From Rugalucina vietnamica (taxonomy: Eukaryota > Mollusca > Bivalvia > Lucinida > Lucinidae), in contig OZ024880.1 of NCBI GenBank assembly GCA_964017185.1, positions 39,584,329 to 39,648,328 on the forward strand: a DNA stretch of 64,000 bases, given 5' to 3'. Below the pieces are notes generated by a model, which was not told the DNA's origin, searched no databases, and worked only from the letters and a program-made list of their open reading frames with translations. The stretch's first letter is position 1. Each line of letters begins with the position of its first letter. Position numbers and translations under genes: made by a program. Below are positions 1-64,000 of this stretch, one piece after another.

Positions 1-12
1 ACCTAAGAAAAA

Positions 13-207
13 AGTTCCGGGTTTTAGCAGTATCTGTCCCACATATACCATGCAAAATTAGACTGGTTCAAATGAAATTATTAATTAGTCTTGATCATCA
101 AGACGCTCTATGGGATATGAGCAGAGATCTGAATCGGCCAGAGGCTTGTTGATCAAGTCTAATTATTAATACGTTCCTCATAACAGATAATGCTAAAACC
201 CGGAACT
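13..207. repeat. Foldback repeat with 25-bp inverted ends
   Basis: The segment at 13-37 is the reverse complement of 183-207 with one mismatch. A second inverted pair lies just inside, around TTAATTAGTCTTGATCATCA on the left and its complement near 148-172, so the unit folds back as a long imperfect hairpin. This is the shape of a foldback MITE or a small palindromic duplication. No target duplication is evident and no coding potential is seen. Confidence 0.6.
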
Positions 208-208
208 A

Positions 209-1040
209 GTCCAAGGTCCGACCAAGTACGATTGTATCCACCGAGGAAGTCTTTTGGCTGCTCCACTGCATTTTCCCCGGAGTAGCGTCTGCTAGAGGAT
301 CTAAAATTAACATATTGTTGTTACCTAACATGCCTAAAGTAGCTTCTGAACTTAATAACACAATGCTAATAGCAGCACTTAGTAATAAATCTATTGAGCC
401 AACGCATTGTAGTACCAACAGAAATAAATGTTTACATTGTTTATAATGTAACAGCCACATTTAAACAGTGCCTAAGTTGTCTGCATGAAGCATAGCAAAA
501 GCAAATTTTCTCATTAGTCATATTTTGGTCCACGCTTGCACATGGGATTAATGGTATTTTGTGGGCTTCTCTGCACATTTAATACTTGGGACTTGAAGTA
601 TTTGAATTTTCGTTATCAGAGCGAGTTTACAGCAGCTCTATAAACAGAACAGGAAACTTGCAGACGCTCAGATACCACAAGAATGAGCCAGTAAAAACCC
701 AGAGCTGGCGGGTTAAGCAAAGTTCAACATTGGTTTGTGATATGGAATGGTCTAGGAAGTCTTCTGCTAGTAGGAGCAAAACCCGGGACCCAAAATCCAG
801 GACCATTTTTTGCGGTCATCAAAAAGGCACTATCATATGCGTGTGTAGTTTATAAGGTCATTTCAATGAAGTAAATCATCGTTTATCCAAAGACTTCGAA
901 TATTTGAAATGAAATTTTGATCAAGATATTAGACCCTATATGGGAACCCATCCAAGAATTTAGATCCGGGACCAGTTTTGCAGTATAGACGAAATAATGT
1001 TTTATGCAGACTAGCCAAGCATTCCTTTTAACAAGGAACT
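209..1040. other. No recognisable gene or element
   Basis: Short open frames occur (for example 586-855 plus) but show no recognisable domain, no convincing splice-site context and no repeat structure. I see nothing else to annotate here. Confidence 0.5.
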
Positions 1041-1739
1041 TATTGGAAAAGGTCCCTCAGGACCTTTTCCACAGTGTTTACTTTGAATATGAAGAAAATT
1101 TTACCTATGATCGACTGCTCTCTCTCAATTACGCGTTTTGTCACATAAAGCGCATAATAAAAACTAGTGAACCCGTCTATACTGACTAGACAGTTAACCG
1201 CAATCAATTAAATTTATCCATTGTTGACACACCCCGTCAAAAAGCGGTAAAATCTAGCGAGCAGTCTCGATCGTGGTGACTGCTTATCATAGCGCATCTA
1301 GGTTTAGATCGTAGATACCCTGACGAGGGGTACAGAAATTATAGGAACTCTATATGACTGACTTTTAGTCCATCACATCGGTCCCATGGGTCTGTTTCTG
1401 GTAGTGTGGCTGCAGGTCAAAATTCAGAACTCTGTCACAAATTGACTGCACCTGCAATATTGATTGTAATCGTGTTCCCTTTAGTATTGGCTTTGATTCC
1501 ATAACATCAGACATTTTGGCCAATGCCTTGAGTGACAGATACACACACTGGTCACTCAGTCAAGCGTTCATAACAAGAAACGACATTCATGTATAGGAAA
1601 CGAAACTGAAACGTACGGGAATCGAAATTAATGACAAACCAGAGAATCAACAGCACTGAAATCTAGAGCAAAAGGAATCTCTTATAACAAACGGCTGCTG
1701 ACCTTTTCATTGGTTTCTTTTTAAAGAAGCCAACTTGTA
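1041..1739. repeat. Direct duplication, copy 1 (~700 bp)
   Basis: This stretch matches 1796-2510 in the same orientation along nearly its whole length, with scattered substitutions and small indels. It starts with a perfect palindrome, GGAAAAGGTCC then CTCA then GGACCTTTTCC, and ends in the tract CTTATAACAAACGGCTGCTG followed by a T-rich stretch. Frames in it are short and not conserved between the copies (62-codon frame here, different frame in copy 2), which argues against a gene. It may be a tandem segmental duplication or two copies of an unknown element. Confidence 0.8.
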
Positions 1740-1795
1740 CAATTAGCCTTCATTTATTTTTAGACCGTGACCGATATTCTATTTTAACCTTCATT

Positions 1796-2510
1796 TATTG
1801 GAAAAGGTCCCTCAGGACCTTTTCCACAGTGTTTACTTTGAATATGAAGAAAATTGTACCCATGATCGACTGCTCTCCCTCAATTACGCGTTTTGTCACA
1901 TAAAGCGCTTACTAAAAACTAGTGAACCCGTCTATAGGGACTAGACAGTTCACCACAATCAATTTAATTTATCAATTGTTGGCACTCCCCGTCAAATAGC
2001 GGTAAATATCTAGTAAGCAACCTCGATCGTGGTGACTGCTTATCATAGCGCATCTAGGATTACATCGTATATACCCTGACGAGGGGTAGAGAAACTACAG
2101 AAACTCTATATGGCTGACTTTTAGTCCATCACATCGCACCATGGGTCTGTTTCTGGTAGTGTGGCTGCAGGTCAAAATTCAGAACTCTGTCACAAATTGA
2201 CTGCACTGCAAAATGGTTTTCTACAAAATCGACATATTGATTGTAATCGTGCTCCCTTTAGTATCGGCTTTGATTCCATAACATCAAAAAATTTTGTCAT
2301 TGCCTTGAGCAACAGATACACACACTGGTCAAGCTTCATTACAAGAAACGACATTCATGTATAGGAAACGAAACTGAAATGTATGAGAATCGAAATTAAT
2401 GACGAACCAGAGAATCAACAACACTGAAACTTAGAGCAAAAGGGAATATCTCTTATAACAAACGGCTGCTGACCTTTTCATTGGTTTCTTTTTAAAGAAA
2501 CCAACTTGTT
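1796..2510. repeat. Direct duplication, copy 2 (~715 bp)
   Basis: Second copy of the unit at 1041-1739, offset by about 755 bp, with 56 bp of unrelated AT-rich sequence between the copies. It retains the 26-bp start palindrome and the same 3' boundary. Relative to copy 1 it carries small insertions (for example around 2210-2235) and lacks others. The divergence looks moderate, so the duplication is not very recent. Confidence 0.8.
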
Positions 2511-2557
2511 TTAAGACAGTGCTCTTCAATTACGGAGGTTTGATTTCTCTCTTTGTA

Positions 2558-4644
2558 AGATGTGTGAAGCTGGTTGTTAGTTGTTAGATGTTAATTCAGC
2601 TGTTAATAAGTTATGACAGTCTGGCAGTCATAACTTATAACTCGAAGGAAGATCACCGGAGATGAATGTAGGTCACGTGATTGCCAATTCGCGGACGATA
2701 CGAGATTTGGGTGAGAGTTCATTTGATTCCGCCATTTGCATACGAACAGTTAAGCTAAAATCTTGTTGAATTTTATCACATTGAGTCGGATTATTTTTAG
2801 CGTAAAAACTTATAATTTTTAAAAGAAATAAAAGGAAAAGTGTTTATTATATAGATGATTTGCTTTTAAAGGTATATTCAATGCATTATCTAGTGTAATT
2901 TTTGGTCAATGATGAAGGGCTTTTTCGCGGTCCATAGGACAGTTTTTCCAAAATGGCGGAAAGGTCGGATTTCATGCCCCAATTGTGCACCGAACTTCGG
3001 CTAAACGAAGCGTCTTAAGTTTTTGATACTTTCAAATATTTGAAGCTTGTATGTTGTAGAAGTTTGGAAACTATTTGATTTATCGGCATACCGCGCAAGT
3101 TGCCTGTAATAATGATATAAAAATAGGCAAAATGGCGGAAATTCGCCTTTTTTGATTATTTTTGCATAGCCAAATTGTGTCGGGTAAAGCATTCGAAACA
3201 TGACACATGCGCTTAATTTCACACTTTTATCATAAAGTACAGATATTTTTCCACATAAGAAAGTATGTTTCAATCGCGAAAGTCGAAAATTACATGCTGT
3301 CCCAGTGCCACAAATATCGTGATTTTTGGGTATTTTCAGTACTTGTATACTTCATGATATGGAAATGATAAGAGATACATTTTTATTCAATTTTCACACC
3401 TTTTCTGATTAACAGCTCATTTGGTGTCAAAATGGGTACTTGTCATTGACTATTTATCATCGTTTGCCACTGCAGTAAAGTGACAATAAACAAGGAATTA
3501 AAGCAATCAACAACTGTGGAAGTCTTGATCATAAATTTTGCCAAATTCATCTCTGCAGAACAGAAACAAAAAGTCTTGTAACTTCCTAAGTTTTTGTCCG
3601 ATTTTGACAAACTTTTTACCAAAAAAAAAAAAAAAAAATGCACAGAATGTAGATTCAGAAAAAGGGCATGGCGCTATAGAAAAAAGGGCATGGTGTGGCG
3701 CCATAGTGAAAATGGCTAATTGAAACACTACAATGTTTCATCGTCCCAATCAAGAAAATCATCTTTTCCGTACGACATTATGACACAAAATGAAATGCGT
3801 ACGCGACTACATGTACTTTTGTACATTTGTTTATTTTGGCCTTTCTGTTTCATCATAATTAAAGGGAGTTTTCTTGGATTAACGGACTATTTAAAGTAAT
3901 TAAATGAATTAATTTGTGACATTTAAATGATCGTTGTTGCGGTGATGTTAATTCCCAATTAAGATCAATTAGAACTTCAAAGCGTTACGCACTAATGGAA
4001 AAACACTCAATCAAAACATGAATGATGTACATTGTGTCGCATTTTGTCTGCTTAATCTTTATAATAATAATTATTATAATGTTTGCCAAGAGAAGAAATG
4101 AAACCCATACATGTTTGAAGTAATCAAACTGAATTAATGTAAAAGTAAATTGAGGTATAAACGCGAGAATTAGCGCAGCGGTTTCTTACCACTCGCCACC
4201 CACATTTTTAAGCAACCCTCTCGTGTTTGGTATCAAATTGTAGCAAAAAAACGACTGCGATGATCTGCGATGCAATTCGTTTATGTTTATTTCAATTTTC
4301 CATAATCGTCTGACGATGTAAAAACGAAGGAAAATGTTGCAATAAACAGGCTTATCATTTTTTTTTCTTATAGCGACCGATTATTATCTGAATCATTGCT
4401 TCATTTACCTGGATTTTGACTCGACAACGCACAGGTAATTTTTCCGATAATGGTATTGTAGTTGCGTCTCCGGTACATATTGCTTCGAGCTTATAATAAA
4501 CAGCTAGCTGTGAATTAGACTTGTCTTCGAATTAACAACTAACAGTTGATTAAACAGCTGTTTATAAGTTATGACTGCCAGACTGTCATAACTTATTAAT
4601 AGCTGAATTAACATCTAACAACTAACACCCAGCTTCACACATCT
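2558..4644. mobile_element. Mutator-like non-autonomous DNA transposon, 83-bp TIRs, 9-bp TSD
   Basis: The arms 2558-2640 and 4562-4644 are inverted repeats that begin AGATGTGTGAAGCTGG. The element is flanked on both sides by the identical 9-mer CTCTTTGTA (2549-2557 and 4645-4653). A 9-bp target duplication with long TIRs is the established hallmark of Mutator/MULE elements. Each arm ends inwardly in its own hairpin, ATAAGTTATGAC paired with GTCATAACTTAT. The 1.9-kb interior is AT-rich, includes an A run near 3620, and has no open frame above 90 codons and no recognisable transposase, so mobility would have depended on an enzyme encoded elsewhere. Superfamily is inferred from termini only. Confidence 0.8.
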
Positions 4645-4935
4645 CTCTTTGTATCCAAGTACGTCATTCTTCCCACAAGTCCTAATAAAAACGGCGGAGT
4701 GCAAGTCTGGTTTCCGTCTTCAATTGCTTTATTAATTATGCAAGAAGTGTAGCAAAACATTGCGACTGGAACCAGGCCCCTGGGTGTCAAAGGGAAACCC
4801 CACAGATTTAAGGAAACCCCCCACAGATTGAGGAGAAATCCTCATTCCGTTTCAATTGCTTGACGCTGTCGCGCCAAGCAAAAAACATCATACATTTCAT
4901 ATTATGTATATATAGCTACTGCATGACAAAACGAA

Positions 4936-5173
4936 TGAGCCGCTGCACGAGAAAACCAACAATCTGCATATGCGAAAACAAAGGGGCTGATCAGCCGTGC
5001 AGTAACTGCACAGCTGATCAGCCCCTTTGTTTTCGCTCCATAGATAGTGCAATACCCTCTTCTTCTTAAATCCAAAATTTCAAGCTCCTAGCCTGCTCCT
5101 GAGATTGTACAGGCCGGTTTGTGTCAGACCTGGTCGGAAACCTAAATTGTTGGTTTTCTCACGCACAGGCTCA
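4936..5173 (+). mobile_element. Hairpin MITE family 1, copy a
   Basis: About 238 bp, with TIRs of the form TGAGCCGC..GAGAAAACCA and TTGGTTTTCTC..GGCTCA. Near the left it holds a strong internal hairpin whose arms contain GCGAAAACAAAGG and CCTTTGTTTTCGC around CAGCTGATCAGC. The right half carries the shared tract TTAAATCCAAAATTTCAAGC. The same layout recurs seven more times in the window (7271, 14279, 40166, 44529, 47095, 58021, 60303). No coding function: short frames here are chance translations of the repeat. Confidence 0.85.
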
Positions 5174-6903
5174 AATAAAATTAATATCAAAACAATAAAT
5201 ATTAAATAATATTGTAAAGCTGCTGTATGACAGAATGCCTTGAAATGAAGTGACCATACTTCAAGATTCTCAATAAATCATCAGATTCTGCACTTGCAAG
5301 TTGTAAATTTGGATATTTTTGCGTGACTTTTATTTCGCAAATTTTCTATTTCCGAATTATTTGCAAGGTTTTAAATTCACAAAATTGATGAGTGTTCGTG
5401 TAGTCGTTATGTCCAACAGAGATTCTTTATTAGCGAGAATCTTGAATTCTGGAGATATCAAACTCGTGAATATTCGCAAAAATTACGTCCAAATTTACAG
5501 TATTTAAGTATTCAATTGCTGCCTTTGATATTCTGTCAGGAACATTTTAATCATAATCAATGATTCTGACCGAGTAATCAAACTGGAAAAATTAGCGGAA
5601 GTCAAAGAAATCAGAGAGCTAGTGCAAGATTTATTAAGTTATGATTCCTTTATGACAACAAAATTACAAATTGGTTAATATGATAGGTTTTCTGTGGTCA
5701 AAGTGATTGTACTGAAGTCCATTAATTTATACTGGCTGCAATTAATACAAATATTGACAGAAGTAAATATCCAACAGAATTTCATGGCCTAATATAATAG
5801 AAAACATACTGGATTCAGATTCAGAATTTGACAATGGATCAACTGCCATAGCATGATAGTATGGTGACCTGTGCAATCTGAATAGTGCAACATTTATTTA
5901 CTTGGTGCCTTGACCAGGATATCATTCGAATTATGGAAGTTAAAACAAAATTTTAAGGCTGAATTAAGCCAATGCTGCATTTCATTCAAGGGGCAAAGAT
6001 TAATTGTTACACAATCGTTTCACAATAATGACAGCAATGTGAGACTCCTACATCAATAAGGTCATGCTCTCAGTTGTTTCTTGCAATCAAATTGAAATGA
6101 CAAGATAAATCAATCACTAAATCTTCAGATTATCAACTCCCTCTCCATGTTTAAAACTGAAGTTCTTGACCCCCTCTTATTTTAATCAATCAAATTATGG
6201 AAATTCTCCTCATGTTAGCAATTTCTGAAGACATTGGAATTCATAATAGTGAATTTAAATCACATTGTGCAGTATCAGAGATCTCCAGAAAAAAAATAGT
6301 TAGTTTTGTGTTCAAAGATTCAATCAACAATTTTTCGGTCATACAAACATTTTTATTAACAAACAGAAAAGATTGGACACAAATTATAGCATCAAAATGG
6401 CTGTCACTTCTCCCTGGGTATTTAGTCAGTACTATGGATAGTTAAAGTGTCCTGCTTAAAAGGGCACTCAGATCCAAGTCTGACCCCCGGGTCAAACCAC
6501 TAGACTACAAGACTCATGCCCAGGAAATAAGTATTCAGATGCAAGAAAGCTAGACAAAATATGCTTATTTTGGTCATGTTAAGTGTATTACAGTGGAGGA
6601 AGAGTAAGTATAGGCAATTTGCAAAAGAATTTAGGAATAATAAACTTGGCCGAACTGACAAAGAAGTACACAAACAGCCAATCAGTCACTTTGGCCATAC
6701 TTAAACTTCCTCGGCTGTAAAGTTGTTTTGCAATAACAGCCTTCTGGATACTGACTGAAAGGAAGTATTCTCATTTCTTTCTTAACCCGTATTTGACAAA
6801 TGAATTTTCCCATCACTAACATTAGGGTGAGTCCACTTTCATTTTTAGAGGCGTCAGGAGTCATTTTTAAATTTTATTCAATTTTTCAATGAAAATTCTC
6901 TAA
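5174..6903. other. No gene seen
   Basis: AT-rich sequence of about 1.7 kb. The frames at 5319-5507 and 6197-6445 are short, low in complexity and lack domain or splice support. No repeat boundaries were recognised. Confidence 0.45.
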
Positions 6904-6970
6904 GCAAACAAAATAGCCTCAGATGGGACGCCGCGTTCTGCGGCGTCACATCTGGGGCTATTCTGTTTGC
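6904..6970. repeat. 67-bp hairpin
   Basis: A compact inverted repeat: GCAAACAAAATAGCC at the left pairs with GGCTATTCTGTTTGC at the right (one mismatch), and ACGCCGC pairs with GCGGCGT around a TTCT loop. The GC-rich stem stands out in AT-rich surroundings. It could be a minimal foldback element or the core of a degraded MITE. Its repeat status outside this window is unknown. Confidence 0.6.
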
Positions 6971-7270
6971 CCATAAAAGGGACGCAAGGCTTAAATGAAT
7001 AAATAGGAAAATCACAACTATTTTCTTATGTGGTTTTAATTGTGAGCCACTGTGACTAACTACCAATATAACTGGCAGTATATCAAACTCCAGGGTCCAG
7101 AAATTACAAAAAAAAGGTGGGAAAAATTGATATTAAATGGTCTATTTGTCCTTAACAGGAAAATTATAACATAAATTTCAAATGGTGGTTTTGGGTTTCA
7201 GATTTCAAAAAGTGTCACATATAGAGATAAATGTTACAAAATCACACCCACCTGAAGGTCTGGGACAATG

Positions 7271-7503
7271 TGAGCCGCATCGTGAGAAAACCAGAGTTTT
7301 GCCTATGCGAAAACAAAGGCGCAGATCAGCTACGCAATAACTGCAAAGCTGATCAGCGCCTTTGTTTTCACTACACGGAAAGTACAATTTCTCTTCTTCT
7401 TAAATCCGAAATTTCAAGCTTCTAGCCTGCTTCTGTCACTGTACTGTACAGGTCAGTTTGTGTCAAACCTGTTCAAAAGACCGGTTTACTCGCGTTGCGG
7501 CTA
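7271..7503 (+). mobile_element. Hairpin MITE family 1, copy b
   Basis: Left end TGAGCCGCATCGTGAGAAAA; the central hairpin arms contain GCGAAAACAAAGGCGCAGAT and its near complement, followed by the shared TTAAATCCGAAATTTCAAGC tract. The right end, near GCGGCTA, is degenerate relative to the TIR. Same orientation as copy a. The frames on both strands across this copy are products of the palindrome, not genes. Confidence 0.8.
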
Positions 7504-7550
7504 GCCCATGTTCAGTTCACTGACAAAAATACTGTAACACATGTACAGTC

Positions 7551-7862
7551 TTAAAGGGCGGATTTGGTAGTCCAGGGGAACTGAAAATGACTGACAGAAT
7601 TCATGATATTAATCAAGGTTAATGGCATTTGCTCACAGTTTGATTTCGTAATGGTTTCAGTAGAGTTGGTCATCGGGTCAAATCTAATTGCTTCAAGATC
7701 ATGTAAAATGTTGTAGTCTTGTAGAACAGAAAAATTAGAGTTTGAGTTTTGTGTTTTATCGAAAACATGTATTTCATGTAAGGTTGTGGCTTTTAGGGGC
7801 ATCTGTTTATAAAAATTAGGGTCACAATTGGGGGAAATGTTTGATGATAAAGGTTTGTTCAC
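7551..7862 (-). CDS. Unidentified 103-codon open frame inside the TTAA element
   Basis: I do not recognise this protein. It begins near FVNKPLSSNISPN and ends LINIMNSVSHFQFPWTTKS plus two residues, with the stop codon supplied by the flanking TTAA. Its amino-acid composition is mixed, not repeat-like, which is unusual among frames in this window. The initiator shown is not ATG (the ORF starts on GTG and stays open only three codons further upstream), so if coding it would be an internal or terminal exon. It could be the remnant C-terminus of a transposon protein, captured host sequence, or a chance frame. Confidence 0.2.
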   Translation of the reverse strand: MNKPLSSNISPNCDPNFYKQMPLKATTLHEIHVFDKTQNSNSNFSVLQDYNILHDLEAIRFDPMTNSTETITKSNCEQMPLTLINIMNSVSHFQFPWTTKSAL

Positions 7863-8461
7863 GAAAATATTTTACGACCAATCTTTTTGGCTGTTCAAAG
7901 AAGAGCACTCGTCAGATAGTGGTAAAAGAAATATATGCACTGAGTACTGGTAATCTGCCTCTTGTGAATTTGTCCAGTGAATCTGTCCTTGAATAGATTC
8001 TATATAGCGAAAACACCAAGGGTTTTTTTTTTTTTTGGGGGGGGGGGGGGAGTCTCAATAAAGATTGAAAATTGTCATATGATTCTTTTTCATTTGCTTC
8101 TTAATTTTGCTCTAAAACATAGCTTATGAATAATGTGAAGCGACAATCTATAATAAGAAAATAATATGAAAAAGAATCAAATAAAAAATTAAATATGAAT
8201 GTTTGAATAAGTACATGGCGTAATCTGTTGCCCTATCCTGCTTTCAAAAAGTAAATAGCCACAAGAAATATCTACAAAATCATGCATCAAATTCCAATGC
8301 CAGTTGGTTCAAGCAACTTCTAAATTGTACTAATGAGCATGTAACTGCAGATGTTATCAGTATTGACTGTGTCCAGAGGCCCATAAAATTCAATCATTGT
8401 CAGGTTTATAGCAAATTTCTTCAGGTATCTTAGAGGAACAAAATGGTATCAAATCCGCCCT
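7555..8461. mobile_element. TTAA-flanked DNA element, ~0.9 kb
   Basis: The termini are inverted repeats: AGGGCGGATTTGGTA at 7555 and TATCAAATCCGCCCT ending at 8461 (one mismatch). Both sides are flanked by TTAA (7551-7554 and 8462-8465). TTAA targeting is known for piggyBac and Kolobok superfamilies; the purine-rich AGGG terminus fits Kolobok somewhat better. The interior contains a run of T followed by G near 8022-8051 and a minus-strand frame at its left side (7551-7862). No catalytic domain is recognisable, so it is probably non-autonomous. Confidence 0.65.
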
Positions 8462-8877
8462 TTAATGTAATAAATAAAAAACATTTTACAGTTGTTAAAA
8501 TTAATGATTTTCTGAGGCATTTTCTACTACAATTCTTCCTTAATACTGCTTAGATATGTGTTGTGAGCATAATTCCAATTTGTACAAAGTTCAATTATAT
8601 CCCAGCAAATTGTCCATTTTACTAAATAAAATTTGGGTTTCAAGATTGTTCTATATATCATAGATACATTGGCTGATACACCACCTGTTGTATATCTTTA
8701 GAAATCCTTATTTGTACAAAAAGTAGACTTTTGAATAGTAAATGAGCATGACATGTTTTCAAATGACACAATGATAAATGGGATCTTTAGCCTTATTATT
8801 AGATAATGATTTCATTTGAAACTATTCTTTTATTATGTTTTTTTTTTTTTTTTCAAAGTAAGAAATGATTTTTATTT

Positions 8878-9505
8878 CAGCAGTCACACATTAGCGTATA
8901 AGTGAAAAAATACAAATTTCCACATACGCCAGACGCACGCCGGAGACACGTCCAAGGCGCATTAAGCGCGCGCTGAGTACGCTTGGTGTACGTCCGGCGC
9001 GCATCGCTAAATAAAAATAAAATTTTAAACATGCTTAAAAATTTTCTAGAAGTTGGGCGTGTGTCAGGCGTGTGACCTATACGCTACAAGTACGTTCCAT
9101 GCGCGTTACAGGCGCGTTGAATAAGTTTCGAACACGCCGAGCACACGCCGAGCACGTTTCAAGCACGTCGTATACGCTACGTGCGCGTTTCGATTTTAAC
9201 CGGATGCTGGTTTGGGCGAGTGTGGAACGCGCCTGTAACGTGTGCCAAGCGTGCTTGGAGCGCGCATGAAACGCATACAGCGTGTCTGTAGCGCGTGCCT
9301 AGCGTGTCTGGGACGTACGACAAACGTACTCCAAAACTTTGAGATTTTTTATACGTCCGGCACACGCCTCAGTCACGCGCTAATGTGTGACTGCAAAAGC
9401 GAGTTAAAGAAACAAATTAATTTCATATGTCCAAAATCTTCAGCGTGTTGAGATTTTCCATACGCCCGGCGCGCGTTTGGATTATACGCTACTGTGTGAC
9501 TGCTG
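8878..9505. mobile_element. CpG-dense TIR element
   Basis: The left end CAGCAGTCACACATTAGCG is inverted at 9493-9505 (TGTGTGACTGCTG preceded by TATACGCTAC). A second inverted copy of the end, CGCTAATGTGTGACTGC, lies at about 9377-9393 and matches the left end perfectly over 17 bp, so there are two nested right ends. The interior is full of ACGC, GCGT and CGCGC words, giving a CpG density far above the surrounding sequence. Frames inside (9072-9269, 9177-9365) have a repetitive Arg/Ala/Val/Thr bias and are not taken as genes. Confidence 0.7.
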
Positions 9506-9541
9506 TTTTAGGATTGCATTTCTACAGTCAGCATTTCTAAC

Positions 9542-9801
9542 CATCAGGAAAACATGTCCGTGAAATGTTACCCCCTCAAACCCCACTTTTATATAGCAAA
9601 ACTGGGGAATGCAGGGGTATACCTATTTTTGCTCCAAAACATAGATTGTGGGTACTTGTTAGAACGAGGCGGTTCTAATGTGTACCCACAATCTATGTTT
9701 TGAGCAAAAATAAGAAAAATAGCAAAACTTTTCTACTGAAAATTTTCATTTTTTACAACTTTAAAAATCTCTGTATATTGCATGGGAATGTTTTCATAAT
9801 G
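9542..9801 (+). mobile_element. Hairpin MITE family 2, copy A
   Basis: TIRs of the form CATCAGGAAAACATGTCCGTG (left) and a degenerate complement ending TTTTCATAATG. The centre is a hairpin built on AACATAGATTGTGGGTAC and its complement around a GGCGGTTC core. It shares the CCCCACTTTTATATAGC tract with the inverted copies at 41245-41521 and 61811-62089. No coding capacity. Confidence 0.8.
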
Positions 9802-10080
9802 TATTATCCTTTATATATTATTGTTCTCTCTGCAAGTGTCAGAAGTTTCCCTGTTTCTAATAGTGACATGATAAAGTAGCAGTTTTAGGTGCAAGAAGAC
9901 TGGCATTTGTTGCAATAAGATGCATACCAATCACTCAGAGATCACATCCTTGCATCAATCTCCACAATATCTTTGTTTCAATCTCTCCCCAAAACAATCA
10001 GATCTGTCATTCAAATGTTCTAAAAGCTATTTAATATGCAGTTAGCTTCTGAAGTTTACTGATGCCAAAATTTCTTTCAC

Positions 10081-10171
10081 TCAGTTTGCGGGCTCTTCCA
10101 CTATTTCACCAAGAGCAGTTGTCAGTTTATGTTGTTGAATGAGCACTAAGTACTGGTAATCTGCCTTCAGA
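10081..10171 (-). CDS. Candidate terminal exon, unidentified protein
   Basis: Read on the minus strand, a pyrimidine-rich tract ending CTCTCCAG precedes an open frame that reads ADYQYLVLIQQHKLTTALGE then IVEEPAN and stops at TGA. Length is 91 nt (one base plus 30 codons). The composition is protein-like and unlike the repeats around it. A degraded second copy lies immediately upstream in transcription order (about 10192-10290) with a one-base insertion that shifts the frame. Its phase does not join cleanly to the exon at 10519-10693, so they may not be consecutive. Function unknown. Confidence 0.3.
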
Positions 10172-10290
10172 CTGGAGAGGGGGGGATTGCCCTCTTCCAC
10201 TATTTCACCAAGAGCAGTTGTCAGTTAATGTTGTTAAAATGAGCACTAAGTACAGGTAATCTGCCTTCAGACTGGAGGAGGGGCTGTGGG
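10093..10290. repeat. Two-copy ~99-bp tandem duplication
   Basis: CTCTTCCACTATTTCACCAA recurs at about 10093 and 10192, and the copies continue through CTGCCTTCAGACTGGAG. The second (plus-strand order) copy differs by several substitutions and a one-base indel. The duplicated unit covers most of the candidate terminal exon at 10081-10171, so this may be an exon duplication in which only one copy kept its frame. Confidence 0.75.
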
Positions 10291-10518
10291 TTTGGCCCCA
10301 ATCTTCTTTCAGATTAATCACCAATCTAAACTCCATAGGACTTAAAACTGTTGAGTGGGATTTAAACACGATTACGAAAAACAAGATCATGAGGCCTGCT
10401 CATAATAGAATCAAAGAATTTGTATTAAAAATAGATATTACAATCATGACAACCTGGCACTGGCTTGTAACCTTACAGCTGATTATATAATATAAGAATC
10501 TTTCAACTCTTCACTCAC

Positions 10519-10693
10519 CATTTGATTTTGGAACTAAACTGAAGATTGAAACCCATGATATTGCCACCTTTCCAACCTGGTCCAAATCATTCAGATAGTA
10601 CACTGTCATCTTATCATATGCCAACAAGGTTAGGAGATTTTTTTCTTTGATATCTGCTATCTTGATTACTAAAAGACCTCCATAGACACTCAA
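10519..10693 (-). CDS. Candidate internal exon, unidentified protein
   Basis: On the minus strand an open frame reads LLVIKIADIKEKNLLTLLAY then DKMTVYYLNDLDQVGKVAIS and WVSIFSLVPKSN, followed at once by an excellent 5' splice site (G/GTGAGT, at 10513-10518). Possible 3' splice sites are GCTTAG (exon from 10693) or CTTTTAG (exon from 10678); an in-frame stop just upstream of the first sets the limit. The alternation of short hydrophobic strands with Gly/Asp turns would suit a beta-rich domain such as a propeller, but I do not recognise the family. It supports a minus-strand host gene across this region. Confidence 0.4.
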
Positions 10694-12023
10694 CTAAGCA
10701 ATCTATTTCCAGGTCTGTCATATTACCGTGACAGGACAGCCCTAGGTAGAATATGTTGGTGCAACATATTAGCGGCATCTGGAGTGCTAGTAAATATGCA
10801 AATTAGAAACTCCAAACTTTGTGAAGCTAGTAAAGGTAGCATATATAACGCAGTAAACGACCCTTGGTGGGTGAAAATGCTTTTCCACCAATGGGGTTTG
10901 CTGTGGCTTGCTTCGGCTAATGTTACATTTGGTCACGTAGTATACCTGTCAGTTACAATGGAACGAATGAGCATAAAGTATTGGTAAACCCTTAGATATA
11001 ACCTGTCCAAGACAGACAGTTATATAACTTCTAAAACAAAAACTCCAGCGAGAAAATCAGATTTCCTTTTATAGTTTCTTAAAAAATCTTGATCCTAACC
11101 AGCTATAGTAGTCAAACAGCACTTTAAAATATAATGTACTACATTACCCCTCCCACTTTCTTTTTTTTTTCCATCATTTAATAAGCTGTTTTAATCTGGA
11201 AGTACCATTAGCAGACATGATGCACTGAAAACTAATTAGACAACATGCTCCATTAATTATAGAGGGAAAACAGTATATTAATACCAGCAATTTAATTTAA
11301 ATGCAATTAACATCTCAGAGGCTTCAGAAGTTTTAATTCCAATGTACCCCACCCACCACATACATGACAGACAATGTGGCTTCAAAATACCTATATCAAC
11401 AGATATATGCACATTCATCTAATTAAAATGTTCATGAAACACATTAAAGCACAATTATATACACCCTTCTGCACAAGCAACAAAATCTCTCTGATTTCCA
11501 GAAAAACAGGAGTTCATTAAAGGTAATAAAATAGTGATTAAACAGTGGCATACTGTGGCTTTACAATAACTTGTTAATTACCCTGCTGATAAGTGGCAGA
11601 TGGTCAGTAAGACATGTACTATATGTTACCACTTCCTGATTGCAATAAGATGCACAATATAACTGTGCAACTGTGCCATAAAGAAAAAGCATCTTCCAGT
11701 TTTTGTCAGCATATTCTTGCTCAACTAAACTGAGCCTCAAATGTTTTCCTTCTCTATTTGAGGGATTGCTTATTTATTTGATCACAAAAATCAAAGAGTT
11801 AATGTTAAAATGAATCTGTTGCATTGGAACATTTATGAAGCAATGAGAAGTTTGTTCATTATTCTTTTTTTTTGATAATCATAATTAAAAAAAAAATGAT
11901 TCATTGAACTCGATATTTGGGCCCTTTTGTTGTTCCCAAAATGTAGTTTGTCGTATGGACTTGTTGCTAAAGTAATATAAAAGTTTAAGCTGGCCCTTCT
12001 TTGGTCATTATTTTTATTTTTTT
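10694..12023. other. No gene seen
   Basis: AT-rich, probable intron or intergenic DNA. The plus-strand frame at 10784-10987 has no supporting features. No repeat ends were recognised in this 1.3-kb stretch. Confidence 0.4.
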
Positions 12024-13826
12024 TATACCCCCCCGCAAAACGAAGTTTTAGGGGGGTATACTGTTTTCAGTCTGTCCGTCATTCTGTCATTCCGTGATTC
12101 CGTCATTCCGTCAACATTTTGACATCTTTGCTGAATAACTTAAGTAGTTTTTGCCCTATGTTCTTCAAATTTTCAACACACCTGCACCATTAGACAACAC
12201 ATGTGTGATATGAATTTAGGGGCCAAAGGGTCAGTTTTGCAAGAGTTATGGGACTTTTTAAACCTATACATAGAATGTTTGCCATAGTCCTTATAGTGCA
12301 TACTTTGTGAAATCAACTCCACCTACAGCTTTCAATACTCTCTTTTGATACTTTGCAGATATGTGCCAGAGATATTGAAGATATGCATGAAGAAGTATTA
12401 TGCTGAAAAAATGATTTTTTGACAAATTTACAGCATTTTGAACTTAGCCAATTTTCGATAATTGCCATATTCAACAATGGTTGGAAGTGCATAGTTTGTG
12501 AAATCAACTCCTCCTAGGGCTTTCAGTATTTCTTTTCAATACTTTGTAGACATGTTCCACACATATTGAAGATGTGCATGAAGAATTATAATGCTGAAAA
12601 AATAATTTTTGACAAATTTACAGCAGTTTTTAACATAGCCATTTTTTGACCATCGCTTATACAATAATGGTTGGTAGTGCATACTTTGTGAAATCAACTC
12701 CTCCTACAGCTTTCAATATTCTCTTTTGATACTTTGCAGATATGTGCCAGAGATATTGAAGATATGCATGAAGAAGTATTATGCTGAAAAAATGATTTTT
12801 GACAAATTTACAGCATTTTGAACTTAGCCAATTTTCGATAATTGCCATATTCAACAATGGTTGGTAGCGCATAGTTTGTGAAATCAACTCCTCTTAGGGC
12901 TTTCAGTATTTCTTTTCAATACTTTGCAGACGTGTTTCACACATATTGAAGATGTGCATGAAGAAATATAATGATGAAAAAATAAATCTTGACAAATTTA
13001 CAGCAATTTTTAACATAGCCATTTTTTGACCATTGCTTATAAACAATAATGGTTGGTAATTCATAGTTTGTGAAATCAACTTCTCCTAGGGCTTTCAGTA
13101 TTTCTTTTCAATACTTTGCAGACATGTTCCACATATATTGAAGATGTGCATGAAGAATTATAATGCTGAAAAAATAATTTTTGACAAATTTACAGCAATT
13201 TTTAACATAGCCATTTTTTGACCATTGCTTTTACAATAATGGTTGGTAGTGCATATTTTATGAAATCAACTCCTCGTGAGGCTTTCAGTATCTCTTTTCA
13301 ATACTTTGCAGACATGTTCCACACATATTGAAGATGTGCATGATGAATTATAATGATGAAAAATTAACTTTTGACAAATTTACATCATCTTTCAACATTG
13401 CCATTTCTTGACCATTGCATATATACAATAATGGTTGGTAGTGCATACTTTGTGAAATAAACTCCTCTTAGGGCTTTCAGTGTTACTTTTAAATTCTTTG
13501 TAGATTTGTTCCAGATACTTTAGATGTGCATGAATAATTTTCATGCTGAAGAGTTAATTTTTGACAAATTTTCAGCTTTTATTTAACTTAGCCAATTTAA
13601 CCATTTCTCATGATAAACAATAATGATCATAATGCATACAGTGAAATCAACCTCAAGCTTTCAATATATTCTTTTAATATCTTATAGATGTGACTGGCAT
13701 ACTGAGGATGTATAGTGAAGAATTATAATGCTGAAAAGATATCTTTGACAAATTTTACATTTGTATGCATGTTTGATTTAGGAAGTTATCCGCCAGCGTC
13801 AGATAATTTTGCGGGGGGGTATACTG
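12024..13826 (+). mobile_element. Pearl/Helentron-like element with ~190-bp monomers
   Basis: The left end has TATACCCCCCCGCAAAA and the right end its complement TTTTGCGGGGGGGTATA. Just inside the left end lies a TC-rich CCGTCATTC run. The interior holds about eight tandem monomers of roughly 190 bp, each with GTGAAATCAACTCCTC, CTTTCAGTATTTCTTTTC, GACAAATTTACAGC and CAATAATGGTTGG. Conserved ends around a variable number of tandem core units is the established layout of bivalve pearl elements, which have been connected with non-autonomous Helentrons. Adjacent monomers on both strands give short frames that are not genes. Confidence 0.75.
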
Positions 13827-14278
13827 AAAGCCTTGCTTGCAGCCAATTTTTAGTTATTCTTTTTTTTTATTCTCGTTTATTTTTGATATTCAGGCTTTTG
13901 ATATATGATGGCTGTCATGTGAGCTCATTGCGAATATTACGTATGCATACAATGTCAGTACTCGACAAACATGTGTATGTGCACTCACAGCCCCTAAGTA
14001 ATTGTTAAGAATTTCATTTAGAAAAATCCATGTGCCTATGAAAATTGTGCATGCAGTAAAATTTCATGTAGCATTCATGCATATTTCTTCACACTGATAA
14101 AAACACGCATAGCAAGTGGTTTTTTTTTTCCAATCTTGTTTTTCACAGCATGACATGTAAAAATTTGGTACATTTGTTTTAAAACTACTAAGGAAGATCT
14201 TTACCACTTCTTCATGCATTGGGTAAATTCATACTAGTCAGTTATATACCCACATTCACATATACAAATAATATGAAT

Positions 14279-14504
14279 AGTGAGAAAACAAACAATTTGC
14301 ATAGGCGAAAACAAAGCCACAGATCATCTGTGCACTAACTACACAGCGGATCAGCACCTTTGTTTTCGCTGCACGGATAGTATAATCCTTCTTCGTTTTA
14401 AATCCAAAATTTCAAGGTTCTAGCCTGCTTCTGTGACTGTACAGGCTGGTTTGTGTCAGACCTGGTCAGAACCCAAATTGTTGGTTTTCTCACGCACAGG
14501 CTCA
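14279..14504 (+). mobile_element. Hairpin MITE family 1, copy c (left end truncated)
   Basis: Starts inside the TIR at TGAGAAAACAAACAATTTGC, lacking the outer TGAGCCGC; it retains the central hairpin (GCGAAAACAAAGCCACAGAT and complement), the TTAAATCCAAAATTTCAAGG tract and the intact right TIR ending GGCTCA followed by TA. Confidence 0.8.
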
Positions 14505-15779
14505 TATGTGAATCTTTGGTACCAATTTTCTTCAATGTGAAACTAAATACAAGATCTGCACTGATAGGATATGCAAATTCATCACATGTTAAACCTTAAA
14601 ATCGAGAGTAAAATACAATCCCCAAAAGTATTGAACAGATGTCACATTTCCCAAATGTCACATATAAATGTGACATATTGATACCTACTTTTCATGTTTG
14701 TGTGAACTTTGATAGAAGTGAAATAGCTGTTCAACAAATCACAACCCGCCCGTTCTACCAAAGAAATAAGTTTTTATTTTAATTTTTGTTTGATATTCAT
14801 GCTAATTGTTTTTATGCTCAAAATTGTCAAAACTTAGCCGGTCCCAGCTGTGTACATACTTGGAAAAATGCCCCCTCCCCCCCCCCCCCCCCCCAAAAAA
14901 AAAAAAAAAGTTTGTTTTTTTATTCACACAATTATCATTGTTTCAGAGTGATGTTGAATTTTCTGGATAAGAGATTGATTCTTATGTTAATGAATTCCTT
15001 GTCTTTCTCAGCCATCTTTGAGTAATAAAATAATCAGTCTCAACTGGTTGGGGTCCAGTGCCTGCTGTGTTAATGAAGTGTTGGTCCAATTATTCAATTA
15101 AGCTGAAGGAGGACCAAAAATGGTCCTCTTTTGTGTGCTTATTCGCCTGAGTGTATAACTGTTTGTTCAGCTGTCAATTAGAGACAGAAGCATGTGAGTA
15201 TACAGTGATATGTTGAAGATCAAATAAAATCTTCTGTAGACATCAGACCATGGTTTAAAGAGGGGGATAAAATGTAAAATGTAATAGGAGGGATCAAAGC
15301 CTTACATTACTTTTCTTTATAACAAGGGTACTTTGTGAGAATAAAAAAAAAACACTGGCATGGTGACATAGAACAAATCATAACTGAATGTACTTGATAT
15401 TTAAAATAAATTTTATGCATGCTGTTTTGGCCACACCTTTTCCTCTAAGGTTAATATTTGAAAGTTTTAAAGTGCCAAAAATAATGCCACTTCCTGTATT
15501 AAAATGACAGAGTCAAGAATATGATATTAAAAGTCACACCCCTCCTATAATTAAAGCCTTATATTGCTAGCTAGTGACCTTGCAACCTCTAGTAACCAAA
15601 CATAGTTGAGAAGTTTGGACTTTTACACCAGACTTTAGTTTTCAGTCTTTCTTGAAATGTAAGCTTGTGTTAGTAACGAAGTATGATATCTATATTATAA
15701 ACTTAACCATCAAAGTATGGGTGGCCCCCTTGTTGGACAATGGAAACCACCATTTCTTATGCATATATATAAGAATGTA
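14505..15779. other. No gene seen; C/A homopolymer tract
   Basis: The only notable feature is a C run joined to an A run at about 14873-14910. The frame at 14786-15025 crosses that run and is discounted. No elements recognised. Confidence 0.4.
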
Positions 15780-15868
15780 GGAAAAAAAAGTCAAAGGAAA
15801 AAAAGTCACGGAAAAAAGTCACAATTTTGGGTAGAAAAAAAAGTCACAGGAAAAAAAGTCACAAAAAA
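15780..15868. repeat. GTCAC/poly-A minisatellite, locus 1
   Basis: Imperfect tandem units of about 14-15 bp, GGAAAAAAAGTCACA with variants. The same unit occurs inverted at 25411-25540 and in the same orientation at 63494-63587, so it is a dispersed tandem repeat and not a one-off slippage product. Confidence 0.8.
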
Positions 15869-17089
15869 GAATGATGCTTTTTCTCAATTTTTGGTTAGGA
15901 ATAAACATTTTCTGGGCGGAATAATTCATAAAATATTAATTAATTGATAAGAAATTGTCATATCAGTGAATTGATAAGCAATGTTTAGGAAAATATTAAT
16001 AAATAGTCCATTTGGTTTCAGGAAAAAAGGCTCAATAGGGGGTTCATGAAATTGCCTAAATTTAGCTCCTCTGGAAATTGTTTGGAATTTGATTTATTAG
16101 CATGTTGTTTTGCCAGATGGTTCCATGTATGTGTTTGAGAATTGTTCTTCTTCTCGTTGATGTTATGTTTATTGGTGTTTTGATTATTTATTTGGATTTT
16201 ATTAGCTTTGCATTGTTCTGTCTGTTTTCATATTCAATTTGTTTTCCCTATATGGGGCCTCTATTTGCCTCCACAGCTACAGGACCTGTCCACCATTAAT
16301 TTTACTTACTTGAATCAATTGGAAATATTTTGTTTTTGTTTTATTAGTTAGTGGATATCAGTTTTGTCATATCAGAGGTTGGAGAGAAGGATTTATTTGC
16401 TTAATTTTTCTAACAATAGTTGTTATTAATGATTTTTATTTTGCAACAGGTGTCTATTGACTGTGACTGTACAAGCTGACCTACTTTCAGTTGAATAACT
16501 TGACCAAGGAAATTCCACTGGTAAAGTCCAGTTTTGAACGTTTGCCAGATGTTGAATATCTTGCTATATATTTAATATTTAGTTTTTCTTTGTTAAACCT
16601 ACCGGTATTCGAAGTTGGTACCGTAGAGTATCAAAATCCACTGTGATGGAGATCAATGTTTACGAAGAAAGAAATGACTCAAGGTTTGTATCACTCTTTT
16701 TATTTGATTGTCAATCTAGAGACTGTTGAATACTTGGAAATAGAATTGCGGGGTATTTCATGAACTTTTGGTCACTACAGTAGGTAGTATTTACCAAATG
16801 TTACTGTAATGCTTTTGGAATGCAGTTATACAAGTATAAGCTTTTCAAAAAGGCAGTGTCTAGCCTCTTCAGACCAGGAATCTAGCCATCTGGGTCTGGA
16901 CGCTTGCTGTCTGGTAGTGTTGGAGATTCTAACCAACAGGACCCCATTGGAAATAATCGACATGCATACTGTGTATTAGATCTACATAACCATTTGTTTT
17001 ATAAAAAAAATCTGTTTTTCATCTTTCACACTCTTGGGCACTGTTCTGTTGGTGGCACTAGGCTTGGTGACTTCCAGAGAAGGTGGGTC
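15869..17089. other. No gene seen
   Basis: T-rich sequence with one hydrophobic 65-codon plus-strand frame (16102-16299) that I regard as low-complexity translation of a T-rich stretch. No repeat boundaries recognised. Confidence 0.4.
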
Positions 17090-17256
17090 AGTGGTGAATT
17101 TAGAGGGGGTTCAAGGGGTTCGCTCGAACTCCCCTCAGGACCAAAATTATTTCATTTTCATAGGGAATTTAAAGAAATTTGTCTGAAATTAGGCAAACGT
17201 ACCCCCCATTTCTGCATTTGAACCCCCTCTTCAGAAATCCTGGATCCGCCCCTGTG
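17090..17256. repeat. Degraded repeat related to the GGATCC MITE
   Basis: Starts near GAATTTAGAGGGGGTTC and ends AACCCCCTCTTCAGAAATCC then TGGATCCGCCC. The GGATCC-containing end and the GGGGGTC/GACCCCC-type flanking tracts resemble the element at 52427-52606. Ends are inverted relative to each other (GGGGGTT against AACCCCC). Confidence 0.45.
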
Positions 17257-17310
17257 GGTGCAGTTGAAGAAGCTACCTATCTTCTGAGTCGATCAATTTC
17301 TGATCTTTAG

Positions 17311-17520
17311 GGAGTGCGGTGGCGTAGTGGTAGAGTGTCGGACTCCGAATCGAGAGGTCCTGAGTTCGATCCCCACAGGCGTCACCGTGTTGTGTCCTTG
17401 AGCAAGACACATTAACTCCCTACAGTACTGGTTAAACCCAGGAAGAGTTGGCTCCGTCCCGACTTGACTGAAAAATTGATGACTGGGACGTTAAGCCTCA
17501 ATACAAAAAAAAAAAACAAC
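17311..17520 (+). mobile_element. tRNA-derived SINE, copy 1
   Basis: The head resembles a tRNA: A box in GGCGTAGTGGTAGAGTG, a D-loop/anticodon-like stretch, and B box in GAGTTCGATCCCCAC. It is followed by the conserved TGTGTCCTTGAGCAAGACAC motif, then a 3' domain with CTGGTTAAACCCAGGAAGAG, CTGAAAAATTGATGACTGGG and an A-rich tail from about 17503. A tRNA head plus conserved central domain and A-rich tail defines a pol III SINE. This is not a functional tRNA: acceptor pairing and CCA-end structure are absent. Related copies lie at 20177, 23338, 54222, 63755 and, inverted, 23735. Confidence 0.9.
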
Positions 17521-17858
17521 AAAATTTCTGATCATCAGTCATCACCTCAGGTGTGGGGTGGTTGGCTAAATTTAGAATTTAGTCAAGGGGAAAATAGTTT
17601 TGGGGTCCACCATTAAAACTATTTACACTAAAACAACTGCCTCGATATGGGCCTATTTTTAAATAGAAACCTTAAATTCCTGAAATGGTCTTGGATGAGA
17701 CCACTCGAGAAGGGATACTTTTCCAAACCTGAATAGTTCTGGGGAAAAATGAATTTTTCAGGGCATCACTATTAGGTCTGATGCAAGTCAGGATTGAGGT
17801 TTGTAACCTCCATTGTGTTTTGAAATATGCATAGACATGTGCAAAATTTCGAAAAATG

Positions 17859-18271
17859 AAGCATTAGGCGTAAACAAAAAAAAGCTGTGTTTCCGCTAAC
17901 CAGTCCGACTCTTGAGTTTTTGCGCTGACCCTGCAGTTTTTATTGCCAATAAAAATAAAATAGAAATATTTTCATGCAGACCGACCCTCAACATTTGAAG
18001 TGGAAAACAGACAATGATTTAAAAACTGCTATAATTTCAACAATACTAGGTCAACTCGCATTCAGCTTCCTACTGGTTTTAAACTTCATCGCATGTTTGT
18101 TTCGAGTACTTACATGTATGATTAATTTCAGCATGTTTCTACCTCTTTACCCATTTTCAAGTAAGATAAAAATACACAAAAAAAATAAAAAAGATTTTCC
18201 CACCTACCGACTCTACCCCGTCTTCGGCATGTTAGCGGAAACAAGGCTATTTTTATTTTACGCCTTACGTT
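17859..18271. mobile_element. hAT-like MITE, 8-bp TSD
   Basis: Inverted ends around AGGCGTAAA and GTTTCCGCTAAC (17859-17901 against 18224-18271), with GAAAAATG directly abutting on both sides (17851-17858 and 18272-18279). An 8-bp target duplication is typical of hAT elements. The plus-strand frame 17974-18273 runs out into the right TIR and flank and is not taken as a gene. Confidence 0.6.
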
Positions 18272-18893
18272 GAAAAATGCAAAATTCTGCTTTGATAAAT
18301 CTGTTAACCTTGGTCGTTTACTTATTTTTGATACAACTGTTTTGAAAATTAATCTGAGAATATTTTTTTACAAAACATGTTTTTACCTAATGTTACCATT
18401 GTTTTCTGCTTACTTCTACTGTCCGGCATTGATGTCTTTCTGACTGACACAAACCTGGTTTCTGCCACTGACATCAGGTGTAAGTGGTAATCTTTTTTTT
18501 AAGTTTATACTTGTTTTCATTTTTTGTTTAATAGTATTTCAGCAATGTTAAACATCAAAATGATGATATTCTTAGAAAAAAGTATAAAATATACAGAAAG
18601 CAGCAGAAATACTTTTCAAATACATGCCATACATTGAAGACTATTATTTTAAATCTCAAGATTCAAAAATTATCCCATCCACTTATGAAATTGGAGGAAT
18701 TTGCAAAGAATTCTCAAACAGATTTTGCTGAAAAATGTTTCATTTGAAAGCTGCACATTTTGCAAGCAACATTGGCCCGGCCCGGAATGATGTTGCAATT
18801 TTTGCATAGCTACATGTATTTGTTTTTTCTCAATATAGATCTAGTAATTTCACATACATTTTCAAACCTCAATGAGGTTAAAAACCTTACCTC

Positions 18894-19262
18894 CAGGGAT
18901 TTTTTTGACAATTTTGGGAAGGGGCCCTAGGGCCTTTCTGATTGGGACAATTATCGAAGTAAATTCGGAATTGGGAAATTTCAAGTTCTAGACATTCAAA
19001 ATTGATATTTTCCAAAGTGGCATAGCTTAATAAGGGATTTCATTTAGAATAATTAGATAATAATTCATAATCAAAAGTGTCAAAAGTTAAATAACATTTC
19101 TAACAGCAAAGTTTGAATTTCACAATGTATGGAACTGTTGAAAATTATTTTCAGCTGTAATTGGGATTTTTTTCTCCAGATTGGGGAAAAAGACACCTAA
19201 TAGTAATTTGCAATGGGAATGAGGCCTAATTTCGGCCCCTGAGACACACAAAAAAATCCCTG
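18894..19262. mobile_element. MITE with CAGGG termini
   Basis: Perfect 14-bp TIRs CAGGGATTTTTTTG and CAAAAAAATCCCTG, 369 bp long, flanked by ACCTC on both sides (18889-18893 and 19263-19267). CAGGG termini with a short target duplication suggest a hAT-derived MITE, although hAT usually makes 8 bp. No coding capacity. Confidence 0.65.
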
Positions 19263-19369
19263 ACCTCAATCCTGATGTGTACCAGACCTGACTATAGGTA
19301 AATTGTCTTGTGCATTTCTTTAAGGTTGGGTGCTGGGGTCAGGTATTTGTTTTTATCAAGATATACTGT

Positions 19370-19640
19370 ACCAGAGTGCGTCTTAGGAGGACCGCTCCCT
19401 GCGGGACTCCAGCCAATGGCCACTCAAGTTTGTCTAGCATATCACCAACGCTACTGTCCTACAGGTCCACCTGGCTGCAGTCCTTTGCACCATCTCTATC
19501 TTAGCAGTCTGAGTATCATTATAGGCGGGATACCAAATAGGAGCTGCATACTCGAGTTGAGGTCGAACCAATGTTTTGTATGCAATTTCCTTAGTATAAT
19601 GCCTAGGTGCCAGTGCCAAATTATATGTATTTTGCTACAC
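19370..19640 (-). pseudogene. Decayed non-LTR retrotransposon fragment (reverse transcriptase C-terminal region)
   Basis: On the minus strand the frame reads LALAPRHYTKEIAYKTLVRP, then QLEYAAPIWYPAYNDTQTAK and VQRTAARWTC. The order 'YKTLVRP.LEYA..IW.P' then 'VQRTAARW' is characteristic of the region just after the reverse transcriptase fingers/palm in LINE ORF2 proteins of the Jockey/CR1-like group. A frameshift after WTC moves the continuation SSVGDMLDKLEWP to another frame, and further shifts follow. The catalytic YADD box is not present, so this is a short, dead 3' fragment. Confidence 0.8.
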
Positions 19641-20174
19641 GACCCATACCTGGATCTTTCCCTGGGTCTGGAACTGTGAGACATGATTTTTTCATATAAT
19701 TTTTTACACAATCAAACAGTTAAATGCATCCGCTGTGATATTTTTATTACTGGTTATCTAAATTTGCATCTTTAACACATTATCTTTTAACAAAACACTC
19801 TTTAAACTGTATCTTCTCACAGACTTATTTTTCATAAAATGGTGTCTTTCAAAATGTTGATTTATACTAGTACATTTTTTGATACATTTATGCGCATAAT
19901 ATTCGGGTATATAGGGTGGTATGGCAGGATAGATACATGTACATTGACAGTACTACTTCAAACTTGGATAAATACCAACAGACATGAAAATGCTGGAAGA
20001 GTTCAAATGATATTTGTCTGTTTCAGATTGTTGTTTTGGTTGAAAGATTGACACACTGACAATGTTGTATGTTGGATGTCAAGCAGCATAAAGATGTTTC
20101 AGTGTTATTTCAATGAAACAGTTTTTGGTAAGATCATCTTTAGTGATATTAGTCATCACATTACATACCGTAGT
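19641..20174. other. No gene seen
   Basis: AT-rich stretch between a LINE fragment and a SINE. Nothing recognisable. Confidence 0.4.
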
Positions 20175-20176
20175 AG

Positions 20177-20340
20177 GGAGCGGGGTGGCGTAATGGTAGA
20201 GTGTTGGACTCTAAATAAAGAGGTCCTGGGTTTGATCCCCACAGGCCTCACCGTGTTGTGTCCTTGAGCAAGACACTACAGTACTGGTTAAACCCATCCT
20301 GACAAGACTGAAAAATTGTTGACTGAGATGTAAGGCCTCA

Positions 20341-20371
<31 letters not shown>

Positions 20372-20372
20372 C
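20177..20372 (+). mobile_element. tRNA-derived SINE, copy 2, long poly-A tail
   Basis: Same head (GGCGTAATGGTAGAGTG, then GGGTTTGATCCCCAC), the TGTCCTTGAGCAAGACAC motif and the CTGAAAAATTGTTGACTGAG tail as copy 1, with a deletion in the middle of the 3' domain (the AGGAAGAGTTGGCTCC part is missing). It ends in about 30 adenines, longer than the other copies, which is consistent with comparatively recent insertion. Confidence 0.88.
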
Positions 20373-20869
20373 ATGACATAGTACACATGGCTTTTATGGG
20401 GTTACAGGATGTTTCACGCACAAACCAGTTCCTCCTGGGACTGTTTGTGTAAAAAAATATTTTTCGAACGGGACATTTACTCCCGAAGAGTGCCACATGT
20501 TTTAAAAAAATTGATTTTAATGTTGTTTTTTTTTCATTGAAATTATTTATTTTTTATGTCATTTCAACGAACTAAGACATCCAAATAGGATAAACAAGTC
20601 GCTTAAGGACTTCTAAAACTATATTTGGTGAACAGACCCATAAAATTGATTTTGAGCGAATCGTCTCACCTTTTTTAGCAAACAGCCCCATTCGATTTTT
20701 TGCGAAATAGTCCTGGAGGAAACGTCACAAGGAGAAACTGTTTTTAGGAGCCCTTTCATAGTACTCAGAAAGTGACTGCATGTATGTCCAATTTTGATAT
20801 GTGACAATGTCATTGTTTTGTTATTTTGTGTTACATGTATTACTGATGCGTGTATTCATTTATTTTCAG

Positions 20870-20908
20870 AGGGGAGAGAGCTTATATCATCAACAGCAAA
20901 TCGAGCAG
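20870..20908 (+). CDS. Candidate 39-nt micro-exon
   Basis: A strong 3' splice site (TTCATTTATTTTCAG) is followed 39 nt later by GCAG/GTAGTG, a usable 5' splice site. The segment is a multiple of three and open in two frames, reading RGESLYHQQQIEQ or, shifted by one, GERAYIINSKSS. Micro-exons of this size are common in animal genes. There is no second plus-strand exon nearby to support it, and the surrounding frame could instead run on to a stop at about 20988. Weak call. Confidence 0.15.
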
Positions 20909-21553
20909 GTAGTGAACCACAACAGAAAACTTATATTTTAAGTCAATTAGAGTGGATGACTGCATGTACAATAAACTGTTCACCCTAACTTAAATGATAA
21001 ATAATAGACTTTAATACAATCTGTGTTTTGAAGTGGACATGAGTTATAGTAATACTGTGAAGAAATCAAGATATAGTCGATATTACAAAGCAAAAATCAT
21101 TAAAGTTTAGTTTTAAAGCCCTGCTATAAAAAGGCTGGGCTATACTGGATTCAGTTTGACAGTGCCATTGACAAGATCTATTCTTGGGTTTGAACTGTGC
21201 ATCATTTTTTAGCATCCTGTGTTCTTTCCCATAGGCGTTTTATTGAAGCGAGGATTTAGTCTGATTCTCTGACAATTGTTGTTAAATACTTGTGTGTATG
21301 TATGTTTCTTCTGCATGAAGGATCTTGCTGTCTGTGACATAAGACCATGGTGAGAAGCTGTTAACAAAGATGTGCATGTGCACGAAACATGTTTCAGTGA
21401 TATATAGTAAGGATACCAAACCGATTATCCAGAACTGAGAACAGCCAACGCGGATAAAATCAGTAAAAGACTCAAAGACTGTAGTATGCAATTATGTGCC
21501 TTAGAACAACTTTACAAAAAAAAAATTGTGATCTGTGGAAAGTTGTCTCCACA

Positions 21554-22851
21554 ATGGCAAGCCGTTTTACTATTTATTCAAACAAACAGATATCTTATAT
21601 TGTATATAAGATATCTTCTTTAATAAATAAGATATCTACTTTATTTTATTAGATATCTATTATAAAGAAGATATCTTATATAGCAAATAAGATATCTGTT
21701 TTGTTATATTAGATATCTAAATTGTCATTTAAGATATCTTATATAGTATATAAGATATCATTTTAACTAAACAAGATATCTTATTTGTTAATGTAGATAT
21801 CTAAATTAACAAATAAGATATCTTGATTGATATATTAGATATCTTATTTGTAAAAATATATAAGATATCTTAATTAATATAGACATCTGATATAGCATTT
21901 AATTTGTTAATTTAGATATCTTGTTTAACAAATTAGATATCTAATATGATAAATTAGATATCAATAATGTTTTTTCTAAATAAGATATCTTAATTAATAT
22001 ATAAGATATCTAAAAAAGTATATTAGATATCTATTTTATCATATAAGATATCTTATTTGTCAAATAAGATATCTTCTTCAACATATAAGATATCTTAATT
22101 GCATTCACAAAAAAGATATCTACTATGCTAAAGTAGATATCTTATTTGACAAATAAGATATCTTATGTACACACAAAAATAGATATCTTATATCCTATAT
22201 TAGATATCTTATTTAGGTTTAACAAATCAGATATCTTATTTAGTACATAAGATATCTTATTTGTTTTACCCAATCACAATTGGTTTCTGATACTTATATA
22301 AGATATCTACAGTACTATACCAATACAGATATCTTATTTATAGCCTTAATCAAGATATCTTATTTGATAATTTAGATATCTAATATACTAAATAAGATAT
22401 CATATATATTAAATAAGATATATATTATACCTAAATAAGATATCTTATTTACCACTTTAGATATCTTATTTGCTATATAAGATATCTAGTTTAGCAATGA
22501 AGATATATATCTTATTTATGAAAGTAGATATCTTAATTAATCTTGTAAAGAAGATATCTTTTTTAGGTATAGTAGATATCTTATTTAGTATATTAGATAT
22601 CTTAATTATCAAATAAGATATCTTATATGCTATATAGGATATCTTAATTGTGGGATCAAATAAGATATCTTATTTAGCATATTAGGTATCTTCTTTACTA
22701 TATAAGATATCTAATTTAGGATATAAGATATCTTTTTTGATAAAAAGGATATCTTTATTGCTAAATAAGATATCTTATATCCTAATTAAGATATCTTATT
22801 TACTATTCAAGATATCTAATATGCATAATAAATAGTAAAACGGCTTGCCAT
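21554..22851. mobile_element. TIR element filled with a 21-bp-phased AGATATCT array
   Basis: Perfect inverted ends ATGGCAAGCCGTTTTACTAT (continuing TTATT) bound the segment. The flanks TCTCCACA (21546-21553) and ACTCCACA (22852-22859) agree at 7 of 8 bases, compatible with an 8-bp target duplication. Between them I count about 55 sites matching AGATATCT or a one-base variant. Starts run 21588, 21609, 21630, 21651, 21669, 21690, 21711, 21732, 21753 and onwards; most spacings are exactly 21 bp, with a minority of 18, 25-27 and one near 51. Spacer sequence is variable AT, so only the palindrome and its phase are conserved. No coding capacity. Confidence 0.85.
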
Positions 22852-22859
22852 ACTCCACA

Positions 22860-23337
22860 CAGGTATTTATCATGGCATCGACATTGTTTGTTTTCATTCA
22901 CAATTCTCTCTGAATATAAACCAGTGTGATATAGATTATAATACTTGCAATATGGATATGTTTATCAAGGTTGACTTTCTTTCATGACCCATTAATGGAG
23001 CCAGGACAAACATGACAATGCAGGTCACATGGAGTTTTCATGCTTAAATTCGAAAAACAAAAAAACACATTGCATGTGTTTTGTACAAACATGTACATGT
23101 ATTATATATGTAAATAGTGCATTTATGTTCTTTCATAGTGTGCATAAACAGAAATAAATACATGAAATTTCATGACTTATAAATTTTGCTGGTTTTAAAA
23201 TTTATGACTTCGAGATCAGTAGGTGAGTCGGGGTGCAAGAAAACCTGTCACCAGGGATTCAGAGTATGTTCCTGAAATTGAGCTATACAGGCATGATTGC
23301 TGCAGCCGAGGTTTAGCACATTACAGTCATGTACTTA
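22860..23337. other. No gene seen
   Basis: About 480 bp of AT-rich sequence between the AGATATCT element and a SINE. Nothing recognised. Confidence 0.4.
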
Positions 23338-23605
23338 GTGAGGGCAGTGGCGTAGTGTTGAATCACAAAGTTCTGGGTTCAAACCCCACTGGGACTTGGT
23401 TGCGTCCTTGAGCAAGACACATCTGAATCTGAATGGTTTACTGGTGACACGCCAAATTGACAATACTTCACCGGGGGTGCGCCAGGAGGGAAATTAGTCC
23501 ATGGCTCTCATGATTTTCACCCTGGTTGATACCCAGAAAACCGTCGCACCATCCGGACATAACTGAAAAATTGATGACCAAGAAGGAATGTTAGACCTTA
23601 AATCA
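23338..23605 (+). mobile_element. Divergent tRNA-derived SINE, copy 3
   Basis: A degraded tRNA-like head (GGCAGTGGCGTAGTGTTGAA, GGGTTCAAACCCCACTGGG), the conserved GCGTCCTTGAGCAAGACACA motif and a longer, different middle (about 23430-23530) before the shared CTGAAAAATTGATGACCAAG tail. It represents a subfamily distinct from copies 1, 2 and 4. Confidence 0.7.
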
Positions 23606-23734
23606 AACACCAGAATTTTTAGAGCTAAAATGGCGTAGTCAGCAGCTGTCAGATTTTTAAGAAAGACTAAGAAACAACACTTTACAAAATGTACAACCCA
23701 CATTTGAGCTGTGCAACCTTTTGGTTTGATTTAG

Positions 23735-23940
23735 GTATGGATGTGACGTCCCAGTCAACAATATTTCTGTCATGTCCCCAGCTTGGGACACTCCTTTGTG
23801 TGTATTAACCAGTACTTTCCAGAGTCAATGTCCCTTGCTCATCGTGCAGTGATATAAGCCAGCCACCAGTGGGGATCCACTCCCTACCTCCCTAACCAGA
23901 GTCTGATGCACTAACCACCAGGCCAACATGCTCCTTTGAA
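23735..23940 (-). mobile_element. tRNA-derived SINE, inverted copy
   Basis: On the minus strand the head reads GGCCTGGTGGTTAGTGCATC with a B-box-like GTGGATCCCCACTGG, then GATGAGCAAGGGACA in place of the usual GAGCAAGACAC, and the tail ACATGACAGAAATATTGTTG followed by ACTGGGACGT. The head differs enough from the other copies to suggest a separate tRNA-derived subfamily sharing the 3' domain. Confidence 0.65.
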
Positions 23941-23977
23941 TGCATATTTGTATGCTAGTATACGCGCCAGGTCCCAT

Positions 23978-24500
23978 TTTTAGCTCACCTGAGCCGTTAT
24001 GTTCACAAGGTGAGCTTATAGTATACCCATGCTCCATCGACCATCGTCGTTGTAGTCATTGTTGTCCACAATGTTCAGTGAAACATCTCTAAAACCACTG
24101 GGCCAATCAAAGCCAAACTTTATATGGAGCATCCTCAGGAAGGGGGAACGAAAGTTATTTCCGCCATGGCTATAAGTAGCAAAACCTTTAAAAATCTTCT
24201 TTTCCAGAACCATAAGGCCTATGATTTTGAAACTTGGCATGAAGCATCAGGCAATGGAGCTCTACAAAGTTTGTATAAATCAATCCATGGCCCTCTGATG
24301 ACCTTGACCTAATTAACTGCAAGGTCAACATAGATCACATGCATTTGAATGGGGAAAATTGTTAAAATGTGATTTGAAGGGCAAAACTTGCAGGACATGG
24401 GCAAATGGATGGACTATTTATGTTTACAAAAACATTTTGGCCCCAGGGGGTTATCTGCCCCTGCACCGGGGCTATATACATGTATATGACTATAATTTTC
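23978..24500 (+). mobile_element. GCTCACCTGAGC-family element, divergent remnant
   Basis: Begins TTTTTAGCTCACCTGAGC and GGTGAGCTTATAGTATACCC, then carries the family tracts GGGCCAATCAAAGCCAAAC and TATGGAGCATCCTC and a TTCTTTTCCAGAACC box. It includes TATACATGTATATGAC near the 3' side, which also occurs in the inverted remnant at 51323-51945, so these two form one subfamily separate from the three large copies. The canonical 3' hairpin is not visible here. Confidence 0.75.
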
Positions 24501-25410
24501 AAACATCATGTCCGGATTGAATTGACATTTCGTAGGTTCTTAACTCTTTTTTGCTCACCACCAAAAGAAATCAAGAGGGGAGGGGTTCATCACCCGACCC
24601 TCACATATTTCTTAACCATTCTTAAGTTTTGCATTCAGTCTTATTCTTCAATCATGACTTGTTCAGAAATACTGCATTAATTATTAAATTAAAGGATGAC
24701 TGCTCGTTTGAATTTTTTAAATTTCTTTTTATGTGACTACATCGCTCGAGTTAGTATACCGATTATACATTTTATTTGCCTAAACTGAGTGTGTAGTCAT
24801 AGTCGGAACCGGATCAGTAATGTCTGTATATTTGGTAATTGACCAAAATGCCCGAATCAGTGGAAAGCAGTCCGGTGAATGAAGGAATTTTAACACGGAG
24901 CCGTTTCCATAATAAAACCTTAGCAAATCAAGCCATATTTCTTTTTAGTATTTCTACCACTTTTATCACACCGCCCAATTATTACATGTGGCTACATGTT
25001 ATAGCTTTTCTTGTTATTTTTATTATTACCATCTTTATCACTTTATGTTTTGTTTGGTTTGATGTTGTAGCCTTTTATGTCCCACTTAACAATATTCGAT
25101 CATGCCGGGACTGAGGTACTTGACCAGTTATTTGGTAACTTAAAATAGGCTTGTTCAAGGACACTTCATGGCAACAGTTTGTTTTAAACAAAATTCTAAC
25201 GCACCATGGTCTGAAACTCTACCATAATGCCACCGTGCTCCTCGAATCGGGTGGATTCTCATCCATTCAATGTTTCCCATTCTATGGGCATGTTTTGATT
25301 CTGATTATGACATTTCCTCATCATTGCTTTATTTTAACATGAAAATCATGTCCTAATACATTTATATACTGATATACCGGTATGTATTTTCTCTCGGTCT
25401 TTTATAATTA
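24501..25410. other. No confident gene; one hydrophobic frame
   Basis: The plus-strand frame 24839-25114 has an ATG in a reasonable context at 24848 (MPESVESSPVNEG...) and two hydrophobic stretches, but no family resemblance and T-rich codons. It is noted, not called. Nothing else recognised. Confidence 0.3.
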
Positions 25411-25540
25411 TGACTTTTTTCCTGTGACTTTATTTCCTGTGACTTTTTTTCCGTGACTTTTTTTCCGTGACTTTTTTTCCTGTGACTTTTTTTCCGTCCA
25501 CCATATGGAATTTTCCTGTGACTTTTTTTCCGTCCACCAT
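25411..25540. repeat. GTCAC/poly-A minisatellite, locus 2 (inverted)
   Basis: Units of TGACTTTTTTTCCTG and TGACTTTTTTTCCG in tandem, the complement of the arrays at 15780 and 63494. It ends in two copies of CCGTCCACCATATG, the same GTGGACGG boundary seen at the start of the 63494 array, which suggests the array is part of a mobile unit and not a simple microsatellite. Confidence 0.8.
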
Positions 25541-27514
25541 ATGAATCACCATATAGAATACCATACCAAAAATGACAAAATGGTAAAACTGATTAAAAAG
25601 CTATCTGGGTTCAAATACATTACTTATCTATTCTTCAGTTGTGTAACATCTTTATGAAATCACAATTTCTCCCTTCACTGATTCCATTATTAGTTCTTTT
25701 GAAGTTAAATTGTTATTTGGAATTTATGGTGCAAATATATTGTTGAATGTCCCACACAGCATGCTTTATGATGTCACTTTATGTTAACTTTATTATACAC
25801 GACAATTTAAATATGGCTTACTTTTTTGGCAGTTAAGGGCAAAAAAAATTAAAAAAATAAATAAATAAATAAAATAAGCAATGGCCAGGAACAGATGCAA
25901 ACAGAGCCAAACTACCACAAAACACCAAGTGAAGTTCATATGAAAAAGAATGGTGCAACCCACAATATAAAAATTAAGTTTGATCTTAGGTCAAGTGAAA
26001 ATCACTCAACCGCACGTACACAAAAAAGCATACAAAATATATGTAGTTTCCAGATCCCTGAGATGAAGAAAAATTGACCATATGGAAGCTCCTGATATAT
26101 CCTAGATATTGCTATAATAATTTAAGAAACTTTAATTAGTTTCTCCTCAAAGTAACAATAACATTCATGCCTCTCCACACATCTTAAGCAACAAGTGTTT
26201 ATATTGGCATCACAAAGTCTATATTCTTACCATTATGACAGGTACTTAGAAATACTTTGGTAACATCTGAAAGAAAATCTGGGAACACTATGCTAATAAT
26301 ACTGGAACCAGTATGCCTGAGTATGCGAAAGCAATCTTTGACACCTTTGCCCAAGCCACAGACCTGGATTGTTATGACAAGTTAATAACCTCATTATAAT
26401 TCTGGGAACTGAAAACATAACTGGCAAAAAATGAAAAATATCTGGCAAAAATGAAAAGAAGTTTCATCATTAAATCACTATATCAATCAACTGACATAAT
26501 GATTCTGACAATTATCTCCAACTATAAATGTTTTTCTTGGCATGTGACAAAATTTCTCAGAACTTTTAAGCCAATAACCCACAGGTAGCAGAATAATTGT
26601 GTTTGAGGAAATTGTAAGAAAAAATATCATAAATTAAGCATCATCTAAACATAAGAAAATCTACTTTATGCATTAGTTATATGTTACCACACTCCCGTTG
26701 CCCTGGGGAATAGAGGGGCCTTTTGACTTAAGTCCAACAAACCCTGCTTAAAGCCTGCTCTGTCGTGACAATAAGTTGGTTTAACCACTTGCTTTAAAAG
26801 TAACTTTAGTGGTCATACACCATACATTTTACCTACCTGAGTATGACTCCTGCAAATGCACAATGGTCAACCTATACGCTGATTTGGTGGGTTTTACGCA
26901 AGTTTGGTGGTGCTTAAAACTTGGAAGTGGTTCTATTTCATTTATATTTGCATATACACTCTATGGAAAAGCATGCTATATGCTAAAGGCACTGTAGAAA
27001 TATGTATATTTTGTGAATATGCACTGCAGCGGTCGATTTATGTATGCATTGAAGAAAATATTCGAGTACCGATCAAGGAGGTAGATGATTAAAACAAAAC
27101 GACTTACCCTTTGGATGATACAACCACAGTCAGGTTCTTTTTGTTGTGATCTCAAATCATTAGTTCCTCAAAAACCTAATGAAATATAATAACATATTTC
27201 CACCTCACGTGTTTGGATAAATGAAAGTTATGAACACAAGTGATGTTTCTGATGAAAGTGTAAACACCCCCTCCCTCAGATGAGAATGAATGGAACTTAA
27301 ATATAGCGAACATTATTGATAGCAAAGCTATGGGGGAGTTCTGATATTGTAATGTACAAAGGGATACATTTCTGCAGTATGTTGTGCATTTATTGCTGCA
27401 ATTGCAATTATCTGCCCTTCTAATTCCATTTTGACTACATAACACAAACTGGCAAAATATGTGCATAACTGACAGCGCATTATGATTTCCTCAATACCTG
27501 CGGAAGTGGCCAAG
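25541..27514. other. Mostly featureless; contains one candidate coding segment
   Basis: AT-rich, with a short AAAT microsatellite near 25845-25880. Apart from the candidate frame at 26271-26399 no gene-like structure is supported. Frames at 26809-27092 and 27176-27531 lack splice or domain support. Confidence 0.35.
26271..26399 (+). CDS. Short coding-like frame, unidentified
   Basis: Between an upstream TGA (26268-26270) and a TAA stop, the frame reads KKIWEHYANNTGTSMPEYAK then AIFDTFAQATDLDCYDKLIT and SL. The amino-acid composition looks like a helical protein segment, unlike the neighbouring low-complexity frames. No clear 3' splice site precedes it. It may be the degraded tail of a host or transposon gene, or chance. 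Function unknown. Confidence 0.15.
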   Translation, partial: KKIWEHYANNTGTSMPEYAKAIFDTFAQATDLDCYDKLITSL

Positions 27515-30500
27515 ACTTTCAGTGATGCCATGAGTTAGCATGTTCAGTGACCATGACCTTCAGTGATGTCAAGAATGAGCATGTTCAGTGACCATGACCT
27601 TCAGTGATGTCAAGAATGAGCATGTTCAGTGACCATGACCTTCAGTGATGTCAAGAATGAGCATGTTCAGTGAATATGACCTTCAGTGATGACAAGAGTG
27701 AGCATGTTTAGTGACCATGACTTTCAGTGATGTCAAGAACGAGCATGTTCAGTGACCATGACTTTCAGTGTGGTGAAGAGTGAGCATGTTTAGTGACCAT
27801 GACCTTCAGTGATGTCAAGAATGAGCATGTTCAGTGACCATGACCTTCAGTGATGTCAAGAATGAGCATGTTCAGTGACCATGACCTTCAGTGATGTCAA
27901 GAATGAGTATGTTCAGTGACCATGACCTTCAGTGATGTCAAGAGTGAGCATGTTCAGTGACCATGACCTTCAGTGATGTCAAGAATGAGCATGTTCAGCG
28001 ACCATGACTTTCAGTGATGTCAAGAGTGAGCATGTTCATTTACCATGACTTTCAGTGATGTCAAGAATGAGCATGTTCAGTGACCATGACTTTCAGTGAT
28101 GTCAAGAGTGAGCATGTTCAGTGACCATGACTTTCAGTGATGTAAAGAATGAGCATGTTCAGTGACCATGACTTTCAGTGATGTCAAGAATGAGCATGTT
28201 CAGTGGCCATGACTTTCAGTGATGTCAAGAATGAGCATGTTCAGTGACCATGACCTTCAGTGATGTCAAGAGTGAGCATGTTCAGTGGCAAAGACTTTCA
28301 GTGATGCCAAGAGTTAGCATGTTCAGTGACCATGGCTTTCAGTAATGTCAAGAGTGAGCATGTTCAGTGACCATGACCTTCAGTGATGTCAAGAGTGAGC
28401 GTGTTCAGTAACTTTGACCTTATGTGATGTCTAAAATGAGCTTACTTAGTGATAATGACCTGTGTTGTCAAGACAGTTCAGAGACCATGACCTTCAGTGA
28501 TGTCAAGAGTGAGCATGTTCAGTGGCCAAGACTTTCAGTAATGTCAAGAGTGAGTATGTTCAGTGACGATGACCTTCAGTGATGTGAAGAGTGAGCATGT
28601 TTAGTGACCATGACATTCATGATTGAGCATGTTCACTGACCATGACCTTTAGGATGTCAATAGTGAGCATGTTCAGTGGCTGTGATCTTCAGTAATGTCA
28701 AGGGTGAGCAAGTTCATTGACCATGACCTTCAGTGATATCATGACTGAGCATGTTCAGTGACCATGACCTTCATTAATGTCAATAGTGAGCATGTTCAAT
28801 GGCCATGGCCTTCAGTGATGTCAACAGTGAGCATGTTCAGTGACCATGACCTTCAGTGATATCAAGAGTGAGCATGTTCAGTGACTATGACCTTCTGTTA
28901 TATCAAGAGTGAGCATGTTCAGTGACCATGACCTTCTGTAATGTCATGAATGAGCATGTTCAATGATCATGACCTTCAGTGTTGTCAAGAGTGAGCATGA
29001 TTAGTGATGATGACCTTCAGTGATGTGAAGAGTGAGCATGCTCAGTGACCATGACCTTACGTAATGTCAAGAATGAACATGTTCATTGACCATGACCTTC
29101 TGTGATGTCAAGAGTGAACATGTTCAGTGACCATGACCTTCAGTGATGTAAAAAATGAGCTTGTTCAGTGACCATGATCTTCAGTGATGTCAACAGTAAG
29201 CATGGTCAGTGACCATGACCTTCAGTGATGTCATCAGTGAGCATGGTCAGTGACCATGACCTTCAGTGATGTCAAGAGTGAGCATAATCAGTGACCATAA
29301 CCTCTGTGATGTCAAGAGAGAGCATGGTCAGTGACCATGACATCCAGTGATGTCAATAGTGAGCATGTTCAGTGACATGACCTTCAGTAATGTCAAGAGT
29401 GCGCATGTACAGTGACCATTACCTTCAGTGATGTCAAGAGAGCATGTTCAGTGACCATGACCTTCAGTAATGTCAAGAGTGCACATGTACAGTGACCATG
29501 ACCTTCAGTAATGTCAAGAGAGAGCATGTTCAGTGCCCATGACCTTCAGTAATGTCAAGAGTGAGCATGTTCAGTGACCATGACCTTCAGTAATTTCAAT
29601 AGAGAGCATGTTTAGTGACAAAGACCTTAAGAGATGTCAATAGTGAGCATGTTCATTGATGATGACCTTCAGTGATGTGAAGAGCGAGCATGTTCAGAGA
29701 TGATGACATTCAGTAATGACAAGAGTGAGTATGTTCAGTGACTATGTCCTTCAGTGATGCCAATAGTGAGCATGTTCAGTGACGTTGACCTTAAGTGGTG
29801 TCAAGAGTTATCATGTTCAGTGACCATGACCTTTAGTGATGTCAAGAGTGGGCATGTTCAGTGACCATGACCTTTAGTGATGTCAAGAGTGAGCATGTTC
29901 AGTGACCATGACCTTCAGTGATGTGAAGAGAGAGCCTGTTCAGTGATCATCATCTTCAGTGATGTCAAGAGTGAGCATGTTCAGTGACCATGACCTTCAG
30001 TGATGTCAAGTGAGCATGTTCAGTGACGATGACCTTCAGTTATGTCAAGAGCGAGCATGTTCAGTGAGCATGACATTCAGAAATGTCAATAGTGAGCATA
30101 TTCAGTGACCATGACCTTCAACAGTGAGCAGTGAATAAGACCTTCAGTAATGTCAATACTGAGCATGTTCAGTAGCCATGACCTTCAGTGATGTCAGGAG
30201 TGAGCATGTTCAGTGACCATGAACTTCAGTAATGTAAAGAGAGAGCATATTCAGTGAGCATGACATTCAGTAATGCCTATAATGAGCATATTCAGTGACC
30301 ATGACCTTCAATGATATCAACAGTGAGCAGTGACTAATGTCAATAGTGAGCATTCAGTGAACATGACCTTCTGTAATGTCAAGAGAGAGAGCATGTTCAG
30401 CGACCATGACCTTCAGTAATGTCAAGAGAGAGCATGTTCAGTGCAGGACCTTCTGCCATGTCAAGAGTGAGCATGTTCAGTAAACATGACATTCAGTGAT

Positions 30501-30985
30501 ATCATGATTGAGCATGTTCATTGACCATGACCTTTAGGATGTCTATAGTGAGCATGTTCAGTGGCTATGACTTTCAGTAATGTCAAGAGTGAGCATGTTC
30601 AGTGACCATGACCCCCAGTGATGTCAAGAGCGAGCATGTTCAGTGACCATGACCTCCAGTGATATTAAGAGTGAGCATGTTTAGTGACCATGACTTTCAG
30701 TGATGCCAAGAGTGAGCATGTTCAGTGACCATGACCTTCAGTGGTGTCAAGAGTGAGCATGTTCAGTGACCATGACTTTCAGTGATGTCAAGAGTGAGCA
30801 TGTTCAGTGGCCAAGACTTTCAGTAATGTGATGAGTGAGCATGTTCAGTGACCATGACCTTCAGTTATGTCAATAGTGAGCATGTTCAGTGACCATGACT
30901 TTCAGTAATGTCCCAAATGAGCATGTTGAGTGACCATGACTTTCACTGATTTGATGTCAGGAATTAGCATGTTGAGCATGCTAAA
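27515..30985. repeat. 3.5-kb minisatellite, 41-bp unit
   Basis: About 85 units of 41 bp with consensus GAGCATGTTCAGTGACCATG then ACCTTCAGTGATGTCAAGA plus AT. Units are most uniform from about 27540 to 28400 and become more degenerate, with truncated or fused units, towards 28400-30700. A 41-bp unit is not a codon multiple and stops occur in all frames, so it is not coding. Each typical unit contains GAGCATGTTC (fits RRRCWWGYYY), TGACCATGACCT (two nuclear-receptor-like half-sites) and TGATGTCA (a CRE-like octamer). Confidence 0.95.
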
Positions 30986-31526
30986 TAGTCAGACCCACCC
31001 ACAAAACAGTGTTAGTAGTTACACAGCTTATTTTAAAAATACGATGGGACAATCAAGAACATTTATTATATATAGTTGGTGACTTATTGCAACCAAAATA
31101 TATGATCATTTAATATTAACATTCTTTACTCATGATTAAGAAGGCAAAACTTAGAATGAACACATAAAATAACAAGTCAAAGACATCACCTTCAAAGCTA
31201 TGACAGTTTCATATCAAATGCACGATATAATGGGTAAGTTATTAAGACCTTTGAACCTTTTTCATAAAACAAAATTTCATAATGCATATCAGACAGAATT
31301 CAGGTTCAAAACTACAAAATCTTGCTACAATAATCGATAATACCACATTAAAAATTTTGAGGACGATTTGAAATAGGTAACCAAAGGACCTCCAAAACCA
31401 ATGTCTCAAAAAATCACTTCCACATATTTTTGGCTGTTATTTGGCAACCATGCGAGTGTACTTTGAGCAATCCTTGTTTGATTCCAGCTGTAGTTTGGTC
31501 ATTTAAAGTCTAGTTTGAGTAGTTTT
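30986..31526. other. No gene seen
   Basis: AT-rich flank of the 41-bp minisatellite. Nothing recognised. Confidence 0.4.
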
Positions 31527-32397
31527 TATGCCCCCAACTTCAAAGAAGTTAAGGGAGCATATATATTTGTTTGGGTCTGTCCGTGCAGTGGTGTGGTGTG
31601 GTGTGGTGTGCAGTGAGTCTGCGACTCTGTGATGTGTGTGTAACGCTTAGCACTCAGTCAGGAACCGTTAAGCGCTAGTAGGATCTTGAAATTTGGTATG
31701 TAGTCTGTATATGAAAATTAAGGGGACCCTTATTTTTTTTTTTTTTTTTTCAGGTAAATTCAAGGGGCTAGGTGCCCATTCTGTGAGAGTTATTTCCCTT
31801 TTTAATAAAGTGAATAGATAGTGGCTACCTTGTGTGCGCAACTCCTACAGTTTTATTCCAATTCTCTTGAAACTTTACAGATGTTGTGACCATGCTTTGA
31901 AGATGTGGTTTGGATATAATCCTAAGATTAATTTTTGTCACTTTTTTCGCAATTTGACCTTAGCCATTTTTCGGGCATTTTCACAATGAAAGTGAATGGG
32001 CAGGGGGTACCTTGTGTGCGCAACTCCTCCTACAGTTTCATGCCAATTCATAAAAAACTTTACATGTGTTATGGGCATGGTCTGAAGATATGCATGTGGT
32101 TTGGATATAAGTTTTGGATTATTTTTTGTCATTTTTATCACAATTTGAACTTAGTCATTTTTTTCGGGCATTTTAGTGAATGCACAACTCCTCCTACAAT
32201 TTAATACCGATACTTTTGAAACTTTGCAGACAATGTGACCATGCTTTGAAGATATGCATGTGGTTGGGATATACTCCTCAGATTAATTTTTGTCACTTTT
32301 TTTTTTACAATTTGAACTTAGTCATTTTTTGGACATTTTTACATCTTGAAAGTGACTTACCAGTTGGGGGCATAGTGTTTCATAAACACATTTTCTA
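31527..32397 (+). mobile_element. ATGCCCCCAACT element, Helentron/pearl-like
   Basis: Left end TATGCCCCCAACTTCAAAG and right complement AGTTGGGGGCATA (32361-32374). Beyond the right repeat lies a small hairpin, GTGTTTCATAAACAC, and then ATTTTCTAG followed by TT. A 3' hairpin a few bases before a CTAG terminus is typical of Helitron-class elements, and subterminal inverted repeats of Helentrons. The interior has three or four related monomers of about 120-140 bp (AACTCCTCCTACAGTTT, GACCATGCTTTGAAGATATG, TTTTTGTCACTTTTTT). Frames such as 31935-32204 run across monomers and are not genes. Confidence 0.75.
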
Positions 32398-32988
32398 GTT
32401 TCTATAGATACTATTTGACCATGGGTCTAGGATATGGCAATTAGTCTTGTCCATCAAGTCAAATTGATCACTGGGTGATCATTTAAGGTATCTTTGATCA
32501 TTATGTCAAAAACAGGCTTTAAAACTGCAGTGTTCATACTGTTTGGCATGCACACTGCATTATGTGCCAATTCCCAAGACACCGTTTCTAATTAATAAAA
32601 CTCCCTTAAATGGTTATAATTTTCAGATCTGTTTAATCCTGAAATTTCATCATGCAAAAACTGATTATATCATAGAAAGAGCACTCCCCAGTCATTACAA
32701 GTGTGTGCGCAATGTCTGAAGTGCAGCCAGTAGGCAGCTGATCGAGAGCATGAGTGACAGAAACATTGAGTCACATGTTTGCTCAGTAATATCTGTATTT
32801 GAATAGGGCAGTTTAATGGACCTGAGCTAATGAATTCCTGGATCTTAATACACTGTGTAAACACCATGTTTCTAGAATTATGACAATGAATGATGATGAA
32901 TTCTTTTTATGAAGGCTTGTAATACAGGACATGAATATGCACAATGCACACCAAATGTTTGCCCATTAGAGCTCTGCTACTGCAAACA

Positions 32989-33390
32989 GATCAAGTGGCT
33001 TTGCATCTCATATATGGTAAAATCTCAGATTCATTTGCTGGGGTCAAAAAGTGATCAAAGTTATAATTTTCAACCATTGGGCATCAAGAAAGCAAAATCG
33101 CTGGACCATGAAATTTACATATAGGTCAAGCTGAGATTCATGACCTACAATAATGCCCTAAGCATTTCAATCAAAATCAAGAGGCTTTGCATCTCAAATC
33201 TTGGAGATATATTTGCTGGGGTCAAAAAGTGGTCAAAGAGATTCATACCCAACAAACAGATGTTAAGCTTTTTGATGGTCTCAAAAATAGCACAGATTCG
33301 CTGGACCGTGAAATCTAGGTCAAGCTGAGATTCATTACCTACAGTTGCATACAGCCCCTGCAAAGGTGTTTCAATCAAAATATAAATTTT
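32989..33390. repeat. Two-copy ~190-bp tandem duplication
   Basis: GGCTTTGCATCTCA, TTTGCTGGGGTCAAAAAGTG and GGTCAAGCTGAGATTCAT each occur twice, about 189 bp apart. The copies are divergent. The unit size is close to the monomer size of the 12024-13826 element but the sequence is different. Possibly the core of another pearl-like relic. Confidence 0.65.
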
Positions 33391-34798
33391 CATATAAGAA
33401 TTAGGTTTAGGCCTCTAATGGAATCACAAGCAATGAACACATATGGATTTTCAACAGGCTTAATTGTACTTGTACTTTACCCAAAAACTGGAGGGGTCAT
33501 GTTTACATGGTGCAAAGTGTGGGAAAATGGAAACATTGGGGCTATACAGAATTAAACTTCTGCATGAAAGCATATCTTTCTATTGTCCAATCTGGCTTTT
33601 TGAACCTTTGTAAAAACAACTGTATCTTGTTACTTAATCTAAAGCCATGGTCATTTTACTTGGCATTATAACAACTTAACTGACCATGTGGCCATGTGAC
33701 ACTAAACTTGCTATAATGTTAGATAGTATAGGCGCCAAAAACAAATACCCTTTGAAAGATTACTGGTGGACCTAACCAACCAAAAGACAGCCATTGAAAC
33801 CTAACCAGTCAGATTAATTGGTCCAAATGAAAACAAAATAACCATTTCTAAAGTTAGTCATCCAGACATTAAGCCTCTTGAACCATATGGCATGGTATAA
33901 TAGGTTATAAATGAAAACATATAAGTTTAAATCCTTATAAGATTAATAATCATAAGCCCTCCAGAGTTGACAGGCACCAATTGGATTAGTTTGGAATATT
34001 TGTGGAAAAGATCAGGAATTGTAAGGTGTGAGACTGACAAAAGTTGGATTCAGATAATCTGATTCACATCAAAAATATTTCAAAACGGTCTTATAATAAT
34101 AATGTTAATGGGATAGCCATACATGTGATGAGTTTCAAATAGGAATCAGGGAGAATTTTCTTCCATTTCAGGGAGGTTTTTGAAAAATGTATAGAATATA
34201 TAGGAAAGTTCCTCATTCATTTCAGGGAGATTTTGGATTTTTTGTCAAAAAGTGGTACATTTTTAAAGAATTTTTACCAATTTTATGGCTCATTTCCTGG
34301 AGTCTCCCTGATGATGAGGGAGGTATCACATGTATGGATAGCTCCAATATTTGAGTGAGTTTATGAAAAACTTTTATACAGATTTGTGAAACCATGTAAA
34401 TCTGATGCAGTGCTTTAATGCACACGACAATGTGCATAACCAAAAGAGAATACAATCATCTTACTGCCTTTACAGGTAGTATAGAATTGTGTGCGATTTT
34501 GAAAAAATTGTTTCTAATAGATGGTGTTTGGACAGAAACTTATAATCCTCATACATCAAACTATGAACCTTAAATTATTCAAGGGCCAGTCTCTTTGACT
34601 GTCACACTCCCTGGGCCTCCCATAAACTGTTTCTATTATCACACAATTCTTACCAGTAGTCTTTCCTGGTTTATCGCAGTCTTTGCCTGTTCTTGAAGTC
34701 AGAGTAAAATTTCTTTGATGGCTGTCTGCTCTACTATGGCTCCTGACAATCTAAACAGTACGGAGGTACTTTGAGTCAGTCAAATCAGAAAAGGTTTT
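33391..34798. other. No gene seen
   Basis: About 1.4 kb of AT-rich sequence without recognised exons, repeats or element ends. Confidence 0.4.
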
Positions 34799-36291
34799 AT
34801 AGTGAGGGTCGAGATGTAAGAAATATTGCTTCCGTGCGATTTTTGTGCTAAAATTGATATTTTTGCTTTAAATGTTTGTTTATGGATTATATTGTTGAAA
34901 AATTATGGGGTTCAATTTTTTCGACCCCTTGACCCAATTTTGTGGGCTTTTTCTTAAGACCACGCCTATTTTTATGAATTTTCTACACTGCAGACAATAA
35001 TAAAGCTGTTTCTGAAGGAGACCTTTGCTTTTGTGTGGTGTGTTGCATCGAATGTATCATTTTGTGGCTTATATAATGCCAGAGAACCATTTTTTTACAG
35101 TTGTTGTATATTTTCTTAATTTTCTTCTAATTAAAAGTGGGTGGGGTAAATTAATGGGAAAATTCAATGGAATAATTCGTTCTGTTCCCTAACCTAGACA
35201 GGCGTAGTAGAAATCGACATTGAATCAGATGAACAAAGATAAAAAAAGTTGCACGTGCTATTGTTTAAGAAGAACCCATCTATTTCATTTTTATACGAGG
35301 GGCATTCAATAAGTAGTGCGAACTCGCATGCATTTTTCCAATTACATGTTGGAAAATATTCTTATATCTCTATATACAAAGCTATAAATAAATGTTTAAG
35401 AGTAATGCAGACGTGTGTGTACAGTGCTATATTAGCTGTACTTATACACATAATGCACGTGTACGAGGGTCGTTTAATAAGTAATGCAGATGCATATGAA
35501 GGAATGTGAAACAGACCAAAACAGAACAAGCGCTCAACCGTTGAAAACGCCATCCTAAGTCATGTTAAGCATTAAGTTACTTGTTTGGTTCTTATGAGTA
35601 ATCATCATGGTCAATGTTAAACGAATAAAACAATTTAAGGTCTTGGTGAAGCACATATTAACAAGGTCTAAATTACCTGAATTGACTAACGGAATGGACA
35701 TTTCGTACATGTATATGTGTCCTGGGGGTAGTTTTCTTTTCTTTTGGAAAGACAAGGTGATCTCGAATATAACCAGAACATGTTCAGCCTGAGAATAAAT
35801 GGTTATACCTAAATTAAGAACCGTAAAATTGAGTTCCGTACAATGGTGGTATAGTTGCCTAGCTCAGATACTTATGTAATCTGGGTTGCTGCCACCACTC
35901 CTTAACCATTTCTATCAATATTCGCTCCTTGCTTAGCAAAAACCTTGGTGGTTTCTATTCATCATGAAAAATGAAACCTCTGAAATAATACAACAGAGTA
36001 ATAACTACCACCATCATAATCGCAGCAGACTATGTTTCGGTCAACTTCGGAGAACAAGTCTCCAGTACCAGTAAGATATTCTGGTGTTGAATTCTGACTA
36101 GTCAGAATCCGCGTCCAAATAAGGGTGTTGTATGAGAACAAAGAGGAACACTTGATGACGACTATGCTTCTTAATCTCCTCAATTTTAAGTTTATAAATA
36201 CAATTGTCCTTCATTTGTTTGAATTGTTGCGCTGTGATCACGTCGGACCGCTTATTTATTGTTCCTTTCGCAGACGCCAACAAACGCACAC

Positions 36292-36298
<7 letters not shown>

Positions 36299-36329
<31 letters not shown>
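36299..36329. repeat. GA microsatellite
   Basis: About 15 uninterrupted GA dinucleotides inside the concentric inverted-repeat region. Confidence 0.9.
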
Positions 36330-36333
<4 letters not shown>

Positions 36334-36386
36334 TTAGAATGAGTGGGAGAGGGTGTAATAGAGGTCAATAATGTAGTTTGCTTTGT

Positions 36387-36875
36387 CACGGGGACCCAAC
36401 TGTTAATCGTGATTATTGATGCGACGTGGAATGTTAATGCATGCTATTATGAAGTTTCGTATGCGTCGGCGAGTTCGTTACGAATGCGACGTTCCACATC
36501 CTCTGTCCTTGGACGGTAAGTACCACATGTTTTGTTCTTGTGAAAATAAACAAAGCCGAGTTTACAAAATCGGCGTCCACTATGATCTGCAAAAATCTTC
36601 TATGTTCCCACCTGGAGTCAATTGGAATACTTACGGCACTTGTGTTTTTCAGGTAATGGTTTATAAAGTTGACAGGTAGATACAAGATTGCCATGAAAAC
36701 TCATTACATTCTAAAAGTCATTTTGTTTTTCTAATTCTTGACCGTAAACTAAGAAGTATAACACAGTCTTGTGGTGTCTTTATTGAAGTATGTATCCAAA
36801 TGGCTTTGTAAATGCACACTTATTTACTGAGCGTGAAAAACAGTAAGATAAGCATCTCTTGTATGCATCGTAGAT
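36387..36875 (+). repeat. Inner inverted repeat, left arm (~490 bp)
   Basis: Matches 37646-38110 on the opposite strand at high identity (I estimate above 90% by eye), starting CACGGGGACCCAACTGTTAA and ending near GTATGCATCG. It contains a gene-like segment: GGACGGTAAGTACC resembles a 5' splice site and TGTGTTTTTCAGG a 3' splice site, and both frames 36416-36679 and the opposite arm's 37866-38088 give related translations. Relative to the right arm it has a ~25-bp insertion near 36470-36495. The high identity of the arms points to recent duplication or gene conversion. Confidence 0.85.
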
Positions 36876-37645
36876 TTTGTTAAAATTTAATATGCGACAC
36901 AGAAATGCATCGTGGAAGATTGAGACCCATGAATCAGTAAAATAAAAAAGCAAATATGGAGACAGTGATGCATTTACTTAAATTAATAGTTTCTAGATAC
37001 ATGTTAAAGGGGTCAACCATGTTTTTATACTGTATTAACATTTGCAGAGGCTGGAGAAAGTTGTTTTAGCCTGAGGCCGAGGGTTCAAAGGGCTCCCGAA
37101 AGACTCCCGAAAGACTCTTCTAACTGCAATAAAATAACCATAGTTGATCGCTGTTCTTGTACAACACATCATTCCCATGGAAAACTGACTGACAACCGCA
37201 CCTAAACCCTCACAAATCCCTTTAATTCTTTTGTTTTCTCTCCCCCCCCCCCCCCACCCCCGCTTATCAAAAATGCATGGAGCCACCGATATTAAATGAT
37301 CAAATATTATCTGGTTAAGCCTTAGTGGTCATTTAATGTTAGAAAACATATTACATATGTCACTGATATGTCCGAAAATAGTTTGCTGTTTCGAGGCAAG
37401 AAGTCACTCGAATGTTGACAAAGCTATATCAGAAAACCACTCTGTGACCTCATTCAAAATAAAAGTGGCACATGCTTTGAAGCTCGCTCAACAAAGTACA
37501 TGTAACTTACAAGGAAACAATACACCATGCAATATTGCGCTTGATAAAAGCACAAATTATGCTTTTGCATTGACGTAAATAACTTTTGTAAGAGCACAAC
37601 AAAATGCTAATTCTTCCATGACTCATTCTAGTAGTACGTACCTTC

Positions 37646-38110
37646 ATCTTCGATGCATACAAAAGATGCTTATCTTACTGTTTTTCACGCTTAGTAGATA
37701 AATGTGCATTTACAAAGCCATTTTGATACATATTTCAATAAAGACACCCATAGGACTGTGTTATACTTCTTAGTTTACGACCAAGAATTAGAAAAACAAA
37801 AGGACTTAAAGAATGTAATGTGTATTCGTGGCAATCTTGCATCTACCTGTCAACTTTATAAACCATTAGCTGAAAAACACAAGTGCCGTAAGTATTCCAA
37901 TTGACTGCAAGTGGGAATATAGAAGAATTTTGAAGATCATAGTGGACGCCGATTTTGTAAACTCGGCTTTGTTTATTTTCACGAGAGCAAAACATGTGGT
38001 ACTTACCGTCCAAGGACAGAGGATGTGCCGACGCATACGAAACTTCATAATGGCATGCATTAACATTCCACGTCGCATCAATAATCACGATTAACAGTTG
38101 GGTCCCCGTG
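37646..38110 (-). repeat. Inner inverted repeat, right arm
   Basis: The inverted partner of 36387-36875, separated from it by a spacer of about 770 bp. The spacer holds an 80-codon plus-strand frame (37336-37578) of unknown nature and a C tract at about 37232-37252. The arm pair is off-centre by roughly 220 bp relative to the outer inverted repeat, so it is probably an independent event or a later indel shifted it. Confidence 0.85.
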
Positions 38111-38119
38111 TTTGTTTGA

Positions 38120-39776
38120 TTTGATGGCGAGCGTCACATTTACAGCTATGGACATGTCTGGTATATTTGGATTGCCTTCCAGCATCATCAGGACTTTAAA
38201 ATTGATGGGTCACAAGATGACTCCCGCACAGAGCTGCTAAATACCTGACCACATGAGCAACTTTTAACCGCTTAGAAGGTCTATATGCGTCTGTCCAATA
38301 AAATTGGTTGTTATACCGATCGTTACTGAAGGGAATTTCGCCATTTCGGCCGTTCCGTGAAAACTGCGACAAAGACCACCGACGCCTGTCACATGCATTG
38401 ACCCGGATTTGAAACTGGACCGCAGCGGTGACAATTACGTTTGTTATCAAATACGCTATCCAGGCCTCGACATATTTCTGCAAGTAATCTAGACATATCA
38501 CTTTAATGCAATAGTACAATTCAAATTGTAATGAAGTAAACAATAAAACAAATTGTGCAAATTGTGTGACCAAAGAAACAAATACAGGGCGCTCCTCTTT
38601 GCATCAAAACGACAATATGTATGTGTTTTTGGAATATATATTTGTTTGAGTTGCTGCTTAACCTCCTAGCCAACAGCTAAAAAGTCATATCGAGACGTTG
38701 CCTTCATTTTTTTTGGCATTTTACCCAAAATGAGGATGTCAAGACAACTAAAAAGTGCTTCAATTATAACCACCCAAATAAGCCACTAAGGCGTATGTAT
38801 AGACGATTCTACTTGAACCACTTTTCCTAGGCAGCTAAGACAATAGCGGTTATGCAGTAAGCAGATGGTCAGTCATTACTGCAGATGGTCAGTAGAAGCT
38901 TTGCCTGGAGGCAAAAACAACCCATCTATTTCTTTAAGCCCAAATAGGCTGGTGCCCATATTCCCACCCGACCATCATTGGAATAGATATTTGTCCTTTC
39001 AGATGCATATTGTGGAAAGTACAAAGGCGTTAGCAAAGTTATTACCGATGTCGATGTAACTGGCTCTATCCTGCAATACATTGCTATTTATCACCTAGAG
39101 CTAGTAATTATGGACGTCTTTGCTGCTTTCAGCCAACAAGATGACTCTAATGCGTAGTCATAACCCATTTTTGTTAATTTGCATGACATTAAAATCATTG
39201 TCGGATGTTATTAACGATACTTTATTCAATAAAATGCATGAGCTTTAGGTTTATCCATTATTTGAAACTATCATACAATTATTAAAATCACCGTCAACAA
39301 TATCGCGTTTACATTTACTATTTAATTCATCAGAAATGTGTAATCTTACATTATATTAGCAATTAAGATCAATTCTAGCACAGTTCGTTTTGTAATAATG
39401 TTATGTGTGCATTTTTATGCAATGCATGTACAGTGCAATGCACGAAATTACATCTCTATTTATATTACTTTTTGAAAAACCCTCATGTATCATATGTATA
39501 GGCATTGCGTAGACACCATCAAACATGCAATAGCTTTATCCTAACGAACCTAGCTGATTATATTCAGAAACAGAGTTAAAGGCATATTAGAATTCTAACG
39601 TAGAAGAAATTGCACACCAATTCGCATTACTTATTGAATGGCCCTCGTATATAGTTAATTATGGGCGCCACAGAGATTACAACCATGTTTACAACTGTTT
39701 ATTACATAATACTCATCTGCTTGGTGTGTTTTGTTTTCTTTCAGTGTCATTATTCGCCGGTCATAGAGTATGGATA
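38120..39776. other. Interior of the inverted-repeat element, no gene recognised
   Basis: Contains the 125-codon minus-strand frame 38196-38573, which has one hydrophobic start and a basic middle (CDRRRWSLSQFSRNGRNGE) but no match to a known family that I can name. The rest is AT-rich. Confidence 0.3.
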
Positions 39777-40165
39777 ATTTTCATACTTATTTCCCCCCCA
39801 TTTAATTACCCCACCCACTATGTTTTAGAGATATATTATGCTTATATCGCCAATACCTACCATAAAGTTTTGCTACATAACCTACTAAAGAGGGTCTCAG
39901 ATGCAAAATACAAGACAAAAAGTTAGTTCTAGTAGCAGAAACAAAATAACAAGAGTCAACAGTGTAGTTTATGCGCAAATAGGGGCGTGGCCTAGAAAAA
40001 GAGCCCACAGAATTGGCTCGAGGAGTCAAAAAAATTGAACCCCATCATTTTTCATAATTATAACACACAAACAATCATTTAAAGCAAAGAAATTAATTTT
40101 AGCACGAAAATCGCACGGGAAGACATCTCGACCCTCACTATTACATAGTTATGTATTTGTCAAAT

Positions 40166-40398
40166 TTAGCCGCTGCATGGGAAAACCAACAATCTGCATA
40201 TGCGAAAACAAAGGCGCAGATCAGCTTCGCAGTAACTGCGAAGCTGATCAGCGCCTTTGTTTTCACTACACAGATAGTACAATCCCTCTTCTTAAATCCG
40301 AAATTTCAAGCTTCTAGCTGTCATCTGTGGCTGTACAGCCCGCTTTGTGTTGGACCTGTTCAAAAACCACATTGTTGGTTTTCCCAAGAGACTGCTCA
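40166..40398 (+). mobile_element. Hairpin MITE family 1, copy d
   Basis: Left end TTAGCCGCTGCATGGGAAAA, central hairpin with GCGAAAACAAAGGCGCAGAT and its complement, shared TTAAATCCGAAATTTCAAGC tract, and right end TTGGTTTTCCCAAG..GCTCA. It lies 25 bp beyond the end of the concentric inverted-repeat element. The frame 40151-40405 is a translation of the MITE. Confidence 0.85.
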
Positions 40399-41244
40399 AT
40401 TATAGGAGAACATATATGGGAATTTCTTAAAGCATGTGATTTCTGGTGTTTTCATTTCGATGGTTCACGCCATTGTGTGCCATATGTCACACAAACAGAC
40501 ATTCCTGACAATGATAATACTGGAATCCACTTAGTCCAAGACTTAACACATCAAATCCTGAAACTCAATCACCACTCCCTTTATTGCCGGCCAATTAATA
40601 TCCTTATTTGCATAATTGTCAATGGACCGACTGGTAACACCTAGCCGCGGGGCATGGATTCAAATCAAAACCTAATGAAGTTTCTCAAGTAGTCTATCAA
40701 CCTAACGAAAAAAGCATTAATTGCATTTTCAACGGAATGTTCTGCTTTTTCTGTTGTTTATCTTGCTGGGGGATGGCAAATTAAAAGCATGGTGGAGTAG
40801 AGCCAAGCTGCTTGCATTTTGTGAGAGAACCCATTTCTGTGACTTTGTACATGTAATTTGTTTCTATCAAGTAAGAATGAACAGCCAGCCGTCATTGTCC
40901 ATGTCTTCACAGATAGAAGCTATATTTTCTCCATAAAAAAACAAACAAAACCAAAGCCAAATTTCATAATGGGACAAAGCTAATTTGTGTCTACCCTGCA
41001 GCTGGTTGAAACCAAAGTCAGGTTTTATCTAGACATGGCTCATTTGTCACATGACAACGAAATAGTTCTGGTGGCCAGTAATTAAATTATTGCACGTGAC
41101 AAGATGAGCAACGTTATGCTCGTAATGATGTGACATGCCGCAATAGGATGATAGTGGCCGGAGGGGAAGCTGTTGATTCAATATTAATCAGATTCAAACT
41201 ATTTTAATTCTACTGAACTTTCAACTTCAGGAATTTGAACTTGT
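40399..41244. other. No gene seen
   Basis: Frames at 40327-40644 and 40721-40936 are short and unsupported. No repeat ends recognised. Confidence 0.35.
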
Positions 41245-41521
41245 CATTACAAAAACATGCCCATGCAATATATAGATTTTTTTCAGTTGTAAAAATTGAA
41301 AATTTTGTTGGAAAATTCTTGATATTTTTCTTACTTTCGCTCAAAACATAGATTGTGGGTACACGTTAGAACCGCCTCGCCGAGGCGGTTCTAACGAGTA
41401 CCCACAATCTATGTTTTGGAGCAGAAATAAGATAAATAGTTATACCCCTGGATACCCCAGTTTTACTATATAAAAGTGGGGTTCAAGGGGGTATACATTA
41501 CACGGACATGTTTTCGTGATG
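41245..41521 (-). mobile_element. Hairpin MITE family 2, copy B
   Basis: Ends CATTACAAAAACATGCCCATG and, inverted, CATGTTTTCGTGATG. The central hairpin is intact: ACATAGATTGTGGGTAC on one arm, GTACCCACAATCTATGT on the other, around GGCGGTTCTAAC. It is oriented opposite to copy A. Confidence 0.85.
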
Positions 41522-41864
41522 TTAAGCGCGCTAATCTATTTTGAAGCTATTATTTCTAGTTTTGAATAAAAGCTGAGGCTATGAAAAAATGGGCACTTTA
41601 AAATCATGCTTATTCACAAAAACAGGTTAGACACATTTGAAAATCATCTTTGAATAAAATAGAATTTTGTCAGTGGCTCATGGTTGAAACTATTTTTGTA
41701 ACTTCTAATATAATTGCATACTTCTAATATATAATTTTAAGGATTTTCAAAATTAGCATGGTCAGTACAAGCAAACCAAACAACTGTGAAAATGAGAAAA
41801 AAATATTGTTTGACCAGGCATTTATCATGTTTTATGAGGTTTATCCTCTGTATTATTGCTACAA

Positions 41865-41999
41865 TTATCTGACAGAATTTGCATAATCCTGGACAAAGTA
41901 GCCCAATTTGGCCCCTATGCCAGCAGCAAGTGTGACAAAGTCTGGACAATTATCCCCTAATTTCAGGGGCTTGACCCCAAAATCTGTGGGTTTAATAAA
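41865..41999 (-). CDS. Candidate exon, unidentified protein
   Basis: On the minus strand CTTCACACCTTCCAG, a plausible 3' splice site, opens a 44-codon frame reading FIKPTDFGVKPLKLGDNCPD then FVTLAAGIGAKLGYFVQDYA and NSVR, ending in TAA. The composition is protein-like (Gly-rich loop, aromatic, amphipathic) and there is no repeat here. No good 5' splice site precedes the stop, so if real it is a terminal exon or a decayed one. The family is not recognised. Confidence 0.25.
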   Translation of the reverse strand, partial: FIKPTDFGVKPLKLGDNCPDFVTLAAGIGAKLGYFVQDYANSVR

Positions 42000-42151
42000 C
42001 TGGAAGGTGTGAAGGATCAAGGAGGAATGACCATCTGGACTGGTCAACTACATGCATATAGTTATAATAGCAATCAAGATCACAGAACAATGTCAAGCAG
42101 CATTTAAACCCAAAAACATTGTTTTGAATTATAATAAACATTGACCATTTA

Positions 42152-44280
42152 TTAGCTCACCTGAGCCGAAGGCTCACAAGGTGAGCTTATAGGATGGCCA
42201 TGATCCGGCGTCCGTCCGTCCGTCCGTCGTCCGTCGTCCACAATTTCAAAGATCTTCTTCTCTGAAACCGCTTGGCCGATCTAGTTGAAATTTTATGTGG
42301 AGCCTCCTTGGGTAGTGGCATTTCAAGTTTGATCGCAAAATCCAGGTCACATGACCAAGATGGCCGCCACGCCCATATATGGTAAAAACCCTTCAAAAAT
42401 CTTCTTCTCCAGAACCGGTGGGCGGATTTCCACGAAACTTGGTATGTAGCATCGGGGACTTCAGCCCATCATAGTTTGATAAAATGATGACCCTTGGATG
42501 ACCTTGACCTATTTTACGGCAAGGTCAAATTTGGAAACATAGGCTTTTACATGGGAAAAAGTGAAAACTATGGATTTTTTGAAAACTATTGCAGCCTGAG
42601 GCCTGAAAAGTGGTAGATGCAAACAACTAATGGAGTAGATGAAGGTATGTGATTAATATAGGTCAAGGTCATCTCTTGACCTTGGCCAGTCTGTTGTCCA
42701 TACACACTTTTCAAAGATCTTCTTCTCTGAAACTGCTTGGCCAATCAAAGTGAAATTTTATGTGGAGCATCCATGGGTAGGGGAGACGAAAGTTTGATCG
42801 CGAAATCCAGGTCACATGACCAAGATGGCCGCCACGCCCATATATGGTAAAAACCTTTCAAAAATCTTCTTCTCCAGAACCGGTGGGCCGATATCCACGA
42901 AACTTGGTATGTAGCATTGGAGACCTCAGCCCATCATAGTTTGATAAAATGATGACCCTATGATGACCTTGACATATTTTACGGCAAGGTCAAATTGGAA
43001 ACATAGGCTTTTACATAGGAAGAAGTGAAAACTACGGATTTTTTGAAAATTATTGCAGCCCGAGGCCTGAAAAGTGGTAGATGCAAACAACTAATGGAGT
43101 AGATGAAGGTATGTGATTAAAATAGGTCAAGGTCATCTCTTGACCTTGGCCAGTCTGTTGTCCATACACACTTTTCAAAGATCTTCTTCTCTGAAACTGC
43201 TGGGCCAATCAAAGTGAAATTTTTTGTGGAGCATCCATGGGTAGGGGAGACGAAAGTTTGATCGCGAAATCCAGGTCACATGACCAAGATGGCCGCCACG
43301 CCCATATATGGTGAAAACCACTAAAAAATCTTCTTCTCCAGAATCGGTGGGCCGATTTCCACGAAACTTTGTATGTAGCATCAGGGACCTCAGCCCATCA
43401 TAGTTTGATAAAATGATGACCCTTGGATGACCTTGAATTATTTTACGGCAAGGTCAAATTTGGAAACATAGGCTTTTACATAGGAAGAAGTGAAAACTAT
43501 GGATTTTTTGAAAATTATTGCAGCCTGAGGCCTGAAAAGTGGTAGATGCAAACAACTAATGGAGTAGATGAAGGTATGTGATTAATATAGGTCAAGGTCA
43601 TCTCTTGACCTTGGCCAGTCTGTTGTCCATACACACTTTTCAAAGATCTTCTTCTCTGAAACTGCTTGGCAAATCAAAGTGAAATTTTATGTGGAGCATC
43701 CATGGGTAGGGGAGACGAAAGTTTGATCGCGAAATCCATGTCACATGACCAAGATGGCCGCCACGCCCATATATGGTGAAAACCTTTCAAAAATCTTCTT
43801 CAGAACCGGCAGGCCAATTTTCATGAAACTTGGTATGTAGCATTTGGGACTCCAGCCCATCATAGTTTGTTGAAATGAAGACCCTATGATGACCTTGACC
43901 TATTTTACGGCAAGGTCAATTTTGGAAACATAGGCTTTTAAATGGGAAAAGGCAAAAACAAACTTGCAGCCTGAGACCTGAAAGTTGCTAGATGCAGACA
44001 ACTAATGGAGTCAATGAAGGTAAGTAATTACTGAAGGCCAAGGTCATGTCTTGACCTTGGCCCAAGGTCATTTAAATATCAAAATTAAAATTATGGTTTT
44101 CTCAGAAATCACTGGGTTTGGAAACTATTGCAGCCTGAGACCTGAAACTTTGCAGATGCAGACAACTTATGAAGTCAATAAAGGTGTGTGAGTATTCAAG
44201 GTCAAGGTCATTTCATTATGACTTAATACTCCAAGATCAGGCTTCAGGTGAGCGTTCTCAGGACCAATGGTCCTCTGGTT
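42152..44280 (+). mobile_element. GCTCACCTGAGC element, copy A (2.1 kb)
   Basis: Starts TTAGCTCACCTGAGCCGAAG; GCTCACCT pairs with AGGTGAGC and GAGCC with GGCTC to form a hairpin head. A GTCCGTCC run follows. The body has repeated monomers of about 465 bp (start of GGCCAGTCTGTTGTCCA near 42684, 43147 and 43612), each with TCTTCTTCTCTGAAACTGC, GGTCACATGACCAAGATGGC, CCCATATATGG and TTTACGGCAAGGTCAA. It ends CAGGTGAGCGTTCTC, then the hairpin AGGACCAATGGTCCT and CTGGTT. Conserved hairpin-bearing ends around tandem monomers is the pearl/Helentron-like plan. No protein is encoded. Confidence 0.9.
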
Positions 44281-44528
44281 AAAGTTATGATTGTGTTTTA
44301 CCAAACTTTTAAGAGTCATGTTTTCAGTTTGAATTCTCCAAAATACAGGAAATGTTTATTAACATAAAGCAACTTCACTAAGATTTTGGAATTTCAGACT
44401 CAATTATCATACCATTCTTTGCCAACAAGAATATTAGCAGCAGATTTCAGAGCATGTTCTAACAATATAAAGTTGGCAATCTCAGACAGACTGAGAGCAT
44501 AATCAGGAACAATTTTAGAAGTATTAAA

Positions 44529-46409
44529 TGAGCCGCACCATGAGAAAACCAGATTTTTAGCTCACCTGAGCCGAAGGCTCACAAGGTGAGCTTATAGGAT
44601 GGCCATGATCCGGCGTCCGTCCGTCCGTCGTCCGTCGTCCACAATTTCAAAGATCTTCTTCTCTGAAACCGCTTGGCCGATCTAGTTGAAATTTTATGTG
44701 GAGCCTCCTTGGGTAGTGGCATTTCAAGTTTGATCGCGAAATCCAGGTCACATGACCAAGATGGCCGCCACGCCCATATATGTTAAAACTGCTCAAAAAT
44801 CTTCTTCTCCAGAACCGGTGGGCCGATTTCTACGAAACTTGGTATGTAGCATCGAGGACTTCAGCCCATCATAGTTTGATAAAATGATGACCCTTGGATG
44901 ACCTTGACCTATTTTACGGCAAGGTCAAATTTGGAAACATAGGCTTTAACATGGGAAAAAGTGAAAACTATGGATTTTTTGAAAACTATTGCAGCCTGAG
45001 GCCTGAAAAGTGGTAGATGCAAACAACTAATGGAGTAGATGAAGGTATGTGATTAATTTAGGTCAAGGTCGTCTCTTGACCTTGGCCAGTCTGTCGTCCA
45101 TACACACTTTTCAAAGATCTTCTTCTCTGAAACTGCTGGGCCAATCAAAGTGAAATTTTATGTGGAGCATCCATGGGTAGGGGAGACGAAAGTTTGATTG
45201 CGAAATCCAGGTCACATGACCAAGATGGCTGCCACGCCCATATATGGTAAAAACCACTCAAAAATCTTCTTCTCCAGAACCGGCAGGCCGATTTTCATGA
45301 AACTTGATATGTAGCATTGGCGACTCCAGCCCATCATAGTTTGATAAAATGATGACCCTAGGATGACCTTGACCTATTTTACGGCAAGGTCAATTTTGGA
45401 AACATAGGCTTTTACATGGGAAAAAGTGAAAACTATGGATTTTTTGAAAAACTATTGCAGCCTGATGCCTGAAAAGTGGTGGATGCAAACAACTAATGGA
45501 GTAGATGAAGGTATGTGATTAATTTAGGTCAAGGTCATCTCTTGACCTTGGCCAGTCTGTCGTCCATACACACTTTTCACAGATCTTCTTCTCTGAAACT
45601 GCTGGGCCAATCAAAGTGAAATTTTATGTGGAGCATCCATGGGTAGGGGAGACGAAAGTTTGATCGTGAAATCCAGGTCACATGACCAAGATGGCTGCCA
45701 CGGCCATATATGGTAAAAACCACTCAAAAATCTTCTTCTCCAGAACCGGCAGGCCAATTTTTGCGAAACTTGGTATGTAGCATTTGGTACTCCAGCCCAT
45801 CATAGTTTGATCAAATGATGACCATAGAATGACCTTGACCTATTTTACGGCAAGGTCAATTTTGGAAACCTAGGCTTTTACATAGGAAAAGGCGAAAACA
45901 ATGGATATTTTGGAAACTGTTGCAGTCTGAGACCTGAAAGTTGCTAGATGCAGACAACCGATGGAGTCAATGAAGGTAAGTAATTAATGAAGGCCAAGGT
46001 CATTTCTTGACCTTAACGCAAGGTCATTTGAATATCAAAATTATGGTTTTCTCAGAAATCACTGGGTTTGGAAACTATTGCAGACAACTTGTGAATTCAA
46101 TAAAGGTGTGTGAGTATTCAAGGTCAAGGTCATTTCATGATGACTAAATACTCCAGGATCAGGCTTCAGGTGAGCGTTCTCAGGACCATTGGTCCTCTGG
46201 TTGCATTTGCGAAAACGAAGGCGCAGATCAGCTGTGCAGTAACTGCACAGCTGATCAGCGCCTTTGTTTTCGCTACTCGGATAGTACAATTCCTCTTCTA
46301 CTTATAGCCAAAATTTCAAGCTTCTAGTCTGCTTCTGTGACTGTACAGGCTGGTTTGTGTCGGAGCTGGACGGAAACCCCGAAGACTAGTTTTCTCGCGT
46401 CATGGCTCA
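44529..46409 (+). mobile_element. Hairpin MITE family 1, copy e, interrupted
   Basis: The left TIR TGAGCCGCACCATGAGAAAA ends at 44553. The rest of the MITE, from GCATTTGCGAAAACGAAGGC through the central hairpin to TTTTCTCGCGTCATGGCTCA, resumes at about 46201 and ends at 46409. The two parts are separated by the 1.65-kb element 44554-46200. Joined, they match other copies of this family (for example ACCAGAGTTTTGCCTATGCG in copy b), so the MITE was there first. Confidence 0.9.
44554..46200 (+). mobile_element. GCTCACCTGAGC element, copy B, inserted in a MITE
   Basis: Same head hairpin, GTCCGTCC run, ~465-bp monomers (GGCCAGTCTGTCGTCCA near 45083 and 45548) and 3' hairpin as copy A, with about one monomer fewer. 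It interrupts a family 1 MITE in a T run (ACCAGATTTT | ... | GCATTTGCG), with no target duplication beyond T residues. That is the expected result for Helentron-type insertion between T and T. The head is nearly identical to copy A's, so the copies are close relatives. Confidence 0.9.
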
Positions 46410-46515
46410 AATGAGAAGAGACATGTTCTGCAAAAACATGTTTTTGGAATATACTAAGAAAAAAGTTGCTGATAAGCCTGGATCTCTCTGCACTTAGTAA
46501 GACTTCCTAGATCAG

Positions 46516-46605
46516 TCAAACACTGGGTGTCTCTATCCAAAGATACAAACCATCTGCGACAACTTTTGTGGCTGTCCAGGATAGTTCATATCGTGACAGG
46601 CTCAT
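46516..46605 (-). CDS. Candidate terminal exon, unidentified protein
   Basis: On the minus strand a pyrimidine-containing TTTTAAGTGAATTTCAG is followed by a frame reading MSLSRYELSWTATKVVADGL then YLWIETPSV and TGA. The pattern of alternating strand residues ending in an aromatic 'YLWIE' resembles an immunoglobulin-like or Fn3-like beta strand pair, similar in feel to the C-terminal domain of glycoside hydrolase family 2 enzymes such as beta-mannosidase. That resemblance is impression only. It may be the last exon of a minus-strand gene or a chance frame. Confidence 0.25.
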   Translation of the reverse strand: MSLSRYELSWTATKVVADGLYLWIETPSV

Positions 46606-47094
46606 CTGAAATTCACTTAAAATGAAGAAGTTTCTACTTATAATAATGTGATAACGTGAACATACTTTAGATGATCTCATGATAATCATTAAAGATGAGG
46701 CATTGAAGAGATATTCCACATATGATACTCAATTTACATCACATACCCTTCCTGGAAACCTGAGTTATATTTTAAGAAATGCTTGTAACAATACTGGATT
46801 TTGCTGAGTGATTTTTCTAAGAGACACAAAACCTTGGTGTATCCTTAAGTTCTAGCCTCCAATGATCTTCTTTCTTTAAAGATCAATCTTCATCTATCAG
46901 TTTCTAGGACATATCATTATTATTTTCTTTAATTAAAGACTTTGTGGCAGCAAAAGCATTACCAGCTGATTTCAGTTTAATTTGCAAGCAAGGAGCATTG
47001 CCAACTTTGTATGACCATCCATGTTGAGCATTTACATTCATGTTAGAAACTTTTTAAGATTGTGTCAGTTGCCGGTCTTTGCCTAATTATGATA

Positions 47095-47332
47095 TGAGCC
47101 GCGATGCGAGAAGACCAGTCTTCCGTGTTTCCGACAAAGGTCTGAACAAACCAACCTGTACAGTCACAGAAGCAGGCTAGAAGCTTAAAATTTCCGATAT
47201 AAGAAGAAGGGAAATTGTACTATCCATGTAGCGAAAACAATGGCGCTGATCAGCTGTGTAGTTACTGCACAGCTGATCTGTGCCTTTGTTTTTTGCATAG
47301 GCAAAACTCTGATTCTCTTATGACGTGGCTCA
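47095..47332 (-). mobile_element. Hairpin MITE family 1, copy f
   Basis: Inverted relative to copies a-e: it reads TGAGCCGCGATGCGAGAAGA, the tract AGCTTAAAATTTCCGATATA, the central hairpin, then ATGACGTGGCTCA. Both ends abut TA (GATA before, TATC after), supporting a TA target duplication as made by Tc1/mariner-type transposases. Confidence 0.88.
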
Positions 47333-47534
47333 TATCTTTTCTAATCTTTTTAACTTTACTTGAATGATTTGCAGATTTCCATGCTCCAAGAAATGCATTA
47401 CAAGAAAAGTGGTGTGAAGTAATTAAATAACATATATTACAGTTTTTGCACAATAATTCTCTTGAGTACTTCCTGGTGTTCTCACACATCTCAAGTGGTA
47501 TATCATTATTCTGAGAACATTTGAAAAAGTCAGA

Positions 47535-49795
47535 TAAATGTACCAGGAAGAATCAAAGTACACCAGTCAGATAGATGTACAAGGAAGAATCAAAGTACAC
47601 CAGTCAAACAGATGTAGAAGGAAGAATCAAAGTACACCAGTCAGACAGGTGTACCTGGAAGAATCAAAGTACACCAGGCAGACAGATGTACCAGGAAGAA
47701 TCAAAGTACACCAGGCAGATAGGTGTACCAGGAAGAATCAAAGTACACCAGTCAGATAGATGTACAAGGAAGAATCAAAGTACACCAGGCAGACAGATGT
47801 ACCAGGAAGAATCAAAGTCCACCAGTCAGATAGATGTACCAGGAAGAATCAAAGTACACCAGTCAGATAGATGTACCAGGAAGAATCAAAGTACACCAGG
47901 CAGACAGATGTGCCAGGAAGAATCAAAGTACACCAGTCAGATAGATGTACAAGGAAGAATCAAAGTACACCAGTCAGATAGATGTACCAGGAAGAATCAA
48001 AGTACACTAGGCAGACAGATGTACCAGGAAGAATCAAAGTACACTAGTCAAATAGATGTACAAGGAAGAATCAAAGTACACCAGTCACAATCAGATAGAT
48101 GTACCATGAAGAATCAAAGTACACCAGTCAGATAGGTGAACAAGGAAGAACCAAAGTACACCAGTCAAACAGATGTACAAGGAAGAATCAAAGTACACCA
48201 GTCAGATAGATGTACCAGGAGAAATCAAAGTACACCAGTCAGACAGATGTACCAGGAAGAATCAAAGTACACCAGTCAGATAGATGTACCAGGAGAAATC
48301 AAAGTACACCAGTCAGACAGATGTACCAGGAAGAATCAAAGTACACCAGTCAGATAGATGTACCAGGAGGAATCAAAGTACACCAGTCAGATAGATGAAC
48401 AAGGAAGAATCAAAGTACACCAGTCAAACAGATGTACCAGGAAGAATCAAAGTACAGCAGTCAGATAGATGTACCAGGAAGAATCAAAGTACACCAGTTA
48501 GATAGATGTACCAGGAAGAATCAAAGTACACCAGTCAGATAGATGTACCAGGAAGAAACAAAGTACACCAGTCAGATAGATGTACCAGGAAGAATCAAAG
48601 TACACCAGTCAGATAGATGTACCAGGAAGAAACAAAGTACACCAGTCAGATAGATGTACCAGGAAGAATCAAAGTACACCAGTCAGATAGATGTACCAGG
48701 AAGAATCAAAGTACACCAGGCAGATAGATGTACCAGGAAGAAACAAAGTACACCAGTCAGATAGATGTACCAGGAAGAATCAAAGTACACCAGTCAAACA
48801 GACGTACCAGGAAGAATCAAAGTACAGCAGTCAGATAGATGTACAAGGAAGAATCAAAGTATACCAGTCAGATAGATGTACTAGGAAGACACAAAGTACA
48901 CCAGTCAGACAGATGTACCAGGAAGAATCAAAGCACACCAGGCAGATAGGTGTACAAGGAAGAATCAAAGTACACCAGTCAGACAGATGTACAAGGAAGA
49001 ATCAAAGTACACCAGTCAAACAAATGTACCAGGAAGAATCAAAGCACACCAGGCAGATAGATGTACCAGGAAGAATCAAAGCACACCAGGCAGACAGATG
49101 TACAAGGAAGAATCAAAGTACACCAGTCAGACAGACGTACCAGGAAGAATCTAAGTACACCAGTCAGATAGATGTACCAGGAGGAATCAAAGTACATCAG
49201 TCAGATAGATGTGCAAGGAAGAATCAAAGTACACCAGTCAGACAGACGTACCAGGAAGAATCTAAGTACACCAGTCAGATAGATGTACCAGGAGGAATCA
49301 AAGTACATCAGTCAGATAGATGTGCAAGGAAGAATCAAAGTACACCAGTCAGACAGATGTACAAGGAAGAATCAAAGCACACCAGTCAGATAGATGTACA
49401 AGGAAGAATCAAAGTACACCAGTCAGACAGATGTACAAGGAAGAATCAAAGTACACCAGTCAGATAGATGTACCAGGAAGAATCAAAATACACCAGTCAG
49501 ATAGATGTACCGGGAAGAATCAAAGTACACCAGTCAGATAGATGTTCCAGGAAGAATCAAAGTACACCAGTCAGATAGATGTACAAGGAAGAATCAAAGT
49601 ACACCAGTCAGATAGATGTTCCAGGAAGAATCAAAGTACACCAGTCAGACAGATGTACAAGGAAGAATCAAAGTACACCAGTCAAATAGATGAACCAGCT
49701 GGAAGAATCAAAATACACCAGTAAGATAGATGTACAAGGAAGAATCAAAGTACACCAGTCAGATAGATGTACTATGAAGAATCAAAGTACACATT
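47535..49795. repeat. 2.3-kb minisatellite, 37-bp unit
   Basis: About 61 units of 37 bp, consensus GATAGATGTACCAGGAAGAA then TCAAAGTACACCAGTCA. Because 37 is one more than a multiple of three, successive units are read in rotating frames and three units make a 37-residue period. A C/T variant (GACAG or GATAG) decides whether one frame meets TAG, which is why frames up to 258 codons (48691-49467) appear by chance and end on the same residues. No start context, splice sites or domain support a gene. Variants CCAGG/CAAGG/CGGGG alternate along the array. Confidence 0.95.
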
Positions 49796-50228
49796 TAAAG
49801 AATGCAAAGATGATGGTCCACAAAAATGCCACAAATGGGCATAAAGTATCTGGAAATATGTTGCAATTTACCAGAAACTCATACAAAATGCAAGCATCAC
49901 TGAAGTCAGTGTTTAAAATTTGCCAGAAACTGACCAATTTGGAGAAATGGAATCCAAAACAAGAAAACTTGAAACTACAAGAACTATTATTTAAGACATT
50001 GTAAGGCTGAAAAGTGGATTACATATAATGCACTCTGAGAAAACTTCTTTGTCAATCAATGATTACTCTTTTCTTCCCACTATATTGTATCTGTCCCCAG
50101 GGGCTTTAGAGAAAATATTCATTGTTATTTCTGATTTGCCTAACAAGGTTTTCTGCTTGTTAATAACCAAGAAAATTAATCCACTTTACATCCAATAAAA
50201 TGGGAATAATCTCAATTGTATTAGAATT

Positions 50229-50784
50229 CCCCTGGCATTGCTAAGCAGGATATGGAACCTAATACTGTCTCAGTCCAGAGTTAATGTCCAGTTTAGATCA
50301 GAGATGACCCCTGGCATTGCTAAGCAGGATATGGAACCTAATACTGTCTCAGTCCAGAGTTAATGTCCAGTTTAGATCAGAGATGACCCCTGGCATTGCT
50401 AAGCAGGATATGGAACCTAATACTGTCTCAGTCCAGAGTTAATGTCCAGTTTAGATCAGAGATGACCCCTGGCATTGCTAAGCAGGATATGGAACCTAAT
50501 ACTGTCTCAGTCCAGAGTTAATGTCCAGTTTAGATCAGAGATGACCCCTGGCATTGCTAAGCAGGATATGGAACCTAATTCTGTCTCAGTCCAGAGTTAA
50601 TGTCCAGTTTAGATCAGAGATGACCCCTGGCATTGCTAAGCAGGATATGGAACCTAATACTGTCTCAGTCCAGAGTTAATGTCCAGTTTAGATCAGAGAT
50701 GACCCCTGGCATTGCTAAGCAGGATATGGAACCTAATACTGTCTCAGTCCAGAGTTAATGTCCAGTCTAGATCAGAGATGACCA
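50229..50784. repeat. Seven near-identical 79-bp tandem units
   Basis: CCTGGCATTGCTAAGCAGGA starts at 50231, 50310, 50389, 50468, 50547, 50626 and 50705, exactly 79 bp apart. Only isolated differences are seen (for example AATTCTGTCTC in one unit and CAGTCTAGATC in the last). The near-identity indicates very recent expansion or ongoing homogenisation. Stops in frame, non-coding. Confidence 0.95.
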
Positions 50785-51144
50785 GGTTGACCATTGATCT
50801 TTAAGCCATGGAATTAAATTAGACTGGACAGCCATCTGTCAACATCCATATTGCAGTTTTCAGGCCTGATCAATTTTCAGAAAACATTGGCACTATCAGG
50901 TGTAGACCTTTGCTAATGTGAAAGATAGGAAGATAGTCTGAAACACACAATGTAAGCAAAGAAATTATTCCATTAAAAGCTTTAAGGATTATCTTAAATC
51001 AACAAACTTCAGACTAATAAGCACTTGAGACAACCCTGATTAAACAATATCAAGTGTTTATCTGATTCAGATTCCTATCTACATGTCATGCTCCCAGGTG
51101 ACATAGCTCACATGCTGTTTCCACAGTGGGTCAGGTATGAAAAG

Positions 51145-52030
51145 GTAAAAGTAGGCAATGATCAAGAAATGGCACAACCAGAAAGAAATTCCAACTCCAA
51201 AAACCGAGGTGGGATAAAGCTAAGTTGACATTCAGGTACTTATACTAAGAGAACATATCGTAAGCCGAGTGAGAAGCTATTTCCCAACAGGCAGCCACTC
51301 AGTTACCCGAACTTAGCAAACCAGAGGACCAATGGTCCTGTAAATGCTCACCTGAGATCTAGGATATATACCAATAAACTTGGAAGACAACCAACAACCA
51401 ACATAAATTAACATAAATCTGCCCATTGGCTCATAAATCTCAGCGCAAGTTTTCCACCATTAAATAACATTTTCTCTCTTTTCCCTATTCAAATATGTAG
51501 ACAACCTAAGTTGACCTTGCAATAAAATAAGTCAAGGTCATCCCAGGGCTATGATTTTTATATACTTTGTAGAACTCCATTCCCTGATGCTTCAAACCAA
51601 GTTTCAAAATCATAAGCCTTGTGGTTCTGGAGAAGAAGATTTTTAAAGGTTTTTGCTATTTATAGCCATGTTGGCCATCTTGGTCATGTGACCTTGACCA
51701 TTTATAAAAACTTTCATTCCCTCTTCCTAACAATGCTCCACATAAAGTTTGGCTTTGATTGGCCAAGCGGTTTCAGAAAAGAAGATGTTTGAATATTATG
51801 GTCGTATACATGTATATAGCCCCAGGGCAGGGGCAGATACCGTAAACCCCTGGGGACAAATTTTTTCATAAACATAAATATATAAACTTTGTAGCGCTCC
51901 ATTGCCTGATGCTTCATGTCTTCTGCTCAGGTGAGCTAAAAATATGAAAACTTACGTAAGCTGCAAAATTCCACACCAAAATATGAAACAATTAGAGAGC
52001 CACAAAAGAAGTATCGCCTTGGAACGATCA
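51145..52030. repeat. Dispersed repeat interrupted by an element
   Basis: The parts 51145-51320 and 51946-52030 together match 60815-61115 (shared words: GGCAATGATCAAGAAAT, CAGAAAGAAATTCC, AAGCCGAGTGAG, CAGGCAGCCACTCA, TATGAAAAC, GCCTTGGAAC/GCCTTGATTA). The intervening 51323-51945 is an inserted GCTCACCTGAGC-family element, and the 61.0-kb copy serves as the unfilled site. A third, inverted copy is at 62271-62475. Confidence 0.7.
51323..51945 (-). mobile_element. GCTCACCTGAGC-family element, divergent copy, inverted
   Basis: Reads from the 3' hairpin (AACCAGAGGACCAATGGTCC then GCTCACCTGAG) to the head CTCAGGTGAGCTAAAAAT. The body has GATTGGCCAAGCGGTTTCAG, GGCCATCTTGGTCATGTGAC, TATACATGTATATAGCCCC and the AAACCCCTGGGG palindrome. 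It lacks the ~465-bp monomer array of copies A-C and pairs with the remnant at 23978-24500 as one subfamily. Confidence 0.85.
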
Positions 52031-52228
52031 GTAATCTAAAATTATTGTGTGTGTGTGTGGGTGGGTGCGGGGGGTCTTAAACTGGTTTTACCGGCACCTA
52101 ACCTCACCCTCATCTTCTGAATCTGTTCACAGCATTCAGTTAGTTTAGAACCATTTTGGGAATCTACATACTTTTATAAATGCCGTCTTTGGTGATTTTT
52201 TCATTTTTGACCAAGGTCTCAATGCAAG

Positions 52229-52823
52229 TACCGTAAAAATTCTATTACATGCCCATACTCTAATAAACGCCCATTCCCCCTATTTGGATGCCCAAAACGG
52301 ATATTTTATCTGCTCGTTTTGGAATTCAAGGAAACTCTAATTAACGCCCACTTTGAAAGCCCACTTTGAAAATGTTGGGAAAAAACCTATATTTTTAAGC
52401 AATTTTCTAACTTTGCTCTTAAACCACATGCCCGGATCCAGAAATTTTCATGAGAGGGGGTCCAACGAAAATGGTAATTTTTGGTCACAGACGAGGGGGG
52501 GGTCCAACCCCTCAAAAATCCCGAAATTACCTTTTTTTAGGTAAAATTTTCAAATTCCAGGCAGGGGGATCTGGACCCCCGGTCCCCCCCTCTGGATCCG
52601 CGCATGAACCATATAACATACAAGTCATTTTTTTCTCTTGTAGTCCGAATAAACGGCAATTATAAACAAAAGTCATTTCTGGGATAGATGGAGGACCACC
52701 AATAATTTCAAATCCTATACATTATTGCCAAACAGTGAAGCCTCCAATAAATGCCCATCCCCTTCTATAGAAAATACATTGTTTATAATAAACGATTGGG
52801 CGTTAAATAGAAGTTTTATGGTA
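52229..52823. mobile_element. MITE with TACCGTAAAA termini
   Basis: Left TACCGTAAAAATTCTATTAC followed by ATGCCCA; right, inverted, TGGGCGTTAAATAGAAGTTT ending ATGGTA. It also carries AATAAACGCCCATTCCCC on the left and AATAAATGCCCATCCCC near the right. Shared terminal GCCCA-containing repeats and TA at the ends suggest a Tc1/mariner-type MITE. It is split by the nested element 52427-52606. Confidence 0.65.
52427..52606. mobile_element. Small GGATCC-ended element nested in a MITE
   Basis: Begins CATGCCCGGATCCAGAAATT and ends, inverted, CTGGATCCGCGCATG; both GGATCC ends and the G-rich/C-rich flanks (GAGAGGGGGTCC and GGACCCCCGGTCC) pair. It lies inside the 52229-52823 MITE, so it inserted later. 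Overlapping frames (52353-52544, 52450-52665) are not genes. Confidence 0.65.
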
Positions 52824-54221
52824 ACTCCCAACAGTGCATGTGGAGAGATATAACGATACATGGATGTGAAAATCTTATCTAAGAAAGCCCATGTTGGACC
52901 ACTGCTATACTAAAAGCGCACCTAGTGAGCCTAATAGCTCAGGTGAGCTGTAAGAAATGACTGTTTTGGTATACCACATAAATGCAAATCTTCCTGTTTC
53001 ATTATGTAAACTGACTGCAGGTGCAATTAAGGTACTGACATCATAATTATGCATACCACAGTTACCTCTGAGTTTGATGACAAGATTGCACAAATAATAG
53101 GTGTAAGATTTAAGGATAATATTAGTGATAAAGTTATTCAAGTGTTTACCATAAGTTTATAAGTCAAAGAAATAAAGGTGATAAAATAGCTCTGACAGGT
53201 TAATAACTACCCTATCAAAATGATATCTCACAAATGGTCACCATTAAAGTGATAGGGTACAAAATCTTACAAATGGACTATTTGTAACAGACAGTTTACC
53301 AGACACTAATGCTCAAAGTACATGTATTGAAAATTTTACAACCCACCTTTGGGAAATAGCTTCGGTAAACATGACAATACTCAGTCTTGATGCTATACCT
53401 ACCAACACCATTTCAGGGTTTTGAGTAAATCAAACACAGCAGCTAGTAAAGGTCTTTTTTCCTACAGTAAAAAGAAGATTAAAAAGTTCATTCATCTCTG
53501 AAATTTGACATTTATGAATTGGGCATGAAATATGACCTGAAGTCAGGGTTAAAATTAAGTCTCTGGAGAATCCTAGCAGTCAAATCAAACAAATTGTATT
53601 TGACAGATTGCACAAATTATAGGGACAAAAGTCTAAATAGATATAAGATGATATAGGAAAACTATAAATCTAAATAAGATTTATCAGGATTTTATGTAAA
53701 TTTTCTCCAAACATGGAAATTGTTCAAACAATGATTGATCTATGATTTTCCCCTTAAAATTTGAATTTTGACATGCAACCAAATGCACCCTGTATACCCA
53801 AGATAAAACAAAATCTGTTTGCAACATCACACAACACATGAAAAATAAATGCGAAGATTTGAAGCCAGATCAATCTGGCTGCAACCTGCATCGAGACAAT
53901 AGCTCGTCATGGTAGGTTGTTGCCCAATCGACCAAGCTTCCAATTGCTGCACTCCATTTTGTGTTCACATATGTTGTGTGATGTTGTAAGAAGGGTGATA
54001 CTGATTTACTAGAGGTGAGCTACAAAACCAGCAAGTTCTCAAGAAAATCAAACATATAATAATAATAAACAAAGGCAAGTTGTCAACTCCGAACATGAAA
54101 AGTACAGAACACATTGTCACATCAGATTCTATAAAAAGAGAAACTTTGATAAAGGGAATGCAAAAGGTCATTCCATGGTTTAAACTATCAAATTCAACAT
54201 TGCATTAGATTAACTCATACT
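52824..54221. other. No confident gene
   Basis: A short relic of the GCTCACCTGAGC family (GTGAGCCTAATAGCTCAGGT then GAGC) is near 52926. The minus-strand frame 52905-53141 (LRGNCGMHNYDVSTLIAPAV within it) is weakly coding-like but has no clean splice sites. The rest is AT-rich. Confidence 0.35.
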
Positions 54222-54425
54222 GGGCACAGTGGTGTAGTGGTAGAGCGTCTGACTCTGAATCAAGAGGTCCTGGGTTCGATCCCCACAAGCGTCACTGTGT
54301 TGTGTCCTTGAGCAAGACACATTAACTCCCTATAGTACTGGTTAAACCCAGGAAGAGTTGGCTCCGTCCCGACATGACTGAAAAAATGTTGACTGGGACG
54401 TAAAGCTTCAATACAAACAAACATA
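54222..54425 (+). mobile_element. tRNA-derived SINE, copy 4
   Basis: The best-preserved copy: GGTGTAGTGGTAGAGCGTC (A box), CTGACTCTGAATC (anticodon-stem-like, anticodon-position CTG), GGGTTCGATCCCCAC (B box), TGTGTCCTTGAGCAAGACAC, CCCAGGAAGAGTTGGCTCCG, ACATGACTGAAAAAATGTTG and a short (CAAA)n-type tail. The tRNA head resembles tRNA-Gln/Arg types, a loose inference from the anticodon region only. Confidence 0.9.
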
Positions 54426-54641
54426 CCTACTTATAATGACTGAGTTACAAGAACCTTACATGTAGGTGATGATTGTTGTTTGAATTCCACTTTGCCTTAC
54501 TCCACCCTAAGTACTTATGGCAATCAAAAACTAGTAAATATTGATATCTGCCAATCAGCAAATATTATTATGCATTAACTGGAATTATTACTCCTTGATA
54601 AACAAATCCCACCAAATCTATAGTTGTGATAAAACTCTTCA

Positions 54642-56795
54642 AACCAGAGGACCATTGGTCCTGAGAACGCTCACCTGAAGCCTGATCCTGCAGTATTAAG
54701 TCATCATGAAATGACCTTGACCTTGAATACTCACACACCTTTATTGAATTCATAAGTTGTCTGCATCTGCAAAGTTTCAGGTCTCAGGCTATAATAGTTT
54801 CCAAACCCAGTGATTTATGAGAAAACCACAATTTTAATTTTGATATTTAAATGACTTTGGGTCAAGGTCAAGAAATGACCTTGGCCTTCATTAATTACTT
54901 ACCTTCATTGACTCCATTGGTTGTCTGCATCTAGCAACTTTCAGGTCTCAGACTGCAACAGTTTCCAAAATATCCATTGTTTCCGCCTTTTCTCATGTGA
55001 AAGCCTATGTTTCCAAAATTGACCTTGTCGTAAAATAGGTCAAGGTCATCCTATGTTCATCATTTGATTAAACTAGGATGGGCTGGAGTCCCAAATGCTA
55101 CATACCAAGTTTCGCGAAAATTGGCCTGCCGGTTCTGGAGAAGAAAATTTTTGAGTGGCTTTTACCATATATGGGCGTGGCGGCCATCTTGGTAATGTGA
55201 CCTGGATTTCGCGATCAAACTTTCGTCTCCCCTACCCATGGATGCTCCACATAAAATTTCACTTTGATTGGCCCAGCAGTTTCAGAGAAGAAGATCTTTG
55301 AAAAGTGTGTATGGACGACAGACTGGCCAAGGTCAAGAGATGACCTTGACCTACATTAATCACATACCTTCATCTACTCCATTAGTTGTTTGCATCTACC
55401 ACTTTTCAGGCATCAGGCTGCAATAGTTTTCAAAAAATCCATAGTTTTCACTTTTTCCCATGTAAAAGCCTATGTTTCCAAATTTGACCTTGCCGTAAAT
55501 TAGGTCAAGGTTATCCAAGGGTCATCATTTTATCAAACTATGATGGGCTGAAGTCCCCAATGCTACATACCAAGTTTCGTGGAAATCGGCCAACCGGTTC
55601 TGGAGAAGATTTTTGAGTGGTTTTTACCATATATGGGCGTGGCAGCCATCTTGGTCATGTTACCTGGATTTCGCGATTAAATTTTTGTCTCCCCTACCCA
55701 TGGATGCTCCACATAAAATTTCACTTTGATTGGCCCAGCAGTTTCAGAGAAGAAGATCTTTGAAAAGTGTGTATGGACGACAGACTGGCCAAGGTCAAGA
55801 GATGACCTTGACCTACATTAATCACATACCTTCATCTACTCCATTAGTTGTTTGCATCTACCACTTTTCAGGCATCAGGCTGCAATAGTTTTCAAAAAAT
55901 CCATAGTTTTCACTTTTTCCCATGTTAAAGCCTATGTTTCCAAAATTGACCTTGCCGTAAATTAGGTCAAGGTCATCCTAGGGTCATCATTTTATCAAAC
56001 TATGATGGGCTGAAGTCCCAAATGCTACATACCAAGTTTCATGAAAATCGGCCTGCCAGTTCTGGAGAAGAAGATTTTTGAGTGGTTTTTACCATATATG
56101 GGCATGGCAGCCATCTTGGTCATGTGACCTGGATTTCGCAATCAAACTTTCGTCTCCCCTACCCATGGATGCTCCACATAAAATTTCACTTCGATTGGCC
56201 CAGCAGTTTCAGAGAAGAAGATCTTTGAAAAGTGTGTATGGACGACAGACTGGCCAAGGTCAAGAGATGACCTTGACCTACATTAATCACATACCTTCAT
56301 CTACTCCATTAGTTGTTTGCATCTACCACTTTTCAGGCCTCAGGCTGCAATAGTTTTCAAAAAATCCATAGTTTTCACTTTTTCCCATGTTAAAGCCTAT
56401 GTTTCCAAATTTGACCTTGCTGTAAAATAGGTCAAGGTCATCCAAGGGTCATCATTTTATCAAACTAGGATGGGCTGAAGTCCCTGATGCTACATACCAA
56501 GTTTCGTGGAAATCGGCCCACCGGTTCTGGAGAAGAAGATTTTTGAAGGGTTTTTACCATATATGGGCGTGGCGGCCATCTTGGTCATGTGACCTGAATT
56601 TCGCAATCAAACTTGAAATGCCACTACCCAAGGAGGCTCCACATAAAATTTCAACTAGATCGGCCAAGCAGTTTCAGAGAAGAAGATCTTTGAAATTGTG
56701 GACGACGACGACGACGGACGGACGACGGACGGACGCCAGATCATGGCCATCCTATAAGCTCACCTTGTGAGCCTTCGGCTCAGGTGAGCTAAAAA
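54642..56795 (-). mobile_element. GCTCACCTGAGC element, copy C (2.15 kb)
   Basis: Complement of copies A and B: AACCAGAGGACCATTGGTCC, then ~465-bp monomers (GACAGACTGGCCAAGGTCAA near 55315, 55785 and 56246), then GGACGGACGACGGACGGACG and GAGCCTTCGGCTCAGGTGAG ending in CTAAAAAT. It has about the same number of monomers as copy A. Frames such as 56078-56353 and 56543-56770 read across monomers (MKGFYHIWAWRPSWSC and similar, repeated at each monomer) and are not genes. Confidence 0.92.
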
Positions 56796-56912
56796 TAAAC
56801 AAGTCCCATTTTGAGAAAATGTGTTCATGCTAATTACTGTATTTGCAAACCATCTCTCAGCAAAATTCCTACATGCAGTCCAATCACAGCATTTGTTGTC
56901 AAAGTTATGTAC

Positions 56913-57014
56913 CTGAATTTGCTCACCCTGCTGGTATGCCTGTGTAGGTTTGCAGGTAGGCTTGTTTCTGTCAATGAGACCCACTTTGTCAGGGAAATTG
57001 GCTCCAACTAAGAT
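56913..57014 (-). CDS. Probable internal exon, unidentified extracellular-type protein
   Basis: On the minus strand, CTGTATCTCCACAG (a strong 3' splice site) opens an exon of exactly 34 codons reading ILVGANFPDKVGLIDRNKPT then CKPTQAYQQGEQIQ, closed by CAG/GTACAT, a fair 5' splice site. Phase 0 on both sides. The sequence is non-repetitive, lies in a region free of repeats, and includes one cysteine, Gly/Pro/Asp turns and charged positions typical of a secreted or extracellular domain. I do not recognise the family. It is the best evidence for a minus-strand host gene together with 63399-63479. Confidence 0.5.
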
Positions 57015-58020
57015 CTGTGGAGATACAGGACATAGACACTGAGATAAATAAAGAACATAAATAAATTACAAAGTTGGATAAACAAATTATGGGTAAAGAT
57101 CAAGTTGATATTGACAGTATACAAACAATATATGAGAAAGTCACTAGGAGGATAGAGGAATAAAATATTTCTGTCAAGTAAAGGGGAGGTAAGAAAGTGC
57201 CTTACTTGTACACTGGCCTTTGAAGCTACCTGGCCCTGTGACCTTATGGGGAGACAACTGGGGGGGGGGGGGGGGGGGGGTTGAAGGCACTACAAATTAA
57301 GCAAAGATGCATTCACACATCCCTGGCATAAACCGGCATGAATGACCCCACACATAAATGTCACAAATATAGACAATATCAGACCATCATAAAGCTCACA
57401 AAATTCTTGATCATTCCAATACTATGCTTACTGAATATTATTCCAAGACAATTCCAGCAGAAATGATTTCCGATACCATAAATCGTGATATTTTCACACT
57501 AACTAGCCTCCGAGGCTCTAATTACCGCGATAAGACTCCAAACATTGATCACCATATAAGGTAAACATTATGGAATCAGTCTCTGGCTTTAATTTGAGTC
57601 TGAGCATACATAACTGGAGAAATGACATGTGGATCTGGTGAAGACTATGGCCATGAGCCGTTACCTCATATTCTAATTGCAGGCATCAAAAATTACACAA
57701 GATCAACTAAGGCACATATATGTGAATACAGCCTTATATAACAAAGATCATTATTCTGTCTGTCAAGCCACAGCTAATTCTACCAGGATGTGCGAAAAAT
57801 GAGTTGGAGTTTAGGTGGTAAGTTCTAATCTGTCTCTTGGTACAAATTAGTTTGCAATCAAAAGAAGACAAATATAATCAGGCAATCAACTGATTATTTC
57901 TTAATAGGAAATCATGGTTCAGGTCTCTTATCAGCCTGTTAGCAGCTGAGTGATATCTACTGATTAACACGACTTCTTACATACAGGGATGGCTTTGATA
58001 GGTAATGTTCTATCATCATA
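57015..58020. other. Probable intron; poly-G tract
   Basis: Holds a run of about 22 guanines at 57260-57281. Otherwise AT-rich and without recognised repeats or exons. Confidence 0.4.
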
Positions 58021-58256
58021 TGAGCCGCCCCATGGGAAAACCAACAATCTGCATATGCGAAAACAAAGACGCAGATCAGCTTCGCGGTAACCGCGAAGCT
58101 GATCAGCGCCTTTGTTTTCGCTTCTCGGATAGTACAATTCCTCTACTACTTAAATCCGAAATTTCAAGCTTCTAGCTCTTTTCTGTAGCTGTACAGGCCG
58201 GTTTGTGTCGGACCTGTTCGGAAACCACATTGTTGGTTTTCCCATCAGGCGGCTCA
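58021..58256 (+). mobile_element. Hairpin MITE family 1, copy g
   Basis: Cleanest copy: TGAGCCGCCCCATGGGAAAA and TTTTCCCATCAGGCGGCTCA are the TIRs, flanked by TA on both sides (CATA before, TATA after). The central hairpin arms, GCGAAAACAAAGACGCAGAT and complement around CTTCGCGGTAACCGCGAAG, are nearly perfect. Confidence 0.92.
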
Positions 58257-58404
58257 TATATCATTGCATACACATCATTAGTTCACTTCAATCAGAGATG
58301 CTCCTGAGACAACGTCTCCTCAAGGGACAACCAAGTACAAGAAACTTCTGTTCAATCATTTGCAATAAATCACATCAAAATTAAATCAAAACAGAAAATT
58401 CAAC

Positions 58405-59868
58405 TAGCCCAGATAGCTCAGCAGGGAGCCCCGATAGCTCAGCGGAGAGCCCCGATAGCTCAGCGGTGAGCTCAGATAGCTCAGCGGGGAGCCCAGATAG
58501 GTCAGTGGGGAGCCCTGATAGCAGCAGGGACCCTGGAGCCCAGATAGCTCAGCGGGGAGCCAAGATAGCTCAGGGGGCACAGATAGCTCAGCAGGGAGCC
58601 CAGATAGCTCAGTGGGGAGCCCAGATAGCTCAGTGGTGAGCCCAGATAGCTCAGTGAGGAGCCCAGGATAGCTCAGTGGGGAGCCCAGATAGCTCAGCAC
58701 GGAGCCCAGATAGCTCAGCAGGGAGCCCAGCGAGGAGCCCATAATAGCTCAGCTGGGAGCCCAGATAGCTCAGCGGGGAGCCCAGATAGCTCAGCAGGGA
58801 ACCCATATAGCTCAGCAGGGGGCCCAGATAGCTCAGCAGGGAGCCCAGATAGCTCAGCGGGGAGCCCAGATAGCTCAGTGGGGAGCCCAGATAGCTCAGC
58901 AGGCAACCCATATATAGCTCAGCAGGAAGCCCATATAGCTCAGCAGGGAGCCCAGATAGCTCAGCAGGGAGCCCAGATAGCTCAGCAGGGAACCCAGATA
59001 GCTCTCAGCAGGGAGCCCAGATAGCTCAGCAGCTAGCCCTGATAGCTCAGAAGGGAGCCCTCCCTGACAGCTCAGCAGGGAGCCCAGATAGCTCAGCAGG
59101 AAGCCCAGCAGGGAGCCCAGATAGCCGGGAACCCAGATAGCTCAGCAGCGAGCCCAGATAGCTCAGCAGGGAACCCAGATAGCTCAGCAGCGAGCCCAGC
59201 AGAGAGCCCAGATAGCTCAGAGGGGAGCCCAGATAGCTCAAGAGGGAGCCCAGATAGCTCAGGAGGGCCCAGATAGCTCAGCCGGGAGCCCAGATAGCTC
59301 AGCAGGAAGCCCAGCAGGGAGCCCAGATAGCTCAGCAGGAAGCCCAGCAGGGAGCCCAGATAGCCGGGAACCCAGATAGCTCAGCAGCGAGCCCAGATAG
59401 CTCAGCAGGGAACCCAGATAGCTCAGCAGCGAGCCCAGCAGAGAGCCCAGATAGCTCAGAGGGGAGCCCAGATAGCTCAAGAGGGAGCCCAGATAGCTCA
59501 GGAGGGCCCAGATAGCTCAGCCGGGAGCCCAGATAGCTCAGCAGGAAGCCCAGCAGGGAGCCCAGATAGCTCAGCCGGGAACCCAGATAGCTCAGCACGG
59601 AGCCTGGATAGCTCAGCAGGGACCCCAGATAGCTCAGCAGGGACCCCAGATAGCTCAGCAGGGACCCCAGATAGCTCAGCAGGGAACCCATGCCAGATAG
59701 CTCAGCAGGGAGCCCAGCAGGGAGCCCAGATAGCTCAACGGGGAGCCCAGATAGCTCAGCAGGGAGCCCAGATAGCTCAGCAGGAAGCCCAGCTAGCTCA
59801 GCTGGGAACCCAGATAGCTCAGCGGGGAGCCCAGATAGCTCAGCGGGGAACCCAGATACCCGAGTCCG
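58405..59868. repeat. 1.46-kb minisatellite, 21-bp unit, A-box-like
   Basis: About 70 units of 21 bp with consensus AGCTCAGCAGGGAGCCCAGA then T, read AGATAGCTCAGCGGGGAGCC when started elsewhere. Since 21 is a codon multiple, both strands have long repetitive frames (minus ELSGLPA and SYLGSLL, plus DSSAGSP); the longest is 196 codons (59332-59922). Stops, missing splice sites and frame switches between units argue against a gene. Typical units contain TAGCTCAGCGGG, which fits the RNA polymerase III A-box consensus TRGYNNARNNGG. A ~239-bp block (about 59101 and 59340) is itself duplicated within the array. Confidence 0.93.
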
Positions 59869-60302
59869 AAGTGTGTTTGAATTCTGAGTAAAAAATACTT
59901 CTTCCAAACGTTTCAATCCCATTGGTAATGAAGGTAAAAATATCGATTAATCAAATTGTTTTTGAAGTGCTAATTTACATGGTTTGACTGGGCGCAATGA
60001 TTTCACAGGGTATACCCTGACCAAACTTCAAGAACTGCCCTGGCACCTATAAGCAGAATCGAACCTCCTGTAAGTAACTAAGCTTTTTAGTGTCCTGTCT
60101 GTAATGGAAAGTGGGGGGGGGGGGGGGGGGGAGACAGATCTAAAGGAAGCTAGTGCAAACCCTGCTGACATCAATTTTATTCTTTATGGAAAGTTACAGA
60201 AAAGCCAGGTAACAATCACACATGACAAGCATTGCAGGGTAACTATTAGTATCACCAACCAGTACAAGATGCCTTGCAATGTTGCACAAACATTCTATAA
60301 TT

Positions 60303-60540
60303 ATGAGAAGAGACACGAGAAAACTGGTTTTCGGGGTGTCCGACCAGGTCTGACACAAACTGACCTGTACAGTCACAGAAGCAGGCTAGAAGCTTGAAAT
60401 TTCGGATTTAAGAAGAAAAGAAATTGTACTATCCATATAGCGAAAACAAAGGTGCTGATCAGCTTCGCCGTTACTGCGAACCTGATCTGCGCCTTTGTTC
60501 TCGCATAGGCAAAAATCCGGTTTTCTTGTGACGTAGCTCA
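60303..60540 (-). mobile_element. Hairpin MITE family 1, copy h
   Basis: Inverted like copy f: TGAGAAGAGACACGAGAAAA, ATTTCGGATTTAAGAAGAAA, hairpin arms with GCGAAAACAAAGGTGCTGAT, and the end TCTTGTGACGTAGCTCA, flanked by TA (AATTA before, TATG after). The frame 60104-60397 runs from outside into this MITE. Confidence 0.85.
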
Positions 60541-61810
60541 TATGTAATATTCCATGTAACATGGAAACTATGATGTAACATGTAGCAGATCTATCAGTTC
60601 TTATTATGGTAACCTCTGATCACTGAACTGATGACTGTTTAATCATGATGGAGAATGAAACTTATTGTTATTAACTGAGTTTGCTGTCGACCAATTAACT
60701 AACAATTATAATGCTTTCTTACACACTGAAAGCTGCTTCATCTCTGAGACCATCACCTTAGCTAAGGTTGAGAAGCAACTATACCACTATTAGCTAAATA
60801 AAGAAATTTACATAGCTAGAGAAAAAGGTAAAGTTAGTAAGCAATGATCAGGAAATTTAAATGGCATATCAGAAAGAAATTCCCAATCCAAAAAAAAAAA
60901 AAAATCAAACAAGAAATTCTAAATTGACAATCAGGTATTTATCATGTGACAAAGAGAACATGTCGCAAGCCAAGTGAGCAACTATTTCCCAATAGGCAGC
61001 CACTCACGTACTCAATATGAAAACATACACACAATGCAAACAGCACAAAACTCAACACCAAAACATTACAATTAGTCATTTAGAATCACAACAGATGTAA
61101 CGCCTTGATTAAAATCATGATTTTGATACAACTATTCCCAACATTGTTAAATCTAAATAAAGCAATTTTCATAAATAAAAAGTTAAATCAAAACTGTGAT
61201 GACAAATCATGACATGTCCCAAAGTACTCTTTTATATCAACTAGTACATACAATAAACTGCAGAATGTGTGGTCCTCATATGGTGATTCAACAATCATGC
61301 AGCTTTGTTACTTCATTTTATTTTTCTTGCTACATCAATTAAGGCATAAAATTGGTGAAAGAATGCAATATCAAAAACTTAATATACATGTACCACAGAA
61401 AGTGTCACCAATGCAATGAGTCAAGGAAATGATTCCTAATACCCTTCCAAGCCCTAGATTTGGTTGACCAACATTGTGACTCAAACATGTCCCACAATAA
61501 TAATATTGATAATATAATAACTACTGTATAAATTACAATTTACATACAACTATTATAGGAAGTGGTTAGAAAGTTTTGTTTGAGCAGGTTTCAATTCACT
61601 GTTAGTTTGTTAGCCAAATACATTGAAATGAAGTCTAAATAGCTGTCTAAACAAGTTTATAATGAAGTAAAAACCAAATATTGCTACTAAACCGATTAAC
61701 TAGTAATTGAAGAATTGAGGTGTGTGTTTACATACTGAAATTGAAGCAATAGTCAATGAAATTGAACCAAGTTTGATATGACTACTACACACATTACTTT
61801 TAGAGATTCA
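60541..61810. other. Dispersed repeat copy; otherwise no gene
   Basis: Positions 60815-61115 are the uninterrupted counterpart of 51145-52030. The rest (60541-60814 and 61116-61810) is AT-rich with no recognised gene or element. The A run at 60890-60904 looks like slippage. Confidence 0.5.
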
Positions 61811-62089
61811 CATTACGAAAACACGCCCGTGCACTATAGAGAAATTTTTTTGGTTGTGAAAATCTAAAATTTCATTAGAATTTTGTTTTATATTTTTCTT
61901 ATTTTTGCTCAAAACATAGATTGTGGGTACACATTAGAACCGCCTCGCCGAGGCGGTTCTAACGAGTACCCACAATCTATGTTTTGGAGCAAAAATAAGA
62001 AAAATAGGTATACCCCTGCATACCCCAGGTTTACTATATAAAAGTGGGGTTTAAGGGGGTATACATTACACGGACATGTTTTCCTGATG
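61811..62089 (-). mobile_element. Hairpin MITE family 2, copy C
   Basis: Ends CATTACGAAAACACGCCCGTG and, inverted, CATGTTTTCCTGATG. The central hairpin (ACATAGATTGTGGGTAC, then CGCCTCGCCGAGGCGG, then GTACCCACAATCTATGT) is identical to copy B's over most of its length, so B and C are close relatives. Same orientation as B. Confidence 0.88.
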
Positions 62090-62270
62090 ATCACTTGGAT
62101 TGAACAACTAAATCTTGAGAACTGCAGATGATGAGGGAGTCTGTTGGGCTTTCATGTGAAACTGGTTCAAGACCCCCAGTAATTCTATATTACAGACTTT
62201 GAACGGTTGAGCACTTTTTACGTGCATATTCATATTTTAGTGAAGTACAGAACTTCAAGTACAAGACAGT

Positions 62271-62475
62271 GACCACCTTTAGGGAAATAGCTGCAAGCTT
62301 GGCTTACTGTATGTTCTCTACACTACGTATCAGTATCTATTTGTAATTTTGGTTTATCAGTATCTATTTGTAATTTTGGTTGTTTCCAGACTTGGTTTTA
62401 AGAGTGGGACTTTGGTGCTGATTGCGTAATTTCCTGATCATTGCTTACATTTAACCTTTTACTAAGGTTTTCTTA
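62271..62475. repeat. Dispersed repeat, inverted copy
   Basis: Complement of the 51145/60815 repeat: AAATAGCTGCAAGCTTGGCT then TACTGTATGTTCTC corresponds to GAGAACATGTCGCAAGCCAA and GTGAGCAACTATTT on the other strand, and CCTGATCATTGCTTAC to AAGCAATGATCAGG. Divergent. Confidence 0.5.
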
Positions 62476-62770
62476 TTTCACATTCCAGCAAGGTTTTCTT
62501 TGGGTTAATGTTTTAACGGATCCATGATATTTGCCTACAGCAGAACACTTAAAGAATTGAAGATAAATAAAATGAAACCTTAGAAAAACAAGAGAAAACA
62601 TACGTTTAAAGTGTGAGTCTCTGATTTAATGGATCAACAGTAATGTAAATAAACTGAAAGAGAGTAATGCACCATAGAGTGATCCTAAGGACAGGCTTAT
62701 CGCAATGATCTAAATATTCTTTGGACACAATGATGTAAATATTAGTATGACTGCCTTTCAAAATGAACTC

Positions 62771-62864
62771 CATCAGAAAAACATATCCATGTAATGTATA
62801 GATTGTGGGCACATGTTAGAACTGCCTTGGTAAGATGGTTCTAATGTGTACCCACAATCTATGT
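62771..62864 (+). mobile_element. Hairpin MITE family 2, minimal deleted copy D
   Basis: Has the left TIR CATCAGAAAAACATATCCATG but goes almost at once into a shortened central hairpin (ATAGATTGTGGGCACATG .. TGTACCCACAATCTATGT). The tracts between TIR and hairpin that the other copies carry are missing and no right TIR is seen, so it is an internal-deletion derivative. Confidence 0.7.
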
Positions 62865-63398
62865 AGGACAATTTCTCACGGACCACAGTTTGTGATCTAC
62901 CACTGAGCCACCTAGTTCCCCATTTAATCCAGTAAGAGGAAACCTAAGGCCTAGCTTAGTTCAAGAGCAACACTTAAAGGGAGTGTTATGTAAGGTCTTG
63001 TGAGCTTTAATTCTAAAGAAAACCATATAAATCTTCATCAAAACACTGTAACAAGATTAAAATCATAACTTTACTAAATTAGTTCTTGAACTGTAAGGCA
63101 CAGCTAAGAAGTTTAATCATCTAGAGGGTGTTGTAAGCATTTAGACTAACACTGATCTAATCATAGGTCACTAAGAGGATTGAAACACTTCAGGAGCACA
63201 ATCAACACTCAGGAAAAGCAAGGTGGCAATGTTTTAACAGGTGCCTGGTGACCAGGATTAAATAACTTGATTGAATAAAGCTGGAAATTTTATTCAAGTT
63301 TACCCTGATGCACATGCAGACAAAATTGAAAACATTCAAGAATCCTTTCCTACCTAAATGTGTTGTGTAATAAAAACTTTGAGGTACTTGTCACTTAC

Positions 63399-63479
63399 AT
63401 TGGTGATGCTGATGATGTGGAGCCTGACATAGTCGTCAAGCTCCAATAAGAACATGTAAATTTTAAAGGTGATAATGCA
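63399..63479 (-). CDS. Probable internal exon, unidentified protein
   Basis: On the minus strand the exon reads CIITFKIYMFLLELDDYVRL then HIISITN and is closed by AAT/GTAAGT, an excellent 5' splice site at 63393-63398. It is exactly 27 codons, phase 0 on both sides. The 3' splice site is CTACAAATGACAAG, weak by itself; the pyrimidine tract would have to come from the array at 63494-63587, which on this strand reads GACTTTTTTTCC repeatedly. The alternating hydrophobic pattern suggests a beta-sandwich strand pair. Family not recognised. Together with 56913-57014 it fits one minus-strand gene. Confidence 0.45.
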
Positions 63480-63493
63480 CTTGTCATTTGTAG

Positions 63494-63587
63494 GTGGACG
63501 GAAAAAAAGTCACAGGAAAAAAAGTCACGGAAATAAAGTCACGGAAAAAAAGTCACAGGAAAAAAAGTCACAGGAAAAAAAGTCACA
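63494..63587. repeat. GTCAC/poly-A minisatellite, locus 3
   Basis: Six or seven units GGAAAAAAAGTCACA or GGAAATAAAGTCAC, preceded by GGTGGAC. The same GTGGACGG junction appears, inverted, at 25495-25540. It lies 13 bp upstream (in minus-strand sense) of the candidate exon 63399-63479. Confidence 0.85.
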
Positions 63588-63754
63588 AAATTAAAGACTA
63601 AAAGAAAGTACATATAATCTGTACATAATTGAAGTAGGCTATAATTTTCAGGTTTAAAGTAAGAAATGATGACAAACTTTCATAATTAAAACTAAATTCC
63701 TAATCTAGAAATTGAAAATAACTAAAACAAATAAATGATGGGAACCATCCTAGT

Positions 63755-63955
63755 ATATGGGGCACGGTGGTACAAATGTAAACCATGGAGCCAGAGGAAA
63801 GGGGCTGGAAACCTAATGCTGCAATGTATACATGATGTGCACTTGAACAAGACAAAGCTCCCAGAGCACTGGTTTAGTACTTGGGAAGCATTAGCTCCAT
63901 ACCGGCATGACCGAAAAATGATAATCGGGACGTAAACCACGAACCCAAAACAAAA
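63755..63955 (+). mobile_element. tRNA-derived SINE, decayed copy 5
   Basis: The tRNA-like head is largely eroded (GGGGCACGGTGGTACAAATG); GCACTTGAACAAGACAAAGC replaces the usual GTCCTTGAGCAAGACAC motif. The tail CATACCGGCATGACCGAAAA then TGATAATCGGGACGTAAACC matches the shared 3' domain, ending in an A-rich stretch. Confidence 0.65.
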
Positions 63956-64000
63956 ATATTTTTCATAATGTTAGTAATAATAAAAATAATGTCAATTTCT

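What the first reader, a model, noticed from the sequence alone, without database searches (positions are those of the whole stretch)
21554..22851. TIR-bounded element made of AGATATCT palindromes spaced 21 bp apart
About 55 copies of an 8-bp palindrome sit mainly at exact 21-bp intervals, two turns of B-DNA, so they lie on one face of the helix. Spacers vary freely, so the phase and the palindrome are what is kept. Off-phase steps are mostly +5 or -3 bp. The array is enclosed by perfect 25-bp TIRs and near-identical 8-bp flanks. I know no described MITE with this interior. Possible meanings: a protein-binding array (transposase, chromatin or silencing factor), or a satellite seed that moves as a transposon.
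Basis: seen in the sequence. Interest (0 to 1): 0.8.

Follow-up and report, generated by a model that had tools for sequence, protein, structure and literature searches.

The report
Jumping gene with phased palindrome arms
A DNA transposon in an animal genome carries two long arms built from about 55 copies of the same short palindrome on a two-helical-turn grid; comparing subfamilies indicates that natural selection keeps the palindromes while the DNA between them drifts, so they are probably docking sites for the protein that moves the element.

Summary
In detail: 25-bp perfect TIRs, 46 exact AGATATCT (55 with at most one mismatch), 38 of 54 steps exactly 21 bp. The reading needs four corrections. 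(1) It is not hAT. Independent copies end TATGG..CCATA with 6-bp target duplications, the IS3EU signature; a decayed copy (L055) joins one array arm to an integrase-type transposase gene. (2) The window copy sits inside a 9.1-kb Helentron-like element (15908-25015) that spread after capturing it; about 40 related repeats have the same site empty. (3) Spacers are not free: each unit is a degenerate 20-bp palindrome, YAWWTA-AGATATCT-TAWWTR. (4) The array is two arms around a deleted centre. The key result is a natural experiment: between subfamilies A and B cores differ at 8/426 positions, other positions at 198/788 (p=3e-31), while among copies within a subfamily cores and spacers decay alike. 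So the palindromes are kept by selection on the transposing lineages. In subfamily B both arms also share a rhythm of 26-bp (half-turn) shifts. Best explanation: binding-site arrays for the IS3EU transposase or a partner, as in Spm or Galileo but denser and helically phased. Binding is untested.

The parts
15908..25015 (+). Non-coding Helentron-like (rolling-circle) carrier element with many close copies in the genome; holds the TIR element
15914..15919 (+). GGGCGG, 5' half of a short subterminal inverted repeat of the carrier
24971..24999 (+). CCGCCC (3' half of the subterminal repeat) and 3' palindrome ACATGT-GGCT-ACATGT, 16 bp before the carrier's 3' end
   Evidence: features as in PMC4067079
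21547..21552 (+). Target-site duplication CTCCAC, left copy
22853..22858 (+). Target-site duplication CTCCAC, right copy
21553..21578 (+). Left terminal inverted repeat (25 perfect bp from 21554; base 21553 is the element's outermost base, A here where independent copies have T)
22827..22852 (-). Right terminal inverted repeat with its outermost base
21588..22257 (.). Left arm: 31 palindromic sites, AGATATCT cores mainly every 21 bp
22258..22300 (+). 43-bp remnant of the deleted centre (contains TTTTACCCAATCACAATT); in the subfamily-B copies read the centre is 0.5-1.5 kb
22301..22817 (.). Right arm: 24 palindromic sites

Best explanation
The piece is a non-autonomous IS3EU-type cut-and-paste transposon. 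Its two arms, about 24-33 sites each, are arrays of a 20-bp palindromic site, YAWWTA-AGATATCT-TAWWTR, set mainly 21 bp (two helical turns) apart. Shown: it inserts as a unit with 6-bp duplications; the arrays belong to the element family, and one arm stands next to an integrase-type transposase gene; cores and register are kept in the transposing lineages, not in single copies. Inferred: the sites are bound in trans by dimers of the element's transposase (it has a helix-turn-helix-like exon) or of a partner, side by side on one face of the DNA, so that long protein-coated arms recognise and pair the two ends. The 26-bp steps, placed alike in both arms of some copies, would turn successive blocks of 5-6 sites to the other face and limit or pack the filament. 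The copy in the window was captured by a Helentron-like element and spread with it.
For: Independent insertions: 8 of 11 TIR pairs read outside the carrier have a perfect 6-bp duplication next to T[ATGG..CCAT]A (L031, L032, L040, L043, L047, L051, L052, L053). Empty sites with a single CTCCAC: 41 matches to a 35-base junction at up to 3 mismatches, 26 exact, control 0; with 299 bases of joined flank, all 40 places scored (of 289 candidates) run through the junction at 90-96%. Filled junctions: 113 matches, control 0. IS3EU signature TAYGG..CCRTA and 6-bp duplications: PMC12730594, PMC10045372 (passages). Transposase: L055 holds a subfamily-B arm (22 exact cores), then exons hitting Pfam rva_4 integrase core (E 3.8e-45 and 8.7e-19); weak IS481 (E 0.0045) and resolvase-HTH (E 0.069) hits. 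B centres (L047, L053) keep the start of the same gene. Selection: A (window) against B (L047) cores 8/426, other 198/788, p=3e-31; in the right arms, all ten A-B pairs (window, L036 by five B copies) have core 0.9-4.9%, other 24-27%; all ten within-B pairs have core 0-4.7%, other 1.0-3.4%; within A (6 copies against the window) 76/2452 and 171/4750, p=0.28. A and B arms are colinear, above all 100 unit-shuffled controls. Rhythm: first core at base 35 in both arms of the five elements examined; in L047 and L052 the first four 26-bp steps from the centre outward fall at the same places in both arms, although left and reversed right spacers are no more alike than unit-shuffled (L047, window). 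Half-sites do not covary, within a site or across a spacer, as expected for protein contacts rather than base-paired structure.
Against: No binding data. No intact autonomous copy: L055 has one arm only in 18.5 kb, its gene has stops, and it is the only close transposase match (next 66% and 65%, both with stops). Two other loci of the transposase family (L057, L058; 8 kb each) show no 21-bp array, but their ends were not found. At up to 3 mismatches there are 1617 TIR ends but only 622 with a core at the expected place (different mismatch budgets), so some TIR carriers may lack the array or have lost it; L059 has a decayed one. The mirrored rhythm is weaker in L051 and L053 (one step off or an extra 26) and loose in subfamily A (L036). 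The empty repeats are 4-10% different from the window flanks and mostly stop matching at window 22999, so they are relatives of the target, not identical carriers. No phylogenetic placement against Repbase IS3EU. The selection test rests on two lineages, A and B.
Confidence: 0.72

Rival explanations
1. The array is bound by a host factor (chromatin, silencing, insulator or transcription factor) and is kept because it helps the element escape silencing or be transcribed, not because the transposase needs it.
For: Lineage-level conservation would look the same; the site is short and palindromic like many host sites (general knowledge); an arm also lies just upstream of the transposase start.
Against: Both arms are kept in deletion derivatives without a full gene (L047, L051-L053). 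First core at base 35 from both ends, and the shared rhythm in part of the copies, point to a role of the ends.
Confidence: 0.17
2. A neutral minisatellite that happened to arise in the element; the palindrome is only the slowest part of a decaying 21-bp repeat.
For: Many length differences between copies are 21 or 26 bp; arrays of this type slip and recombine; L018 holds a 1.07-kb segment three times.
Against: 25% spacer against 2-3% core divergence between A and B; neighbouring spacers are no more alike than distant ones and all 38 normal-length spacers are distinct; cores and spacers decay alike inside one subfamily.
Confidence: 0.05
3. Selection is for nucleic-acid structure (cruciforms, or a self-complementary transcript) rather than for a protein site.
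For: Every unit is a palindrome, so either strand can fold on itself.
Against: No covariation of the two half-sites of one core or of facing halves (mean identity 3.55 against 3.56 shuffled, 3.68 against 3.69; one of 12 per-position tests reached p=0.03). The same core sequence is kept, not just pairing.
Confidence: 0.04
4. It is a hAT MITE, or an internal part of the Helentron.
For: The flanks look like a near 8-bp duplication.
Against: 6-bp duplications with TATGG ends in 8 independent copies; 6-bp hAT families exist (PMC12730594), so the integrase-type transposase beside the arm weighs more than the length. The element exists outside the carrier.
Confidence: 0.02

Closest known systems
IS3EU (IS3EU/GingerRoot) DNA transposons (PMC10045372, PMC12730594; passages read)
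   Same: Ends TATGG..CCATA (TAYGG..CCRTA), 6-bp duplications, integrase-core transposase with a weak IS481 hit.
   Different: TIR 26 bp (over 30 bp in the rust-fungus families described); 0.5-0.7-kb arms of phased palindromes, not mentioned in the passages I read.
Galileo (P superfamily), THAP sites in long TIRs (PMC3688188; abstract and passages)
   Same: Long, internally repetitive ends with several transposase binding sites.
   Different: Galileo-G has 3 identified sites in a 1.2-kb TIR, long repeat units and another superfamily; here about 55 short palindromes on a 21-bp grid.
En/Spm-type CACTA subterminal repeats bound by TNPA (PMC2613891; passages)
   Same: Repeated short motifs near both ends that act as the cis requirement for transposition.
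   Different: Different ends, duplication length and transposase; the motifs there are fewer and loosely spaced (recalled, not checked).
Tetris foldback element of Drosophila virilis (PMC4079207; passages)
   Same: Terminal arms with tandem repeats, non-autonomous, varying unit number.
   Different: About 220-bp units 87-94% alike; here 21-bp units in which the core and a few positions are kept, and the two arms are not inverted repeats by sequence.
Helentron / HINE elements (PMC4067079; passages)
   Same: The carrier has T-rich ends, subterminal inverted repeat, 3' palindrome, no duplication, no coding capacity.
   Different: It is the vehicle, not the finding: 9.1 kb with a captured IS3EU element.

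Membership tests
IS3EU | 6-bp target-site duplication | tested here: met
   8 of 11 independent pairs perfect (fails: L036 4 of 6, L049 inverted flanks, L050 not alike); empty relatives of the target with one CTCCAC
IS3EU | TA..TA termini, TAYGG..CCRTA in described families | tested here: met
   T[ATGGC..GCCAT]A in the 8 independent copies with perfect duplications; the captured copy in the window has one changed outermost base
IS3EU | IS3/IS481-related integrase-core transposase | tested here: inconclusive
   L055, arm plus gene: Pfam rva_4 E 3.8e-45, NCBIfam IS481 E 0.0045; no tree against named IS3EU proteins; only one decayed copy
hAT | Usually 8-bp duplication (5-, 6- and 7-bp hAT groups exist, PMC12730594) and a hAT transposase | tested here: not met
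   Duplication 6 bp with TATGG ends; the transposase beside the arm is of integrase type
Helentron (carrier 15908-25015) | Subterminal inverted repeat, 3' palindrome, T-rich ends, no duplication | tested here: met
   GGGCGG 6 bp from the 5' end, CCGCCC 45 bp and palindrome 16 bp from the 3' end; no duplication of 2 bp or more in 7 of 7 copies read at both ends; the inverted part is only 6 bp, so 'Helentron-like'
Helentron (carrier) | Encodes Rep/helicase | tested here: not met
   No ORF above 125 aa; 4 ORFs tested have no Pfam match: non-autonomous at best
Foldback / Galileo-type long TIR element | Arms are long inverted repeats of each other | tested here: not met
   Left arm against reversed right arm no better than unit-shuffled controls in L047 and the window
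Subterminal transposase-site array (works like Spm, Galileo) | Protein binds the repeats | not testable with these tools
   Only selection on cores and register shown

The most novel reading that the evidence does not exclude
The arms encode a transposition complex of a kind not described: dozens of transposase (or partner) dimers polymerise on a two-turn lattice into a phased filament along each arm, and half-turn register shifts, placed alike in both arms while spacer sequence has been randomised, set the block size or let the arms pair or wrap.
Probability: 0.3. Interest if true: 0.82.

Novelty: new variant of a known kind. Interest (0 to 1): 0.6.

Why it matters
Binding-site arrays at transposon ends are known, but as far as I recall with fewer sites and loose spacing. 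Here the DNA alone seems to write out the footprint of a large complex: site, dyad, register, block length, and which changes are tolerated. The genome also supplies the control (copies decaying freely against lineages under selection), filled sites and empty relatives of the target, and a transposase gene next to an arm, so the idea can be tested directly. It also shows a cut-and-paste element multiplying inside a rolling-circle element.

Tried and rejected
Prokaryotic arrays with the same motif spacing (L001-L004) are short repeats with other spacer sequences and no such length; the same pattern found nothing in viral contigs. hAT, rejected on ends, duplication and transposase. L049 was first taken as a third subfamily; its flanks are reverse complements (299 of 300) and the outer part of its right arm is a reversed left arm, so it was dropped from the pooled within-A test (6 of 7 copies used) and from the A-B pairs. 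Left and right arms as diverged inverted repeats: not above unit-shuffled controls. RNA or cruciform selection: no covariation among sites. Other transposase relatives as carriers of arrays: none in L057, L058. A PDB sequence search with the integrase exon found nothing. A search for terminal inverted repeats of the target repeat that stops at 22999 found none. Paper searches: 'AGATATCT' (514 papers, 20 listed, none relevant by title), bivalve/MITE/hAT, IS3EU (35 papers hold the word, 25 listed; passages read in three), subterminal/palindrome terms. Repbase cannot be searched here, so novelty rests on these searches only.

Full report
Check. The stretch is as described: perfect 25-bp TIRs, 46 exact AGATATCT, 55 with at most one mismatch, 38 of 54 steps of 21 bp, autocorrelation peaks at 21 and 42. 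Random sequences with the same short-range composition do not reproduce it.

The unit. The 13-bp spacers are not free. Over the 38 spacers of normal length the columns read W A W W T R N Y A W W T W, symmetric about a centre 10.5 bp from the core's centre (1 of 20000 column permutations as symmetric). Over 110 half-sites (both sides of 55 cores) the fifth base is T in 105 and the sixth a purine in 103. At the 16 non-21 steps, 30 of 32 halves still have T-R at those two places, so a 26-bp step is two intact 20-bp sites with a 6-bp instead of a 1-bp link. The two halves of a site do not covary, and neighbouring spacers are no more alike than distant ones.

The carrier. A genome search with 1401 bases around the piece gave 40 best places at 89-100% identity (the window included), 35 of them over the full query, flanks outside the TIRs included (40 of 861 candidates scored, so counts are lower bounds). 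In the copies read further (9 loci each) the shared unit is window 15908-25015, mostly 97-99% identical (90-91% in parts of L020 and L021, where array pieces align twice). It has no ORF above 125 aa, T-rich ends, GGGCGG/CCGCCC near the ends, a 3' palindrome, and no duplication of 2 bp or more in 7 of 7 copies read at both ends. These are the features of non-autonomous Helentrons given in PMC4067079 (passages). The inverted subterminal part is only 6 bp, so I say Helentron-like.

The passenger. The TIR 25-mer occurs 814 + 803 times at up to 3 mismatches, control 0. All 20 hold the array, 29-57 exact cores each, modal step 21 in all 20. Twelve have carrier flanks (L037 on one side only, with a changed left flank); eight have their own flanks. 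With three more copies found later (L051-L053) that makes 11 independent pairs, of which 8 show a perfect 6-bp duplication beside T[ATGG..CCAT]A (GCTCCA, GTAGAG, AAAATG, GTTAAA, CAAGTC, TATTTC, TTTTAG, AATAAG); L036 agrees at 4 of 6, L050 has no likeness and L049 is rearranged. A 35-base junction of the two flanks with one CTCCAC occurs 41 times, 26 exact, control 0. With 299 bases of joined flank, all 40 places scored (of 289 candidates) run through the junction at 90-96% identity, but nearly all stop at query base 290, window 22999. So the site is also found empty, in a repeat family related to the target: either carrier variants or an older repeat nested in the carrier; I could not tell which. 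Filled junctions number 113, control 0, at least one of which (L032) is an independent insertion with a similar flank. The element therefore moved as a unit. A 6-bp duplication and TAYGG..CCRTA ends are the stated signature of IS3EU (PMC12730594, PMC10045372; passages).

Two arms and a centre. The 43-bp odd spacer at 22258-22300 is a remnant of a centre that in subfamily B (L047, L051-L053) is 0.5-1.5 kb long. L055 (C11) has a subfamily-B right arm (TIR with 2 mismatches, 22 exact cores), the same centre edge, and then pieces of a gene: N-terminal exon, helix-turn-helix-like exon, integrase core (Pfam rva_4, E 3.8e-45 and 8.7e-19). The start of that gene is still present in the centres of L047 and L053. 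No second arm lies in the 18.5 kb fetched and the gene has stops, so L055 is a decayed, incomplete relative of the autonomous element. At up to 3 mismatches only five B right ends exist in the assembly, all five already read.

Selection. A (window) and B (L047) arms are colinear: alignment scores 416 and 283 against maxima of 306 and 235 in 100 unit-shuffled controls each. Labelled by the window's cores alone, cores differ at 8/426 positions and the rest at 198/788 (Fisher p=3e-31); labelled by L047's cores it is 13/440 against 193/774. In the right arms all ten A-B pairs (window and L036 by L047, L051, L052, L053, L055) show core 0.9-4.9% and other 24-27%. Copies of one subfamily, which differ by decay after insertion, show no contrast: all ten within-B pairs have core 0-4.7% and other 1.0-3.4%; L047 against L055 is 8/206 and 9/375, p=0.31; A, six copies against the window, 76/2452 and 171/4750, p=0.28 (L049 dropped). 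L047 has 57 of 58 cores exact. Cores are thus kept clean at the level of lineages that keep transposing. Register is kept too: from the TIR inward the right arms of A (L036) and B (L051) agree in 18 of the first 19 steps, the left arms in the first 14.

Rhythm. In the five elements examined (L036, L047, L051-L053) the first core lies at base 35 in both arms. In L047, from the centre outward, both arms run 21, 26, 21x4, 26, 21x5, 26, five steps, 26 (one 22 in place of a 21). L052 places the four 26s the same way; L051 is one unit short in the left arm, L053 lacks the innermost step and has an extra 26, and L036 matches only loosely. The spacer sequences of the two arms are no more alike than unit-shuffled ones in L047 and the window. 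A 26-bp step is about 2.5 turns, so successive blocks of 5-6 sites would face opposite sides. Chance of four matching positions among 19 is about 1 in 3900 by simple counting (inference, made after seeing the pattern; if the arms arose by inverted duplication, the shared rhythm is inherited, which still means it outlived the spacer sequence).

Mechanism. Shown: mobility as a unit, an arm beside a transposase gene, conservation of core and register between lineages. Inferred: the sites bind dimers of the transposase or an element-coded partner; array length gives specificity and pairs the ends, as proposed for Galileo (PMC3688188) and described for Spm/TNPA (PMC2613891). A host factor remains possible.

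Limits. One assembly, host not named (repeat types look molluscan, a recalled impression). At up to 3 mismatches 622 TIR ends have a core in place against 1617 TIR ends, with different mismatch budgets; among the 100 exact TIR ends listed 85 do, and two of the elements among the other 15 (L043, L050) still hold arrays. What the remaining TIR carriers contain is open.

Noticed in passing
L018 (G000:C1:20733667-20743169): A carrier copy holds the segment matching window 21390-22460 three times in tandem, about 1.07 kb each: a possible start of a satellite.
   Followed up: partly
G000 contig C11: 28 of 65 matches to the integrase exon lie on C11, a 56-Mb contig of a 1.09-Gb genome (some are neighbouring pieces of one locus; 15 of the 28 have stops inside): an unexplained pile-up of IS3EU-like genes on one chromosome.
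   Followed up: no
L049 (G000:C3:21682633-21684669): Element copy whose 300-bp flanks are reverse complements (299 of 300) and whose right arm partly repeats the left arm: an inverted duplication centred on the element.
   Followed up: partly
L059 (G000:C1:11583700-11585200): Another subfamily (TIR followed by CAAGAAAGC) with a decayed array and a second copy of part of the TIR inside it; no second TIR in the 1.5 kb read.
   Followed up: partly
window 22999: Nearly all of the 40 empty-site relatives scored stop matching the window here, which suggests an older repeat boundary inside the carrier; no terminal inverted repeat found.
   Followed up: partly
window 17308-17410 and 20174-20276: tRNA-like, SINE-like sequence twice within the carrier, 89% alike (the tRNA likeness is recalled, not tested).
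   Followed up: no
window 42244-43948, 44645-46014, 54863-56695; also L058 5312-6419: Tandem arrays with units of 463-466 bp recur in the window and elsewhere; the units at 42244, 44645 and in L058 look the same, the one at 54863 was not compared.
   Followed up: no
window 25411-25497 and 63500-63587: 15-bp arrays of TGACTTTTTTTCC, in opposite orientation at the two places.
   Followed up: no
window 58406-59858: A second array with 21- and 42-bp period and another sequence (AGCCCAGATAGCTCAGCAGGG), open for over 170 aa on both strands.
   Followed up: no
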